A stretch of 64,000 nt of DNA from Mycobacterium intracellulare ATCC 13950 (GTDB lineage: Bacteria; Actinomycetota; Actinomycetes; Mycobacteriales; Mycobacteriaceae): contig NC_016946.1 in the NCBI RefSeq assembly GCF_000277125.1, positions 2,852,001 through 2,916,000 on the forward strand, given 5' to 3'. Position numbers and translations under genes: made by a program. Below the pieces are notes generated by a model, which saw only the letters and a list, made by a program, of their open reading frames with translations, did not search any database and was not told the DNA's origin. Positions 1 to 64,000 of the stretch are shown one piece after another; the stretch's first letter is position 1, and the number at the start of each line of letters is the position of its first letter.

Positions 1-1335
1 GTGCACCGCGTGGATGCCGGGCTTTTTCGACAATTGGTCGAGCAGATCGTCGAGTCCGGCCTTGTCGACGTTCCAGTGCTGCACGGCTTCCGGTTGTTTT
101 TGCAGCTTGGCGATGACGTCGTCGAGTTTGACGGGCTCGGCGGCCTTCGTCGCTCCCCCGGCGCGGGCCCGCACGCCCCCGCCGCTCACGACCTGCGGCG
201 TGACGGCGCCAAGGGCGCCTCCGGTCAGGCTGCCCAGCGCCATCTGACCGAGCAGGCTGCCCGGGATTCCGGCCGCGGGCGCCGCGGCGATGCCGGCGCT
301 CGGCGCCAGGCCGCTGGCCAGCCGGATCGCCGGGGTGGCCGACGCCCAGGCCGATGGCACCGACAGCTTGCCCACCACGTTCGCCTCGCCCATGCCCGCC
401 GATACCGCGCTGGTCAGGCCCGCGCCGGCCGACCGCATCCCGAGCCCGGCCCCCAGCGCGGACTTCGGGATGTCCAGGCCCTCGACCGGCAGGTTGTAGA
501 ACATCTTGAACTCGGTCATGGCGAGGTTGATCGGGCTCATGCTGTCGTTGGCGACGGTGCTGAACCGGCCGATGTCGGCGAGGATCCCGAAGGTGTTCTG
601 CCACGTCGTCCCGGCCAACGGCGACCCGGTCAGGGTGTTGAGCACCTGGTCCCAGAACTCCATGTAACCGCGGGACGCGTTGCCGATGGCCTCGAGCAGG
701 TCACTGAAGATGCCCGACGGCGGGGCCACCGCGTCCGTGGCCGCGGCGGTGCCGCTTGCCACGCCGGTGGCCTCGCCCAGCGCGGCCGCCTGCGCGGCGA
801 TCCCGGTTTCGTTGGTGGTCTGGGGCGGCTCGGTGAACGGTGCCAGTCGCGTGGCGGCCGCCGACGCGCCGGCGTAGGCGTACATCGCGGCGGCGTCCTG
901 GGCCCACATTTCCGCGTATTCGGCCTCGGTGGCGGCGATCGCGGCGGTGTTCTGCCCGAAGGCGTTGGTTGCCAACAGCGTTGCCAGCCGGACGCGGTTG
1001 GCCGCGATCTCGGTCGGCGGTACCACCGCCGCGAAGGCGCTCTCGTAGGCGCCCGCGGCCGCCGTGGCCTGCACGGCCGCCGTCTTCGCCTGCGCCGAGG
1101 TCTCCGACATCCATGCCACGTATTGCGCGGCCGCGGCGGCCATCGCGACCGCCGACGGGCCGGCCCACGCCTCGTTGGCCAGGCCCTCGACGATCGCACC
1201 GTAGGACGACGCCGTGGACTGCAGCTCGGCGGCCAACGCGTCCCAGGCGGCGGCGGCCGCCAGCATCGGTCCCGCCCCAGGGCCGGTGTACATCTGGCCG
1301 GAGGTGATTTCGGGTGGCTGCACTGCGAAATTCAT
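1..1335 (-). CDS. PPE family protein, SVP subfamily (3' end cut by window)
   Basis: The gene reads leftward from ATG 1335 and stays open for 445 codons to the window edge, so its C-terminus is missing. The N-terminus has the PPE signature (NFAVQPPEITSGQMY) followed by the alpha-helical PPE domain (about residues 1-175) with the conserved [11 protein letters not shown] stretch. An SVP motif (KLSVPSAWASATP) sits near residue 335. The last visible 55 residues (from about KLDDVIAKL to KKPGIHAVH) form a tail also found in the PPE gene at 3802-5205, where it continues for about 17 more residues, so little is probably missing here. PPE proteins are ESX-5 substrates exported with PE partners and placed at the cell surface. 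The position downstream of the ESX-5 core fits that. Its individual function is unknown. Confidence 0.9.
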   Translation of the reverse strand, partial: MNFAVQPPEITSGQMYTGPGAGPMLAAAAAWDALAAELQSTASSYGAIVEGLANEAWAGPSAVAMAAAAAQYVAWMSETSAQAKTAAVQATAAAGAYESAFAAVVPPTEIAANRVRLATLLATNAFGQNTAAIAATEAEYAEMWAQDAAAMYAYAGASAAATRLAPFTEPPQTTNETGIAAQAAALGEATGVASGTAAATDAVAPPSGIFSDLLEAIGNASRGYMEFWDQVLNTLTGSPLAGTTWQNTFGILADIGRFSTVANDSMSPINLAMTEFKMFYNLPVEGLDIPKSALGAGLGMRSAGAGLTSAVSAGMGEANVVGKLSVPSAWASATPAIRLASGLAPSAGIAAAPAAGIPGSLLGQMALGSLTGGALGAVTPQVVSGGGVRARAGGATKAAEPVKLDDVIAKLQKQPEAVQHWNVDKAGLDDLLDQLSKKPGIHAVH

Positions 1336-1500
1336 CGGCGTGCCCTTCCCGCGCCAGCCGGGCCGCTGGCCGCCGGCGAACCGGGAGTGCCGGCAAACAT
1401 GCCGTGAATCGCCGACGTTCGCGGCGGTGAGGTCACCGAAGACATCGGTCGTCCCCCGCGGTCCGCTGGATCAATGCCATTGGTGTCATGTCAAGGCCCA

Positions 1501-2745
1501 TCAATCCGCCGGCACCACGATGATCGTGGCGGTGGTCGCGACGCCGTCGGCGGCCGCCGCGGCGACGCCGGTCGTGCCGTTGCTGACGGTGCGCACACCC
1601 GCGCCCGCCAGCGCGCGTCCGGCCACGCTCGCCATGGCCATCTCGCCGAACATCGCCCCCTGCGACGTGGCGGTCATCGCCGGGACGGCTCCTAAACTCG
1701 CGCCCGGCAGTACCGACGCGACCGTCTTCATGACGGGGGCGGCGGTGGCCCAGCCCTGCGGAACCGACAGGGATCCGACCAGGGTCGCGCGGCCCATCGA
1801 CCCGGCCACGCCCCCGATCTCCGGTGTCACCGCGGAGACGTAACCGCCCCGCAGCGGCGCAAGCGGCGACAGCCCCCCGGCGATGGCCTTTCCGCCGCCC
1901 AGCAGTTCGGCGACACCCGGCGCGTTTTGGGACAGACCCAGGGCCTGCAGCGACAGCAGCCACCATCCGCCGGGCACGATGATCGCGCCAATGGGGCTGT
2001 ACGCGCCGGTGACGGCCGCGAAGAAGGGCCGCAGGGCGGCCGTGATGGGGTAAATGGCTTCGATGATCGATGCCGCCGGCGTCGCCGCCGCGGCCGACGG
2101 GGTCGCCGCCAGTCCTTGCAGCATCGTCGGCGTCACGTTGATCAAGGCCGACAGCTCGGACGGGATGTCAGAGGCGGCACTTTGCGCGATCGCCGCGGAT
2201 TGTCGTGCCACCGCGGACGAATCGGTGGTCCGCGGCGGCTCGGTGAAGGGCGTCAGCCGCGTGGCCGCCGCCGACGAGGCGGCGTAGGCATACATCGCCA
2301 CGGCATCCTGGGCCCACATCTCGGCGTACTCCGCTTCGGCCGCCGCGATGGCCGCGGTGTTCTGGCCGAGGATGTTCGTGGCGATCAGCGTCATCAAGAG
2401 ACTGCGGTTGGCGGCGATCACCGGTGGGGGCACCGTCGCCGCGAACGCGGTCTCGTAGGCCGCGGCGGCGAGCCTGGCCTGGGTCGCCACCTGCTCTGCC
2501 TGGGCGGCCGTCGCCGTGGCCCACGCCACGTAGCGCGCGGCCGCGGCGCTCATCGACGCCGCCGCCGGTCCCAGCCAGGACCCGACGGTCATGCCGGCGA
2601 TCGTCGAGCTGTAGGCCGCCGCGTAGGAATACAGTTCGGCTCCCAGCGCATCCCATGCCGCGGCGGCGGCCAGCAGGGGCCCCGATCCGGCACCCACGTA
2701 CATCCGTCCTGAATTGACCTCTGGTGGCAGCGCCCCGAAGTCCAC
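1501..2745 (-). CDS. PPE family protein, SVP subfamily
   Basis: A protein of 414 residues starting at GTG 2745. This start is chosen because the PPE signature ([13 protein letters not shown]) begins exactly there and a GGGAGG ribosome site lies 6 bases upstream; longer in-frame starts have no family match. The PPE domain covers about residues 1-175 ([11 protein letters not shown] present) and the SVP motif ([14 protein letters not shown]) lies near residue 320. The C-terminus ends in a hydrophobic strand (ATIIVVPAD) that closely matches the end of the PPE gene at 5273-6532 ([11 protein letters not shown]). With the next gene it forms a two-gene PPE module that is repeated at 3802-6532. It is likely exported by ESX-5; its specific role is unknown. 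Confidence 0.93.
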
Positions 2746-3033
2746 CCGTTGCCTCCCGTCCTCCTCTGGCGCCAGGGTAGGAGCGAATATGCGGCCTTCC
2801 CGCAAACAAGCCACGGCTCAAATGGAATTCATGAGATTCGCCGGGGCGGCATATGTGTATTCCATGTGTTGCACCGGCTCCGCTCCAACGCGTCCTTCGA
2901 CTGAGAAATTCTCAGGATCGGCGTTCGGCACCGGAGCCCGCTCCACCGGTCGCGGATGCCCGCGCGGTGAATGTCCGCTAGACGCAAGGGATTTCGGTGC
3001 GGCAGAACCGCACGGCCGCCGTGGGCTCTGGAG

Positions 3034-3357
3034 CTATCTTTTGTTAAGCTGCTGCGGGCAATAGAATTTCGCCGCAATCGCCAAGAACGACGTCGCGTGG
3101 TCGTCGGTGAGTCCGGGGTTTTGGCTCTTCAATTCGTCCACCATTTGGGGACCCAACTCGCCGTTTGCCATCGACACGCATACGGCTTTGGCGAACTTTA
3201 CCGCCCCATCCGGGGTCGAGTACGTGATGCCGGCGCCGCGCAGCGACGCAAGAAAAGCGGCCTCGTCGCCCCCGGTCGTCCCCGGGTCGCTGTGCGCGAG
3301 CGGGGTCGGACCGAGGATGACCGAAACGCCGACGCCCAGCGCCGCCAGCAGTCTCAT
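3034..3357 (-). CDS. DUF732 secreted protein (downstream copy)
   Basis: A predicted exported protein of 107 residues. The start at ATG 3357 is preferred because it begins a clear signal peptide (MRLLAALGVG, hydrophobic core, small residues before SDPG) and has a GGGAGA element about 10 bases upstream; an in-frame ATG at 3375 lacks a ribosome site. The mature part matches the DUF732 pattern: a GITYSTPDGAV segment, then a Cys in KAVCVSM and a Cys in AKFYCPQQL that probably form a disulfide. It sits 61 bases downstream of a second DUF732 gene and among PPE genes. The M. tuberculosis ESX-5 region also has a DUF732 gene beside PPE genes (Rv1810). Function unknown. Confidence 0.88.
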   Translation of the reverse strand: MRLLAALGVGVSVILGPTPLAHSDPGTTGGDEAAFLASLRGAGITYSTPDGAVKFAKAVCVSMANGELGPQMVDELKSQNPGLTDDHATSFLAIAAKFYCPQQLNKR

Positions 3358-3418
3358 GACTCGCGATTCTCCCATGCGGCGACGAGGCATTCGGCCGCCC
3401 CGGCGGACGGCCGACGCG

Positions 3419-3745
3419 TCAGGCCTTGGAGAGTTGGTTGGGGCAGTAGAACTTCGCCGATAGGACAGCGAAATTGGACGCCATCTCCATGTCCATCCCG
3501 GGGTTGCGGGTCTTGACGTCGTGGACGACCTCCAAACCGGGTTCGCCGTTGTCCAGACACGAGCACACGGCCCGTCCGGCGGCGACGGCCGAGCCCGGCG
3601 TGGCGAAGCTGAACCCGGCTTGCCGCAGCGCCGCGATGAAGCCTCCGTCGTCAGCGCCCGGTTCCGGCCCGGGATCGGCGTGAGCCGGTGCGGCAAGGCC
3701 GATCGTCGCGAAGGCACTCAGGAGCGCCAGTAGTCGTGTCATCAC
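3419..3745 (-). CDS. DUF732 secreted protein (upstream copy)
   Basis: A protein of 107-108 residues; the start is GTG 3745 or the adjacent ATG 3742, both served by a GGAAGG site a few bases upstream. The N-terminus is a signal peptide (MTRLLALLSAFATIGLAAP ending AHADP). The mature region carries the DUF732 pattern: FSFATPGSAV, a CSC pair in RAVCSCLDNG, and a Cys in AKFYCPNQL. It is a diverged paralogue of the gene immediately downstream (3034-3357), and the pair separates two PPE modules. The extra cysteine, compared with the sister protein, could change the disulfide pattern. The biochemical function of this mycobacterial family is not known. Confidence 0.9.
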   Translation of the reverse strand: MMTRLLALLSAFATIGLAAPAHADPGPEPGADDGGFIAALRQAGFSFATPGSAVAAGRAVCSCLDNGEPGLEVVHDVKTRNPGMDMEMASNFAVLSAKFYCPNQLSKA

Positions 3746-3801
3746 TCATCACCTTCCGTCATCACGCGCGGTCGCGGCGTGAACACCGATTGCCTTGTCC
3801 C

Positions 3802-5205
3802 CTAACCCAACTGGGCGTCCGTCGGTAGGACCTTGGACTTGTCCCCCTTCTTCAGATGCACCGCGTGGATGCCGGGCTTCTTGGCCAGCTGCTCGAGCAG
3901 CGCGTCGAGGTTTTCCTGATCGACGTTGTGGTGCTGCACGCTTTCGGGCTTCTCCGAGATCTGTGCGACAAGGCGTTTCAGCTGTTCGGGCGATTGCTTG
4001 TCCTTGAGGTCCTTGATCGCGGCCATCCGGTTGCGCACCCCGCCGCGGACCACGGTGGGCGCCCCAGAGCCCAGCCCGCTGCCCAGCATCCCGGCCAGGC
4101 CCATCGAACTGAACAGGCTTCCCTCGCCCAGCGCCGCTGCCGGTACGGCCTCGGTCCCGGCGGCCGACAGTGCGGCGGCGACGGTCCTGACCGACGGCGT
4201 GGCCGTGGCCCAGCTGGGCGGGATCGAGAGCTTGCCCACCAGGGTGCCGGCATTGCCCATGCCGGCGATGGGGTTGATCGCGCTGTACAGCGTGCCCCGA
4301 CCGAAGCCCAACGCGCCGAGCCCCGCGCCGAGCGCGTCCTTGGGCAACGCACCGTACGCGATGGGAGGGGCGAATTTGAGCCACTGCGACAACGGAAAGT
4401 TGACCAACAGGCCGACGTCGTTGAACTGGGTGGTCAGGCCCAGCGGCACCTTCACGGCGTTGTACATCGCGGTGTAGAAGCTCGCCCCGCCCGGGACGGT
4501 GTTGAAGAGATTGGTCATGAACGTCTGGTAGAGGTACGCCAGGTTCGCCGCGCCGGAGAAGGGCCCGCTGTAGGGCAGCGTGGTGGTCGCCGCCGTCGCC
4601 GCGGCATTCGCCACGTTGGCGGCGGGGGTGCTGGCGGCCGACGTCACCGCGGCCGCTTGCATCGGTTCGGCCGCCGCGTTGGTGGTCTGGGGCGCCGGGC
4701 CGAACTCCGTCAATTTGTTGGAAGCGGTCGCCGAGGAGGCGAAATAGGTGTCCATCGCCGTGGCGTCCTGCGCCCAGAACTCGCCGTATTGGGCCTCGTT
4801 CACCGCGATCGCGGACGTGTTCTGCCCGAAGAGGTTCGTCGCCACCAATTGCGCCAGCAGCGCCCGGTTTTCGGCGATCACCGCCGGCGGCACATGGGCG
4901 GCGAAGGCCGTCTCGTAGGCGGCCGCCGCCTCGGTGGCCTGGGTCGCGGATTGTGCGGCGGCGGCGGCGGTTTGCTGCATCCAGGCCACGTACGGGGCCG
5001 CCGCGGACGCCATGGCCAACGATGACGGACCCGCCCAGGGCCCGGCGGTCAGGCTCGAGATCGTCGCCGCATAGGACGTCGCGGTGGACTGCAATTCGGT
5101 GGCCAGGCTCTGCCAGGCCGTCGCCGCTGCCACCAGCGATCCGGCGCCCGGACCGCTGTACATCCGGCCCGAATTGAACTCCGGCGGAAAGGCTCCGTAA
5201 AACAA
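3802..5205 (-). CDS. PPE family protein, SVP subfamily, with conserved C-terminal tail
   Basis: A protein of 467 residues if started at TTG 5205, which puts the PPE signature (LFYGAFPPEFNSG) at the very N-terminus and has an AGGGGG site 8 bases upstream. An in-frame ATG at 5229 would add 8 residues but has no ribosome site. The PPE domain (about 1-175) contains WAQDATAMDTYF, a variation of the usual [11 protein letters not shown]. The SVP motif (KLSIPPSWATATP) lies near residue 335. The last 60 or so residues are charged and helical (starting near MAAIKDLKDKQ) and match the tail of the PPE at 1-1335. It begins 67 bases after the stop of the PPE at 5273-6532, so the two are probably co-transcribed. 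Confidence 0.9.
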   Translation of the reverse strand: MFYGAFPPEFNSGRMYSGPGAGSLVAAATAWQSLATELQSTATSYAATISSLTAGPWAGPSSLAMASAAAPYVAWMQQTAAAAAQSATQATEAAAAYETAFAAHVPPAVIAENRALLAQLVATNLFGQNTSAIAVNEAQYGEFWAQDATAMDTYFASSATASNKLTEFGPAPQTTNAAAEPMQAAAVTSAASTPAANVANAAATAATTTLPYSGPFSGAANLAYLYQTFMTNLFNTVPGGASFYTAMYNAVKVPLGLTTQFNDVGLLVNFPLSQWLKFAPPIAYGALPKDALGAGLGALGFGRGTLYSAINPIAGMGNAGTLVGKLSIPPSWATATPSVRTVAAALSAAGTEAVPAAALGEGSLFSSMGLAGMLGSGLGSGAPTVVRGGVRNRMAAIKDLKDKQSPEQLKRLVAQISEKPESVQHHNVDQENLDALLEQLAKKPGIHAVHLKKGDKSKVLPTDAQLG

Positions 5206-5272
5206 CCCTGCTACCCCCTGCCTCGACATTCGAGCGAAAGCGACTGGCGGCCATGCGGTTTGGTCATCGCGG

Positions 5273-6532
5273 TCATTCCTCGATGCAGGGGATCACGATG
5301 ATGGTGGCTGCGGCCGGATCGGCTTCCGCGGCAACACCGCCCAGCGCTCCCATCGCCGTCGCGGCGCCGCCGACCGGACGGGTTGCGGCGGCCGCCACGG
5401 CGCGTCCGGCCAAGCTCGACAGGGCCATCTGGCTGAACACGCCCTCCTCGCCGGCCAACGCGGCCGGCGCCGCCGCCAAGTTCGTCGGCAACCCCTGGGC
5501 GAGCGTCCGTATCGCCGGGGCGGCTTCCGTCCAGCCCTGCGGGACCGACATGCCGCCGACCAGAGCGGCTTTGCCCATCGACCCCGAGACCTGCCCCGCC
5601 CCGATCGCGGAGCTGAGCATGGGCTTGACGGCGTTGGCGCCACTGGTGAGCGGGGCCAACGCGCCCGAGATGGCTTTCGGCCCAGCCAGATAGGCGGCCG
5701 CACCCTGCCCGTTCTGTCCCCAGGCGTACGCCTGGCCGAACGACAGGAACGGGCCGCCGGGGATGGTGGTCCACGACTGCGGCGAGTACACCCCGGTCAC
5801 CACCGACCAGAACTCGTTCCAGTTGGTGATGAAACTGGGCGTCGTCAGTTCGGCGGACGACGTTCCCGACGAGCCGGCGTTCGCCACGGATTGCGCCGCA
5901 GGCTGCAGCGTGCCGCTCAGCTGCGACAGCTGGGTGGCGGTGTTGGAGCCGGACTGCCCGCCACTCTGGGCGACCGCGGCGGCTTGGGCGGGCCCGGCCG
6001 AATCGTTGGTGGTGCGCGGGGGCGGTGCGAACGGGGTCAGCGCCGACGCGCTCGCCGAGGACGCCGCATAGCCGTACATGGCGGCGGCGTCCTGCGCCCA
6101 CATCTCCATGTAGTGGGCCTCGGTCGCGGCGATCGCCGGGGTGTTCTGGCCCAGGATGTTGGTGGCGACCAGCGTGGCGAGCAGGGCGCGGTTGGCCGCG
6201 ATCACCGGCGGCGGCACGGTGGCCGCGAACGCCGCCTCGTAGGCGCCGGCGGCGAGCTTGGCCCGCGCGCCGGCCTCCTCGGCCTGCGCCCCGGTGGCGT
6301 GCATCCAGGCGACGTACGGGGCGGCAGCGGCCGCCATCGCCAGCGACGAGGGGCCCGTCCAGGGGCCCGTCGCGAGCGTCTCGATGGTCGAGCTGTACGA
6401 CGCCCCCGTCGTCTGCAATTCCGCGGCCAGCTCGTCCCAGGCCGCGGCGGCGGCCAGCAGCGGGCCCGATCCCGCGCCGACATACATTCGGCCCGAGTTG
6501 TATTCCGGCGGGTACGCGCCGAAGTCCAGCAT
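5273..6532 (-). CDS. PPE family protein, SVP subfamily
   Basis: A protein of 419 residues from ATG 6532, with a strong GAGGAGG site 6 bases upstream. The N-terminus is [17 protein letters not shown], the PPE domain spans about 1-175 ([16 protein letters not shown]), and the SVP motif ([14 protein letters not shown]) is near residue 320. The protein ends in a hydrophobic strand plus a short acidic tip ([11 protein letters not shown]), matching the end of the PPE at 1501-2745. It is the first gene of a PPE pair, followed by the tail-bearing PPE at 3802-5205. A 795-base non-coding stretch precedes it and probably contains its promoter. Export by ESX-5 is inferred from family and location. Confidence 0.93.
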
Positions 6533-7327
6533 TCAGGACCTCCTCGAGTCTCGGCCACGCCGAGCGCGGCATCGCGGGCTCGACAAATTCGCGCCTGGAA
6601 GGGAATTCACGAAACAAGCCTTCGAATGCGGGCGAACATTCCGTGGGTTGGAAGACAGCAAGCCCTACTCTCCTAGCTGCAAACCGGTGCCATAAAAGGC
6701 GGACGAATGAGTAGTCAAGCCACGCTGCTATCGCAATGAAGATGTTGCACCGTTGGTATTCAGGCGGCGTTCCCGCCAGGTAAAGCCGTGTAAAACATCG
6801 ATGTCGCGGCCTTCGGGACCGGTGTGAGAACGGCGCATGAGATCCTTTCGATTAGTGGCGCAAATCACCCGGTATGCGCCCGTCGGGCAGGGTGGGCGTG
6901 CTGATGTATTGCTTCGAAGGTGTCCGCATTGCGACGCGATGCGGACACCAAAAAACTTTCTTTATCGACGATGAGTTTTCGCTTTCGGAATCGCCAAAGG
7001 CGCGAATCCGCGCCATTTTCGCGAAATGCGATTAAGCCCCAGTTCGAGCCGACGGCGTCGTCATCGCCGAACTGGCGGGTGTGGTCACGCTGTGTCGTAC
7101 GGTCTGTTCATACCACTAGACGCGGCCAGCCTGCCGTGGCGCTGGTGGGCCACTGACAATTTCCTGTGGGACGAATTCCCATAGGGCGCAGCGGCTTTCG
7201 GGCGTGACACAGACCTCTCGAAGCATGGTGGCGGTGCGATCGGCACAGCGAATTTTTCCATGTGCCGTTGTAAAGATCCGGGCGGTAACGGTTTTCGGCC
7301 AAAGCCAAGGGCGCGCGTGCCGGAGAC
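6533..7327. other. non-coding spacer upstream of a PPE gene
   Basis: No convincing gene is visible on either strand; the open frames here are short, arginine-rich and lack ribosome sites. The stretch around 6940-7030 is clearly more AT-rich than its surroundings and is the likeliest place for the promoter of the leftward PPE gene starting at 6532. An imperfect inverted repeat (CCTGTGGG ... CCCATAGG, about 7165-7187) lies downstream of the PPE gene that ends at 7328 and could serve as its terminator. Neither assignment is firm. Confidence 0.5.
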
Positions 7328-8497
7328 CTACCCGGCGGCGGGCGGGCGCACCACGAAGTTCGGCCGGAATCCGTACTGCGGGACGGCGCGTCCGAGTCCG
7401 TGGTTGCCCATCGGGCTGAACGGCATGCCGGGCATGCCGGCCGCCATCGCCGGGGGCGGGGCCACCATCGGGGTGCCGCCCAGCGCCGACGGCAACGGAC
7501 TGGCGACCGGAGCGGGCGGGGCCCAGCTCGGCGGCACCGACAGCGGGCCGACCAGGGACGCGCGGCCCAGTCCCGCCGAGACCGACGCGCCGGCATTGCC
7601 CACGCCCGCCAACCCCGACAGTGACTGGGCGCTTGTTCCGATGCCGGTCGCCACCGGCGCGCCGCTCGCCAGGTCGTTGAGGGCGCTGGTGCTGGCGCCG
7701 ATCAGCGTCGAACTCGTCACGGTCTGCACCACCTGCGCCGGGTCGAGCGCGCCGGTCGACGTGATCGTGTTCCAGAAATTGCTGTTCGGGTCCAGGATCG
7801 ACGACAGGCCGGACGTCGATCCGGTCGACGATTCCGTCGGCGACGACAGGGTCTGCAGCGCGTTGGGCACGGCGGTGTTCAGCTGCGACACGGTCGCCTG
7901 CTGGTTTCCCGCGGAGGTGCCGGTCGCCTGGGCGACCGCGGCGGCCTGGCGGGCTTGGCCGTCCTGGCTGGTGGTTTGCGTGGGATCGGTGAACATGGGC
8001 AGGCGAGTGGCGGCGGCCGAGGAGCCGGCGTAGCCGTACATGGTTGCCGCGTCCTGGGCCCACATCTCGCCGTACTGCGCCTCGGTAGCCGCGATGGCGG
8101 GCGTGTTCTGGCCCAGCACGTTGGTGGCGATCAGCGTCGCGAGCTGTGCGCGGTTGGCGGCGATCGCCGGCGGTGGCACGGTGGCCGCGAACGCGGCCTC
8201 GTAGGCCGCGGCGGCGGCCTCGGCCTGGGTCGCGGCCTGCTCGGCTTGGGTGGCGGTCGTGCTCATCCACGCCACGTACGGCGTCGCGGCCGCGACCATC
8301 GCCGCCGATGCCGGGCCGTGCCATTCCTCGCTGGTCAGCGAAGAGAGCGCCGACCCGTACGACAGTGCGGCCGAACGCAATTCCGCGGCCAACCCGTTCC
8401 ACGCCGACGCGGCAACCAGCATCGGGCCCGACCCGGGCCCGGCATACATACGCGCGGAGTTGATTTCGGGTGGGAGCGTTGCGAAGTCCACGAACAT
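7328..8497 (-). CDS. PPE family protein, SVP subfamily
   Basis: A protein of 389 residues from ATG 8497 ([18 protein letters not shown]) with GGGAGG 7 bases upstream. An in-frame GTG two codons later would give the canonical VDF start. The PPE domain (about 1-175) includes [17 protein letters not shown]. The middle region is Ser/Thr-rich (about 195-240), and the SVP motif ([14 protein letters not shown]) lies near residue 310. The C-terminus ends in the motif [16 protein letters not shown], shared with the four PPE proteins of the central block. Its ribosome site overlaps the stop codon of a small 43-codon frame, suggesting translational coupling. It is the first PPE gene after the ESX-5 core and a likely ESX-5 substrate. 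Confidence 0.93.
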
Positions 8498-8510
8498 TTC
8501 GGGCCCTCCC

Positions 8511-8642
8511 CTAGCCGGCCGCGATCGTGTCGGCCAGCGCCCGCGCCCTCGACGTGCGGCGCGTGGCGTCGACGCTGAATTGTGTTGAGGCCAGCGCTGA
8601 TAACTCAGTCACCGCGTGGCAACACGACATGGGAAACGACAT
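8511..8642 (-). CDS. candidate 43-residue protein coupled to a PPE gene
   Basis: A short frame from ATG 8642 to TAG 8511 with a strong ribosome site (GAGGAG, 7 bases upstream). Its stop codon abuts the AGGGGAGGG ribosome site of the PPE gene that starts 13 bases further on, so the two are arranged as a coupled pair, exactly where a PE gene usually precedes a PPE. The peptide begins [16 protein letters not shown] and ends ADTIAAG, with a CC pair near the N-terminus and a basic middle (TRRTSRARA). It begins MSF as PE proteins do, but has no other PE features and is less than half their length. It could be a small protein, a leader peptide, or a PE remnant. No function can be assigned. Confidence 0.45.
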
Positions 8643-9193
8643 CGGAGTTCTCCTCACAGCAGAGACCGAACTCAGCCGTGGTTCGCCCGAATCAGGCTAA
8701 TTCCGCGCACACTCGCGCACGCACGCGTAATGCGTTGGCGTGCGCGAGAATATGTGGAAGGAGCCGATTCAGGCTACGAAACGTGGCCGGGGTCGGATCG
8801 CAACGAAATGGTCATCGATCTGGGATACGGACTATCACCGGGACTCATTCCGCTCTCACCTCCTCGCGGCCAGGGCATACGGGGATGCCATACGTTGCAC
8901 GCGGGGATAGGCACCCAACGCGAGAATCGTTGGGCGCGCACCCCTCTCGTCAGAGCTTCGGCACCACACGGCGTATCCGGTCACCAGAGCCGGAAGCCAC
9001 TTGGGCTCAACCCTTAATCCGGGAGGAGCTGTCCTGACCCTGGGCGTCTCTCGACGTTCGAGGTCAGTGGCCTATGTCCGTGCAGACGCCTCACCTAGCG
9101 AGGTGCTTGCACAGGCCATGGTGGCACTCGGGCTACGCCGAGTCAAATTGACGTGCAACACAACCGCGTACCAGCACGTAGCCGCCTGGCCGG
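8643..9193. other. structured non-coding spacer between eccA5 and a PPE unit
   Basis: A 551-base stretch with no supported gene. It contains several inverted repeats: a long one at 8712-8748 (listed separately), a perfect 7-bp stem at 8914-8934 (CCCAACG / CGTTGGG), and a 6-bp stem at 9126-9143 (ACTCGG / CCGAGT) about 50 bases downstream of the eccA5 stop. The last could help terminate the ESX-5 core transcript. The others lie in the probable leader of the small frame and PPE gene at 7328-8642. M. tuberculosis has lppT near this position, but no lipoprotein gene is visible here. Confidence 0.5.
8712..8748. terminator. long nested inverted repeat
   Basis: Two perfect 11-base arms (CTCGCGCACGC at 8712-8722 and GCGTGCGCGAG at 8738-8748) flank a 15-base centre that itself contains a 4-bp stem (ACGC...GCGT). 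The predicted hairpin is very stable, but no T-tract follows on either strand. It lies about 70 bases before the start of the small frame at 8642 on the minus strand, so it could be a terminator, an attenuator in the PPE leader, or a protein-binding palindrome. Confidence 0.45.
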
Positions 9194-11023
9194 TTAGTTC
9201 GCCTTCTCGGCGACCGCCGCGTTCAGGCCCTCGGCGAGATCCTCGCGGGTCAGCTCCTTGAACCGCAGCAGTTGGCGCTCGCTGAATTCGGTCACGTCGC
9301 TGGCCAGGACCGCATCCAGGTCCTCGTCATCCAGGCGGAAACTGCGGTGATCGCGGGCCTTTTCCACCACGTTGCGCACGAAACCGGCATTGCCCAGCGT
9401 GTCGATGCCGCGGATGAGATCGCCGTCTTCCGAATACGTTTCGTCGAGATAGAACTTGGTGTAGGACGGCAGGAGGGCCTGCGCCGATTCATCGGTGATG
9501 ACGTCTTCGTTTTCCTGGCCCATCAACCGGGTCAGCGCGACCAGTTCGTCCGGGGTGTAGCTGAAGAACTCGATCACCGTCGAAAAGCGCCGCCGCAGAC
9601 CCTGATTCACTTCGAGCATCTTGTCCATGGCCTTGGCGTAGCCGGCCCCGAAGACGACCAGCTCGTCGCGGTGGTTCTCCATGTACAGCAGCAACGTGTT
9701 GATGATCGCGTTGCCGTAGGGGTCGCCCTGCTGGTAGCCCTTTTCGTGCAGGGTGTGCATCTCGTCGAAGAACACCGCGCCGCCCAGGGCGCCCTCGAGC
9801 ATCTCCTCGGTGTTCTTCTCCGCGTCGGCCATGTACCGGCCCAGCAGCTTGGTGCGGCTGGTCTCGACCACCACCGGTTTGCGCAGCACCGTCAACCCAC
9901 ACAGCTGCTTGCTGAAAGCCCTTGCCACCGAGGTCTTTCCGGTTCCCGGCGGACCGAGCAGCAAGGTGTGGCGCGACGTCACCGGCACCGGCAGGCCCAT
10001 CTTGGCGCGCGCCAGGTTCACCTTCGTCGTCGACTTGATCAGCTTGATCTCCCGCTTGGCCCGCTCCATGCCCAGCATGGCGTTGAGCTCGGCATCGCCC
10101 TCGGCCAGGTACTTCGCGGCCTCCTCGGCGTGACGGGCGGCCTCCGCCTCAGCGCGGGTGGGCGCGCTGTCGGGGTCCCAGGGGTCGGTGCGGGCCTCGA
10201 TCGTCTCGGGGTCGGTCAGGATCAGGCGATAGTTCGGGTTGTCCAGCGCTTCGCGCGCGGGGGTGAACTTGGGATCACGCGAATAGACGCGCCGCAGCAG
10301 CTCGACGGCCTCGTCCTCGCGGCCCAGGTGGCGCAGGCACATGCCCTGCGTGTACAGCGCGATGTTGGCCGCGCCCGGTACCCGGTCGCCTTCGATGGCG
10401 TCCTGGCCGCGGCGCAACGCCTCTTCGAACACGCCGAGCGAGGCCAGGGCGGTGGTGGCCATCGCCGCCCCCGCGGCCTTCAGCTCGGGCTGACGCCACC
10501 CCTTGCCCTCGGAGAATTGGTTGAGCACGTCCGGCCACCGCCCGGTGCGGAAGTACAGCACGCCGCGCACGTAGCTGACCAGCTCCTCGTCGAAGGCCTG
10601 GCGGGGTTCGACGCCGTCGAGCAGCTTCGCCGCTTCCGCATAGTGTTTGGCCTCGGCAAGCACAGCCGCGTAAGCGCACGCCAGCGACTCCACGCTGGTC
10701 ACCGCCAGCCGCAGGAACAGCCCGTCGGAGACCTCCGGGCGGAACTGCAACTCGGTGACCCCGAGGCGGCGGGTCTCCCACCCGAACGTCCGGATCGACG
10801 ACCAGGCACCGGCGAGCACGTCGAGGCTCTGCTCCCCCGCCAGCATCCGCGCCAGCCAGGCGTCGCACATCGACGGGTCCAGGTTGGTCGCCGTGGTGAA
10901 CATCTGCGACGCGACCTGCGGGTTGTGGCTGGGTTGCAGCCCGTTGACCGACACGCCCGACGCCAACAGGCCGGCGACCATCGCGTTACGGGCGCCTTCG
11001 GCGGTTGATTGGGGCCTCGTCAT
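9194..11023 (-). CDS. eccA5: EccA5, AAA+ ATPase of the ESX-5 secretion system
   Basis: A protein of 609 residues (about 610 in M. tuberculosis EccA5). The N-terminal half (about 1-280) is a TPR-like helical domain; the C-terminal half is a CbbX-type AAA+ domain with Walker A GPPGTGKT (357-364) and Walker B AVFFDE (416-421). It is cytosolic and is thought to release ESX-5 substrates from the EspG5 chaperone, using ATP. The ATG at 11023 overlaps the stop of eccE5 by 4 bases (ATGA), the usual arrangement for translational coupling in the espG5-eccD5-mycP5-eccE5-eccA5 run. It is the last gene of that core. Confidence 0.97.
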
Positions 11024-12219
11024 TGCGCTACAGGTACGCCCGCCGAGCTCCCTCGCAGCTGGTCGACGGACAGCGAGAGCTCATCGTCGTCGGCGCGCAA
11101 TGGACGGCTCGGCACGGATAGCAGCGGGCGGGCCGTCGGGGCGGGCAGGCTGGCCCGCACCGCGGCCAGCTGACGACCGGTGAGGCGGTTCAGCCCCGAC
11201 GACACGTTTCGGCGCAGCCGCTTCTCGGTGTGATAACGCACCCACGCCGACACCTGCGGACGGCCGCCGCGGGACGTGAGCCGGATGGTCAGCACGGTGG
11301 CGAAAGTGTCGTCCTCCCAAAGCTCCTCGAGCTTGTCGGTGGTGATGTCCGACGGCGTCAGCCACAGGCTCGTCACGAACCCGTTGAAGTGCTTGAGGCG
11401 GCGCCATCCCGGACGGCTCCACGTCGGCTCCAGGTCGGCGAGCACCGCGCGGTCGACTTCGGCGAGCTCCTCGGCGGTCAACGGCCTTGCCGCACAGGTC
11501 AGCCCGTCGAGATCTTGGGCGAGCCGTTCGGTGGCCGCCACCAGGGTCGACGCCAGCGAATCGCGGGCCGCCACGGCGGCCACGTTGCGCTGCGGGTTCA
11601 TCCGCAGCACCAGCCAGGTCCTGCGCACGTAGGAGGTGGGCTGATCGTTCGCCACCTCCCATTCCTCGGGGCCCCAGTCGTCGAGCTTGGACAACTCGGC
11701 GGCATTCCCGCCCCGGCGCACCTTCACCGACACGATGTCGATGTCGTCGAGGTGGATGTCGAATTGGCGCAGCCCCGAGGCGACGGCCTGCACCAGCAAG
11801 GTGGGCCGGGACGACCGGTGGCGGTGGCGCGACGCCGGGTCGTCCTCGCCGCCGTTGACTGCGATCACCGTGACGAGCTGGCCCTGGTACTCGCGCACGC
11901 CGACCTTGTCGCGGCCGAATCTGCGTTGGTGATCGATGGCCGGGGTGCAGCCGGCGGCCAGCGCGGAGCCCGGGTCGGCGGACCAGTCCCACAGCCAGGT
12001 CGCAATCCCCGACGTCACCGTCAGGCCGTGGTAGGTGACCAGCGACAGCAGCGCGACCAGCACGGCCAGACCCACCCCCACCCAGAACGCGATGCGGTAG
12101 GTGCCCTGCCAGGACTCCGGGCAGTGGCTGGCCACCGCCATGATCACGACGTCGACCAGGAACACCGTGGTCAGCCGCGACCACGACAAAGACAACCCGA
12201 ACCTGCGCTGTGCCTTCAT
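11020..12219 (-). CDS. eccE5: EccE5, ESX-5 membrane component
   Basis: A protein of 399 residues (about 406 in M. tuberculosis). Two transmembrane helices lie near the N-terminus (about residues 15-35 and 42-62), followed by a large soluble domain. EccE sits at the edge of the EccB-EccC-EccD-EccE inner-membrane complex and stabilises it. It starts at ATG 12219, 19 bases after the mycP5 stop, and overlaps eccA5 by 4 bases. Identification rests on length, topology and its fixed position between mycP5 and eccA5, plus overall resemblance to EccE5. Confidence 0.95.
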
Positions 12220-12238
12220 GAGTGCTGCTGCTCCGCCC

Positions 12239-14068
12239 CTATTGCTGTTTCCGTGATCGCTTCATCAGCATCGCCGTGCCGAACACTCCGCCGCCGATGA
12301 GCAGCGCCACGAACAATCCTCCGGCGGCAACCCATACTGGCACCATATCCCGCGGCGGGGCGGGTTTCGGAACGGTCAGCGGCGCCGACAGCTGCTGCGG
12401 CGGCTTCACCGGACCGTCGGGCACGTCCCAGGTCAGCGCCGCGACCGGGTCCACGACCCCGTGGCCGACCTGGTTGTCCACCCCGCGCGCGGGCGCGCGG
12501 GCGGTGCGCGTCAGCCGGTTGATGACCTGATACGCCGACAGCTGCGGGAATTTGGCGCGCACCAGCGCCGCCACCCCCGACACGATCGCCGCGGAGAAGC
12601 TGGTGCCCGACGGAACCAGCAGCGTGTTGTCCGGTCCGTCGATCGCGTTGATGAGCCCGTCGTCCCGCGGCGACAGCCCGACGACGTCCGTCCCGGGCGC
12701 GGCGATGCCCACCCACGGCCCGGCCACGCTCGTCGACGCCTGGCCCTGATTGCCCTGGCTCAGCGGGCGCCCTTCTTCGTCGACGGCGCCGACGGTCAGG
12801 ACGTAGTCGCTGAACCAGGACGGCGTCACGACGGTGGTGACGGCATTCCAGTTGCGAGGATCGTTGGGCTGCAACGGATCATGAGGCGGGTTCTGCTTGC
12901 AGTCCTTTTTGCTGGTATCGCCGGCCGCGGCCACGATGACGACGTTCTTGTCGACCGCCGCGTAGCGGACCGCGGCGCCCAGCGAGCGCTGGTCGATGAC
13001 GTTGCGCGCGCTCATGCATGTCACGTCGGAGATGTTGATGACCGACGCACCCATGTTGGCGGCATGCACGATCGCCCGCGCCATCGTCTGGACGTTGTCG
13101 ATCTTGGCCGACGTCTGCGGATCCTCATCGCCGGTGTAGGCGTCCTTGAGGCCGAAGGCCTGGCTGGACTGCCGGATCGCGATGATGTCGACGTCCGGCG
13201 CGATCCCGCTGAATGCGTCCGGTCCGCCCTTGGTGGGTGCGGGTGGCGGCGGTGCCGGCGGCGGCGGGTCGAGCGGGCGCGGATTGTCGACCGTGACCAC
13301 GTGCCCGCCACCGGAGTAGCCGGGGATGGTCACCGTGCCGGTTCCGTGGTTGCCCGCCGGGGCCTGCCCACCTTGCGGCGGCCCGGGGGGCGGTCCGCCG
13401 GGCTGCGGCGGCGCCGGTGGCGGCGGGGGCGCCCCGAAGGGGCCTGGAGCAGGCTGCTCCTGGGGCGGCGGGGGCACCATCGTCACGGTCTGGGGCAGCG
13501 GCGACAGGGTCACCGTCTGCGGCGGCGGCGCTTTCGGCGGCGGCTCCGTGGTCGGAATGGTGACCGGCTTGCGCGGTGCCGCCGGCGGTACCCCGGCGCC
13601 GTTGGCCGGCGCCGCGCCGATCATCGACGCCACGAGGGTGCCGTGCGCGTCGCAGTCGGACAGCCCGTCGCCGGACATGATGTAGTCGCCACCCGGGATC
13701 AGGTGCGGAAACCGCGGATGCGGCGTGACGCCGGTGTCGATGACGGCCACCTTCTGGCCGGCGCCGCGACCGAACTGCCACGCCTCCTGCAGGTTCAGCA
13801 TGTCCATGTATTTGGGCTGCAGCCGAAAGTCGGTCCCGGGCAGCACGCCCACCTCGGTGCAGTACGAGTTCTGCTTCATGGGCGCGCCCGGCCCGGGTGG
13901 GCCGTCCGGCGGCACCGCCGCCGCGTCGATCGTCGGAGGCGAAATCGCATAGGCGGGCGGCAGATTCGCCAACGCGCCCGAGGCGAGCAGGGCGGCGGCG
14001 ACGGTCGCGGCGGTCGCGCGGCCACGCCACACTTTGCGGTCAGCGATAGCGGATTGCTGCATAGACAT
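12239..14068 (-). CDS. mycP5: MycP5, mycosin subtilisin-like protease of ESX-5
   Basis: A protein of 609 residues with a signal peptide (about 1-42, ending PAYA), a subtilase domain and a C-terminal membrane anchor (about 575-597, followed by KRSRKQQ). The catalytic triad is visible: Asp111 in VAVIDTG, His142 in DAHGTLVAS and Ser490 in GTSFSAA. A long Pro/Gly-rich insert (about 155-285) interrupts the protease domain, as in MycP5, where such loops sit above the ESX-5 pore. Mycosins are needed for secretion and for stability of the membrane complex, independently of proteolysis. The ATG at 14068 overlaps the end of eccD5 by 29 bases; an in-frame ATG at 14062 is an alternative. Confidence 0.96.
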
Positions 14069-15551
14069 TCATCAACCACAATGCCAGCGGGAAAATCGGC
14101 ATCAGGCAGAGGTATTCAATCCATTCCACGAATTTGCGGAATAGCGGGCTGTAGACCGTGTTCGGCACCACGGCCGCGGACGTCAGCCCCGCCGCCGGCA
14201 CCAGAACCAGAATCGCCGCGCAGATCGAGACCGCAAGCGAAGACTGCAACACGAGCGCGTACCGCACCACGACGGCACCGACGATCAGCACGCCGGTTCC
14301 GGCCAGGGTGATCGCCTGCCAGCGGTCGACGTACGAGCGGCCGCGCAGCAACAGGAATCCCGCGCTGAAGCCCGCCAGCAGGACCGGCAGCCAGCGCTGC
14401 CCGGTGTGCGGGTCCGACAGGGCGGTCAGCGAGACGACCATCAGCACGCCGAGCCCGATCAGCAAACCCGACAGGAAGGAGCGGGCGCGTTCGGCCTGCG
14501 TCAGGACGTCGCGGACCGAGGCGGGTCCCTCCAGAACGGGGGGGCCTCCGTCGTTGCGCACCACGGTGGTGGGCAGGTCGGGCCGTGCCTCGAACACCCA
14601 TCGGCTGGTGGCCGACGGGAAGACGGGCAGGCGGATGCCGGCCAGCCGTCGTGAGATCGCCGGTGCGCTCTGGTAGATCAGAACCGACACCAGCACGACG
14701 CAGGTCAGCAGCGTCACGGCGCTGGTCATGGCCACCATCCGCGCCAACGCGGCCACCGCCGCGATCGAGCTGACGGTGACGATCGCGGTGTAGATCGACA
14801 GCCGACGCCCGGTGAAACGCAGCGCGAGGATCGCGGCGATGGTGAGCACGCCGAAGCCCAACACCGCGTGGGGTGACCCCACACCGCCGGGCGGCGCGGC
14901 CGCCGCTGCCACCGACACCGGCGCGAGGCTGCTCAACAGCATGGTGTCGGCGACGCGCCGCTCCTGCAGCGTGGTGGCCCGCATCAACAGCAACAGCGAA
15001 ACGCCCAGCATCAGCGCGCCGATCACGCCCGCGTAGACGGTCGGCAGCCACGAGTTGTGGTGCCAGCGCCACCAGCCCAGCAAACCGGTCGCGGCCGTCA
15101 CCCCGATGGCCACCATCGACGCACCGACCTGCACGGCAACCACCGGGTCGATGGCGGCGAAGCGCTTGCTGAGGTTCGCCGCGACCGCGGTGGAGATGTG
15201 CTCGATGACCTGCGAGCGGTGCTCGGTGTCCGGGATGAACCGGATCCACAACCGGTCGCCGTCGTAGACGTCCTGCTCGCTCAGCGATTGGGTCGCCCGC
15301 AGCGGCGAGCCGTCCACCAGGCACAAGGCCCACCGGCCGCGGCCGGTGGCCTCCAGCGGGGCCTCGCCGAGCTCGCGGAGCCGGCTGTTGACGACCTTCA
15401 GCAACGGGTCGGTCATCACCGAGACGGGGGCGTTCGCGTCCAGCAGGACGCCGATCTGGACGCCCGTGCCGGCCATCACGCCGACGACGACCGCCTGGGG
15501 CTGTGAGATGCCCTCTACATCAGGCTGTGGTACTTCAACGACCGCAGTCAT
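14040..15551 (-). CDS. eccD5: EccD5, polytopic membrane channel component of ESX-5
   Basis: A protein of 503 residues. An N-terminal ubiquitin-like domain (about 20-110) precedes about 11 transmembrane helices that fill the rest of the chain and end at VYAAIRYR. EccD dimers line the inner-membrane opening of the type VII complex. The start at ATG 15551 has a GGGAG site upstream. The last 29 bases overlap mycP5. It is 267 bases downstream of the espG5 stop, so espG5 and eccD5 may have separate promoters. Length and topology match EccD5. Confidence 0.96.
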   Translation of the reverse strand: MTAVVEVPQPDVEGISQPQAVVVGVMAGTGVQIGVLLDANAPVSVMTDPLLKVVNSRLRELGEAPLEATGRGRWALCLVDGSPLRATQSLSEQDVYDGDRLWIRFIPDTEHRSQVIEHISTAVAANLSKRFAAIDPVVAVQVGASMVAIGVTAATGLLGWWRWHHNSWLPTVYAGVIGALMLGVSLLLLMRATTLQERRVADTMLLSSLAPVSVAAAAAPPGGVGSPHAVLGFGVLTIAAILALRFTGRRLSIYTAIVTVSSIAAVAALARMVAMTSAVTLLTCVVLVSVLIYQSAPAISRRLAGIRLPVFPSATSRWVFEARPDLPTTVVRNDGGPPVLEGPASVRDVLTQAERARSFLSGLLIGLGVLMVVSLTALSDPHTGQRWLPVLLAGFSAGFLLLRGRSYVDRWQAITLAGTGVLIVGAVVVRYALVLQSSLAVSICAAILVLVPAAGLTSAAVVPNTVYSPLFRKFVEWIEYLCLMPIFPLALWLMNVYAAIRYR

Positions 15552-15818
15552 CGCCTTGCACTCCCTACCGTGATGAATGTGTGAGCCCGTGCCGCCGTTC
15601 GCGTGCCGGCCGGCGCCGGTGTTCTCGCCGAGGTGCTGCGATCCCCCGCGCAGCGCATTCCTACTAATTGGAATTCCATCTGCCTCGCCTTGCGATTAAG
15701 AGTTGTGGTTGACACCGGTTTTCAGTTTGCTGATGCCTTGACAGAAGTATGCCGTGTTCGCAGCTCAACCGCATGTTGAGTGCGACCACATTGATGAAAT
15801 CTGTGTTTCGCGCGAAGG
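15552..15818. other. intergenic region between espG5 and eccD5
   Basis: A 267-base stretch without a gene. It is distinctly AT-richer than its neighbours between about 15660 and 15800 and probably holds a promoter for eccD5 and the genes after it. No single -10 element stands out. Confidence 0.4.
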
Positions 15819-16721
15819 TCACACCCTGCTGTGAGTTTTCCACTCGCCGTAGGGAAGGGTGTCGAGCACGGTTTTGACGCCGACCTGCACCAGCTGCGGG
15901 GTTGCCGGGCAGATGGCGAGCCACGCCTCCCCCGAACCCGCGGTCCGGGCTTGCTGGTAGAGCGCGATGCGGCCGCCGGAGCCGTCTTTCAGCGACAGCA
16001 CGGACGCGCTGGGCCCCTTGGCGTCGTCCTGGTACTGGCGGGCGTACACCGCGACCTCGGCGGCGGGGTCCGACAACGCCTGGCCCAGCGCGGCGACGGT
16101 GGCGGCGCTGATGCCCATCCGGCGCAGGTCTCCGCCGGAGAACACGTTGAAACCCGACTCCTGCCAGGACTTCGTCGCTTCCAGCATCTCCTCCAGCGGC
16201 ACGTTGACCGCGTTGATCGCGGCGGGCTCGGCGTGGTGGATGGACTCCAGCGCGTCGATCACCAGCGACGCGATCGAGGCGCTGTCCGCGACGGCGACGT
16301 CGTCGACGGTGATCTCGCCGCCGACCCGAACCGCCGAGACCCAGTGCTGGCCGCGACGCGCCAGGACCACCCGAAACTCGTTGTCGGGGATGTCGCGCGA
16401 GCCCGGGGGCTGGTTCTCGTCGTCGAGGACGCCGTAGGCCAGCTTGCCCCGCGACAGCAGCGCGACGACCTCGAGGTCGGGCGCGGCGAGCACCTTCATC
16501 CGGGCGGCCACGTGCTCGTTGACCTCGTCGTTCTCGACGATGCCCTGCTCGCGCATCACCGCCATTCCGGGATGCTCGTTGAGCCAGTCGTTCGAGTCGG
16601 TGGAAACGTAGGGCCGGCACCGCAACTCCGGGGCGACGTGGCGAATGTCCAGCAGCGCCTGGAGCATCCAGAAGCCGTCGACGTTGACGGTGATGTCGGT
16701 GCGGGTGCTCTGTTGGTCCAT
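15819..16721 (-). CDS. espG5: EspG5, PE/PPE-specific chaperone of ESX-5
   Basis: A protein of 300 residues, the same length as M. tuberculosis EspG5. EspG5 is a cytosolic chaperone that binds the helical tip of the PPE partner in PE-PPE heterodimers, hides its hydrophobic end and delivers the pair to the ESX-5 machine. The start at ATG 16721 is preferred over the TTG one codon upstream because GAGGA lies at a suitable distance. It follows esxN, separated by a strong hairpin, so expression may depend on read-through or a separate promoter. The presence of at least eight PPE clients nearby fits its role. Confidence 0.96.
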   Translation of the reverse strand: MDQQSTRTDITVNVDGFWMLQALLDIRHVAPELRCRPYVSTDSNDWLNEHPGMAVMREQGIVENDEVNEHVAARMKVLAAPDLEVVALLSRGKLAYGVLDDENQPPGSRDIPDNEFRVVLARRGQHWVSAVRVGGEITVDDVAVADSASIASLVIDALESIHHAEPAAINAVNVPLEEMLEATKSWQESGFNVFSGGDLRRMGISAATVAALGQALSDPAAEVAVYARQYQDDAKGPSASVLSLKDGSGGRIALYQQARTAGSGEAWLAICPATPQLVQVGVKTVLDTLPYGEWKTHSRV

Positions 16722-16778
16722 CAAATCCTCAACTGGTCCCTGGGTAGGTCAAGCTCACACTGCACGGTAACCGCAGGA

Positions 16779-16813
16779 CGCGGCAGCACACCGACGGGTG
16801 GTGTGCTGCCGCG
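16779..16813 (-). terminator. hairpin terminator/attenuator after esxN
   Basis: A perfect 14-bp inverted repeat (CGCGGCAGCACACC at 16779-16792; GGTGTGCTGCCGCG at 16800-16813) with a 7-base loop, 16 bases downstream of the esxN stop codon. No T-tract follows, which is common for mycobacterial terminators. Its position between the highly expressed esxM-esxN pair and espG5 suggests it stops or attenuates transcription so that the secretion-core genes are expressed less than the substrates. Confidence 0.75.
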
Positions 16814-16828
16814 CCTGTGGTCGAGGCG

Positions 16829-17113
16829 TCAGGCCCAGCTGGACCCGACGGCGCTGTCGGTGCTGGCCATGTTGTTGCCCGCGGACTGAACCTTCTGTCC
16901 GTGGGAGTTGGCCTGCTCGTAGATCACCTGGAAGTTGCGACCCAACTGGGTGATGAACTCCTGGCACGCGACCGAACCGGCACCGCCCCAAAAGTCGCCG
17001 GCAGCAAGCACATCGCGAATGATGGCCTGGTGCTCGGCCTCCAAGGACGCGGCCTGGGCGCGGATCAGGGCGCCGTGGGCGTCTACGTCGCCGAACTGGT
17101 AGTTAATGCTCAT
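16829..17113 (-). CDS. esxN: EsxN, WXG100 protein secreted by ESX-5
   Basis: A protein of 94 residues that is nearly the same as M. tuberculosis EsxN. It is a helical hairpin with the WGG turn (AAGDFWGGAGS, about 38-48), and the C-terminus is DSAVGSSWA. WXG100 proteins form heterodimers with the partner encoded just upstream (EsxM) and are exported by ESX-5; the QILSS-type subfamily is immunodominant in mycobacterial infection. A ribosome site AAGGAG lies 7 bases before ATG 17113. It is followed by a strong hairpin. Confidence 0.97.
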   Translation of the reverse strand: MSINYQFGDVDAHGALIRAQAASLEAEHQAIIRDVLAAGDFWGGAGSVACQEFITQLGRNFQVIYEQANSHGQKVQSAGNNMASTDSAVGSSWA

Positions 17114-17154
17114 TACATGGCTCCTTAAAAGTGTTGGGCAGCAGCAGTTCTGGG

Positions 17155-17451
17155 CTAGCTGCTGAGGATCTGCTGCGAGGCCTGCTCTTGCTGCTCGTAG
17201 TTGTTCGCGTCGCGGATCAGCCCGTCGCGCACCCCGTGGAGCATGTTGACGATGTTGCGGAAGGCCTGGTTGACCTGGCCCATGGTGTCATACGACGTGG
17301 CCTGCGCCTGGCCGCTCCAGCCCGCGCCCGCGATGTTCATCGACGACGCCCACATCTTGCGAGCCTCGTCCTCGACGGTCTGGGCGTGGACCTCGAAACG
17401 GCCCGCCATCGCCCGCATCTCGTGCGGGTCGGTCATGAAACGTGTTGCCAT
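17155..17451 (-). CDS. esxM: EsxM, WXG100 partner of EsxN (QILSS family)
   Basis: A protein of 98 residues with the W-x-G turn ([10 protein letters not shown], about 42-51) and the terminal QQILSS that names the QILSS subfamily. The C-terminal part carries the export signal shape Y-x3-[DE] (YEQQE). It should pair with EsxN, encoded 41 bases downstream, and travel through ESX-5. The ribosome site AAGGAGA precedes ATG 17451. The full-length frame is intact, whereas some M. tuberculosis lineages carry a shortened EsxM. Confidence 0.97.
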
Positions 17452-17769
17452 GTCGGCTGTCTCCTTATTTAGGTAATGAATGGGTGATGTGCTTTAAGAC
17501 GGTGGCCGGATCGTTTACGGATTACGCAACCGCCGTGCCGAACAGATAGAAATAACCCCCCCTTTCCGTCAGCCGGCGGCCACCGGGCGTTGTCACGGTG
17601 AGACGGACGTCAGACCCGAACCGCGGCGTTTGAGTTGACGGAGTGCGTGTTGCTGTGGGGGATGCTGCGCGGGACCATTCCTGCGGCCCCGCGCTCGGCC
17701 CCCGATGGGCGGCTACGTTGGAACCCACGTCGGTGACAATCTGCCCCAAGCCCGAACCGCCGATACGAA
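17452..17769. other. intergenic region between PE and esxM
   Basis: A 318-base stretch with no supported gene; the one open frame is short and has no ribosome site. It may hold a promoter for the esxM-esxN pair. No clear terminator for the PE gene was seen. Confidence 0.4.
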
Positions 17770-18069
17770 TCAGCCGGCGGCGGCCGCGTTGGCTGCCTCG
17801 GTCGCAGCGTACGAACCGGAGCTGGTGGACAGGGTGTTGACGAACGCCTCGTGAATGGCCTGGGCCTGGGCGCTCACCGCCTGGTACATCTGCGCGTGCG
17901 CGGCGAACTGAGCCGCGGTCAGGGCCGACACCTCGTCGGCAGCGGCGGGTACCACCCCCGTCGTTGGGGCTGCAGCGGCTGCGTTCTGGGCGCTCAAGGT
18001 CGACCCGATAGCCTGCAGATTCCCGGCCGCCGCGGCCAAAGCCTCCGGCTGTGTGGTCACGAACGACAT
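17770..18069 (-). CDS. PE family protein
   Basis: A protein of 99 residues consisting only of a PE domain (PE18/PE19 type). It begins MSFVTTQPEALAAAAGNLQ, has the two-helix hairpin, the export motif Y-x3-[DE] region and ends TEAANAAAAG. PE proteins pair with PPE proteins, are recognised through EspG5 on the PPE side, and are exported by ESX-5. A GGAGGG site precedes ATG 18069. The natural partner is probably the PPE gene at 18402-19613 just upstream. It is the only complete PE gene in the window, and its C-terminal half is duplicated as a fragment at 22898-23071. Confidence 0.95.
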   Translation of the reverse strand: MSFVTTQPEALAAAAGNLQAIGSTLSAQNAAAAAPTTGVVPAAADEVSALTAAQFAAHAQMYQAVSAQAQAIHEAFVNTLSTSSGSYAATEAANAAAAG

Positions 18070-18401
18070 ATTTGTTTCCCTCCTAGTTCATTCCCCGACT
18101 CTGCGAGAGTAGATGACTGCGACCCCTGAGGCCGGGGTGGACGCAGCGTGTTTGCAATTGTTCACGTGGTGGTACTGCGAATTCACTTTCGTTAACGACA
18201 CAGTAACAGCGTCTGACCTCGACCGCAGCCCTTCGCTCGACAGCCGGAACAAACGGCATCTGTCCCGGGTCGAAAAAGTTGCTGGTGGCCCCCGACGGCG
18301 ACGAACTCGTCGCACCGGCGGGCGCGATGGTCTTTGCCGATAGCGCGTCCCTCGAACCTCCTTTCGTCCTTTTCAGCTGGTCGATCACCTATGGCCGCGG
18401 C
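18070..18401. other. intergenic region between PPE and PE
   Basis: A 332-base stretch between the PPE stop and the PE start. An open frame covers most of it (GTG 18388 to 18083) but its composition and lack of a ribosome site or family match argue against a gene. It is AT-richer at 18160-18210 and may contain the promoter of the PE-esxM-esxN unit. Confidence 0.4.
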
Positions 18402-19613
18402 TCAGCCCGCGAAGGGTGGTCGGGCCATGACGGTGGGTCGGAAGCCGTATTTGGGGCCGGCCACGCCGTGCCCGCCGGCGCCGGCACCGGCCAACGGCAT
18501 GCCCCCGAGCAGGTTTCCGGGCCCGCCGGCGGCCTCGGGAGCCGCGCTGATGGTGCTGACCGGGATCGCATGCCCGAGCGCCGGCGCCGCCGCCGGCGCC
18601 CCCGACCAGGCCACCGGCACCGACAACTTGCCCCCGATCGAGGCCGCGCTGCCCAACGCCGCCACCGGATGCGCCGCGGCCGCACCACCACCGAGCATCC
18701 CGCCTAAACCCCCCAACGCGGGCAAGGCCTTGGCCGCCGCCGGGGCCGCACTACCGATCAACCCCAACGACTTGGAAATCTGCACAAAGTTGTTCCCCAT
18801 ACCAATGCTGAAATACGGCAAACCCTCAGTGTTATAGAAGAGGCCCGCGAACGGGGTGTAGCCGTTGACCAGCGTGCCGAGGTTGGTGGGGAAGGTGGTC
18901 TGCCCGGTCAGCAGGAACCAGAGCTCGGTCAACGGGTCGGTGGCGGTCGTCGCCTGCGCGGTCGCGTTGGCGGTGGCCTTGCTGGCGGGTTGGGCCATCG
19001 ACTGCAACACCTTGGAGGTGTTGGTCGCCGTGGAATCCGTGGTCGCCTTGGTCACCGCCGCGCTCTGAGTGGCCTGCCCCGACGCATTGGTGATCTCGGG
19101 AGCCTTCTGAAACGGCGTCTGCTTGGTCGCCGCCGACGACTGACCCGCATACCCATACATCGCCCCGGCATCTTGCGCCCAATACTCCCCATACTGAGCC
19201 TCCAACTGCGCGATCAACGGCGTGTTCTGCCCCAACACATTCGTCGCCTGCAACTGGCTGACCTGCATCCGATTCGACGCCACCAACGGCGGCGGCACCG
19301 ACGCCGACAACGCCGCCTCATAAGCCGCCGCCGCCGCCCGCGCCTGCGTGGCCGCCTCCTCAGCCTGCGCCGCCGCCGACGTCATCCACGCGATATACGG
19401 CTGCACCGCCTGCGCCATCGTCGCCGAGGCCGCCCCCAACCACTCCTCACTACTCAACGCGGTCACCACCTTCTCGTAAGAAAGCGCCGCCGAATTCAAC
19501 TCCGCCGCCAACGCACTCCACGCCGACGCCGCAGACACCAACGAACCCGACCCCGGACCCGAATAAATCCGCGCCGAATTGAACTCCGGCGGAAAAGCCC
19601 CATAGTCCAGCAC
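18402..19613 (-). CDS. PPE family protein, SVP subfamily (copy A2)
   Basis: A protein of 403 residues from GTG 19613 (VLDYGAFPPEFNSARIY) with AGGGG 7 bases upstream. The PPE domain covers about 1-175, with [17 protein letters not shown]; the SVP motif (GKLSVPVAWSGAP) lies near residue 335 and the end is KYGFRPTVMARPPFAG. Its last 140 or so codons are almost base-for-base the same as those of the PPE at 21697-22887, while the middle regions differ. The 5' part uses T- and G-ending codons (for example TAT for Tyr, GGG for Gly) far more than neighbouring PPE genes. It lies upstream of the intact PE and esxM-esxN and corresponds in position to PPE26/PPE27 of M. tuberculosis. Confidence 0.94.
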   Translation of the reverse strand: MLDYGAFPPEFNSARIYSGPGSGSLVSAASAWSALAAELNSAALSYEKVVTALSSEEWLGAASATMAQAVQPYIAWMTSAAAQAEEAATQARAAAAAYEAALSASVPPPLVASNRMQVSQLQATNVLGQNTPLIAQLEAQYGEYWAQDAGAMYGYAGQSSAATKQTPFQKAPEITNASGQATQSAAVTKATTDSTATNTSKVLQSMAQPASKATANATAQATTATDPLTELWFLLTGQTTFPTNLGTLVNGYTPFAGLFYNTEGLPYFSIGMGNNFVQISKSLGLIGSAAPAAAKALPALGGLGGMLGGGAAAAHPVAALGSAASIGGKLSVPVAWSGAPAAAPALGHAIPVSTISAAPEAAGGPGNLLGGMPLAGAGAGGHGVAGPKYGFRPTVMARPPFAG

Positions 19614-19945
19614 GAATAGCCCCTTAACCTGTGATCTGCGGATCGATGCGTCGAGTTGCGAACGACGTTAATGCGCTGGTGACCGGCCTCGCCGCGTTCG
19701 CCCGGCGGGCGGCGTCACGGTCGGCCGCCCGGGCGGGCGGCGCCACCGGCCGCGGCGCGCCGACCGACCGCGCGGGCGTCGGCCCGGATAACGATCCGGA
19801 ACTGCGCAAACGGCCGGAGCCGAGGGGTCGCCCGCTCGGGTAGGGGCGGCGCGATGTCGTGGTGGCCCGGGGCGCCGGTATCGGGGCCGGGGATAAAATC
19901 CGGGCGCGGCTAAAGGTGAGGGTGTGCATCGCCGAATTCCGCCGC
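19614..19945. other. intergenic region between two PPE genes
   Basis: A 332-base stretch with no supported gene. One arginine/proline-rich frame crosses it but has no ribosome site. In the sister block (22898-23071) a truncated PE occupies the equivalent position; no PE-like sequence is recognisable here. Confidence 0.4.
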
Positions 19946-21199
19946 TTATCCGGCCGAGGGTGGGCGTGTCAGCACGCTGTAGCGGAAGCCGTATTTGTTG
20001 ACATAGCCCGCGGCGGCGCCACGGCGACCCAGCGCCCCCGCGGGCATGCCCCGCAGCAGACCGTTGGCCGGCCCGGAAGTGCCCGTCGCGGCGGCCTGCA
20101 CCGGCGTGGCCTCCATCTCCGACACCGTCGCCGGGCTGACGGCCGAGGTCAGCGTCGCCCAATGCTGGGGCACCGACAACGCCCCGACCCGCGCGGCCTG
20201 CCCGGCACCCGCGGCGACCCCACCGCTCGCATGGCCCAGCCCGCCACCGAGGTTGCCCAGGCCCAGGCTCGCGAACTGCGGTGTGGGGAACCACGCACCA
20301 CCGGCACCCGCCGTGCTACCACCGGGACCAAACGTCAACTGCTGCGCGATCGACGTGCAGAAGCTCGCAATACCGTTCGAGAAGTACGCCAGACCCGTCG
20401 TCCGCTTCAGGATCGTGTCGTAGATCGTGGGGGTCAGGCCCAGCCAGTTGTTGGTCGGGGTCGGGAGCCCGGACTGCAGCAAGTTCTGCAGCGTGCTGGT
20501 GAGCAACCCCGATTCCGAGGAGTTGGTGACCGCCGCCGGCGTCTGCGCGGCCTGAGTTGCGCTGAGCGACAACGCGTGTGGCGATGCCAGCTGCGAGGTG
20601 GTTTGTGCGGTGTTGCCCGCCGGTTCGGCGACGGCCTTCGCCACCGCGGCGGCCTGGTCGCCGGTCGCGTCCGGGGCCGTGGTGTTGGGCGGCGCCGTGA
20701 ACGGGACCAACTCCGAGGCGGCCAGCGACGAACCGGCGTAGCCGTACATCGCCCCGGCGTCCTGGGCCCACATCTCCATGTACTGCGCCTCGGTGGCCGC
20801 GATCGCGGGCGTGTTCTGCCCGAGGAAGTTCGTCGCCACCAGGTTCGCCAGCAACACCCGGTTGGCCGCGATCACCGGCGGCGGCACCGTCATCGCAAAC
20901 GCCGCCTCGAACGCCGCCGCGGCGGCGCGAGCCTGGCCGGCCGTCTCCTCGGCCTGCGCGGCCAGGACACCCAGCCAGTTCACATACGGCATGACCGCCG
21001 ACAACATCGACGCCGATGCCGGACCCACCCACAGGGCGTGGGTCAGTTCCGAGATCACCGAGGCGTAACCGCTTGCGGCCGTGCCCAACTCGGCGCCGAG
21101 CCCATCCCAGGCCGCGGCCGCGGCCATCATCGACCCCGAGCCCGGGCCCGCGTACATGAGACCGGAATTGATCTCCGGCGGAAACGCCCCGAAGTCCAT
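19946..21199 (-). CDS. PPE family protein, SVP subfamily (copy B2)
   Basis: A protein of 417 residues from ATG 21199, chosen because the PPE signature ([16 protein letters not shown]) begins there; no good ribosome site is visible, so the start or the translation strength is less certain. The PPE domain spans about 1-175 with [17 protein letters not shown]. The SVP motif ([15 protein letters not shown]) lies near residue 350 and the protein ends [16 protein letters not shown]. It is a paralogue of the PPE at 23109-24320, sharing the PPE domain, the SVP segment and the end, but with a longer central linker. It probably arose by duplication of the PPE-PE-PPE block. Confidence 0.92.
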
Positions 21200-21696
21200 G
21201 GCTATGAGGCGCCGGGCTCGAACGACATGTATCCCCTCGTACCTGGTCTCGAGTCGATGACATTGGGCAGTTGCTTGCTTGGGAAGGCTAAATGGGCGCA
21301 CCGCCCCCTCGCCGGTTCCTCGCCCGGCCGCAGCTGCGGCGACAACCAGCCCCAGCGGTTCTGCGTGCGCGCGCCGACGCCCGGCCGTCCCGGGGCGCGC
21401 GCCGCCGCGGCTGGCGGTTACCTGCGGGAATATCGCGTCAGCACTCGCCAGGGCGGGACGATTCGAGGTGTCGCCGCGGCGCGGAAACCCCCGCCGCGGG
21501 ACAAAAAATCCGGCCGCAGATAAAGCGGATGCGAGGTTCGCCGCCGCGACGACGGTCGCGACGCCCACCGGCGGGCCGACAACTCCCTAGCGAGGGCCGG
21601 TGGGATTGGTGCGGACGCGGCGAAACACGCCCTGCCGCAGGTGCTTTCGGGGCAGGGCGTGTTTTCGAACGCGCCGGTGTCGCTGGGCTTGGGAGG
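21200..21696. other. intergenic region with a terminator between PPE units
   Basis: A 497-base stretch separating the two PPE blocks. It has a strong inverted repeat just after the upstream PPE gene (listed separately) and otherwise only arginine-rich shadow frames. The promoter of the PPE gene starting at 21199 should lie here, but no clear element was found. Confidence 0.45.
21623..21664. terminator. hairpin terminator after PPE copy A1
   Basis: A perfect 14-bp inverted repeat (AAACACGCCCTGCC at 21623-21636; GGCAGGGCGTGTTT at 21651-21664) with a 14-base loop, 32 bases past the stop of the PPE at 21697. The arms end in a TTT run on both strands, so it could act in either direction. It probably ends the PPE-PE'-PPE transcript that begins at 24320. 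Confidence 0.7.
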
Positions 21697-22887
21697 CTAT
21701 CCGGCGAAGGGTGGTCGGGCCATGACGGTGGGTCGGAAGCCGTATTTGGGGCCGGCCACACCGTGCCCGCCGGCGCCGGCACCGGCCAACGGCATGCCCC
21801 CGAGCAGGTTTCCGGGCCCGCCGGCGGCCTCGGGAGCCGCGCTGATGGTGCTGACCGGGACCGCATGCCCGAGCGCCGGCGCCGCCGCCGGCGCCCCCGA
21901 CCAGGCCACCGGCACCGACAACTTGCCCCCGATCGAGGCCGCACTGCCCAACGCCGCCACCGGATGCGCCGCGGCCGCACCACCACCGAGCATCCCGCCC
22001 AAACCCCCCAACGCGGGCAAGGCCTTGGCCGCCGCCGGGGCCGCACTACCAATCAACCCCAACGACTTGGAAATCTGCACAAAGTTGTTCCCCATACCAA
22101 TGCTGAAATACGGCAAACCCTCAGTGTTATAGAAGAGGCTGGCGAAGGGGTTGTAGGCGCTGACGAGGTCACTCACGCTCCCGCTCCCGCTTCCGCCCGA
22201 GCTGGGAGCGGTCGCGGTCGGGGTCGTCCCGGCTGTGGGCTGGTTGGTCCCGCTCGACCCGGGTGCCGCCATCGTCTGCAAGATTTTTGACGTGTCGGTC
22301 GCAGTCGAGTTGCTCGTCGCGTTGGTGACCGCAGCAGTCTGGTTGGCCGTCCCGGACTCGTTGGTGATCTTTGGTGGCTCCTTAAAGGGCGTCTGCTTGG
22401 TCGCCGAGGATGACTGGCCCGCATAGCTGTACATTGCTCCGGCATCCTGGGCCCAGTACTCGCCGTACTGGGCCTCCAGTTGGGCGATCAGCGGGGTGTT
22501 TTGTCCCAACACGTTGGTTGCCTGTAACAGCTTGGATTGCATGCGGTTAGACGCAACCAGCGGTGGCGGCACCGACGACGACAACGCCGCCTCATAAGCC
22601 GCCGCCGCCGCCCGCGCCTGCGTAGCCGCCTCCTCAGCCTGCGCAGCCGCCGACGTCATCCACGCGATATAAGGCTCCACCGCCTGGGCCATCATCGCCG
22701 AGGCCGTACCCAACCACTCCTCACTGCTCAGCGAGGTCACCACCTGCTCATAACTGAGCGCGGCAGAATTCAACTCCGCCGCCAACGCACTCCACGCCGA
22801 CGCCGCAGACACCAACGAACCCGACCCCGGACCCGAATAAATCCGCGCCGAATTGAACTCCGGCGGAAAAGCCCCGTAATCCAACAT
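21697..22887 (-). CDS. PPE family protein, SVP subfamily (copy A1)
   Basis: A protein of 396 residues from ATG 22887 (MLDYGAFPPEFNSARIY); the adjacent ATG 22890 is too close to the GGAG site. The PPE domain (about 1-175) contains [17 protein letters not shown]; a Gly/Ser/Thr-rich linker (about 205-240) is unique to this copy; the SVP motif is GKLSVPVAWSGAP and the end is KYGFRPTVMARPPFAG. The ribosome site TAAGGAG overlaps the stop of the truncated PE just upstream, so the two are translationally coupled. Over about 425 bases at the 3' end it differs from the PPE at 18402-19613 at only a handful of positions. Confidence 0.94.
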   Translation of the reverse strand: MLDYGAFPPEFNSARIYSGPGSGSLVSAASAWSALAAELNSAALSYEQVVTSLSSEEWLGTASAMMAQAVEPYIAWMTSAAAQAEEAATQARAAAAAYEAALSSSVPPPLVASNRMQSKLLQATNVLGQNTPLIAQLEAQYGEYWAQDAGAMYSYAGQSSSATKQTPFKEPPKITNESGTANQTAAVTNATSNSTATDTSKILQTMAAPGSSGTNQPTAGTTPTATAPSSGGSGSGSVSDLVSAYNPFASLFYNTEGLPYFSIGMGNNFVQISKSLGLIGSAAPAAAKALPALGGLGGMLGGGAAAAHPVAALGSAASIGGKLSVPVAWSGAPAAAPALGHAVPVSTISAAPEAAGGPGNLLGGMPLAGAGAGGHGVAGPKYGFRPTVMARPPFAG

Positions 22888-22897
22888 CATTGACTCC

Positions 22898-23071
22898 TTA
22901 ACCCGTTGCGGCCGCGTTGGCCGCCTCAGTCACCGCGTACGACCCGGAGCCGGTGCTCAGGGTGTTGACGAACGTTTCGTGGATGGCCGCCGGCGCAACG
23001 CTGACGGCCTGATATATCCGTGCGTGCGCAGCGGCCTGCGCCGCAGTCACCTCCGGGATGAGGTGGGTCAT
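22898..23071 (-). pseudogene. 5'-truncated PE gene
   Basis: A frame of 57 codons from ATG 23071 to TAA 22898. It aligns with the C-terminal half of the PE at 17770-18069: TAAQAAAHARIYQAVS against TAAQFAAHAQMYQAVS, then FVNTLSTGSGSYAVTEAANA. The first roughly 48 residues of the PE domain, including the conserved PE residues, are absent. A GGAGG site lies 9 bases before the ATG and the stop overlaps the ribosome site of the next PPE, so a short product could still be made. Without the first helix it cannot form a normal PE-PPE heterodimer. It is probably a deletion remnant of the PE in this duplicated block. Confidence 0.82.
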
Positions 23072-23108
23072 GGGGCATCGCCTCCGTCTGTCGAGGTATC
23101 CATGGGTG

Positions 23109-24320
23109 TCATCCGGCCGAGGGTGGGCGTGTCAGCACGCTGTAGCGGAATCCGTATTTATTGACGTAGCCGGCGGCGGCGCCCCGGCGTCCCAGTGCCC
23201 CGGCGGGCATGCCACGCAACAGCCCGTTGGCCGGTCCGGTGGTTCCCGTCGCCGCGGCCTGCACGGGGGTGGCCTCCAGGTCGGGCACCGTCGCCGGGTT
23301 GACCGCCGAGGTGAGCGTCGCCCAATGCTGGGGCACCGACAACGTCCCGATCCGGGCGGCCTGCCCGGCGCTCGCGGTAACCCCGCTCAGGTGGCCCGCT
23401 CCGCCACCTAGGTTGCCCAATCCCAAGTTTGCGAACTGGGGCGTGGGGAACCACGCACCGCCGGCACCCGCCGTACTACCACCGGGACCAAAGGTCAGCT
23501 GCTGGGCGATCGACGACGCGAACTGCCCCATACCGTTAGAGAAGTACGCCAGACCCGTGGTGCGTTTGAAGATCGTGTCGTTGAAGGTCGGGTCGCCAAA
23601 GATGTTCTTGAGTGAGGTCGTGGTCCCGGTAGACGCCGCATTCGTTGCGGTCGTCGGCGCCTGCGTGGCTTGAGACGCATTCAGCGACAACGCTTGTGGC
23701 GAGGCCACCTGTGACGTGTTTTGTGCGGTGTTGCCCGCCGGTTCGGCGACGGCCTTCGCCACCGCGGCGGCCTGCTTGCTTGATGCGTCCGGAGTCGAGG
23801 TTTTCGGCGGCGGCGCGAACGGGGCCAACTCCGAGGCCATCGCCGACGATGCGGCGTAGCCGTACATCGCCACGGCGTCCTGGGCCCACATCTCCATGTA
23901 CTGCGCCTCGGTGGCCGCGATCGCCGGGGTGTTCTGCCCGAAGAAGTTCGTCGCGATCAGATTCGCCAGCAACACCCGATTGGCCGCGATCACCGGCGGC
24001 GGCACCGTCATCGCAAACGCCGCCTCGAACGCCGCCGCGGCCACCCGGCCCTGACTGGCGGCTTCTTCGGCCTGCGCGGCCACCGCGCTGAGCCAGCTGA
24101 TGAACGGGGTGATCGCCGAGATCATCGAGATCGACGCCGGCCCCACCCATGGCCCACTGATGAGCTCCGTGACCACCGAGTTGTACCCGTTGGCCGCCAC
24201 GCCCACCTCCGCCGCGATCTCGTCCCACGCGGCGGCCGCGGCCATCATCGGCCCCGAGCCCGGACCCGCATACATGCGACCTGAATTGATTTCGGGCGGT
24301 AACGCACCGAAGTCAAGCAC
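23109..24320 (-). CDS. PPE family protein, SVP subfamily (copy B1)
   Basis: A protein of 403 residues from GTG 24320 ([17 protein letters not shown]) with GAGGAGG about 5 bases upstream. The PPE domain spans about 1-175 ([16 protein letters not shown]); the SVP motif ([15 protein letters not shown]) is near residue 335; it ends [16 protein letters not shown], the same as the PPE at 19946-21199. It is the first gene of the unit PPE-PE'-PPE ending at the hairpin at 21623-21664. Its place next to the cyp143/ferredoxin pair corresponds to PPE25 of M. tuberculosis, but orthology was not tested. Likely an ESX-5 substrate. Confidence 0.94.
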
Positions 24321-24809
24321 CTATCCTCCTCAGTCGGCCGAGCCCGCAGGCGATTTCGGCTGTCACATGGGAATCAGTGGTGGCGGTAATCACGGCTCTG
24401 TAAACGACCCCACCGGTCGATGGCTGCGTCCGCGGGAGCCCGTCAGCGGCCGTTCGGTCCGCGACTCGGCCGGCCGGGCGGGCCGGTGCATGCTGACCAA
24501 GGGGCTGCGTCCGGAAAGGTGATCTGCCACCACGCTTCTCGGACTTCTGGTCAAAAACGACATGCACCTTCTGCCTCGGCCAATCCCGTTTTCAGCAACC
24601 GGGCGACAGCTCCATGCCTCCGAACTGCCGCCCGGCACTGAGATTAGTTCGTTATGGGGCAAACGCCGACACGCAAAGGCCGCTGTTTATCAATGGCCAA
24701 CCACTGTTCATTCCCGGTCGGCAGCAGTTCATATAGGGCAACGGTTTGTTCATTCACCGTTTGCTTGCACGGCGCGGTACCGCGGCCGTCCGGCGGCGTC
24801 GTTGCGCCG
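24321..24809. other. intergenic region between ferredoxin and PPE block
   Basis: A 489-base stretch without a supported gene. The segment at about 24680-24770 is AT-rich and contains the nonamer TGTTCATTC twice (24705-24713 and 24747-24755, 42 bases apart, that is four helical turns), plus a GCGGTACCGC palindrome a little further on. These could be promoter or operator elements for the leftward PPE unit, but this is conjecture. Confidence 0.4.
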
Positions 24810-25016
<207 letters not shown>

Positions 25017-25020
25017 CTAG

Positions 25021-26358
<1,338 letters not shown>

Positions 26359-26378
26359 GCCCGGGGTATTTCCCGGGC
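26359..26378. terminator. hairpin between convergent cyp143 and eccC5
   Basis: A perfect 7-bp inverted repeat (GCCCGGG / CCCGGGC) with loop GTATTT begins directly after the cyp143 stop codon and lies 20 bases past the eccC5 stop on the other strand. Its place between two converging genes suggests a bidirectional terminator. Confidence 0.6.
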
Positions 26379-26397
26379 CGCCCCGGCGCGGCCGGCC

Positions 26398-29300
26398 CTA
26401 CTTGCGTATCTCCGTCGCGGCGACCTGAACGAACACGCCGGTGTCCTCGGCCATCAGCAGGCCGCGGCCGCGGGGCAGCGGACCACCCTTCATCTTGCCG
26501 CGGATGAATCCCTCGTCGGGGTCGGCGTCCATCACCAGCAGGGGCGCGTTCGCCTGGGCCAGCGCCCGCAACATCGGGTCGCTGCCCGCCGACGACCAAC
26601 CACCGAACGTCCGGGTGACGATCACGTGCAGGCCGACGTCGGCGGCCCGGGTCACCCACGGTGCGGCCTTGTGCAGCGGCGAATCGAAACCGGCTGGTAG
26701 CTGCTGGATGTCGTCGACGATCAAGAAGATCTCCGGTCCGCTCCACCACGACCGCGACAGCAACTCTTCGGCCGACAGGCCCGGCGGTGGCTCGCGGCCG
26801 GCCAGGACCGCGGCCAGTTCGCCCATCATCGCCTGCACGCCGTCGAGGTTGTAGGCGAACTTCTCCACGTAGTCCGAACCCAGCGTCGTCAGCAGCTGAC
26901 GCCGCGGGTCCACCAGCCACACCTGCGCCGAGGGTTGCCCCGCCGGCGGCTGCGGGGCGCTGGTGGCTCCCGGCGCGTACAGCCGCCCGATCTCGGACAT
27001 GATGGTGGCCAGCGTCGTGGTGCGCCCACATTCGCGGCGGCCGGTGACCATCAGGTGCGCGTTCTCGGCGAAGTTGAGGTAGACCGGCGACAGGTCCAAT
27101 TCGGAGATGGCCCAAGCGATTCCGCCCGCACCGACGCCCTGGCGGGTGTCCTGGGCGGCAATCTCGCGAAGCTGATCGATGCCGAACGTCGCCGGCAGCC
27201 GGCGCACCGGCGGGGCCTGGCCGCTCGCGACACGGCTGACGGCTTCGACGATGCTGTCGGACTCGAACCGGTTGTCCGGCGTGCTCGCCAACGCGGGCCG
27301 GGCCACGAGCGTGTGCAGACCGGACTGCGGGTCGGCGTCGAGGCGGACGTAGTTGACCGCGACCATGCCGCGACCCGGCTTGACCGGAACATCCTTGGCG
27401 AACCGGGACCGCACCAGCTTGGCGTCTTCGACGGCGGCCAGCCGCAACTCGACCCGGGAGCCGAAGCCGCTGCGCACCGGCGGCCGCAGCTCGGATTCGC
27501 GATCGGCGGTGACCACCACGTGCACCCCGAACGAGGGGCCCTGGTTGATGATCACGTTCACCTGCTCGATCAGCACCTCGTTCTCTTCGGCCAGCGCGCG
27601 GTAGTTGTCCACCACCAGGTAGACGTCGCCGAACCCGTCATTGGGGACCGGCCCGGGCTCGCCGCCGAACCTCCGCCGCCGGAACACCTCCATCGAGGCG
27701 ATGCCGTACTCGAGGAAGGTGCGCTTGCGCTCCCGCACCAGGGCCAGCAGCTCGGCCACCGTGCGGCGCACGCCGTACGGGTCGGTCGGACCGGCCACCT
27801 CGCCGACGTGGGGCAGCCCGGCGACCGTGGTCAGGGCGGTGCTGCTGTAGGCCAAGCAGTAGAACTGGATCTGCTCGGGTGTGTGGGTCAGCGCCGCCGC
27901 GCAGATCAGGGTCTGCAGCGCGGTGGTTTTGCCCGAGCCGCCGGCCCCCAGGATCAGGACGTTGGCACCGGGGCCGGACGTGTCGACGGTCCACGGCGGC
28001 TGGTCGTGCTTGAACGGGCGGTCGATGATCCCGATCGGGAAGACCAGATCCCGCGCGGTGCCGTAATCCTGCTGCCACGGGCGGCCGAGGAACCGGTTCA
28101 CCAACTCGTCGATCGCGACGGGCTGGTTCAGCGGCGGCTGCCACAGCCGGTAGGGCTGGAAGTCGATCTTGCGCAGCTGATCGATGATGACCGTGCCGAC
28201 CTTCGGCGTCCGGATCCCTTCGACGTCGTCGTCCGGTCCCTCTACCTCCGGCAGGTCGCCGTCGGTGGGGATCGCCGGGGTATTGACCTCGGGCCCCCCG
28301 ACGCTGACCTCCAGCGGGGTGAACGAGTTCGTGAACAGCTGCGGGCGGACGTAGTCGATGCTGTGCACCAACGCCGGCGCCTCGTCCCCGTCGTCGGTGA
28401 GGCCGCGCGGAAAGTAGTCCCGCCAAAGGAATTCGGCCTGGAACCGGACGATGTCCTCCAAGCTGCGGCGGAAGTACCCCAGGCCCGCCTGGGCGGGCAG
28501 GTTGACCGCGTTCGGCACGCCGGCCGCCTGCGCCGCACCGGCGGTACGCGCCTTGAGCACCAGCCGGTAACCCATGTTCTCCATGAGCTTTTCGGCGCGG
28601 CTCTCGATGGTCTGCGACGCCATCATCAGGTGGATCCAGTAGGCGCGGCCCTGACGGCCGATCGAGTCGAGGACGTCGACCGCCGTCGGCATGATGCGGA
28701 ACCATTCGTAGAACTCGTCGATGACGACCACGAGCATCGGCAGCGGCGCCATGTCCTGGCCGCGCGCCCGCATCCGGCTGCGCACCGAGTTGTATTCCTT
28801 GGCGTCGTCGACACCCGCGCTGTCGCAGATCGCCTTACGACGCGCGATCTCCCCCCACAGCGCGTCGAGGAAGCGCTCCATCAACGCCTGGTCCTCTTCC
28901 AGGTCGGTGATGATCCGGGACACGTGCGGCACCCCGGCGAACGGCTTGACCGCCGACCCACCCTTGAGGTCGGCCAGCACGAACTGCAGCTCCTCCGGCG
29001 GGTGGCTGAGCATCAGCGATTCGATCACCGTCCGCACCAGGGTCGACTTCCCCGAACCCGTCGTCCCGGACATGACGCCGTGGGGGCCGTCGCCGCCTTC
29101 GTCCAGCGACTTCATGTCCAGGAACAACAGCTCGCCGTTGTCGGAACGCACACCGAACGGGGCCCGCAACCGCGACCGGCCCATCGAGTCGTTGCGGCTG
29201 CCCCACAACGCCTCGAAATCGATGTGGCCGGGATCGTCAATTCCGTAGTAGGACATGATGTCTCGGGCGCCGATGTGCGCCACCCGCTGGCCGATCTCCT

Positions 29301-30561
29301 CGTACGCCTCGGCGAGCCGCCAGCGCGCCAGCTTCTGCGCGAACTCCTCCGCCTCGGCGACGCTGATGTGGTCGGTGAGGGCGAAGAACCACGGCTTCTC
29401 GTCGATCACCATCCAGGTGTCGCGGTCGCGGGGCAGCGCCTCGATCACACCCATCTTGTCGAACCGCAGGGTCCGCTCCGGCACCGCGCTCCACATCGGC
29501 GAGCCGGTGAGATCGAAGAACGTCACCCCGTCGACGCCCTCGCCGCTGATCACGTACTCCCATTGGGGGTCAACGGCGTCGGCGATGATCACCGTGTGCG
29601 GCGTCGGCGTCTGGGCGGCCGAGCTGGCGTGGCGGGGAGTGAAAGACCCACGGCCGGCGAACAATTCGGCCTGCTCGGCGGCGAACTCACGCACCGAGCT
29701 GTACACCATGCGCGCGTTGCCCGCCGCGTCCTGGCGGCGCGGATCACCGAAGTGGGGCAGCCATTTCACCCAGTCCCATTCGTCCACATCCGAACTGACC
29801 ACGATCATCCGAACATGGTCGGGGCCGTGGGAGAACGCCAGCTGGCAGACGATCGCCCGCATCAAACCCAGGACCTGCTCGCGGTCCCCGGCCAGCGAGT
29901 ACCAGGGTTCGACCAGCACCGAGATCATCTTGGGCAGGTTGTAAACGACGCTCTGATAGCGCCCGAACTCCTGAAGCGCCTTACCGGTCACCGGCTCGAG
30001 CTCGATGTCGGTCGGCATGTTCTGGGGCTCACCCCAGGTCACCTCGGGACGTGTCATGCCGACGCCGACACGGACCACGCCGAAGTTCAGGTCCTTGCCG
30101 TCGGGCTTGCGTTCCCACATGCGCGAGGATCCGACCGCGGCGGCCAGCGTGGTGGGCGCGGGGTGGAACCACCGGTAGTTGGCGTCCATGCTGTCGGCCG
30201 ACTCGTGGGCGGTCTCGCGCAGCATGTCGAGCATCAACATGAACTGGGCGCGCATCGAGTCCAGCTTCGGCCGGCTCATCTGCTGCTGGCCGCCGAACCG
30301 GCCGCCGAACATCATCATCGCGACGCCGCCGATCATGAAGATCGGGAAGATGGCGCCCGCGCCACCGAACACGTGCGAGCCGCTGGCGAACGTCATGCCG
30401 ACCATGCCGATCAGCAGGCCGACCACCAGCACACCGACCACCACCAGCCACCAGGGCTTGCCCTCCGGCGGCGGAATGCTCAGCGGGGTCGGAAGGACGA
30501 TGTTCTCCGGCTTGATGACCGGGGGCTTCTCCGGTGTCGGCCGGGCAAATCCACGTTTCAC
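26398..30561 (-). CDS. eccC5: EccC5, FtsK/SpoIIIE-type ATPase of ESX-5
   Basis: A protein of 1387 residues (1391 in M. tuberculosis). GTG 30561 is chosen because the family start (VKRGFARPTPEKPP) begins there and it overlaps the eccB5 stop by 4 bases. Two transmembrane helices (about 36-58 and 63-86) precede a DUF domain and three FtsK-like ATPase domains: Walker A GTTGSGKST (499-507) with Walker B LVVVIDEF (about 610-617); GAGGSGKTT (872-880); and a degenerate GRRECGRTT (about 1174-1182). EccC5 recognises the C-terminal signals of substrates and powers export. Only the first domain is thought to be essential for ATP use in this family. Confidence 0.97.
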   Translation of the reverse strand: MKRGFARPTPEKPPVIKPENIVLPTPLSIPPPEGKPWWLVVVGVLVVGLLIGMVGMTFASGSHVFGGAGAIFPIFMIGGVAMMMFGGRFGGQQQMSRPKLDSMRAQFMLMLDMLRETAHESADSMDANYRWFHPAPTTLAAAVGSSRMWERKPDGKDLNFGVVRVGVGMTRPEVTWGEPQNMPTDIELEPVTGKALQEFGRYQSVVYNLPKMISVLVEPWYSLAGDREQVLGLMRAIVCQLAFSHGPDHVRMIVVSSDVDEWDWVKWLPHFGDPRRQDAAGNARMVYSSVREFAAEQAELFAGRGSFTPRHASSAAQTPTPHTVIIADAVDPQWEYVISGEGVDGVTFFDLTGSPMWSAVPERTLRFDKMGVIEALPRDRDTWMVIDEKPWFFALTDHISVAEAEEFAQKLARWRLAEAYEEIGQRVAHIGARDIMSYYGIDDPGHIDFEALWGSRNDSMGRSRLRAPFGVRSDNGELLFLDMKSLDEGGDGPHGVMSGTTGSGKSTLVRTVIESLMLSHPPEELQFVLADLKGGSAVKPFAGVPHVSRIITDLEEDQALMERFLDALWGEIARRKAICDSAGVDDAKEYNSVRSRMRARGQDMAPLPMLVVVIDEFYEWFRIMPTAVDVLDSIGRQGRAYWIHLMMASQTIESRAEKLMENMGYRLVLKARTAGAAQAAGVPNAVNLPAQAGLGYFRRSLEDIVRFQAEFLWRDYFPRGLTDDGDEAPALVHSIDYVRPQLFTNSFTPLEVSVGGPEVNTPAIPTDGDLPEVEGPDDDVEGIRTPKVGTVIIDQLRKIDFQPYRLWQPPLNQPVAIDELVNRFLGRPWQQDYGTARDLVFPIGIIDRPFKHDQPPWTVDTSGPGANVLILGAGGSGKTTALQTLICAAALTHTPEQIQFYCLAYSSTALTTVAGLPHVGEVAGPTDPYGVRRTVAELLALVRERKRTFLEYGIASMEVFRRRRFGGEPGPVPNDGFGDVYLVVDNYRALAEENEVLIEQVNVIINQGPSFGVHVVVTADRESELRPPVRSGFGSRVELRLAAVEDAKLVRSRFAKDVPVKPGRGMVAVNYVRLDADPQSGLHTLVARPALASTPDNRFESDSIVEAVSRVASGQAPPVRRLPATFGIDQLREIAAQDTRQGVGAGGIAWAISELDLSPVYLNFAENAHLMVTGRRECGRTTTLATIMSEIGRLYAPGATSAPQPPAGQPSAQVWLVDPRRQLLTTLGSDYVEKFAYNLDGVQAMMGELAAVLAGREPPPGLSAEELLSRSWWSGPEIFLIVDDIQQLPAGFDSPLHKAAPWVTRAADVGLHVIVTRTFGGWSSAGSDPMLRALAQANAPLLVMDADPDEGFIRGKMKGGPLPRGRGLLMAEDTGVFVQVAATEIRK

Positions 30562-32075
30562 TTCGGTACCGTCAACTCTCCTGGGGACATATCCATCGGC
30601 AGCGTGTCGTGCTGCACCAGCGCATCCGAGCGCGACAACGTCGGCCCCTGCGGCAGCAGCCGCAGCGCCACCCACGGCGCCAGGGCCGGTTTCGTCTTCA
30701 GGCCCAACGCTTCTCGGACTTCACGGGTGTCGTCGACCCCGAACCGGGCGCCCGCGTCCGTGAGCCACCACAGCGATTCGGTGGTCTTGGCACCGGGATC
30801 GTTTCCGGTGACGGCGACGAAGTTCGCGTAGTCGGGCCCGAAGAACACCTGGTCGGCTTCGCGGCCGGTGGTGTCCGCCTTGACCAGCGACACCACCCGG
30901 TTGACGTCCTTCGTCTCGACCGGGATGGTCGCGCCGGAGATGACCTGCACGCGGGCCCGGTTTTCACCGGAGGTCTTCTGCCACCACCAGCAGGTCGCCG
31001 GGTTCTCGCGGATGTCCATCACGTTCAGGGGCGCATCCGGGTAGGACGACAGGTCCAGCTTGTTGACCACCGGCATCTTCGCCAACGCGGACGGTTCCAC
31101 CGTCACGGGTTTGGTGTTGCCCGGTCCGGCGTTCTGCAGGATCTGGGCCACCAACGGCGGCAGCGTCTGCACACCGTCGGCCAACACCAGCGAATACTGT
31201 TGCGGCCCACTGATTTGCGGGGTGACGATCACCGTGCCGATCGGTCCGGGCGCCCCCGGGAACGACGCGCCGGCGCCCGCGTTCTGAATCTGGGGCACCG
31301 TCAGTTCCGGACCCACCGGCAACGCGTCGTAGAGGGCGCGGCTCATCGGCTTGGCCATGCTGACCTGCTCGGGGGTCAGGCCCAGCGGCAGCAGCACCGA
31401 CCGGTTCGCGGCGTCGATGCGCGAGCGGCGTCCGTCGCGGATCACCCAGGCGTCGCCGCCGTAGTTCAGCACCACCGCGTCCGTCCCGGTCAGCACCCGC
31501 CGGTGGTGGCTCAGATCGGGATTGCCGTCGATGACCGTGACCGTCACGCCGGACGGGGCGCCCGCGCCGGTCGAGTTCGCCACGGTGTCGCAGACCAACC
31601 ATGACGAGGCGCCCGGGCTGGTGGGGTGGAAGCTCGACGGCGCACCCGGGATGCCCACCATCGGGCCGCGCGGCAGGCTGGCGATCTGGCTCGACCGAAC
31701 CAGGTGCGGATTGTCCGGGCGGCCGGTGATCAGCCGCGCCGACGCCAGGTTCAGCGCGGGATACAGCCGGTCCCCCACCCGGACGTACAGGGCGCCCGAG
31801 TCGCGGTCGGCGATGATCGGCGACTCGTTGATCTGGCCGGCCGGGCTGATGAACGAATAGAGCAGCGCGCCCAGGCAGATCACCAGGGCGGCCGAAATCG
31901 ATGCCACCACGGCGAGGTTCTGCCGTCGGCCGGGCTCGACCTCCATGCGCACGCGCCACCGGGTCAGCGCTATCGCGGTCCGGCGGGCAAGGAACTGATA
32001 GCCGGTGACCTGGGTCCGCGTCGACAGCCCAAGGCCGTACCCCGACCCGCGCTGCCCGCGACTCTCTTCCGCCAC
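30558..32075 (-). CDS. eccB5: EccB5, membrane/periplasmic component of ESX-5
   Basis: A protein of 505 residues from GTG 32075 (506 in M. tuberculosis). A short cytosolic N-terminus (GLSTRTQVTGYQFLARR) is followed by one transmembrane helix (about 54-77) and a large periplasmic domain of repeated beta-strand units (about 78-500) that form the outer vestibule of the complex. Cys residues in LVCDTVAN and TCWWWQ are positioned for the conserved periplasmic disulfide. It is the first gene of the locus and is divergent from malQ, so the 414-base gap between them should hold the promoter of eccB5-eccC5. Confidence 0.97.
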   Translation of the reverse strand: MAEESRGQRGSGYGLGLSTRTQVTGYQFLARRTAIALTRWRVRMEVEPGRRQNLAVVASISAALVICLGALLYSFISPAGQINESPIIADRDSGALYVRVGDRLYPALNLASARLITGRPDNPHLVRSSQIASLPRGPMVGIPGAPSSFHPTSPGASSWLVCDTVANSTGAGAPSGVTVTVIDGNPDLSHHRRVLTGTDAVVLNYGGDAWVIRDGRRSRIDAANRSVLLPLGLTPEQVSMAKPMSRALYDALPVGPELTVPQIQNAGAGASFPGAPGPIGTVIVTPQISGPQQYSLVLADGVQTLPPLVAQILQNAGPGNTKPVTVEPSALAKMPVVNKLDLSSYPDAPLNVMDIRENPATCWWWQKTSGENRARVQVISGATIPVETKDVNRVVSLVKADTTGREADQVFFGPDYANFVAVTGNDPGAKTTESLWWLTDAGARFGVDDTREVREALGLKTKPALAPWVALRLLPQGPTLSRSDALVQHDTLPMDMSPGELTVPK

Positions 32076-32489
32076 TAATTCACCATCCGGGTTGCTCGAA
32101 CGCCTGGATTCGGCCCCTGTGAACCGATCCAGCGCGAATTACATGACAACGGTAAGGCACCTGCACGGACCTCGCCATGCGGCGCCGAAGCGCATTCACT
32201 TCTGCCTCTGCTCATCGCGCCCGGATCCGGCCCGTTCACCGCGCCGGCGCCCCGCGCGGACGGCCCCGACCGGCGTCGTTGAGCTGGCAGTTTCTGTTCC
32301 CCCAAGATCAGCCACCGAATCCCCTCACGGCATCGTAGTGGCCCATCGCGCCGGCGTCCTGTCGAGCGCGCGGGGCGGGTCACCGACGGGCGGGGCAGAT
32401 GAACGGAAGGCGGCCGTCCAGCAAAGAAAACGCCAACTCGCGTCGGGTCCGGGTCGCCGGTCGGCGAATCCTGGCAGCAAGATGGCCCT
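32076..32489. other. divergent intergenic region between eccB5 and malQ
   Basis: A 414-base stretch with no supported gene. It must carry the promoters for eccB5 (leftward) and malQ (rightward). AT-richer patches occur at about 32130-32160 and 32400-32450. No operator-like palindrome stands out. Confidence 0.5.
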
Positions 32490-34673
32490 ATGACCGAACT
32501 CGCACCGTCGCTGATCGAACTCGCCCGGAGGTACGGCATCGCGACGGAGTACGAGGACTGGAGCGGCAGGCGGGTGCGGGTGTCTGAGGCGACGCTCAAG
32601 GCCGTGCTGGCCGCGCTCGGCGTCGCGGCCGGCGACGAACAGGAACGCAACCTCGCGCTCACCGCCAAGCTGAGGTCGCACTGGGCGCGGCGACTGCCGG
32701 CGACCATCGTCGGCCGCACCGGTGAGCAGATCCGGTTTTGGGCCCACGTCACCCACGGTGCTCCCGCCGAGGTGTGGTTGGCGCTCGAGGACGGCACGGT
32801 GCGCGGCGACGTCGCGCAGGTCGACAACTTCACCCCGCCGTTCGACCTGGACGGACGCTGGGTCGGCGAGGCCAGCTTCCTGCTGCCCACCGACCTGCCG
32901 CTGGGGTATCACCGGGTGCACCTGCGGTCCGGGGACTCCGAGACCAGCACCGCGCTGATCGTGACGCCGGATTGGCTCGGGCTGCCGGAGCGGCTCGGCA
33001 ACCGTCGCGCCTGGGGCCTGGCGGTTCAGCTCTACAGCGTGCGGTCCCGGGGGTCCTGGGGCGTCGGGGATCTCACCGATCTGACCGACCTCGCGGTGTG
33101 GTCGGCGTCGCGCCACGGCGCCGATTACCTCCTGGTCAATCCGCTGCATGCGGCGGCGCCTCCGGGTCCGAAGGGCCGGATGGAGCCGTCGCCGTACCTG
33201 CCGACGTCGCGGCGCTTCGTCAATCCGATTTATCTTCGCGTCGAGGCGATCCCCGAATTCGCCGACCTGGGCAAGCGCAGCCGGGTCCGCCGGCTGCGCG
33301 CGGACGTCCAGGAGCGCGCCGGCCGCGTCGACACCATCGACCGCGACAGCTCGTGGGCGGCCAAACGGGCCGCCCTCAAGCTGCTGCACGAGGAACCGCG
33401 GTCGGCGGGCCGGGAACTGTCCTACGCGGCGTTCCGCGACCGGGAGGGCCGCGCACTCGACGACTTCGCGACCTGGTGCGCGCTGGCCGAACAATACGGC
33501 GATGACTGGCATCGTTGGCCCGAAGCGCTGCAACATCCCGACGCGTCCGGGGTCGCAGACTTTGTCGAAAAACATTCCGACACCGTCGATTTCCACCGCT
33601 GGTTGCAATGGCAAATCGACGAGCAGCTCGCCGCGGCCCAGTCCCAGGCGATCCGGGCCGGAATGTCGTTGGGCATCATGGGCGACCTGGCCGTCGGCGT
33701 GCACCCCAACGGCGCCGACACCTGGGCGCTGCAGGATGTGATGGCGCTGGGCGTGACCGCCGGGGCGCCACCGGACGAGTTCAATCAGCTCGGCCAGGAC
33801 TGGTCGCAGCCGCCGTGGCGGCCGGACCGACTGGACGAGCACGAGTACCGGCCGTTTCGCGCGTTGATCCGCGCGGTACTGCGGCACGCCGGCGGGGTGC
33901 GCATCGACCACATCATCGGGTTGTTCCGGCTCTGGTGGATCCCGCGGGGTGCACCACCAACCGAGGGCACCTACGTCCGCTACGACCACGAAGCCATGAT
34001 CGGCATCGTCGCCCTGGAGGCACACCGGGCCGGCGCGGTGGTGGTGGGCGAGGACCTCGGCACGGTCGAGCCGTGGGTGCGTGACTACCTGTTGTTGCGG
34101 GGGCTGCTGGGCACGTCGATCCTCTGGTTCGAGCTGGACCGCGACGGGAACGGCGGACCACTGCCGGCGGAGCGCTGGCGGGAGTACTGCCTGTCCTCGG
34201 TCACCACCCACGACCTGCCGCCGACGGCCGGCTACCTGGCGGGCGACCATGTGCGGCTGCGTGACTCGCTGGGATTGCTGACCCGGCCCGTCGCCGAGGA
34301 GCTCGAGTCCGACCGTGCCGAGTTGGCGGCGTGGCTGGCCGAGTTGCGCCGGGTGGGGCTGCTCGATGAAGGCGAAGACGACCCGCAGCAGGTCGTCCTG
34401 GCGCTGTACAAGTACCTGGGCCGGACGCCGTCGCGGCTGCTGGGGCTGGCGCTCACCGACGCCGTCGGTGACCGTCGCACCCAGAACCAGCCCGGCACTA
34501 CGGACGAATACCCCAACTGGCGGGTCCCGCTGACCGGTCCGGACGGGCGCGACGTGCTGCTCGAAGACGTGTTCACCGACCCCCGGGCCGCCACGCTGGC
34601 CGAGGCCGTGCGCGCCGCGATCGCCCCGGCCGCCTCGGAAAGCTCGGAGAGCGTTCAAAGCGCGGCCCGCTGA
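32490..34673 (+). CDS. malQ: 4-alpha-glucanotransferase (amylomaltase)
   Basis: A protein of 727 residues from ATG 32490. It transfers alpha-1,4-glucan segments between acceptors and acts in cytosolic glycogen/maltodextrin turnover. The GH77 motifs are visible: RIDHIIGL with the nucleophile Asp473, the acid/base Glu521 in VVGEDLGTV, and TTHDLPPTAGY near residue 570. The N-terminal extension (about 1-165) is the beta-sandwich region typical of the long actinobacterial MalQ. It is divergent from eccB5, as in M. tuberculosis (Rv1781c), and is followed after 35 bases by an F420-type oxidoreductase gene on the same strand. Confidence 0.95.
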   Translation: MTELAPSLIELARRYGIATEYEDWSGRRVRVSEATLKAVLAALGVAAGDEQERNLALTAKLRSHWARRLPATIVGRTGEQIRFWAHVTHGAPAEVWLALEDGTVRGDVAQVDNFTPPFDLDGRWVGEASFLLPTDLPLGYHRVHLRSGDSETSTALIVTPDWLGLPERLGNRRAWGLAVQLYSVRSRGSWGVGDLTDLTDLAVWSASRHGADYLLVNPLHAAAPPGPKGRMEPSPYLPTSRRFVNPIYLRVEAIPEFADLGKRSRVRRLRADVQERAGRVDTIDRDSSWAAKRAALKLLHEEPRSAGRELSYAAFRDREGRALDDFATWCALAEQYGDDWHRWPEALQHPDASGVADFVEKHSDTVDFHRWLQWQIDEQLAAAQSQAIRAGMSLGIMGDLAVGVHPNGADTWALQDVMALGVTAGAPPDEFNQLGQDWSQPPWRPDRLDEHEYRPFRALIRAVLRHAGGVRIDHIIGLFRLWWIPRGAPPTEGTYVRYDHEAMIGIVALEAHRAGAVVVGEDLGTVEPWVRDYLLLRGLLGTSILWFELDRDGNGGPLPAERWREYCLSSVTTHDLPPTAGYLAGDHVRLRDSLGLLTRPVAEELESDRAELAAWLAELRRVGLLDEGEDDPQQVVLALYKYLGRTPSRLLGLALTDAVGDRRTQNQPGTTDEYPNWRVPLTGPDGRDVLLEDVFTDPRAATLAEAVRAAIAPAASESSESVQSAAR

Positions 34674-34708
34674 CCGCGCGACCGGTCGGCTTGTTAGCTT
34701 CACCAACC

Positions 34709-35590
34709 ATGAAGGTCTCAGTGGTGGCCCCGGTCGCCGACGGTGTCACCGCGGACCCCGAGTGGATGGTGGCCTTCGCGCGCCACCTCGAAGCCTGCGG
34801 ATTCGAATCGATCGTCGCCGTCGAGCACACGGTCCTGCTCACGCGCTACGACAGCGTCTATCCCTACGACCGTTCCGGGCGGGTCGGGCTGGCCCCCGAC
34901 TGCCCCATCCCGGACCCGCTGGATCTGCTGGCCTTTCTGGCCGGCCACACCACCAGCCTCGGGCTGGCCACCGGGGTGCTGGTGTTGCCCAACCACCACC
35001 CGGTGGTGCTCGCCAAGCGGGTCGCCACCGTCGACGCCCTCTCCGGTGGAAGGCTGCGGCTGTGTGTGGGTGTGGGCTGGCTCAAAGAGGAGCTGCAGGC
35101 GTGCGGCGCGGACTTCGACAATCGGGGCAGGCGGGCCGACGAGCAGCTGGCGGTGCTGCGCGCGCTGTGGGCCGACCGACCCCAGGGGGCGTCCTTCCAC
35201 GGTGAATTCTTCAGCTTCGACAATGTGATGAGCTATCCCAAACCCGTTGCCGGGGAACGGTTTCCGGTGCACATCGGCGGCCACAGCCGAGCGGCCGCAC
35301 GCCGTGCGGGGCGCTTCGGCGACGGCTTCCAGCCCCTTGGCGTCACCGGTCCGGCGCTGGCGTCGCTGATCGGGCTCATGCGCGAGGAGGCATCGGCGGC
35401 AGGCCGCGACCCCGCGGCACTGGAGGTGTCGCTGGGCCACAGTGTCACCAAGATCGACGCCGAGCGCGCGGCGGGCCTGGTCGACCAGGGCGCCGACCGG
35501 CTGGTGCTGGCCATGCCGCCGACCGCCGACCTCGAGGCGGCCAAGGACGCCCTGTCGGCGTGCGCGCAGCGGCTGTCGCTGGTTTCGTGA
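34709..35590 (+). CDS. LLM-class F420-dependent oxidoreductase
   Basis: A protein of 293 residues from ATG 34709 (MKVSVVAPVADG). It has the luciferase-like TIM-barrel features of F420-using mycobacterial oxidoreductases: a conserved stretch around FESIVAVEHTVL, the GGRLRLCVGVGWLKEE segment (about 118-133), and FPVHIGGHSRAAARRAGRFGD near residue 190. Such enzymes use reduced F420 for hydride transfer to varied substrates; the substrate here cannot be told. The gene follows malQ by 35 bases and precedes a SnoaL-like gene by 4 bases, so the three may share a transcript. Confidence 0.85.
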   Translation: MKVSVVAPVADGVTADPEWMVAFARHLEACGFESIVAVEHTVLLTRYDSVYPYDRSGRVGLAPDCPIPDPLDLLAFLAGHTTSLGLATGVLVLPNHHPVVLAKRVATVDALSGGRLRLCVGVGWLKEELQACGADFDNRGRRADEQLAVLRALWADRPQGASFHGEFFSFDNVMSYPKPVAGERFPVHIGGHSRAAARRAGRFGDGFQPLGVTGPALASLIGLMREEASAAGRDPAALEVSLGHSVTKIDAERAAGLVDQGADRLVLAMPPTADLEAAKDALSACAQRLSLVS

Positions 35591-35594
35591 ACCG

Positions 35595-36065
35595 ATGACG
35601 CTTTCCGCTGACGAGCGAATGGCGCTCAGCGATGTGGTTCACCGGTACGCCGCCCACGTCGATGACCGTGAATTCGGCGCCGTCGCAGAGCTTTTCACCA
35701 CCGAGGCCGAGTTGGTCGTGCCCTCGCCACCGGCCGATCTGTTGCCGACACATGCGCATCGCGGCCGCGCCGCCATCGCGAGGGCCGTCGGGGCCGTGGC
35801 CGCGGTCGCGCGCACCGAGCACGCTATCGTCGGCGAGGTGTACGAGGCGGCCGGGCGGCGGGGGGCCGCGCGCGGGCGCGTCGCGTGCGTCGCTCACCAC
35901 TGGAACCCGCGGGGCGACGAGGTGGTGGATGTGGTGTGGCACCTGCGCTACGACGACGCATACGAGCTGACGGCCGCCGGCTGGCGGATCGCCCGCCGCG
36001 CGCTGACGATCAACGCCCTCGAGACGCGCCCGGTGCGCCGGCTGTTACCGCGCGACACCGCCTAG
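35595..36065 (+). CDS. SnoaL-like/NTF2-fold protein
   Basis: A protein of 156 residues from ATG 35595, 4 bases after the preceding gene. The layout (RMALSDVVHRYAAHVDDREF, then a stretch around AELFTTEAELVV, and DAYELTAAGWRIARRAL near the end) is that of the SnoaL_4/NTF2-like fold used by small hydratases, isomerases and many proteins of unknown activity. It probably works with, or on the product of, the adjacent F420-type oxidoreductase. No catalytic assignment is possible from sequence. Confidence 0.8.
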   Translation: MTLSADERMALSDVVHRYAAHVDDREFGAVAELFTTEAELVVPSPPADLLPTHAHRGRAAIARAVGAVAAVARTEHAIVGEVYEAAGRRGAARGRVACVAHHWNPRGDEVVDVVWHLRYDDAYELTAAGWRIARRALTINALETRPVRRLLPRDTA

Positions 36066-36285
36066 CCTCGTCTGCTAGGAGGTTGGGAGAGAATTCACAG
36101 CAATCGCCAAGGAGCCGTGTTTGCGGAAAGAATTGAGCATTCCGTAGGCAGTTGCGGCAACCGGCGTCCGAGCCGGAGCGGATTCCGCCCCCTGGCAACT
36201 GTTGCCGACGATCACACGACGGGACACGACGCGCCACGGAAGGATTTTTTCCAATCAAACTTGGATTTATCCAGGTGTTTTGGTG

Positions 36286-36291
36286 TATTTT
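36286..36291 (+). promoter_or_regulatory. candidate -10 element for a leaderless transcript
   Basis: TATTTT fits the mycobacterial TANNNT -10 consensus and lies 7 bases before the GTG at 36299. No ribosome site is present upstream of that GTG, so transcription probably starts at the start codon. Confidence 0.5.
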
Positions 36292-36298
36292 CAACCCC

Positions 36299-38107
36299 GT
36301 GACGCATGCCGAAAGCAAACGTATTGACCCGGTGGGGAACGGCTCAGTCTCGACGTTGGCGGTAGGCACGCCGCTGACATCCGATCCTGGTTATCGGCAC
36401 GAGATCCATACCGCCCACGACACCATCGATGTCGAGGAGTACGGCGGCGGGTTCGATCTGACCAGGCGGGCGACCGCCCCGAAGTTGCGCGTCGGCCGTG
36501 ACCGGTGGTTCAACCTTCTGTGGTTGATCCCGATCGGCTTTGGACTGCTGATCGCGTCGGTGGCGATCGGCAAGGGCCTGCACAACATGCCGGCCATTCA
36601 GTCGTTCATCGCGCGCTACCCCGGGACCGATCCGCACAGCGGTGCTCCCGACGGGCTGCCCGCGTGGATCGGTTGGACGCACTTTTTCAACCTGTTCATG
36701 ATGATGTTCATCATCAGGACGGGGATTCAGATTCTCTGTGACCATCCCCGGCTCTATTTCAGCCGCAACGCCACCCCGGGCAAGGACGAGTGGCTGCGGG
36801 TCGGCCCGCCGGTGCCGGACGACGAGCTGTGGACCGCCAACGCCGACACCGTCGCCCTGCCGCCGCAATTCGGCCTGCCCGGATTCCGGCACTCCATCGG
36901 GCTGGCGCGATGGTGGCATCTCGGCGTCGACGTGTTGTGGCTCCTCAACGGGGCGGTCTTCTACGTGTTGCTGTTCACCACCGGGCAGTGGCGCCACATC
37001 GTGCCGACCAGCTGGGACGTCTTTCCCAACGCCGCGTCGGTCGCGATTCAGTACATGTCGCTGGACTGGCCGACCGACAACGGCTGGGTCGCCTACAACG
37101 GCCTGCAGCTGCTGTCGTACTTCACCACCGTCTTCATCGCCGCGCCAGCCGCGTTGATCACCGGCCTGGGGATGTCGCCGGCGCTGTCGCAGCGCGTGCA
37201 CTGGCTGAGCAAGCGCCTGAGCATTCAGCACGCGCGGTCGCTGCATTTCCTGGTGCTGGTGTACTTCCTGTTCTTCATCCTGGTGCACGTGACGATGGTG
37301 TTGACCACCGAGGCACTGCGGAACCTCAACCACATGTTCGCCTCCCGCGACGACAACAGCTGGATGGGTTTCTGGATCTTCGCCGCGGCCATGGTGCTGA
37401 CGGCCGTCGCGTGGGTGTGGGCCACCCCGTTCACCATCAAGCACCCGCGGGTCGTTCAGCGGGTCGGGTACGCCCTGGTCGGGCCGTTCCAGCGAGCGCT
37501 CGAACGGCTGGACCCCAAGCCGGGCGCCTTCACCGAAAACGACATCTCGCCGCACCACTGGCGCAACGGCCGCCTCCCCGAGACCGTCGAATACAAAGAG
37601 CTCGAGCGCGACGACTTCAAGAACTGGCGGCTCAAGGTCTACGGCCTGGTCGAGCACCCGATGGAGTTCTCGCTCGAGGACTTGATGGCGCTGCCCTACC
37701 ACGAGCAGATCAGCCAGCACTTCTGCATCCAGGCGTGGTCGGGCGTCGCCAAATGGGGTGGCGTGCAAATGAAGACGATCATGGACATCGTCAAGCCGCT
37801 GCCCGAGGCGAAGTGGGCGGTGTTCTATTCGATGGGTCTGGGCGCCACGGGGGGCATCTACTACAACGCCCATCACATCGGTCAGATGGACCACCACATG
37901 ACGATGCTGGCCTACAACATGAACGACCAGCAGCTGCCGTACATGCACGGCAGGCCGCTGCGGCTGCGCAACGAGCTGCAGCACGGATTCAAATTGGTGA
38001 AGTGGATCAAGGGAATCGAATTCGTCGCCGACTACCGCGACATCGGAAGCGGCTATGGCGGCTACAGCGAGGACCACAAGTACTTCGGGCGGCACCAGAC
38101 CCTGTAG
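36299..38107 (+). CDS. fused cytochrome-b/sulfite-oxidase-type molybdoenzyme
   Basis: A protein of 602 residues from GTG 36299. The N-terminal part (about 50-400) has several transmembrane helices with histidines spaced for heme b binding (for example IGWTHFFNLF, RWWHLGVDVLWLLNG, HFLVLVYFLFFILVHVTM), as in thiosulfate-reductase-like cytochrome b. The C-terminal part (about 430-602) is a sulfite-oxidase-type molybdopterin domain with the likely Mo ligand Cys476 in HFCIQAWSG. In YedY/YedZ these two functions are on separate proteins; here they are fused, so electrons can pass within one chain to or from the membrane. No twin-arginine signal is visible. The substrate is unknown. Confidence 0.88.
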   Translation: MTHAESKRIDPVGNGSVSTLAVGTPLTSDPGYRHEIHTAHDTIDVEEYGGGFDLTRRATAPKLRVGRDRWFNLLWLIPIGFGLLIASVAIGKGLHNMPAIQSFIARYPGTDPHSGAPDGLPAWIGWTHFFNLFMMMFIIRTGIQILCDHPRLYFSRNATPGKDEWLRVGPPVPDDELWTANADTVALPPQFGLPGFRHSIGLARWWHLGVDVLWLLNGAVFYVLLFTTGQWRHIVPTSWDVFPNAASVAIQYMSLDWPTDNGWVAYNGLQLLSYFTTVFIAAPAALITGLGMSPALSQRVHWLSKRLSIQHARSLHFLVLVYFLFFILVHVTMVLTTEALRNLNHMFASRDDNSWMGFWIFAAAMVLTAVAWVWATPFTIKHPRVVQRVGYALVGPFQRALERLDPKPGAFTENDISPHHWRNGRLPETVEYKELERDDFKNWRLKVYGLVEHPMEFSLEDLMALPYHEQISQHFCIQAWSGVAKWGGVQMKTIMDIVKPLPEAKWAVFYSMGLGATGGIYYNAHHIGQMDHHMTMLAYNMNDQQLPYMHGRPLRLRNELQHGFKLVKWIKGIEFVADYRDIGSGYGGYSEDHKYFGRHQTL

Positions 38108-38200
38108 CGGCCGTCGACTCCGCCAAGTCGTTTGTCCAGCCGGTGTTTTGGGTAGCTCCACTGCATCGGCCGGACGGAAGCGACAGCAGAGGAGACGCCC

Positions 38201-38482
38201 ATGAGGCACAGCCCTGTCGATGATGATCGGACCGTTGCCCGCCGCGGCGACGACTCGATGCATGATGCGGCGCAGACGCCCGGATTGGTCGTGGTCTGTG
38301 CGGCTGCGCTGGCGTTCGTGGTGTGCGTGGCGAACTTTGCCCTGGGACAGGCTCACGCGGGCGTCGTCGCGGCGATCGTCGCGATGCTCGCGTTCGGGGC
38401 GGGCCTGGCGTGGCTTGCGATGGACCGCAGGCGGATTCGCCAGGCGCAGCGCGAATGGGTGATCGGCCACCCGGGCCGATAG
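38201..38482 (+). CDS. small two-helix membrane protein
   Basis: A protein of 93 residues from ATG 38201 (GAGGAGACGCCC upstream supplies a ribosome site). Two transmembrane helices are predicted (about 28-48 and 54-74) between a charged N-terminus and a basic C-terminus (DRRRIRQAQREW). It follows the molybdoenzyme gene by 93 bases on the same strand. No family recognised. Confidence 0.7.
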   Translation: MRHSPVDDDRTVARRGDDSMHDAAQTPGLVVVCAAALAFVVCVANFALGQAHAGVVAAIVAMLAFGAGLAWLAMDRRRIRQAQREWVIGHPGR

Positions 38483-38486
38483 GTCC

Positions 38487-38915
38487 CTACCGCAACGACG
38501 CGAGGTTGTTCACGGACTTTTGCACGTCCGATCGCAGCACCCTGGCGACCAGTCCCCCGATCGGCCCGCTGAGCAGGCCGCCTTTGAGGTCGGCGGTGAG
38601 GTGAAAGGTCGATCCCGGGTCGTTCGCCGACACGGTCATCTCCACATTGAGCCGGATTCCACCACGGCCACGGCCTTGCAGCTCAATCGATTTCGGCTCG
38701 TCGTACCGGGTGACGGTCCAATGGATGACGTTGCGGAAACCCTTGACCTTCACGCACGACGAGACACAGGTGCCTTCCTCGATCGTGTCGGGAACGGGGC
38801 TTCGCCACCCGGCGAAGATCGTCATCCACTCGTCGAACCGGTCCAGGTCCGACGCCAGCTTCCAGGCCGCTTCCGGCTCCACCTTCGAGGACACCGAAAC
38901 ATCTACTCGAGCCAA
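38487..38915 (-). CDS. SRPBCC (START-like) family protein
   Basis: A protein of 142 residues from TTG 38915, chosen because GGAGG lies 6 bases upstream and the family pattern (ARVDVSVSSKVEPEAAWKL) begins immediately. The helix-grip features are present: a N-terminal strand, DLDRFDEWM, beta-strands around IHWTVTRYDEP and a long C-terminal helix (GLVARVLRSDVQKSVNNLASL). Such proteins bind hydrophobic ligands or act as polyketide-type cyclases; none is specified here. It converges on the small membrane protein gene with only 4 bases between stops. Confidence 0.8.
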   Translation of the reverse strand: MARVDVSVSSKVEPEAAWKLASDLDRFDEWMTIFAGWRSPVPDTIEEGTCVSSCVKVKGFRNVIHWTVTRYDEPKSIELQGRGRGGIRLNVEMTVSANDPGSTFHLTADLKGGLLSGPIGGLVARVLRSDVQKSVNNLASLR

Positions 38916-39021
38916 GGCGTTCCTCCGCTCCTCCCCGATCCCAAGCGCCGCCACCCACGTGGTCAAACGCACAACCGTGGCTGGGTACCCCAACACCGCC
39001 GGCGCTATTCGTGGGGCAACC

Positions 39022-39579
39022 TCAGGGCCACGCCTGTTCGAGTTGCTGAGCGACGTCGATGATCTGTGCCGCCTGCGACGCCGGCGCGTCGATCTCGGCC
39101 GCGACGTACTGCGCGATGAATCGCCGGATCTCGCCGTCCACCCCCGCCAGGATCCGGAGCACCTCGCCGCGGATGGAATTCGACGAGACATTGACGGTGA
39201 TGTCGGAAGGCCTCGGCTTGGCGACGTCGACGATCAGCAGCAGCGGTTCGGCCGCGCGCGCGGTCGCTCGCAGGGCGATGTCACCCGAGACCACGAAGCG
39301 CTGCTTGTCGAGCCACAGGTCCACGAGCAGGTCGATCGACAGCGGTATGTGGATGACGAAGGTGATGCTGTCGCCCAGTCGGCGGGTGACGCGGGGCTCC
39401 TGGATGGAGACATTCGCACTGACTTTGGCGATCTTGCCCGGTCCCTGCGCGATCGGCTCCATGGCGAACTCGCTGCCGGCGATGTCGGCGAACGCGGCGG
39501 CGACACGCTCGGGGGTGACGGCGACCTCGAAGAACCTGCGACCGAATTCCTCGTAGGTGACAAAATCGTGATTCGACAT
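39022..39579 (-). CDS. conserved hypothetical protein (DUF2505-like)
   Basis: A protein of 185 residues from ATG 39579 (MSNHDFVTYEEFGRRFF). The pattern resembles mycobacterial DUF2505-like or lipid-binding proteins: a N-terminal helix ending VAAAFADIAGSEF, beta-strands in the middle, and a long C-terminal helix (EIRRFIAQYVAAEID). It is on the same strand as the SRPBCC gene 106 bases downstream and may be co-expressed. The family assignment is weak and no function can be stated. Confidence 0.7.
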   Translation of the reverse strand: MSNHDFVTYEEFGRRFFEVAVTPERVAAAFADIAGSEFAMEPIAQGPGKIAKVSANVSIQEPRVTRRLGDSITFVIHIPLSIDLLVDLWLDKQRFVVSGDIALRATARAAEPLLLIVDVAKPRPSDITVNVSSNSIRGEVLRILAGVDGEIRRFIAQYVAAEIDAPASQAAQIIDVAQQLEQAWP

Positions 39580-39806
39580 AGGCTTATACCGTCTCACGTC
39601 ACCTGCCCGAACGACCGCTGATCCGCTCGCGTCGCAGGAATTACGCGCGCGTTCCCGTCCCGTCGCACCGGGCCCGCCCGGCCGACGCCCGGCTGGTGAT
39701 CTGCGTCCATCCCGCCGGCCTGTGAGGCCCGCCACACGTGGCAGCTTCGATTCGATGCGTCGGCCCCGGGCCTGGGAGGCTTGATCGCGGAGGTGTTTTC
39801 AGTCTC

Positions 39807-41495
39807 ATGCCCCAGGAAGTAATCGACCGCCGCCCGGGCCTGGCCAGGGTCGCGGAAGCGCTCATCTGGCTCGGCGGCGGAGACGGCCGCGAGGCCGGCG
39901 AACGCCACGAGCGGTCCGCCCACGCGGTGGCCGGCGCCGTCGTGATGCTGGGAGCCGCGCTGGCCTGGCTGGTCGCGGCGCTGGCAGTGGGCGGGTCGGC
40001 CCGCGCGACGAGCGTTGCCGTCGTGCCGCTGACCGTCGTCTTCGGCCTGCTGGCCGGCGCGGTAACCCGCGCCACCGTGCCGGGCTCCCACCGGAGCCGC
40101 CCGGGCCTCGTGGGACGCGCCGCGATGGCGGCCGCGGTCGGCGTCATCGTCGGCGAACTAGCCACGTTGGTGATCCTGTCCGGTTCGATCGACCAGCGTG
40201 TCGACGAACGCGCTGCGCGCGCCGCGGAATCGGCGCCCGCGGTCGCGCAGGCATCGGCATCGCTACAGCGCACCGAGGAGGCGCGCGCCGCGCTCGAGCG
40301 CGCCGTCACGCAGGCCCGCGATCGGCAGGACAGGGCCCTGGTCGTCGCCCGCTGTGAATATCACCCCACCCCCGGTTGCCCGCAGACCCGGATCACCGGC
40401 GTTCCGGGACCCGGACCCGAAACCCGCACTGGCAACGAGCTTCTCAACGACGCCCAGCATGAACTCGACGCCGCACTGTCCGCGCGGGACAGCCGCGCGC
40501 CGGCGTTGGATGCCACGATCTCGCGACAGGAGCAAGACCTGCAGGATGCGCGGCGCGGCGTCATCGCCGACGCCGGCCGGGGCCTGGGCGCACGGTGGGT
40601 CGCGATGAATGACCTCGCGTGGAACACCGCGGGGGCCCAAGCCCTGCGTGTGCTGACCATCGGGGCGTGCGTGCTGCTGTACCTGGCGCCACTGATCCTG
40701 GGGTTGTGGCGCGGGCAGACAACTTACGATCGCCACGCCGCCGCGCGCGCGGAGCGCGACCGCGCCGAACTCGACGCGGACACCGCCATCGCAATCAAGC
40801 GGGCCGAGGTCCGCCGCGACGCCGAGATCATGTGGGCCGAGCACCAATTGACCCAGGCCCGGCTCGCCATCGAGGCGCAGACCGAGATCGACCGCGAGCA
40901 TCAGCGTCGCCGTGTCCTGCAGGCCCTCGAGCACCCGGTGCACGCGCCGTCGCGGCGGGCCGTCGAACCGGTCGAGGACGGCGGGTATCTGCCGATCGCC
41001 GCCGAAGCGGAGGCGGCCAGCCGGGCGATCGCCCAGCGGCCCGCGCCGGAGGCGGGCGACGAGATCGCGCGGCCCGACGAGCGAAACGCGCCGTTGATCC
41101 CGTCGCTCCCGGAGGCGACCCGGGCCGCCGCCCGCTGGATCAGGCCGCTGGTACCGCCGTTCGTGGCGCGGGTGATCGACACCACGACCCAGCCGCTACG
41201 CACCGCGCGCCACGTGTTTGAAGGGGTACTCGAAGAGACCGAAGAGATCACGTTCGCGCTGAAGCGAACCCGCACGGTGACCGTCAACTCCGAGGCGTCG
41301 AGCGCCGAACTGCCCGCGGGCGAAGGTGGTGCCGAAACGCCGTCTGCCCGGACGGAATTCGTCACCTCATCGCGCTACACACCCGGCGAGGGTCGCCTGC
41401 CGGCCGCCGGACACGCACCGGAGTTGGCGACGCGCGGAGCGCCGCGGGATTTGGGTGCGTCGGAAGGGCCGCGCCAACTGCCGCCGCCGAAATAG
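39807..41495 (+). CDS. DUF4407 membrane protein with coiled coil
   Basis: A protein of 562 residues from ATG 39807. Four transmembrane helices are expected: two near 38-80, one near 95-120, and one near 280-302 (ALRVLTIGACVLLYLAPLIL). Between them lies a long charged helical segment (about 125-265) containing a CEYHPTPGCP loop, and after them another coiled coil (about 310-375). The tail is disordered and rich in Ala/Glu/Arg. This architecture fits DUF4407, whose function is unknown. It converges on the methyltransferase gene with 23 bases between them. Confidence 0.82.
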   Translation: MPQEVIDRRPGLARVAEALIWLGGGDGREAGERHERSAHAVAGAVVMLGAALAWLVAALAVGGSARATSVAVVPLTVVFGLLAGAVTRATVPGSHRSRPGLVGRAAMAAAVGVIVGELATLVILSGSIDQRVDERAARAAESAPAVAQASASLQRTEEARAALERAVTQARDRQDRALVVARCEYHPTPGCPQTRITGVPGPGPETRTGNELLNDAQHELDAALSARDSRAPALDATISRQEQDLQDARRGVIADAGRGLGARWVAMNDLAWNTAGAQALRVLTIGACVLLYLAPLILGLWRGQTTYDRHAAARAERDRAELDADTAIAIKRAEVRRDAEIMWAEHQLTQARLAIEAQTEIDREHQRRRVLQALEHPVHAPSRRAVEPVEDGGYLPIAAEAEAASRAIAQRPAPEAGDEIARPDERNAPLIPSLPEATRAAARWIRPLVPPFVARVIDTTTQPLRTARHVFEGVLEETEEITFALKRTRTVTVNSEASSAELPAGEGGAETPSARTEFVTSSRYTPGEGRLPAAGHAPELATRGAPRDLGASEGPRQLPPPK

Positions 41496-41518
41496 CCTGG
41501 CGCTATTGCGGACCGAAG

Positions 41519-42343
41519 CTAGGCCTTGACCGCCTCGACGAAGTAGCCGCGCGGTATTCCGGGCACGTCGAGCGGGACCACCGGGTGGTCCCAGCGATTC
41601 CACTTCGTTCCAGGCTCGGCGACATCGGTGACGTGGGCCGTCCAGCCGTGCCGCTCGACGAGGGACGCCGGTGCGTCAGTACCGAACGTCCATGGCGCAC
41701 CGAGGCGCCGCATGAATTCCAGGGTGGGCTGCAGGAATTCGGCTTCCAGCAACGTCGCCCCGACCAGGTCATAGAGCACCCGCGAACCCGGCGCGGACAA
41801 CGCGTCGATTCTGGCGAACAAGGCGTCGACATCCGATGCATCGAGGTACTGCAGCAGACCCTCGACTAGCCACACCGCCGGTGCGGACGACGAAAACCCC
41901 TGGGAACGCAGCGCCTTCGGCCAATCGTCGGCCAGATCGATGCCCACCGCAACCCGCTGGCACCGGGGTTGCTCGCCGGCGAGCCGTTCGTCCTTGATGG
42001 CGGTCACCCGGGGCTGGTCGACTTCGTAAACGGTGGTGTCCGGCTGCCACGGCAGACGGTATGCGCGGGCGTCCATGCCTGCGGCGAGGATCACCACCTG
42101 CGAAATGCCGTCCGATTGAGCCCGCAGCAGGCGCTCATCCCAGAAGCGCGTCCGGATGGCGATCTGCGGTGACGTCGCGCCCGTCTTCGCCACGGCTTGG
42201 GCAAGCAATTCGCGCCCCTCGTCGCCGGCGAGCCGTTCGGCGAACGGATCGGTGAACAGTCGGTCCCGGCGCGCGGATTCCTCGGCGCGCATCGCGGCAA
42301 CCAACAGGCCCGTGTGGGCGACGGCTAATCTGGTGTCTTCCAT
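41519..42343 (-). CDS. SAM-dependent methyltransferase (TIGR00027 family)
   Basis: A protein of 274 residues from ATG 42343. It has the hallmarks of the large mycobacterial putative methyltransferase family: a N-terminal AMRAEESARRDRLFTDPFA segment, the SAM-binding VVILAAGMDARAYRL (about 85-99) and a VYEVDQPRV acidic-loop motif, and WLVEGLLQYLD further on. Substrates of this family are unknown. The start lies 7 bases after the stop of the AraC-type gene, so the two are co-transcribed and the regulator may control this enzyme. Confidence 0.9.
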   Translation of the reverse strand: MEDTRLAVAHTGLLVAAMRAEESARRDRLFTDPFAERLAGDEGRELLAQAVAKTGATSPQIAIRTRFWDERLLRAQSDGISQVVILAAGMDARAYRLPWQPDTTVYEVDQPRVTAIKDERLAGEQPRCQRVAVGIDLADDWPKALRSQGFSSSAPAVWLVEGLLQYLDASDVDALFARIDALSAPGSRVLYDLVGATLLEAEFLQPTLEFMRRLGAPWTFGTDAPASLVERHGWTAHVTDVAEPGTKWNRWDHPVVPLDVPGIPRGYFVEAVKA

Positions 42344-42350
42344 GTCGCAA

Positions 42351-43202
42351 TCATGAGCACACACGAACGAATGGTCTTGGATATTTGTGCCGCCCGAGCG
42401 GGACGTGGCTGGGCAACAGGATGCGCTGCCGCCGGTAGCAGGTCGGCGTCGTCCCGCTGAAAGCCCGGAATTCCCGCACGAAATGGGACTGGTCGAAATA
42501 CCCTAGGTCGGCGGCGATGCGGGCGCCGGGCGTGCCGTCACCAAGGCGCTTCAGCGCGGCTTGGAAGCGCCGGGCACGGGCAAATTCCTTTGGGGGCAAG
42601 CCAGCTTCGGCGCGGAACAGGGCGATGAGCCGCTTGGTGGACAGTCCGGTCATGCGGCGGACGTCAGCCAGTCGAATCGAGGGATCGGCCTCGACCGCAG
42701 CCATCGCGGCGGCGACGCCGGGATGGCGATGCACCGACGAGCGCGCCTGCGCGAGCATGAACTGCTCCAGCAGACGAAACCTGGCCGGGACGGACGGTGC
42801 CTCGATCAGGCGCTCGTGCAAGTCGCGTCCTTGCCGTCCCCAGATCTCACCGACGCCCACGGGTCCATCCGCCAGGTCGCCCAACGGTATGCCCAGAAAC
42901 GGAAATGCGCCCCCGGGCCGGAAATGGATGGCCACGACGGGCTCGTCGGCAGCGATGTCCGAGACGTAGGGCGTGTTCTGTGATCCCGTGATGAAGGCAG
43001 GCGGAACGCTCATCTCGGTGGTGCCGTCGGCGGCATAGAGGTCCAGTTGCTGGCGGTGGCCGACGTCGAAGACGATCGTCACCGCGCCGCGCGGCAGCGC
43101 CCGGCTTCGGTAGGTGGCCCCGCGATGGAGCCAATGCCCGAAGAATTCGATATGGTCCGCCAGCTCAGAGCGCGGGCGGTACAGCCGGGGCCCCGAGCCC
43201 AT
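42351..43202 (-). CDS. AraC-family transcriptional regulator
   Basis: A protein of 283 residues from ATG 43202. The N-terminal part (about 1-150) is the DUF6597-like sensory domain (HRGATYRSRALPRGAVTIVF; a VVAIHFRPGGAFPFLG strand). The C-terminal part (about 160-260) is an AraC DNA-binding domain with two helix-turn-helix motifs (RLADVRRMTGLSTKRLIALF and the RIAADLGYFDQSHFVREFR motif, with GTTPTCYRR after it). It directly precedes the methyltransferase gene. Ligand and targets cannot be told. Confidence 0.92.
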   Translation of the reverse strand: MGSGPRLYRPRSELADHIEFFGHWLHRGATYRSRALPRGAVTIVFDVGHRQQLDLYAADGTTEMSVPPAFITGSQNTPYVSDIAADEPVVAIHFRPGGAFPFLGIPLGDLADGPVGVGEIWGRQGRDLHERLIEAPSVPARFRLLEQFMLAQARSSVHRHPGVAAAMAAVEADPSIRLADVRRMTGLSTKRLIALFRAEAGLPPKEFARARRFQAALKRLGDGTPGARIAADLGYFDQSHFVREFRAFSGTTPTCYRRQRILLPSHVPLGRHKYPRPFVRVCS

Positions 43203-43537
43203 CAGCGGACCCGGTTCACATCGCGTTGGACACCGGCCACAGATGACATTCTCGCACTTCGCTCGACGCCCACATCTTTTGGATTCGGTGTGCGCCCGTC
43301 AGCGGAACAGGCTTATGCCGTAGTCGGTTTCAAACATCGGTCGACGGGCCGCCCGATTTTTCCGCCAGCGCCTGCTGCCGCGCCCGCGAGCCGGCCAATA
43401 GAGCTCGAGCCCGAAGGCGCGACCCGCAGAACGGTCGGGTGCTTCATCGAAAGAGTTATCGAAAGAGTTGTCGAGAGAGTTGGAGACGGCCGGGTTACCC
43501 CTCGAAAGCTCGGCCGTCCCAACGTCTTGGTGCCCGC
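43203..43537. other. intergenic region with a 12-bp tandem repeat
   Basis: A 335-base stretch upstream of the AraC gene and downstream of the ANTAR gene. It has no supported CDS. Three tandem copies of a 12-base unit lie at 43447-43482 (listed separately). The AraC promoter should lie at its left end. Confidence 0.5.
43447..43482. repeat. three tandem copies of a 12-bp unit
   Basis: The units are TCGAAAGAGTTA, TCGAAAGAGTTG and TCGAGAGAGTTG, directly adjacent. The array is AT-richer than its surroundings and lies in non-coding DNA, 56 bases past the ANTAR gene stop and 245 bases from the AraC start. It could vary in copy number between strains or serve as repeated binding sites. Confidence 0.8.
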
Positions 43538-43825
43538 TCAACAGGGCACTGCGGCGGACTCGAACAACCGACCCCATTCGTGCCGCGCCGCGGACTGGGC
43601 GTCGGCGAAACTGGGTGTCTGTTGACCGTCGCCGGCCAGGTGCACCAGCGCCCATGCCATCGCGAACACCGGAACCTTGTGCCGCAATGCCGCACTGTGC
43701 AATTCGTCCAGGGCGGCCTCCGAGGGGCACCGGCGCAGGCCGATGAGGATGCCCCGCGCGGTGTCGAGGATGCGACCGGAGTGCGGGCCGCACGAAGTCT
43801 GGGCGGGAACCCAGTTCGATGTCAT
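43538..43825 (-). CDS. ANTAR-domain protein
   Basis: A protein of 95 residues from ATG 43825, chosen for its AGGAGG site 10 bases upstream; an in-frame ATG at 43903 would add 26 residues but has no ribosome site. Residues about 18-70 (ILDTARGILIGLRRCPSEAA then KVPVFAMAWALVHLAGD) match the three-helix ANTAR RNA-binding domain of AmiR/NasR-type antiterminators. No receiver, GAF or PAS sensor domain is present, so it is much shorter than usual ANTAR regulators. It could act in trans on hairpin pairs in leader transcripts. Its target is unknown. Confidence 0.78.
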   Translation of the reverse strand: MTSNWVPAQTSCGPHSGRILDTARGILIGLRRCPSEAALDELHSAALRHKVPVFAMAWALVHLAGDGQQTPSFADAQSAARHEWGRLFESAAVPC

Positions 43826-44094
43826 GCTGTGGATACCTCCTGCGGCGCCGTCAATGAATCCGCCACTCACGTACCGGACGAGGAATTCGTGTGTGCTACG
43901 CATCGTCGCGGCCGCATACCTCAAAAGCGCCCTGTGCCATGATTTGTCGATGGCCTGCGTTCTGCCAGACCGCGGGAGACATTGATATCCGCCCGTGACC
44001 CTTTCGGAATCGGCTGCTAACCACGGAATCCGCGACGCGTGGTATCGAAACAGATTGCGAATCCCGCGATTAGGTCGCTCCCCCGCGCGCGGCC

Positions 44095-45318
44095 TTAGAG
44101 AATCGCCCCGAGCTCCTTGGCCTTGGCGATGTCGTCCCAATCGACGTCGAGCTCCAGCAGGATCTCCTCGGTGTGCTGGCCGTGTTCGGGTGCACGCGCG
44201 GGCGCCGGCGGGGTTTCGTCGAATTGCACCGGGGCGGCGACGATCCGGTACTTCTCGCCGTGGTCGTCCACGTTGGTCACCACGTATCCGTTGGGCTCGA
44301 CCTGCGGGTCGTTGAGGGTCTCCCGCGGCGTCGCCAGGGCGCCCCACACGCCGGGTTCGTCCGCAAGCACACGTTGCCAGTGCGCGAGGTCGTGGCGGGC
44401 GAACGCATCCGCGAAGAGTTCGGTCGCCGCGGCCGCGTTGGCGATCAGGTTGCTCGACGGGACAAATCGCTCGTCGTCGGCCAGCTCGGCCAGGCCCATA
44501 CGCCGGCAGAAGCCCACCCAAAACTTGTCCGGCTGCAGGAAGACCAGTTGGATCCACCTGCCGTCCTTGGTCTTGTAGCGGTTGACGAGCGGGTTGATGG
44601 CCAGCCCCGGCGGGGCGCCCGGAATCCCGTCGATGTCGAAGAAGTCGGCGGCCGAAATGGACGGCGCTATCGACCACATCGCCTGGGCCAGCAGCGAGGA
44701 GTCGACGATCGTGGGCTCGCCGGTGCGTTCGCGGTGGAACAGGGCGGCGCAGACACCGCCGGCCAGTGTCGCCCCACCCTGCAGGTCACCGAAACCCGGC
44801 CCCTGAACCGCCGGGGTCTCGGTGCCGAACGGTGTGAGCGTGTACGCGACCCCGCCCCGCGCGAGGTACGTCGCGGCGTCGAATCCGCCCCTGTCCCGGT
44901 CCGGTCCCCGCACGCCCAGCCCGGTGCCGCGCGCGATGATGATCTTCGGGTTGAACGAGCGGATGTCGTCGACGGTCAGGCGGGCCCGCTCGAGCGCGCC
45001 CGGAAGCCAATTGGTCAAGAAGACGTCCGCGCTGGCCAGCAGCCGGCCGAACAGCTCACGGCCGGTCGCCGATTTGATGTCGATCCCGATGCTGCGCTTC
45101 CCGCGGTTGCCCAACTCGAGGATGAAGTCGGCGTCGGGGCGGGCGGCTTGCCGGGTGAAACCTCCGACGACCAGCGCGCGGCCCGGGTCGCCCGAGGTGA
45201 CACCCTCCACCTTGATGACGTCGGCGCCCCAGTCCGACAGGGCCGCACCGGCCGACGGCACGTACGTCCACGACGCCAATTCCACCACCCGCACGCCGCG
45301 CAGTACCCCGTCGGACAT
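44095..45318 (-). CDS. CaiB/BaiF family CoA-transferase (class III)
   Basis: A protein of 407 residues from ATG 45318 (GAGGGG 7 bases upstream; a TTG two codons earlier is less likely). The family III features are visible: a start around VVELASWTYVPSAG, the WGADVIKVEG segment, and the likely catalytic Asp147 in RGGFDAATYLARGG. These enzymes move CoA from one carboxylic acid to another without ATP. It is divergent from the SDR gene that begins the catabolic operon (285 bases apart), so it probably activates or recycles an acid of the same pathway. Confidence 0.9.
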   Translation of the reverse strand: MSDGVLRGVRVVELASWTYVPSAGAALSDWGADVIKVEGVTSGDPGRALVVGGFTRQAARPDADFILELGNRGKRSIGIDIKSATGRELFGRLLASADVFLTNWLPGALERARLTVDDIRSFNPKIIIARGTGLGVRGPDRDRGGFDAATYLARGGVAYTLTPFGTETPAVQGPGFGDLQGGATLAGGVCAALFHRERTGEPTIVDSSLLAQAMWSIAPSISAADFFDIDGIPGAPPGLAINPLVNRYKTKDGRWIQLVFLQPDKFWVGFCRRMGLAELADDERFVPSSNLIANAAAATELFADAFARHDLAHWQRVLADEPGVWGALATPRETLNDPQVEPNGYVVTNVDDHGEKYRIVAAPVQFDETPPAPARAPEHGQHTEEILLELDVDWDDIAKAKELGAIL

Positions 45319-45349
45319 CGCCAATCCCCTCGCTCGCCGCCATTCCTTG

Positions 45350-45371
45350 CTATTTTAGATATTCTAGCTAG
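45350..45371. promoter_or_regulatory. AT-rich palindromes between divergent catabolic genes
   Basis: In an otherwise GC-rich divergent spacer, TAGATATTCTA (45356-45366, TAGA/TCTA arms) runs into CTAGCTAG (45364-45371). On the minus strand TAAAAT here fits a -10 element for the CoA-transferase gene. The cluster could be a combined promoter and repressor site controlling both directions. Confidence 0.4.
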
Positions 45372-45603
45372 TCTTGGGCGTAGTGATAGCCCATCCGCAG
45401 GTCAGCGCAGTTTTTCCGGGAAGAGATGCGATGGAGCCGGCCGAAGGTCTCGTTTCGCCAACCGCCGCGGTGATCGCGCGCCCCGCCACCGCCCAGACGG
45501 GTGACCGGCCCCCTCATCCTCGCCCGGGCCCGCTGCCGTCACACCGAATACCGTTGGGCCCCAATGTGAATCGCGACGTAGCCGGACGGACGAAGGGCGG
45601 CCG

Positions 45604-46467
45604 ATGGGCAGAGTAGCGGGCAAGGTGGCCGTCATCAGCGGCGCCGCACGCGGCCAGGGCCGCTCGCACGCGCGGATGCTGGCCGCCGAGGGCGCGGACA
45701 TCATCGCGGTGGATTTGTGTGCCGACATCGAAACCAACGAATACCCCCTGGCCCGTCCGGAGGACCTCGACGAGACGGCGCGGCTGGTCGAAAAGGAAGG
45801 GCAACGCGCGTACACGGCGGTCGCGGACGTTCGCGACCGCGTGGCCTTGTCCGCCGCCATCGATGCCGGCGTCGCCGAGTTCGGGCATCTGGACGTCGTG
45901 GTCGCCAACGCGGGCATCTGCCCCCTGACCGCGGGTCTGCCGCCGCAAGCCTTCGCCGACGCGGTGGACGTGGATCTCATCGGCGTGCTGAACCTGGTGC
46001 ACGCGAGCCTCAAACACCTGCGCTCCGGCGCGTCGATCATCGTCATCGGCTCCAACGCGGCGTTCATGTCATCGATGAATACCAGCGGGATCGACGGTGG
46101 CCCCGGCGGGGCCGGGTACGCCTTCGCGAAACTGGCTGCCGCACACTACGTCAACGACTTCGCGTTGGCGCTGGCCCGGTTTTCCATCCGGATGAACGCT
46201 GTGCATCCGACGAACGTCAACACCGACATGCTGCACAGCCCACCGATGTATCGCGCCTTCCGGCCCGATCTGGCGGAGCCGACTCGCGAGGATGCCGAGC
46301 CGGTGTTCCCGCTCGTGCAGGCGATGCCGGTCCCCTACGTCGAGCCCGAAGACATCAGCGAGGCGGTGCTGTTCCTCGCCTCGGACGCGGCGCGCTACAT
46401 CACCGGACAGCAGTTGCGCGTCGACGCCGGGGGCTTCCTCAAGGTCAAACCCTGGTCGGGAGCGTGA
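45604..46467 (+). CDS. mycofactocin-type short-chain dehydrogenase
   Basis: A protein of 287 residues from ATG 45604 with GAAGGG upstream. It has the Rossmann motif GAARGQG (13-19) followed by RSHARMLAAEGADIIAVDLC and an insert (ETNEYPLARPEDLDETARLV) that together mark the mycofactocin-coupled SDR group; in these, tightly bound NAD is recycled by the peptide-derived cofactor mycofactocin. The catalytic Tyr/Lys lie in GYAFAKLAA. It probably oxidises an alcohol intermediate. It begins the plus-strand operon and its stop overlaps the next start (TGATG). Confidence 0.92.
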   Translation: MGRVAGKVAVISGAARGQGRSHARMLAAEGADIIAVDLCADIETNEYPLARPEDLDETARLVEKEGQRAYTAVADVRDRVALSAAIDAGVAEFGHLDVVVANAGICPLTAGLPPQAFADAVDVDLIGVLNLVHASLKHLRSGASIIVIGSNAAFMSSMNTSGIDGGPGGAGYAFAKLAAAHYVNDFALALARFSIRMNAVHPTNVNTDMLHSPPMYRAFRPDLAEPTREDAEPVFPLVQAMPVPYVEPEDISEAVLFLASDAARYITGQQLRVDAGGFLKVKPWSGA

Positions 46468-47471
46468 TGACCACCGAACACGATGCACCGCAATCGGTCT
46501 CGCAGGGCGTCGAGCGTCGCCTGTACGAATTGATGGTGCTGATGAAGGCGGCCGACGATCGATTGTCCAAGGGCATCGGCACCGGCGAGTTCATGTGCGT
46601 GTACTGGCCCTCGCGGGGCCAGGAGGCGATCGCCGCAGCGATGGGCGTGGCGCTGCGGCCCGACGACCAGCTGGTGACGACCTACCGCGGCCTGCACGAC
46701 CTGATCGGCAAGGGCGTCCCGCTCGAGGAGATCTACGGCGAGATGATGGGCCGCACGGTGGGCGCCGGCCGGGGCAAGGGCGGCACCATGCACATCGCCA
46801 ATCCCGCCAAGGGCGTGATGCTTTCGACGGGCATCGTCGGCGCTGGGCCACCCGTGGCCGTCGGGCTGGCGATGGCCGCCAAACGCAAGGGCATCGACCG
46901 CGTCACGGTGGTCAGCTTCGGCGACGGCGCCACGAACACCGGCTCGTTTCACGAGGCCGCCAACATGGCCGCGCTGTGGGACCTGCCGCTCGTTTTCGTC
47001 TGCCAGAACAACCTCTACGCCGAGATGACACCGACATCGGACACCATGAAGCTCGAACACGTCGCCGACCGGGCCGCCGGCTACGGCATGCCGGGCGTGC
47101 GCGTCGACGGCAACGACCCGCTCGCGGTGAAAGCGGCGCTCGACGACGCGCTGCGGCGGGCGCGCGACGGAGGCGGCCCCACCTTCATCGAGTGCGTCAC
47201 GTTCCGCTTCCGCGGCCATTACTTCGGCGACCGGACGCCCTACATCCCCGCCGAACAACTCGAGGCGGCGCTGGCCGCCGACCCGGTGCCCCGGTTCCGC
47301 AGCCACCTGGAAGGGACCGGCGTCTGCGATCACGACGATCTCGTCCGCATCGACAGCGACGCGGCGGCCGCGGTGGAGGCGGCCCTGCGGACCGTGCTGG
47401 GCGCGGACTCCCCGTCGATCGACGAACTCGACCGCGACGTATACGTCGCCCCGATCGCGTTCCCGGTGTAA
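46467..47471 (+). CDS. 2-oxoacid/acetoin dehydrogenase E1 component, alpha subunit
   Basis: A protein of 334 residues from ATG 46467, overlapping the SDR stop by one base. It carries the thiamine diphosphate motif (GDGATNTGS ... CQNNLYAE, about 152-190) of E1 alpha subunits of the pyruvate/acetoin dehydrogenase type. With the beta subunit encoded 4 bases downstream it should decarboxylate a 2-oxoacid, or cleave an acyloin, and pass the acyl group to lipoate. The lipoyl carrier is encoded two genes on. The substrate is not clear; acetoin, pyruvate and a ring-cleavage product are all possible. Confidence 0.93.
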   Translation: MTTEHDAPQSVSQGVERRLYELMVLMKAADDRLSKGIGTGEFMCVYWPSRGQEAIAAAMGVALRPDDQLVTTYRGLHDLIGKGVPLEEIYGEMMGRTVGAGRGKGGTMHIANPAKGVMLSTGIVGAGPPVAVGLAMAAKRKGIDRVTVVSFGDGATNTGSFHEAANMAALWDLPLVFVCQNNLYAEMTPTSDTMKLEHVADRAAGYGMPGVRVDGNDPLAVKAALDDALRRARDGGGPTFIECVTFRFRGHYFGDRTPYIPAEQLEAALAADPVPRFRSHLEGTGVCDHDDLVRIDSDAAAAVEAALRTVLGADSPSIDELDRDVYVAPIAFPV

Positions 47472-47475
47472 GCGC

Positions 47476-48474
47476 ATGGACGACAAGGAGATGACCATGC
47501 GCGAGGCGCTCAACCTCGCGCTGGACCAGGCGCTCGCGGCCGACGAACGGGTGTTCCTGCTCGGGGAGGACATCGCCGATCCCGGCGCCTCCGGGCCGAC
47601 GGCGGGCTTGTCGACGAAGTACGGCCACGACCGCGTCCTCGACACGCCGATCTCGGAGGCCGCGATCGTGGGCGCGGCCATCGGCGCGGCGATCGACGGG
47701 CTGCTGCCCGTCGCCGAGATCATGATCATGGATTTCATCGGGATCGCCGCCGATCAGCTGATCAACAACGCCGCCAAGCTGAGGTTCATGACCGCCGGGC
47801 GCACGTCGGCGCCCATCACCGTCCGCACCCAGGTATATGCCGGATTGGCCACGGGCGCAACGCATTCGCAGAGCCTCGAGGCGTGGTTCATGCACATCCC
47901 CGGGATGAAGGTGATCGTGCCCTCCACCCCACGCGACGGCAAGGGGCTGCTGACCGCGGCGATCTTCGACCCGGATCCGTGCCTGTTCGTCGAAACGATC
48001 CGGTTGCAGAGCAAGAAGGGCCCCGTCCCCACCGAGCCCGGGTTCTCCATCCCGCTCGGGCAGGCCGACATCAAGCGGCCGGGCACCGACGTCAGCGTGA
48101 TCGCCTACGGCCGCTGCGTGCACGACGCGCTGAGCGCCGCGGACACGCTGGGCGAGCGGGGTGTCAGCGCCGAGGTGATCGACCTGCGCACCCTGGTGCC
48201 GCTCGACGTCGACACCATCGTGGGGTCCGTGCGCCGCACGCGCCGAGCCGTGATCGTCCATGACGCCGTGCAATTCGCGGGCCCCGGGGCGGAGATCGCC
48301 GCGATCCTGCACGCACAACTCTTCGGGGAACTCGCCGCGCCGGTCGAGCGGGTCGCCGCGCGATTCGTCCCCAACCCGGCCGCGGCGGCGCTCGAGGCCC
48401 AGGTGTACCCGTCGCCGGCGCGGATCGTCGAAGCGGCCCTGCGCACCTGCGAGAGGGCGAAGGTGCATGGCTGA
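47476..48474 (+). CDS. 2-oxoacid/acetoin dehydrogenase E1 component, beta subunit
   Basis: A protein of 332 residues from ATG 47476. It matches E1 beta subunits: VFLLGEDIADPGA near the start, DTPISEAAIVGAAIGAA (about 56-72), and the C-terminal transketolase-like domain with VIDLRTLVPLD (about 235-245). It forms the alpha2-beta2 heterotetramer with the product of the preceding gene. It overlaps the lipoyl-protein gene by 8 bases, which points to strict co-expression. There is no E2 or E3 gene in the window. Confidence 0.93.
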   Translation: MDDKEMTMREALNLALDQALAADERVFLLGEDIADPGASGPTAGLSTKYGHDRVLDTPISEAAIVGAAIGAAIDGLLPVAEIMIMDFIGIAADQLINNAAKLRFMTAGRTSAPITVRTQVYAGLATGATHSQSLEAWFMHIPGMKVIVPSTPRDGKGLLTAAIFDPDPCLFVETIRLQSKKGPVPTEPGFSIPLGQADIKRPGTDVSVIAYGRCVHDALSAADTLGERGVSAEVIDLRTLVPLDVDTIVGSVRRTRRAVIVHDAVQFAGPGAEIAAILHAQLFGELAAPVERVAARFVPNPAAAALEAQVYPSPARIVEAALRTCERAKVHG

Positions 48475-48703
48475 CTTCATCATTCGCATCCCCCGGGTCT
48501 CGGTGGCGGTCTCGGAGGCCGAACTGACCGGGCTGCTCGTCGGCGCCGGCGAACACGTCGAGGCGGGCACGCCGATCTACGTCATCGCCACCGAGAAGGT
48601 CGAGCAGGAGATCGAAGCGGGGGCGACGGGGACCGTGCGGTGGACGGGCCAGGTCGGGACCACCTACGACATCGGCGCCGAAATCGGCGTCATCTCGTCA
48701 TAA
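48467..48703 (+). CDS. stand-alone lipoyl-domain carrier protein
   Basis: A protein of 78 residues from ATG 48467. It is a single lipoyl/biotinyl domain: two symmetrical strands around GLLVGAGEHVEAGTPIYVI and the modification loop ATEKVEQEIEA with the likely lipoylated Lys44, then TGQVGTTYDIGAEIGVI. In normal E2 subunits this domain is followed by a peripheral-subunit-binding domain and a catalytic acyltransferase; both are absent. It may therefore deliver the acyl group to an E2 core encoded elsewhere, or support a different reaction. It lies between E1 beta (8-base overlap) and a crotonase gene. Confidence 0.88.
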   Translation: MADFIIRIPRVSVAVSEAELTGLLVGAGEHVEAGTPIYVIATEKVEQEIEAGATGTVRWTGQVGTTYDIGAEIGVISS

Positions 48704-48719
48704 CGAAGAAAGGTATCCC

Positions 48720-49592
48720 ATGGATCTCAACGAGACCCGCGAGAGAATCATCTACGAAAAGGACGGCCCCATCGCCCGCGTCACCCTGAACTGGCCGGAG
48801 AAGGCCAACGCGCAGGACCAGAAGCTGGCCGAGGAGGTCGACGCGGCGCTGGCCGACGCCGACCGCGACTACGACATCAAGGTGCTCATCCTCAAGGCCA
48901 ATGGCAAGGGCTTCTGCTCGGGCCACGCGATCGGCAACAACGCCGTCGACTACCCGTTGTTCGTTGAGAACGCCATGGTCACCGGCCATCCGTGGAAAGC
49001 CCAGAGCGACTTGTTCGTCAAGCCGACATTGAACCTGTGGGAATTCTCCAAACCCACCATCGCCCAGGTGCACGGCTACTGCGTGGGCGGCGGCACGCAC
49101 ATGGGCCTGACCACCGACATCGTCATCGCCTCCGAGGACGCCTACTTCTCCTACCCGCCGCTGCAGGGGTTCGGCATGCCGTCGGGCGAATGTTCCATCG
49201 AGCCATGGGTTTTCATGAACTGGCGGCGCGCCGCCTACTACCTGTTCACCGCCGAGGTGATCGACGCCAGGAAGGCGCTGGAAGTCGGCCTCGTCAACGA
49301 AGTGGTCAAGCGTGAGGACCTCGACGACCGGGTCGACGCGATCGCCCGCCACATCGCCCAGGCGCCGCTGACGACGCTGATGCTCACCAAGGCCAACCTC
49401 AAACGGGCCTGGGAGCTGATGGGCATGCGAGTCCACTGGCAGAGCTCCAACGACCTCGTCGCGCTCGCCTCGATCAGCAAGGACGTGCAGCAGCTGATTC
49501 AGACCGTCTTCAAGGACAAGGTGTTGCCCTTCGAGCACGCCCGCCGCCAGGCCGCCGCGGCCGCCCAGACCGACGGCGCCGCAACCACTTAA
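48720..49592 (+). CDS. enoyl-CoA hydratase/isomerase (crotonase) family protein
   Basis: A protein of 290 residues from ATG 48720, with AAGAAAGG upstream. The crotonase oxyanion-hole segments are present (NGKGFCSGHAIG and GYCVGGGTHMGL, about 62-73 and 119-130). Where classical enoyl-CoA hydratases have a catalytic Glu in QPE, this protein has YPP, so a simple hydration is doubtful; crotonase-fold C-C hydrolases or isomerases are alternatives. It is a paralogue of the protein encoded at 54256-55104. It lies inside the catabolic operon, 16 bases after the lipoyl-protein gene. Confidence 0.9.
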   Translation: MDLNETRERIIYEKDGPIARVTLNWPEKANAQDQKLAEEVDAALADADRDYDIKVLILKANGKGFCSGHAIGNNAVDYPLFVENAMVTGHPWKAQSDLFVKPTLNLWEFSKPTIAQVHGYCVGGGTHMGLTTDIVIASEDAYFSYPPLQGFGMPSGECSIEPWVFMNWRRAAYYLFTAEVIDARKALEVGLVNEVVKREDLDDRVDAIARHIAQAPLTTLMLTKANLKRAWELMGMRVHWQSSNDLVALASISKDVQQLIQTVFKDKVLPFEHARRQAAAAAQTDGAATT

Positions 49593-49601
49593 GGGTCGCC
49601 G

Positions 49602-51137
49602 GTGAACATCGCCGACCACGCCCGCAGTGCCGCGCAGTCGCCGGCACTCATCGTCGCGGACGGTGACGCGATCTCGTACGCCCAGCTGCATGCCCGCAGC
49701 CGGCGGGTCGCCGCGCTGCTGCACGACGCCGGCCTGCGTCGCGGCGACGGCATCGCGCTGGTTCTGCCGAACAGAGCCGAATTCCTCGAAATCACCTGGG
49801 GCGCTCAGCTTTCCAGCCTCTACTACACCCCCGTCAACACCCATTTCATCCCCGACGAGGTCGCCTACGTCATCGACGACTCCGACGCGAAAGCGGTCTT
49901 TGTCGACGCCTCGATGCCCGAACTGGCCGCACACCTCCGTTCCGCCAACGCCGCGCCGATCACCCACATCGCCGTCGGGGGGTCGATGGCCGGCTGGCAG
50001 TCGTATGAGGACGCGCTGGCCTCGGCCGGCGAAGCGCCGCCGGTGTCGGACGGGTCGGAGATGCTGTATTCGTCGGGCACCACGGGGCGCCCCAAGGCGG
50101 TGCGGCGGCCGCTGCCCGAGGACGGCAACGGGTCCTGGGCGCAGGCGGTGCTGGAGCTGGCGCTGATCCACAAATACGGGATGAGCCCCTCGAGTGTGTA
50201 CCTGTCCCCCGCGCCGCTGTATCACGCGGCCGGAGTGAACTACACCATGGCGGCCAACCGCGTCGGCGCCGCATCGATCCTGCTGCGCAGGTTCGACGCC
50301 GAGACCGTGCTGCGGCTGATCGAGGAGCACCGGGTGACCCACGCCCAGTTCGTGCCGACGATGTTCGTGCGCATGCTCAAGCTGCCCGCGAAAGTCCGGG
50401 ACAGGTACGACGTTTCGAGCCTGCGGTGCGTCATCCACGCCGCCGCGCCCTGTCCCGTCGACGTCAAACGCCGCATGATGGAGTGGTTCGGACCGATCAT
50501 CCACGAATACTACGGAGGCACCGAAGGATTCGCCGGAACGACGATCGGGCCACGGGAATGGCTCGCCCACCCCGGCTCGGTGGGCATCCCGATGGCCCCG
50601 GTGCACGTGCTCGACGAGGACGGGCGGGAGCTCCCCGTCGGCGAATCGGGCGAGCTGTATTTCGAAGGTGGACCGGACTTCGCGTACTTCAAGGACCCCG
50701 CCAAGACCGCGTCGGTGTGCAACGACCGCGGCTGGCGCTCGCTCGGCGACATGGGATACGTCGACCGAGACGGCTACCTGTACCTCACCGACCGGTCGAC
50801 GTTCACGATCGTCTCCGGCGGGGTCAACATCTACCCGCAAGAGGCGGAGAACCTGCTCGTCATGCATCCGAAGCTGGTCGACGCGGCCGTGTTCGGGGTC
50901 CCCAACGGGGAATTCGGCGAAGAGGTCAAGGCCGTCGTGCAGCCCGCCGACGGCGTGGTCGCGGGGCCGGAGCTCGAAGCCGAACTCATCGACTACTGCC
51001 GGGCCCACCTGGCCGGCTACAAGTGCCCGCGCAGCGTGGAATTCGACGCGGAGCTGCCGCGGGACCCGAACGGAAAGCTCTACAAGAGGCGCATCCGCGA
51101 ACGGTTCTGGCAGGGACGGGTATCGCGGATCGTGTGA
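49602..51137 (+). CDS. acyl-CoA synthetase (AMP-forming)
   Basis: A protein of 511 residues from GTG 49602. The ANL-superfamily motifs are clear: YSSGTTGRPKAVRRP (phosphate loop, about 148-162), YYGGTEGFAG (about 303-312), the hinge region around GDMGYVDRDGYLYLTDR (about 382-398) and the terminal lysine in DPNGKLYKRR. It activates a carboxylic acid with ATP and CoA. It is the probable entry enzyme of the pathway encoded by the operon, acting on an unknown aromatic, alicyclic or branched acid. It starts 9 bases after the crotonase stop. Confidence 0.94.
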   Translation: MNIADHARSAAQSPALIVADGDAISYAQLHARSRRVAALLHDAGLRRGDGIALVLPNRAEFLEITWGAQLSSLYYTPVNTHFIPDEVAYVIDDSDAKAVFVDASMPELAAHLRSANAAPITHIAVGGSMAGWQSYEDALASAGEAPPVSDGSEMLYSSGTTGRPKAVRRPLPEDGNGSWAQAVLELALIHKYGMSPSSVYLSPAPLYHAAGVNYTMAANRVGAASILLRRFDAETVLRLIEEHRVTHAQFVPTMFVRMLKLPAKVRDRYDVSSLRCVIHAAAPCPVDVKRRMMEWFGPIIHEYYGGTEGFAGTTIGPREWLAHPGSVGIPMAPVHVLDEDGRELPVGESGELYFEGGPDFAYFKDPAKTASVCNDRGWRSLGDMGYVDRDGYLYLTDRSTFTIVSGGVNIYPQEAENLLVMHPKLVDAAVFGVPNGEFGEEVKAVVQPADGVVAGPELEAELIDYCRAHLAGYKCPRSVEFDAELPRDPNGKLYKRRIRERFWQGRVSRIV

Positions 51138-51149
51138 ACGAGGATGGCT

Positions 51150-52502
51150 ATGAACGCTAGGAACGTACCGTGGGCGGTTCGGACCGCCGATCGGATCCCC
51201 AAACAGCGCTACTACGACCCCGAGTTCTACGCGCTGGAAGCCGAGATGTTGTGGCCCCGCATGTGGCAAATGGCGTGCCGGCTCGAGGAGATCCCCAAGC
51301 CCGGCGACTTCGTCGAATACGAAATCCTCGACCAGTCCGTCATCGTGGCGCGGGTGGACAACCACACCGTGCGCGCGTATCACAACGCCTGCCGGCATCG
51401 CGGCGTGAAGCTGGTGGAGGGCAACGGGAATCGGCGCACCTTCGTGTGCCCGTTCCACGGCTGGTGCTGGGGCCTCGACGGCCACAACACGTTCGTGCTG
51501 CGTCCCGAAGCGTTCGCCGAGGAAAACCTGAGCGCCGACGACCTTCGGCTCGTTGCGGTGCGATGCGAGCTCTGGGGCGGTTGCGCGTGGATCAACCTCG
51601 ACGACGACGCGCCGGCGCTGCGGGACTGGATGGAGCCGTTCGCGTCGGTCTACGACGCCTGGCAGGTCGACTCGCTGCGCGTCGAGTGGTGGCAATCGTG
51701 CCGGCTGCCCGTGAACTGGAAGCTGGCCGCGGCGGCGTTCATGGAGGGCTATCACGTCCCGCAAACCCACCCTCAGTTGCTGCCGTCCGCGCAGCCGGGT
51801 GAAGTCGCCGCGACGGTGCACCCGGTCGTCGCGAGCAGCCTGTATTTCATGCGCACCCTCGGCGACGGCATGGGCGGGATGACGCACGAAAACGACATCC
51901 GGATCGCCGAGGGCCTGCAGAACATCGAGCTGCCGCCCGACCCGGCGGCGGCAATGGCCGCGTGGCGCAGCGCCCTCAACGACGCCGTCGTCGCCTGGCA
52001 TCGGGCGCGCGGCAGCGGCATGCCCGACCTCAACGAGCTGGTCCGCCGCGGCATCACCGACGCGATCGGGTTCGCCTTCCCGCACTACTTCATCCTGCCG
52101 ACCTACAGCAGCGCGTCGTCGTACCGGATCCGGCCGCTGGGACCCGAGGACACCTTGTTCGAGATCTGGTCCCTCACCCGGTTTCCCAACGACGCATCGG
52201 CGGGTAAACCGACGCCCCCGGTACCGATGGCGCCCGACGACCGGCGCTGGCCGCCGATCCCCGCCCAGGACTTCTCCAACCTGCCGAGGCAACAAAAGGG
52301 GTTGCATTCCAAGGGCTTTGACTTCATGCGGCTGTCCAACCAGATCGAAGGATTGATCTCCAACTTCGAGCGTGTCATCGACGGCTTCCTGGCCGGGCTG
52401 CCGTACGACGCGCTGGTGCCCGCGATCCAGAAGACCAACACCACCATCGACGTGCCGATCGCCGATCTCGGCTTCACGACGAGCCCCGTGGAGGCGCGAT
52501 GA
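51150..52502 (+). CDS. Rieske non-heme iron oxygenase, alpha subunit
   Basis: A protein of 450 residues from ATG 51150, preferred over ATG 51144 because GAGG is 6 bases away. The Rieske [2Fe-2S] ligands are Cys81, His83, Cys100 and His103 (ACRHRG and VCPFHGW). The catalytic domain has the mononuclear iron pair in EGYHVPQTH (about 200-208). This is the layout of ring-hydroxylating dioxygenase or demethylase alpha subunits. No beta subunit, ferredoxin or reductase gene is adjacent, so electrons must come from a shared donor. Its last 4 bases overlap the flavoprotein gene (ATGA). Confidence 0.93.
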   Translation: MNARNVPWAVRTADRIPKQRYYDPEFYALEAEMLWPRMWQMACRLEEIPKPGDFVEYEILDQSVIVARVDNHTVRAYHNACRHRGVKLVEGNGNRRTFVCPFHGWCWGLDGHNTFVLRPEAFAEENLSADDLRLVAVRCELWGGCAWINLDDDAPALRDWMEPFASVYDAWQVDSLRVEWWQSCRLPVNWKLAAAAFMEGYHVPQTHPQLLPSAQPGEVAATVHPVVASSLYFMRTLGDGMGGMTHENDIRIAEGLQNIELPPDPAAAMAAWRSALNDAVVAWHRARGSGMPDLNELVRRGITDAIGFAFPHYFILPTYSSASSYRIRPLGPEDTLFEIWSLTRFPNDASAGKPTPPVPMAPDDRRWPPIPAQDFSNLPRQQKGLHSKGFDFMRLSNQIEGLISNFERVIDGFLAGLPYDALVPAIQKTNTTIDVPIADLGFTTSPVEAR

Positions 52503-54175
52503 GCCCGCAGTGGGACCGCTCCGTGGACCTGCTCATCGCGGGCAGCGGCGGGGGCGGCATGGTCGCCGGCCTGGCCGCCCTGGACTGCGGGCTCGAACCC
52601 CTCATCATCGAAAAGCAGTCACTGGTCGGCGGTTCGACGGGGCTGTCCGGCGGCATCGTCTGGCTGCCCAACAACCCGTTGATGCGGGCCGGCGGCATCG
52701 CCGACTCGCACGAGGACGGGCTGGCCTACTTGGCCGACGTGGTCGGCGACATCGGCGCGGCGTCCTCGCCCGAGCGGCGCGAAACGTTCCTGCGGGCCGG
52801 CCACGAGATGATCAACTTCCTCACCCGCAAGGGCGTGCGACTGATCCGATGTGCGGGCTGGAGCGACTACTACCCGAACCACAAGGGCGGCAACGCGTCC
52901 GGCCGCGCGGTCGAGGGCATCCCTTTCGACGCCGCACAGTTGGGTGATTGGCGCGACAAGGTGCAGCCGCCGCTGGCCAAGAATTACGGATACGTGGTGC
53001 TGACCAACGAATTGCGGTCGGTTCAATACTTCAACCGCTCACCGCGCGCCTTCGCCGTGGCGGCCCGGGTGTTCCTGCGCACCGCGGCCGCGCGTGCCCG
53101 CCGGCGCCAGATCCTCACCAACGGCGCATCGCTGATCGGTCAAATGCTCAAGGCGCTGACGGATCTCAGCGACGGGCACCCCCCGTTGTGGACCAACGCC
53201 GCGATGGCCGACCTCGTCGTCGAGGACGGCCGTGTGGTGGGCGCGCGCATCGTGCGCGACGGCACGCCGTTGCACGTCGAGGCGCGCAAGGGAGTCCTGC
53301 TGGCCGCGGGCGGATTCGGCCACAACAAGGAGATGCGCCGCCGCTACAGCGGCGACCAGCCCAACGAAGGGCAGTGGTCGATCGCCAACGCCGGGGACAC
53401 CGGTGAGGCGCTCGAGGCGGCGATGCGTTTGGGCGCCAAGACCGATCTGCTCGACGAGGCCTGGTGGCTGCCTTCGGTTTTCATCGCCAACGGCGGCGCG
53501 GTCGCCGCCTCGCTGGGCTCGGGCCGCCAGCGACCCGGCGCCATCTACGTCGACCCGAGCGGCCGCAGGTTCTGCAACGAGTCGAACTCCTACGTCGAGG
53601 TCGGCAAAGCGATGTACGCCAACAAGGCCGTGCCCTGCTGGATGATCTTCGACGAGGGATACGTCCGCAGATACGTCACCAGCGCCAACCCGCTCAAGCG
53701 CAACCAGCCGTTGCCGCCGGAACTGATCGAGTCCGGCGCCGTGAAGCGCGCGCCGACCATCGCGGAGCTGGCCGGCGAAATCGGCCTTCCCGCCGACGAA
53801 TTGGCCCGCACGATCCAGCGGTTCAACCGGTACGCGACCAAGGGGCTGGACCCGGACTTCGGCCGCGGCCAATCGGCCTACAACGACTGCCTCGGCGATC
53901 CGGGGTATCGGCCGAACGCCGCGATCGGGCCGCTCGACACCGCGCCGTACTACGCGACCCGCGTACTCCCGTCCGACGTCGGGACCTGCGGGGGCGTGAT
54001 CACCAACGAACACGCACAAGTCCTCGACCAACGGGATCGGGTGATCGAGGGCTTGTATGCCACCGGCAACACCACGGCCACGGTGATGGGGCGGACCTAT
54101 CCGGGTGCCGGGGCGAGCATCGCCAGCTCGATGGTGTTCGGGTACGTCGCCGCCCGCCACGCCGCCGGCAAGTAA
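52499..54175 (+). CDS. FAD-dependent dehydrogenase, 3-ketosteroid dehydrogenase-like
   Basis: A protein of 558 residues from ATG 52499. It has the N-terminal FAD-binding loop (GSGGGG, 15-20, with IIEKQSLVGGST after it), the FAD-binding-2 domain with LLAAGGFGHNKEMR (about 264-277), and a C-terminal GLYATGNTTATVMGRTYPGAG segment of the KstD/fumarate-reductase group. These enzymes desaturate keto-rings or enoates using FAD. It is the last gene of the plus-strand operon and its start overlaps the Rieske gene by 4 bases. The pairing suggests a cyclic substrate, but a steroid cannot be concluded. Confidence 0.93.
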   Translation: MSPQWDRSVDLLIAGSGGGGMVAGLAALDCGLEPLIIEKQSLVGGSTGLSGGIVWLPNNPLMRAGGIADSHEDGLAYLADVVGDIGAASSPERRETFLRAGHEMINFLTRKGVRLIRCAGWSDYYPNHKGGNASGRAVEGIPFDAAQLGDWRDKVQPPLAKNYGYVVLTNELRSVQYFNRSPRAFAVAARVFLRTAAARARRRQILTNGASLIGQMLKALTDLSDGHPPLWTNAAMADLVVEDGRVVGARIVRDGTPLHVEARKGVLLAAGGFGHNKEMRRRYSGDQPNEGQWSIANAGDTGEALEAAMRLGAKTDLLDEAWWLPSVFIANGGAVAASLGSGRQRPGAIYVDPSGRRFCNESNSYVEVGKAMYANKAVPCWMIFDEGYVRRYVTSANPLKRNQPLPPELIESGAVKRAPTIAELAGEIGLPADELARTIQRFNRYATKGLDPDFGRGQSAYNDCLGDPGYRPNAAIGPLDTAPYYATRVLPSDVGTCGGVITNEHAQVLDQRDRVIEGLYATGNTTATVMGRTYPGAGASIASSMVFGYVAARHAAGK

Positions 54176-54205
54176 CGGCGAAAGGACCCGTCAGGCGGGC
54201 ATTCC

Positions 54206-54262
54206 CGCCGAACGTGACACTGTCGCCACGCTCGACGCCGAACGTGACACTGCCGTCACGTT
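54206..54262. repeat. direct repeat with hairpin between convergent genes
   Basis: The 17-mer CGCCGAACGTGACACTG occurs at 54206-54222 and again at 54236-54252 (30-base period). The second copy starts a perfect 8-bp inverted repeat (AACGTGAC at 54241-54248, GTCACGTT at 54255-54262, 6-base loop) that overlaps the stop codon of the leftward crotonase gene. It sits between two converging operons and may be a bidirectional terminator or a dispersed intergenic repeat. Confidence 0.7.
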
Positions 54263-55104
54263 GGCGGGGACTCGTTTTCGCCGCGGTCGACGAATTCCCG
54301 CGGCTTCATGCCCGACCGCATGAGCTCGGCCCGCCGCGCCTGCACATCGGAGGCGGCGCCGACCATGTTCGTCAGGATGTGGCTGACCTGCAGGTGCACC
54401 CGCATGCCCATCAATTCCCAGGCGCGCTTGACGTTGTTCTTGACCGCCATCAGTGTGGTCAGCGGGATTTGGGCGATCCTGCGCGCCATCTCCTCGACGG
54501 TGTCCTCGAGCTGATCGCGTGGCACCACCCGATTGAGCAGACCCCAGTCCAGGGCCTGCTGCGCGGATAGGGTCGGCGCCAGCAGCAGCCAGTCCATGGT
54601 GCGGTGCCAGTTCATCAGCAGCCACGGCTCGATCATGGTGTGCCCGCCGGGCTCGCCGAGGCTTTGGGCAAGGGGCATCTGGAAATACGCGTCCTCGGAC
54701 GCCACGCAGAAGTCGGTGAGCAACCCGAGATAGATGCCCCCGCCCATGCAATAGCCATGGATCTGCGAGATGGTCGGCTTGGGAAATTCCCATAGGTACA
54801 ACGTCGGCCACAGGAACAGGTCGGCGGTGCCCTTGTAGAGATCCTCGAACGTCTCGCCGAAATCCGGATACGGGTTTTCGTCGGGGCCCCAACGGGCCAC
54901 GTGCCCACCGCAGAATCCCTTGCCGTTGGCTTTGAGGATGACGACCTTGATGTCCTTGTCGCGGTCGGCCTCGTGCAGGCAGTCGTCCACCTCGGTGACC
55001 AGGATCGCGTCTTTGGTGTTGGCCTTGTCCGCCCGGTTCAGGATGATCCGCGCAATCGGCGGTTCGCGTTCATAGATGACCGCTTCGAGCTCGCGACGCT
55101 CCAT
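54256..55104 (-). CDS. enoyl-CoA hydratase/isomerase (crotonase) family protein, second copy
   Basis: A protein of 282 residues from ATG 55104. Oxyanion-hole segments NGKGFCGGHVARWG and GYCMGGGIYLGLLTD are present. As in the protein encoded at 48720-49592, the QPE glutamate of true hydratases is missing (MPLAQS here). The two share WEF-KPTI, IEPW, MNWHR/MNWRR and KRAWELMGMRVH, so they are paralogues. It converges on the catabolic operon and is divergent from the thiocyanate-hydrolase-like genes (109 bases to the next start). A role in the same pathway is likely but not shown. Confidence 0.9.
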   Translation of the reverse strand: MERRELEAVIYEREPPIARIILNRADKANTKDAILVTEVDDCLHEADRDKDIKVVILKANGKGFCGGHVARWGPDENPYPDFGETFEDLYKGTADLFLWPTLYLWEFPKPTISQIHGYCMGGGIYLGLLTDFCVASEDAYFQMPLAQSLGEPGGHTMIEPWLLMNWHRTMDWLLLAPTLSAQQALDWGLLNRVVPRDQLEDTVEEMARRIAQIPLTTLMAVKNNVKRAWELMGMRVHLQVSHILTNMVGAASDVQARRAELMRSGMKPREFVDRGENESPPT

Positions 55105-55213
55105 GGTCGGACCATACCCTCCCGCGCCCCGCGCGCCGCCGATTTGACGGTTGCGCGATCGTGACGCGAGGAGTGAGCTGTACTGGGGCGCAGTGACGAC
55201 GGATGGGGCTGGT

Positions 55214-56050
55214 ATGGCGACTCCTCTCGACCGGGTGCAACAGCTGGATCTGGTGGCCCGGCTCAAATCCGCCTATCCCGAACTTCCGGACGCTCCCACA
55301 CCGGATCTCATCGACCACAAGCGATTCACCGCCTATGTCAAGACCCCGCACGACGTCGGCGGCGAGCCGGACGCCCCGATCGAGTACGAGAACAAGCAGT
55401 ACGAGATCTGGGAGCACAACACGTATGTCCTGTGCGAGGTGCTCGGCTGGCGTGGGATCTGGCTGTCCGAGGAACGGCGCCGGATGGGCAACGTCGATCT
55501 CGGCCGCACCATCTATCTCGGCCTGCCCTATTACGGGCGCTGGCTGCTGGCGGTGGCACGCGTACTCGCCGAAAAGCACCACATCGGGTTGAGCGAATTG
55601 GCCGAACGCATGGCCGAAGTCAAGGCACGCTACGCCGACGGCCTGCGCGGAAAGCCCTTGGCGGCGACGCCGAAGTTCGAGGGCGATCCCGCACCCGTCC
55701 ACCGCAACCGCCACCATGTCCATGCCGTGGGCAAGGGCGACCCGCAGGTGTATGCCGGGCAGGCCGGCGCACCGAAGTTCAGCGTCGGCGACAGGGTCGT
55801 GGTGCGCGATCTCCCCGTGCTGCTCTACACCCGCACCCAGGAGTATGTGCGCGGCGCGACGGGCGAGATCGCGGTCGTGTCCTACGAAAGCCCCGCCGCC
55901 GAGGACGAGACGTGGGACGGCCCGGACCAACGGCCCGAGTGGTTCTACATCGTCCGGTTCAACCTCTCCCAGTTGTGGCACGGCTACACCGGGCCCGGCA
56001 ACGACACCCTGCAGACCGAGATCCCGGAACGGTGGCTCGAATCGGCCTAG
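55214..56050 (+). CDS. thiocyanate-hydrolase/nitrile-hydratase beta-alpha type subunit
   Basis: A protein of 278 residues from ATG 55214; GTG 55193 is an alternative start. The N-terminal part (about 1-140; TPHDVGGEPDAPIEY, then GLPYYGRWLLAVARVL) corresponds to thiocyanate hydrolase beta, and the C-terminal part (about 155-278; FSVGDRVVVRDLPV, TRTQEYVRGATGEI, ending FNLSQLWHGYTGP) to thiocyanate hydrolase alpha. The length equals beta plus alpha joined, the form also seen as the single beta subunit of nitrile hydratase. It should assemble with the metal-bearing subunit encoded next. Similarity to thiocyanate hydrolase is judged from memory of that family. Confidence 0.85.
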   Translation: MATPLDRVQQLDLVARLKSAYPELPDAPTPDLIDHKRFTAYVKTPHDVGGEPDAPIEYENKQYEIWEHNTYVLCEVLGWRGIWLSEERRRMGNVDLGRTIYLGLPYYGRWLLAVARVLAEKHHIGLSELAERMAEVKARYADGLRGKPLAATPKFEGDPAPVHRNRHHVHAVGKGDPQVYAGQAGAPKFSVGDRVVVRDLPVLLYTRTQEYVRGATGEIAVVSYESPAAEDETWDGPDQRPEWFYIVRFNLSQLWHGYTGPGNDTLQTEIPERWLESA

Positions 56051-56083
56051 CCACGGCTGCGGCTTCGGAAGAAAGGACCACGA

Positions 56084-56788
56084 ATGAGCGCCGACGAACA
56101 CGATCACGAGCGCACCGCAGCGCCCATGGTGGACGAGATCACCGACTTCGAAGTCCTCGAGATCGCGCTGCGCGAATTGTGCATCGAGAAGGGCCTTTTC
56201 ACCGCGGAGGAGCATCGACGCTTCACCGAGTTCGCCGAACAGATCGGCCCCACCCCCGCGGCGCACCTGGTGGCGCGGGCCTGGCTCGACCCCGACTACA
56301 AGGAGCTGGTCCGTTCGGACCCCCTCGCCGCGAGCAAGGAGGTGGGGGTCGACTGGCTGGAACCGACCGGCTTCGGGACGCCCAGCGACTTCACGGCTTT
56401 GCACGTCCTCGAGGACACCCCGACGCTGCACCACGTGATCGTCTGCACGCTGTGTTCGTGCTATCCGCGGCCGATTCTGGGCAACTCCCCCGAGTGGTAT
56501 CGGACGCCCAACTATCGCCGCCGCATCGTCCGCTGGCCACGCCAGGTGCTCGCGGAGTTCGGCCTGATCCTGCCGGAGGACGTCGAGATCCGGGTGGAGG
56601 ACTCCAACCAGAAGCACCGTTTCATGGTGCTGCCCGTCCGCCCCGACGGAACGCAGGGGTGGACCGAGGAGCAACTCGCCGAGATCGTCACGCGCGACTG
56701 CCTGATCGGTGTCGCGCTGCCCAAGCCGGGCGTGACGACCAACGCCGTCACCCGGACCCGCGCCGCCGTCCATCCCGCAGCGCCCTGA
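56084..56788 (+). CDS. thiocyanate-hydrolase gamma / nitrile-hydratase alpha-type cobalt subunit
   Basis: A protein of 234 residues from ATG 56084 (AAAGGA 6 bases upstream). The metal-binding motif is VCTLCSCYPRPILG with Cys121, Cys124 and Cys126; Thr after the first Cys marks the cobalt type, and Cys124/126 positions are oxidised in mature enzymes. Nitrile hydratases usually continue YPWP, whereas YPRPILG and SPEWYR here are what thiocyanate hydrolase gamma has. The histidine-rich start (EHDHER) also fits that subunit. The reaction would be thiocyanate to carbonyl sulfide and ammonia; a nitrile remains possible. Confidence 0.88.
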   Translation: MSADEHDHERTAAPMVDEITDFEVLEIALRELCIEKGLFTAEEHRRFTEFAEQIGPTPAAHLVARAWLDPDYKELVRSDPLAASKEVGVDWLEPTGFGTPSDFTALHVLEDTPTLHHVIVCTLCSCYPRPILGNSPEWYRTPNYRRRIVRWPRQVLAEFGLILPEDVEIRVEDSNQKHRFMVLPVRPDGTQGWTEEQLAEIVTRDCLIGVALPKPGVTTNAVTRTRAAVHPAAP

Positions 56789-56795
56789 GCTTCCG

Positions 56796-57167
56796 ATGAG
56801 CACCGCGCACACCCCACGTCCGATCGAGGACTCTACCGTCGCACCGCTGACGAAAATCGTTGCGCGCAACCAGGTCTGGAGTCGCATGGCGGCGAAGTAC
56901 GGGGTCGACAACCCGGTGCCGCCCTGGCAGACGAGTCTCGACGGCATTTGTGATGCGATCGACCAAAGTCATTGCGGCGCACGGCTCCTCGGCCTTGTCG
57001 AGCGGCGCGACGACGAGGACGCGCTGTCGGCGACCCTCTACGCCGACCTGCCCTACCCGGAGAACCGGCTGGTTGCCCTGGCCCACTCGCTCGTCGCGCG
57101 CGGCGTCATCGACGAATCCGAACTCGAGGCGAGGCTGGCCGCCGTGCGCGCCAGGCTGGAATCCTGA
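56796..57167 (+). CDS. nitrile-hydratase/thiocyanate-hydrolase activator (P15K-like)
   Basis: A protein of 123 residues from ATG 56796, 7 bases after the gamma subunit. It resembles the N-terminal domain of the beta subunit (PPWQTSLDGICDAIDQ, DLPYPENRLVALAHSLVARGVIDESEL) and is the size of the P15K/NHase-activator proteins that insert cobalt and promote cysteine oxidation in the catalytic subunit. No separate cobalt transporter is adjacent. It ends the three-gene operon. Confidence 0.85.
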   Translation: MSTAHTPRPIEDSTVAPLTKIVARNQVWSRMAAKYGVDNPVPPWQTSLDGICDAIDQSHCGARLLGLVERRDDEDALSATLYADLPYPENRLVALAHSLVARGVIDESELEARLAAVRARLES

Positions 57168-57491
57168 GCGACGTCATCGCAAATAGTGAGTTGCAGCACA
57201 ACAGCGCGTGTTTTTCGCTGCTGATGAGAGGCTTCGGTCGGCGATGCGCTACGCTGGCGGCAACGTTGGCTTCACAACACTGCATGCCAACACCGTCGTG
57301 GAACGCTTCCTCATCCCACTGGTGCCAGCGAAGAAGATCGCGCTTGACACCTCGATGACCGTGCATCGCGCACTAGCTGGTCTCGCGGCGATCGATTTTG
57401 CCACCCGGCAATCTCGCCACCTTCGTGCCGATGCCCGCGTGACCTCCTTGTCTCCGGCGCGGCACCACCGATGCCTGAAAGGCACCGAAAA
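57168..57491. other. intergenic region upstream of a DEAD-box helicase gene
   Basis: A 324-base stretch. A frame of 95 codons crosses it, but it has no ribosome site and its composition is unlike real genes here. The segment at 57175-57240 is AT-richer. Long leaders are common before helicase genes, and the promoter is probably here; no hairpin stands out. Confidence 0.45.
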
Positions 57492-58856
57492 GTGACTACC
57501 GACAAGACTTTCGCCGATCTCGGCGTGGGCAAACACATCGTCAGTGCGCTCGCAGCGCGCGGCATAACACACCCATTCCCGATTCAGGTGGAAACCCTGC
57601 CCGACACACTCGCCGGCCGAGATGTCCTCGGCCGCGGGAAAACCGGCAGCGGAAAGACCCTCGCATTCTCGATTCCCCTCGTCAGCCGCCTCTCCCGCGG
57701 AAACCGGCGCCCCGCACGGCCCTCGGGGTTGGTGCTCGCACCCACCCGCGAGCTCGCGACGCAGATCACCGCGACGCTCGAGCCGTTGGCGGCTGCGTGT
57801 GGCCTGAGGGTCACCACGATCTTCGGCGGCGTCTCGCAGACCCGTCAGGTGGCCGCGCTCAAATCCGGCGTCGACATCGTCGTCGCCTGCCCCGGCCGCC
57901 TCGAGGACCTGATGAAGCAGCGTCTGATCAGCCTCGACGCGATCGAGATCACCGTGATCGACGAGGCGGATCACATGGCCGATCTCGGTTTTCTGCCCGG
58001 CGTCACGCGGATCCTGGCCGCGACGCCGAATGGTGGCCAGCGCCTGTTGTTTTCGGCGACGCTGGACAACGGCGTCGACAAGCTCGTCACGCGGTTCCTC
58101 CGCGACGCGGTCTCGCACTCCGTCGACGAGGCCAACTCCCCGGTGTCCGAGATGACACATCACGTGTTCCACGTCGACAGTGCGCAGGCCAAAAAGGAAC
58201 TGGTACACCGGCTCGCCTCCGGCGCCGGACGCCGGATCCTGTTCATGCGCACCAAGCACCAAGCGCGAAAGCTCGCCAAGCAGCTCACCGAATCTGGCAT
58301 TCCCTCAGTCGACTTGCACGGCAACCTGTCTCAGCCGGCTCGGGAGCGCAACCTGGCGAGGTTCGCCGCGGGCAGCGCCCGGGTGCTGGTGGCGACCGAT
58401 ATCGCCGCGCGTGGCGTACACGTCGACGAGGTCGAGCTTGTCGTGCACATCGATCCGCCCAGCGAGCACAAGTCCTACCTGCACCGGTCCGGGCGCACCG
58501 CGCGGGCCGGGAGCGCCGGTGACGTCGTCACGGTGGTGCTGCCCGAGCAGCGCCAAGATACCCGGGAGTTGCTGCGCAAGGCCGGCATCAAAGTCGCCCC
58601 CCAGCAGGTGACCGCGATGTCGGAGGCGGTGCAGGCGCTCGTGGGTGAGGTTGCGCCCTATCAGGCCCCGGTGCCCGCCAATGTTCCCGCGCGCCAGCAT
58701 CGGCAGAACGCCGGCGGTAACCGGCGTCGGCGGACCAACACCCGGTCACCCAAGACCAGTTCCCCCGCCGAAGCGGCGACATCGCACCACGGCGCCACCG
58801 CGACGCGTCGGCTGGATCGTCGCCGTTCGAGCCGCCCACAAGGAAGCACCAGATAG
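57492..58856 (+). CDS. DEAD-box RNA helicase
   Basis: A protein of 454 residues from GTG 57492 (GAAAGG 9 bases upstream; an in-frame ATG at 57471 lacks a ribosome site). Helicase motifs in order: Q-motif region FPIQVETLP, Walker A KTGSGKT with Lys55, PTRELATQ, DEAD in VIDEADHM, SAT in LFSATLDN, ATDIAARGVHVDEV and HRSGRTARAG. The C-terminal 80 residues are basic and low-complexity (RRRRTNTR, RRLDRRRSSR) and probably bind RNA. It unwinds short RNA duplexes, as in ribosome assembly or RNA decay. Motif I begins GRGKTGSG where AxTGSG is usual. Confidence 0.94.
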   Translation: MTTDKTFADLGVGKHIVSALAARGITHPFPIQVETLPDTLAGRDVLGRGKTGSGKTLAFSIPLVSRLSRGNRRPARPSGLVLAPTRELATQITATLEPLAAACGLRVTTIFGGVSQTRQVAALKSGVDIVVACPGRLEDLMKQRLISLDAIEITVIDEADHMADLGFLPGVTRILAATPNGGQRLLFSATLDNGVDKLVTRFLRDAVSHSVDEANSPVSEMTHHVFHVDSAQAKKELVHRLASGAGRRILFMRTKHQARKLAKQLTESGIPSVDLHGNLSQPARERNLARFAAGSARVLVATDIAARGVHVDEVELVVHIDPPSEHKSYLHRSGRTARAGSAGDVVTVVLPEQRQDTRELLRKAGIKVAPQQVTAMSEAVQALVGEVAPYQAPVPANVPARQHRQNAGGNRRRRTNTRSPKTSSPAEAATSHHGATATRRLDRRRSSRPQGSTR

Positions 58857-58873
58857 TCGAGGTCCGGAACGGG

Positions 58874-59419
58874 TCAGCGGCGCGCCAGCAGCCAGGCCTG
58901 GCCCGCTCCCTCGCCGGCGGCGATCGGGGTCAGTTCGGCGAACGCGGCGGTGAGCTCGCCGGGCGCCGCGCGAAACGGCCCCGCGGACGCCCCCACCTCG
59001 CTGAGCGCGGCGATCGCCAGCAGCCCGCCGGGCGCCAGGCGTTCGATGATCGCACGGTCGAGACGGCGGTCGCGGAACTTGCAGCAGAGGATGACATCGG
59101 CGGGCGCGCCCGCCGGCAGACCGTTGTCGAGATCGACGACGTCGAAGCGACAGCGGTCGGCCACCGCGGCACGCCGGGCCAACTCCCGCGCGTGGGCGAC
59201 CGCCACCGCGGAGATGTCCAGCCCCAGCACGTGCAGGCCACGCAACGCCAGCCAGACCGAGCCGGTTCCCTGCCCGCAGGCCAGGTCGAGCGCCGTGCCG
59301 GCGGTGGGAAACTCCCGCGCGTGGCCCGCGAAAACACCGGGCGGCCCAACCGAATCCAGCGACGGCGGCGCCTTCGCGGCGTACCGTTCGTCCCAGCGTT
59401 GCCGGTCCGATTCGCCCAT
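58874..59419 (-). CDS. class I SAM-dependent methyltransferase
   Basis: A protein of 181 residues from ATG 59419 (GTG 59428 would add three). It has motif I DLACGQGTGSVWLA (about 45-58), VLGLDISAVAVAHAREL, and DLDNGLPAG further on, the pattern of small thiopurine/tellurite-type methyltransferases. The substrate is unknown. It converges on the helicase gene (17 bases between stops) and is divergent from the TetR gene. No ribosome site precedes the start, and a -10-like TAGAGT lies 7 bases upstream, so the mRNA is probably leaderless. Confidence 0.88.
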   Translation of the reverse strand: MGESDRQRWDERYAAKAPPSLDSVGPPGVFAGHAREFPTAGTALDLACGQGTGSVWLALRGLHVLGLDISAVAVAHARELARRAAVADRCRFDVVDLDNGLPAGAPADVILCCKFRDRRLDRAIIERLAPGGLLAIAALSEVGASAGPFRAAPGELTAAFAELTPIAAGEGAGQAWLLARR

Positions 59420-59426
59420 ACGCGAC

Positions 59427-59432
59427 ACTCTA
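59427..59432 (-). promoter_or_regulatory. candidate -10 element (methyltransferase, leaderless)
   Basis: Read on the minus strand, TAGAGT matches TANNNT and is 7 bases before ATG 59419, with no ribosome site in between. Confidence 0.5.
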
Positions 59433-59526
59433 GGACCCGGCGTCTTCTGGACAGTTGTCTGCTAGCGGCATCGCGCGGTGGAGACGACCGCGATGAACGG
59501 AAGTTGTTGGTGGCGCGGCGCCTTCC

Positions 59527-59532
59527 TAGACT
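59527..59532 (+). promoter_or_regulatory. candidate -10 element (TetR gene, leaderless)
   Basis: TAGACT matches TANNNT and ends 6 bases before GTG 59539; there is no ribosome site, which suggests a leaderless mRNA. Confidence 0.45.
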
Positions 59533-59538
59533 GGACGG

Positions 59539-60141
59539 GTGTCCAACGAGGCGTCGTTCCAGGCCGTTGCCGCTAAAACCGCCGCCGGGGCGGCCCGCAG
59601 GTCGGATCGCCGGCCGGGCCAGACGATTCGCAAAGTCCTCGATGCCGGGCTGGAGGAGCTGCGGGAAACGTCGTACGCGAACCTGACGATGCGGGCCGTG
59701 GCGACTCGTGCCGGGGTGTCCCCGGCCAGCGCCTACACCTACTTCCCGTCGAAAAGCGCGCTGGTCGCGGCAGTGTACCTGCGCTTCCTGCGCGACCTGC
59801 CGCTGCACACCGACGTCAACGAGACGACCAAGACCCGGGTCAGCGCAACCCTGCGGGACATGGCGGTGGTGGTCGCCGACGAGCCGGAGCTGACCGCCGC
59901 GTGCGGCGCGGCCCTGATGGCCGACGATCCGGCGGTCACGCCGCTGCGCGAACAGATCGGCGAGGAGGTGTCCAGGCGCATCGGCGCCGCGTTGGGGCCG
60001 GGTTGGCCGCGTGCGGTGAAGTCCACGCTGCAGATGACCTTCTCCGGTGCGCTGATGACGGCCCGGTTCATCAGTTTCGCCGAGATCGCCGGCCAACTCG
60101 ACGAGGCCGTCAACCTCATCCTGGGCGCCTCGGTGGCGTGA
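59539..60141 (+). CDS. TetR-family transcriptional regulator
   Basis: A protein of 200 residues from GTG 59539. The N-terminal helix-turn-helix is clear (LTMRAVATRAGVSPASAYTYFPSK, about 46-70). The C-terminal ligand domain has no recognisable specificity. It is divergent from the methyltransferase gene and converges on the amidohydrolase gene (43 bases). It may repress itself and the methyltransferase from the shared 119-base spacer. Confidence 0.92.
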   Translation: MSNEASFQAVAAKTAAGAARRSDRRPGQTIRKVLDAGLEELRETSYANLTMRAVATRAGVSPASAYTYFPSKSALVAAVYLRFLRDLPLHTDVNETTKTRVSATLRDMAVVVADEPELTAACGAALMADDPAVTPLREQIGEEVSRRIGAALGPGWPRAVKSTLQMTFSGALMTARFISFAEIAGQLDEAVNLILGASVA

Positions 60142-60184
60142 AGACCCCTGCGGCCCAGGCGTATTCGCTCGGCGCGCCGCCTAC

Positions 60185-61948
60185 CTACCCGGTGGCGGCG
60201 AGGTTTCGGGAGGGGCTGCCCGCCCGCAGGAACCGACCGAATCGTTCCTTGCCCAGCGCCGGCGTGGCCTTGCCGGCGGCGAACGCGAGTTTCCCGGACA
60301 CCAGCACGGCCGTGACCGTCTCGTCGTTGCGGTTGACCATCCGCGACAGCCCGCCGTAGGACTCGACCGGATGCTCGGCGTAGCGGTCGAGGGACTCGTC
60401 GAGCTTGTCGGGGTCGATGACGACGATGTCGGCGCGGTCGCCCTCGCGCAGCGTCCCGGCGTCGATGCCGTACCACTCCCCGAGCTCGCCGGTCAGCCGG
60501 TGCACGGCGCGCTCCATCGAGATGAACGGCCTGCCGGACTTTTCGGCGTCGCGCGCGTGCCGCAGCAGCCGCAGTCCGGAGTTGTAGAACGCCATGTTGC
60601 GCAGATGCGCGCCCGCGTCGGAGAACCCCATCTGGATGGTCGGGCTCTGGGCCATCTTCTTGAGGACTTCGGGTCGGTGGTTGGAGATCGTGGTGCGCCA
60701 GCGCAGCTTTTCGCCGTGTTCGACGACCAAGTCGAGAAAGGCGTCGACCGGGTGCACGCCGCCACGCTCCACGCCGACCTGCCCGAATGATTTGCCGATG
60801 ACTGACTCGTCTGGGCAGGCCACGATTTCGGCATCGAAGAAGTCGCGGTGCCAGACCCGGGGCCCGTATTTGCTGTCGTAGTCCTTGCGGAACCTGCGCC
60901 GATACTCCTCGTCACGCATGAGCTGATTGCGTTCGATCTCGGTCTGCAGGTGCAGCGCCGCGGCGCCGGAGCCGAACTCCTCGAACACCACCAACGAAAT
61001 CCCGTCGGCGTAGACCTCGAACGGCACCGGCAGATGCTGCCAGCGGAAGTCGCCGCCGAGGGCGTTGACGACGCGGGCGAGGCGGTCCATGACGTGAATG
61101 ACGAACGGGATGGCCTTGATGTCGGCCGCCGACAACAGGCTGGTCTTCAGGCGGGGCCGGCGGATCCCGAGCGACGTCAGCAGCTGCGAGACCACCGACA
61201 GCGGGTTATTGATGTCGGGGCCGGACTGCAGGATCTTGTCGCGCCGCCGCAGGATCGCGTTCAGGCGGCGCAGTTCGCGCGGGGACGCGTACGTCGACGG
61301 CAGCGTGCGCGATCTGCAGACCTCGCCGTCGAGCTTGTCGAACAGCAGCTGCTGCGAAGACATCCCGACGAACCCCTCATCGAGCGCGTCGTTCAGCATC
61401 GATTCCATGCGGGCGAGTTCCGCGGCGGACGGCCGCACGTCCTTGCGCGTCGCCCGATCCAGGCCCATCGTCGCGGCGCGCAGATCGGAGTGCCCGATGA
61501 AGGCCGCGAGGTTCGGACCGAGGTTGAGGCGTTCGAGTTCGGCCACGTATTCGGTGGGATTGGTCCACGAGCGCGCCGCGTCGAGGTGCTCGATGACATA
61601 GCGCCGGGGAATCGCTTCGACCCGGCCGAAGATGTCACCGGCATCGACGCTGTCCAGGTAAACGGTGGACAGCGAACACGATCCCAGCATCACGGTCGTC
61701 ACGCCGTGCCGCAGCGATTCGGAAAGCTCTGGCGCACAAAGGATTTCGACGTCATAGTGAGTGTGGATGTCGATGATGCCAGGGATCACCCACTGGCCCG
61801 TCGCGTCGATGACGTCGGCGCCGGCCGTGTCGAGCCCCTTGGCGATGGCAACGACGCGGCCGTCACGCACACCGATGTCCCGCACCGCCGAGGGTCCTCC
61901 AGTCCCGTCGAACCAGCGCCCGTTGGTGATCACGGTGTCGTACTGCAT
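60185..61948 (-). CDS. amidohydrolase, N-acyl-D-amino-acid deacylase type
   Basis: A protein of 587 residues from ATG 61948, with GGGAGG upstream. It belongs to the D-aminoacylase branch of the amidohydrolase superfamily: start YDTVITNGRWFDGTG, metal-binding HTH at residues 62-64 (DIHTHYD), and SDAGAHLRNM near residue 450 supplying the metal-binding Asp, and VSGKLAF near the end. Family members hydrolyse N-acyl-D-amino acids, hydantoins or related amides; several mycobacterial versions are of unknown substrate. It faces the TetR gene at 62132 across a 183-base divergent spacer. Confidence 0.9.
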   Translation of the reverse strand: MQYDTVITNGRWFDGTGGPSAVRDIGVRDGRVVAIAKGLDTAGADVIDATGQWVIPGIIDIHTHYDVEILCAPELSESLRHGVTTVMLGSCSLSTVYLDSVDAGDIFGRVEAIPRRYVIEHLDAARSWTNPTEYVAELERLNLGPNLAAFIGHSDLRAATMGLDRATRKDVRPSAAELARMESMLNDALDEGFVGMSSQQLLFDKLDGEVCRSRTLPSTYASPRELRRLNAILRRRDKILQSGPDINNPLSVVSQLLTSLGIRRPRLKTSLLSAADIKAIPFVIHVMDRLARVVNALGGDFRWQHLPVPFEVYADGISLVVFEEFGSGAAALHLQTEIERNQLMRDEEYRRRFRKDYDSKYGPRVWHRDFFDAEIVACPDESVIGKSFGQVGVERGGVHPVDAFLDLVVEHGEKLRWRTTISNHRPEVLKKMAQSPTIQMGFSDAGAHLRNMAFYNSGLRLLRHARDAEKSGRPFISMERAVHRLTGELGEWYGIDAGTLREGDRADIVVIDPDKLDESLDRYAEHPVESYGGLSRMVNRNDETVTAVLVSGKLAFAAGKATPALGKERFGRFLRAGSPSRNLAATG

Positions 61949-62131
61949 CGGTCGGCCTCCCTCTGCCAGGCGCCCTGCCTGCTGGATCCGCAGTGATCAT
62001 ACATACCGGGCATAGTGTCTGGCCTCGTTATCGGCGCGCCACCCGCCGATTAGCCAGCAACGACAGTGTGGCGGCGGACGCTATGATCCAGCTGTGGGGA
62101 TCACCGCCTACCGGTTTGCCGTTCGGTAATC

Positions 62132-62803
62132 ATGCGCAGCCACGGTTGGGCAGGAAATACGCCGGCTTCCGACGCGGAGGCGATCGAGCGCATCCTCGAC
62201 GCCGCCGACAAGATCATCGACGAACGCGGTTCAGCGCTGCGGATCGCCGATGTCGCCCGGGCGCTGGGCGTCACCCGCCAGACCGTCTACCGATACTTCC
62301 CCGGAACCCAGGCGCTGTTGGTGGCGTCCGCGATGCGTTCGGCCGACGGCTTCCTCGATCGCATGGCGGCCCACCTCGACGGCGTCACCGACCCCGTCGT
62401 GGCCATCACCGAGGGAATGGCTTTCGCCATCGAGGAGCTGGCCTCGGACAATCAGGTCGAATTCGTCCTCAACCAGCGCCATCGCGGTGGCCAGAAGGTC
62501 TCGATCATCTCCGATACCGCGTTGGCATTCGGTCGGTCGATGCTGCATCGCTACGATATCGATTGGGAGCATTACGGTTTCGACGAGGCGGGCCTGGACG
62601 AGCTGAACGAGTTCTCGCTGCGGGTCCTGCATTCCTTTCTCGCCGACCCGGGCAGGCCGCCCCGCAGCGGCGCCGATCTGCGGCGCTATCTCACCCGCTG
62701 GATCGGGCCGGCGATCGCCTACCCGCAGCTGGTCCGCACGATGGATGCGCTGGGCACCGCCGAGCCGCCGCGAACGCGCCGGCGCTCGTCGAAGGCGTCC
62801 TGA
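62132..62803 (+). CDS. TetR-family transcriptional regulator
   Basis: A protein of 223 residues from ATG 62132. The DNA-binding helix-turn-helix is LRIADVARALGVTRQTVYRYFPG (about 36-58). The C-terminal domain (about 75-205) has the multi-helix form of actinobacterial TetR ligand domains. It is divergent from the amidohydrolase gene, which it may control. No operator palindrome was clear in the spacer. Confidence 0.92.
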   Translation: MRSHGWAGNTPASDAEAIERILDAADKIIDERGSALRIADVARALGVTRQTVYRYFPGTQALLVASAMRSADGFLDRMAAHLDGVTDPVVAITEGMAFAIEELASDNQVEFVLNQRHRGGQKVSIISDTALAFGRSMLHRYDIDWEHYGFDEAGLDELNEFSLRVLHSFLADPGRPPRSGADLRRYLTRWIGPAIAYPQLVRTMDALGTAEPPRTRRRSSKAS

Positions 62804-62968
62804 CCGGGACGGTCGAAGTCGGCCGCGTACCGGACCCGCCGGGGCACCGGCGGTACGGTGACCATACGTTTCCATCGATATGTCCGGCCGGCCGGCCGGT
62901 TGATCTGGTCGTGGAGTTCGGCGATCCTCGACGAGTCGACGTCGCGACAACCCGATCAAGGAGCCGCA

Positions 62969-63428
62969 ATGGTGGGCTTGGGACAAATCGCACTCGATAG
63001 CGCGCCTGTGTTCGGCGGCGTGATGCTCGCGGTCGCGGCCGGGCAGTTCAAGGGTCCCGACTATCGGGGAATGATCAAACAGGACATGGACCTGCTGGAC
63101 CGATTACCCCCGGACGCCACCGACCGGCGTGCCGATCTGCAGCGGACCATCGACGCCCGCATCGACGACATGGTCGAGGCCGCCGACCGCAGCCGCGCGT
63201 TGCGCCGGGCCGCACTGTCCTACCAGGGCAACTGGCGAGACGGTGCTGCTGCTCTGCGCGGTGTTGTTCACCATCGTCTGGTGGAACGTGAGCCATGCCA
63301 GAAGCAGCTGGCTGCCCATGTTCATTCTGTTGATCGTCCTGTCGGTGGTCGCCGCCGCCTACGCGTTCCGCGGGGTGCTGCGTGCGGCGAGTGCGTTCGT
63401 CCGTAAACGACGCGGCCGGCCGGATTAG
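62969..63428 (+). pseudogene. small membrane protein gene with a frameshift
   Basis: The gene starts at ATG 62969 (AAGGAG 5 bases upstream) and reads about 90 codons (MVGLGQIALDSAPVFGG ... YQGNWRD) to near 63238. After that, sensible coding continues in the +1 frame: VLLLCAVLFTIVWWNVSHA, a second membrane helix, then RRGRPD and a stop at 63428. Joined, the product would be about 150 residues: a helical soluble N-terminal part and two transmembrane helices at the C-terminus. In the starting frame the translation runs into an arginine-rich nonsense tail ending at 63406. It is either a disrupted gene or a sequencing error. The function of the intact family is unknown. Confidence 0.72.
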
Positions 63429-63466
63429 GCGGCAGGCGGCGGCTTTTCGTCGCTGGGTGCCGCCGC

Positions 63467-64000
63467 TCATCGCGCCTTCGTCGCCGCGCCGACCATCGTG
63501 TGCACCTCTGCCACCGACCACGGTCCGGACTCATGGTGATCGCGATAACCGAGCACGCGCGGCGTCTGGCGGTCGAAGCTGCCGACGAAACCGCCTGCGG
63601 CGACGAGGATCTGGCCCGTCACCTCACGCGCCAAGTCGCTGGCGAGATAGGCGTAGAGCGGGGCGGCGAACTCGGGCGGGGCGCTGTCGAGCGAGGCCCG
63701 CATGGTCATCTCGTCGAGCAGCCCGCGGCGGTGCAGATCTTCGATATGTCTTTCGTATTCGAGCCCCGTGGACAGCCGTGTGCGGGCGCCGGGACACACC
63801 ACGTTGGCCCGCACGCCGTGGGGCTTCAGTTCGGCGGCGATGGCCATCGTCAGGGAGTTGACGGCGCCTTTACCCGCGGGGTAGCCGGTCCCGCCATAGT
63901 CGCCCAGAAAGGCCACCGAACTGGTGTTGATGATGGCGCCGTGCCCCTGCGCGGCCATGACCGGGGCGGCGACCCGGCACGTGTGAAACGCCGTGCCCAG
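63467..64000 (-). CDS. short-chain dehydrogenase/reductase (N-terminus outside window)
   Basis: The 3' 178 codons of an SDR gene reading in from the right edge. Visible are the catalytic Ser in INTSSVAFLG and the Y-x3-K pair in GYPAGKGAVNS, then the GVRANVVCPGARTRL segment and a conserved VTGQILVAAGGFVGSF near the end. The C-terminal extension (DRQTPRVLGYRDHH ...) is about 40 residues. Rossmann motif and start lie beyond the window. Substrate unknown. Confidence 0.9.
   Translation of the reverse strand: MGTAFHTCRVAAPVMAAQGHGAIINTSSVAFLGDYGGTGYPAGKGAVNSLTMAIAAELKPHGVRANVVCPGARTRLSTGLEYERHIEDLHRRGLLDEMTMRASLDSAPPEFAAPLYAYLASDLAREVTGQILVAAGGFVGSFDRQTPRVLGYRDHHESGPWSVAEVHTMVGAATKAR

Follow-up and report, generated by a model that had tools for sequence, protein, structure and literature searches.

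Three closely spaced genes in a 64,000-nucleotide stretch of the Mycobacterium intracellulare ATCC 13950 genome (hereafter 'the window') very probably encode a cobalt thiocyanate hydrolase (SCNase) of the nitrile hydratase family, likely employed in nitrogen scavenging. The operon is a two-chain variant of the known SCNase, annotated already in M. smegmatis. To our knowledge, SCNase has been biochemically characterised from very few bacteria, and as far as the literature searched shows, the two-chain form is uncharacterised in print: no description or assay of a fused SCNase beta-alpha chain was found in that literature, which was available in part and lay mostly outside subscription journals.

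Three genes and a fused chain

The gene order and the fusion are established by the sequence, and the tight three-gene arrangement recognised in the preliminary description stands. All three genes and the features within them lie on the forward strand, with gaps of 33 nt between the first and second genes and 7 nt between the second and third. The first (55214..56050, 278 aa) matches NHase_beta_N (86.4 bits) and NHase_beta_C (88.7 bits), and two successive matches sit inside its single open frame: residues 10-144 (55241..55645) are equivalent to residues 12-146 of T. thioparus SCNase beta (2dd4_B, E 4.7e-45), and residues 161-278 (55694..56047) to residues 8-126 of SCNase alpha (2dd4_A, E 3.4e-34), these subunits being the closest solved relatives of the chain. 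In the alignment, the matched parts are separated by a linker of 16 residues (145-160; 55646..55693), directly after which residues 161-178 align with the N-terminal extension of T. thioparus alpha. The ATG start falls at the same place in 19 of 20 aligned close relatives, the exception being locus L039; modelled by itself in AlphaFold2, the fused chain gave a poor structure (pLDDT 53.6). Separate alpha and beta subunits, the T. thioparus-type architecture, are not what the window operon encodes, and because one open frame spans both parts we place it as a two-chain variant rather than with the three-chain SCNase type.

The second gene (56084..56788, 234 aa) encodes gamma, the catalytic metal-binding subunit, whose cysteine motif and following arginine (CTLCSCYPR, 56444..56470) were located by alignment with SCNase and classical nitrile hydratases. 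Gamma is the sole NHase_alpha-family match in the source genome, a single contig of 5.40 Mb, and the beta and alpha domains (NHase_beta domains matching the 2dd4 chains) are both encoded beside it. The third gene (56796..57167, 123 aa) is P15K-like, and its position and weak beta-like similarity make its product a probable activator or cobalt-loading chaperone. In 98 of 100 related loci a P15K-like gene comes after gamma. The match to Pfam NHase_beta_N is weak (E 5.3e-4; 20.5 bits, slightly below the cut-off of 21.5), and activators of this kind are described as weakly similar to beta in the available part of PMC3511329. Searched alone against PDB sequences, the protein returned nothing at E 0.001; its family profile reached SCNase beta at E 8.6e-4, profile comparison of the P15K family with nitrile hydratase accessory proteins was not convincing (probability 4%, E 0.009), and in fold comparison the activator gave a weak match, level with that of an unrelated protein.

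As read from the ORF list, a divergent gene resembling enoyl-CoA hydratase borders the operon on one side, and a DEAD-box helicase-like gene lies downstream of it. Its G+C content (67.1%) is close to that of the window (68.2%), so the operon is not compositionally foreign. Measured against seven relatives, dN/dS is 0.04-0.09 for gamma, 0.08-0.15 for beta-alpha and 0.17-0.29 for the third gene; all three look to be under purifying selection, and for that reason we do not regard their arrangement as a product of chance. At 52499-54175 of the window lies a gene for a 558-aa flavoprotein, by sequence a 3-ketosteroid-dehydrogenase-like FAD enzyme, which was matched in 22 of 82 loci; the neighbourhood is therefore kept only within a close mycobacterial group.

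Thiocyanate hydrolase or nitrile hydratase

Family and phylogenetic place, established by comparison with curated models and solved relatives, bear out the initial suggestion of an SCNase rather than a nitrile hydratase. Gamma passes TIGR03887, the NCBI equivalog model for SCNase gamma (388.4 bits, cut-off 291.45), and fails TIGR01323 for nitrile hydratase alpha (207.6 bits, cut-off 249.85), while the fused chain fails TIGR03888 for nitrile hydratase beta (84.4 bits, cut-off 152.2). The closest solved relative of gamma is T. thioparus SCNase gamma (2dd4_C, E 8.9e-108, 69% identity). Gamma carries VCTLCSCYPRPILG, and its His-rich start, thought from the outset to be SCNase-like, is indeed common to the window and T. 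thioparus proteins. The C-x-L-C-S-C motif is followed in the window gamma by Y-P-R, so that Arg stands after CSCYP where the three solved Co-type nitrile hydratases aligned have Trp; by alignment of 3vyg_C, PDB 3vyg is an SCNase in which this Arg is changed, R to W.

A tree check proposed in the preliminary description gave the same answer, and the outcome which that description had named as refuting, a grouping with nitrile hydratases, did not appear. The tree held 55 sequences (31 SCNase and 20 nitrile hydratase-like rows hand-picked for spread, plus four PDB sequences; matches with stops or shorter than 150 aa were left out during extraction), and in it gamma and 2dd4_C share a 100/100 clade apart from the nitrile hydratases. 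Forcing gamma to unite with 11 Trp-type nitrile hydratase rows lowered the log-likelihood by 72 and was rejected (AU p 0.0004). In a second tree 7qop was dropped and L147 and L149 were added.

A nitrile hydratase, perhaps one for a particular nitrile, that merely resembles SCNase would make a one-chain beta ordinary, given that nitrile hydratase beta is usually a single chain (212-233 aa in the PDB entries). It would also fit the NHase_beta matches of both the beta and alpha parts and the order beta-alpha-activator, shared by most Co-type nitrile hydratases according to the available text of PMC7193024. We nevertheless consider this reading quite unlikely, since the curated nitrile hydratase models are failed, the union with nitrile hydratases is rejected in favour of a fully supported SCNase clade, Arg rather than Trp follows CSCYP, and an amidase is absent from the three genes and those adjoining them, as read from the ORF list. 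Set beside the window operon, the Co-type nitrile hydratases (1v29, 1ugp; activators NhlE, P14K) share the superfamily, the one-chain beta and an activator weakly related to beta; they differ in the Trp, the clade and the models.

The SCNase of T. thioparus THI115 (PDB 2dd4, 2zzd; EC 3.5.5.8) has the same three domain types, metal motif and following Arg, but divides between a beta of 157 aa and an alpha of 126 aa what the window encodes in one chain of 278 aa. The alphaproteobacterial thiocyanate-degrading enzyme of Hussain et al. 2013 is reportedly a single-chain, unrelated protein. An activator gene lies downstream in T. thioparus too (PMC7193024, available part), and actinobacterial members appear in a published SCNase gene tree (PMC10098168, likewise seen in part).

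Three-subunit systems of an Arg type annotated 'nthA' (Streptomyces L141, Planktothrix L144, and actinobacterial examples among L111-L131) also have CTLCSCYPR, but their beta halves lie in two frames and their catalytic subunit falls outside the SCNase clade. The rule that CYPR means SCNase was consequently abandoned as a stand-alone test: all 12 of the other Arg-type NHase-alpha-like rows in the tree lie outside that clade. The two-frame state was seen at L111-L119, L121, L122, L124-L126, L129, L131, L141 and L144; the catalytic subunit, read at all of these loci but L115 and L118, has CTLCSCYPR throughout, and the three such loci run against the NCBI nitrile hydratase alpha model all pass it.

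In nitrile hydratases, Thr and Ser in the cysteine motif go with Co and Fe, respectively. The second residue of the motif varies among the 100 loci (Ala in 71, Thr in 28, Gly in one), and L110 has Ser. This variability, with broken copies elsewhere in the genus, is what could be expected were the operon a non-functional or shifted remnant with a drifted metal site or substrate, yet the window copy is intact, retains the T. thioparus motif CTLCSC and appears to be held by purifying selection, and we judge a remnant extremely unlikely.

Spread and history of the fused chain

Conservation was followed through 100 loci, 20 of them from genomes of the same genus (the window copy included) and 80 named; because they were picked by gamma similarity, the set is skewed to close relatives. 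It spans Mycobacterium, Mycolicibacterium, Mycolicibacter, Nocardia, Hoyosella, Antrihabitans, Rhodococcus, Williamsia and Gordonia. The beta-alpha chain is single and unbroken at 99 of the 100, the remaining one (L017) being broken near residue 241. Of the 248 genomes sampled from the genus, 169 have gamma above the cut-off, at least 168 have a beta-alpha match of E 1e-100 or better, and at least 166, by hand tally, have both; some of the chains are incomplete or broken (e.g. G009, G638). Among the matches listed, gamma occurs without such a beta-alpha match in G460, where the beta-alpha ORF has only 81 aa, in G528, where the beta and alpha halves occupy two overlapping frames, and in G580. 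Broken or shortened copies were seen in G029, G031, G009, G638, G460 and possibly G528, which suggests repeated loss within the genus.

Across the phylum, gamma passes the cut-off in nine of 396 sampled genomes, all nine in the window's family, and the viral contigs searched held no relative. Two alphaproteobacterial plasmids, of Roseomonas marmotae and Azospirillum ramasamyi (L102, L103), carry a fused chain beside scnC; by eye, its linker is longer than the actinobacterial one and dissimilar. Neighbouring genes there include CbtA/CbtB in R. marmotae, a HupE/UreJ family gene in A. ramasamyi and a TauE/SafE exporter in both. Both plasmid gene tables call the fused chain simply 'SH3-like domain-containing protein', a label that conceals half of an SCNase enzyme.

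The fusion had first been remarked on as a departure from the classic separate subunits. The single chain is real, but it is not peculiar to the source genome, being usual in sampled Mycobacteriales, present on two plasmids and usual in nitrile hydratase beta; an oddity of one genome is ruled out by the 99 loci, the 166 or more genomes and the plasmids. Eukaryotic nitrile hydratase beta-alpha fusions, as described in the available parts of PMC2603476 and PMC7193024, join a whole beta to the catalytic subunit and are therefore a different joining.

The trees also bear on the origin of the SCNase fusion. In the first, every one of the 12 Arg-type rows lying outside the SCNase clade carries the beta halves in two frames, and the Trp-type rows, also outside it (eight loci and three PDB entries), have a one-chain beta in 11 of 11. 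Within the clade, G580 (L149, 750-2507), of the same genus as the window, carries a divergent SCNase operon of three genes together with a P15K-like gene; it encodes a beta of about 142 aa, an alpha of 104 aa whose start overlaps the beta stop, and a gamma that scores 395 bits on TIGR03887. In the second tree G580 branches first in the SCNase clade, with the remaining members at 98/98, and the split T. thioparus enzyme falls between the alphaproteobacterial and actinobacterial fused forms (98/88). At least three changes between fused and split states are needed on the tree; a single clade of fused SCNases is unrejected (AU p 0.11 and 0.096 in the two trees), as is a clade of the two split SCNases (AU p 0.08).

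Judged from these tree positions of split and fused forms, the SCNase ancestor probably had two separate halves, which were joined later and independently of the joining in nitrile hydratase; since the trees are midpoint-rooted and include few proteobacterial SCNases, this history serves as a lead only. Fusion as a simple ancestral state found no support, with G580 split and first-branching and the nearest Arg-type relatives split. Beta precedes alpha in the window's fused chain, in G580 and at the Arg-type loci. The gene order given for T. thioparus in the available text of PMC7193024, a review, is alpha, beta, gamma, activator. Beta may, however, precede alpha in T. thioparus as well.

A probable role in gaining nitrogen, and perhaps sulfur, from thiocyanate

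In the proposed mechanism, gamma would hold the metal, presumably cobalt, in the CTLCSC loop, the cysteines of which may be oxidised, and the fused chain would provide a helical beta part and an SH3-like alpha part. In T. thioparus SCNase, the helical beta and SH3-like alpha pack around gamma; with both parts coming from the fused chain, the enzyme would be a two-chain SCNase. The third protein, a beta-like relative of P15K, may assist cobalt loading into gamma. The putative substrate, thiocyanate, would be hydrolysed as SCN- + 2 H2O -> COS + NH3 + OH-, the ammonia being scavenged during nitrogen limitation and the COS either released or converted to H2S and CO2 by an Rv1284-type beta-carbonic anhydrase, yielding sulfur.

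Nitrogen scavenging from thiocyanate is the role we prefer as most likely, with sulfur perhaps gained too. Nitrogen limitation induces the M. smegmatis genes MSMEG_6266/6267, annotated as SCNase beta and gamma, by 3.68- and 3.42-fold; cyanate hydratase and amidases appear in the same table (PMC4617892, available part). In a PII mutant on nitrate their expression is raised about 2.4-fold (PMC11001197, available part). The two genes, nitrogen-regulated according to these sources, are likened to the window genes by annotation rather than by sequence; beta and gamma alone are listed, as a fused chain would give, and the available text mentions neither a fusion nor an activity assay.

The minus-strand stretch at 55150-55165, upstream of the operon, is a match to the GlnR site consensus GTNAC-n6-GNAAC, and the window's two matches (1.29 expected) are at chance level. 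In a wider set, 24 of 81 upstream stretches match with no or one mismatch, against about 11% in shuffles. A conserved GlnR-like site was nevertheless rejected, and the excess is not counted, because 15 of the 24 matches cover the start of the conserved divergent gene; the near-matches of the relatives lie elsewhere.

A COS hydrolase gene elsewhere in the genome, which the preliminary description had recommended seeking, has a candidate in an Rv1284-like beta-carbonic anhydrase (1ylk, E 3e-88) that also matches the T. thioparus COS hydrolase 3vqj (E 2.6e-36). In T. thioparus, COS made by SCNase is turned into H2S and CO2 by COS hydrolase, a clade D beta-carbonic anhydrase, and COS-degrading Mycobacterium strains seem to have clade D sequences (both from the available part of PMC5745022). 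The source genome also holds two cyanase genes and one NicO Ni/Co permease. None of the beta-carbonic anhydrase, the cyanase queried or NicO is a regular operon neighbour: in flanks of up to about 4 kb at 82 loci, the beta-carbonic anhydrase was found at none, one of the two cyanases at none and NicO at one.

The preliminary description had also raised detoxification of host thiocyanate, and an SCNase retained chiefly to clear this peroxidase substrate during infection has some points in its favour. By nearest relatives the source genome lies in or near the M. avium complex (the closest named gamma is that of Mycobacterium sp. WUMAC-067, at 98%, followed by M. vulneris, M. arosiense and M. colombiense among others, M. 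colombiense being a member of the complex). Gamma also scores above the cut-off, however, in most sampled genomes of the genus, as counted above, and it is found in Hoyosella, Gordonia, Williamsia and Antrihabitans, which are mostly environmental genera. SCNase genes do occur in Legionella pneumophila Paris and Lorraine, with alpha, beta and gamma all present in Paris (PMC3218107, available part), but the M. smegmatis genes are induced by nitrogen limitation (PMC4617892), and literature retrieved on thiocyanate, lactoperoxidase and Mycobacterium avium contained nothing on topic by title. With the operon in most sampled mycobacteria the suggestion is unsupported, and we hold it very unlikely; detoxification is conceivable as a side benefit, but so wide a distribution speaks against its being why the genes are retained.

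A broader proposal, which joins nitrogen scavenging to the history of the chain, can be offered tentatively and with rather low confidence: that most mycobacteria, equipped with a two-chain SCNase, may scavenge nitrogen from thiocyanate and produce COS as well as consume it, the fusion having arisen separately from that of nitrile hydratase beta, as would follow from the nearest Arg-type relatives and G580 keeping the halves as separate genes.

If true, a conserved, nitrogen-regulated SCNase in most sampled mycobacteria would be a new nitrogen source, and possibly a sulfur source, to be considered in mycobacterial physiology. It would also bring COS production to a genus with known COS-degrading soil strains (PMC5745022, PMC7308577, available parts). 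With two chains, the fused SCNase is itself a simpler enzyme on which to study structure and maturation, and it offers a point of comparison between SCNase and nitrile hydratase in which the same two domains occur joined or separate.
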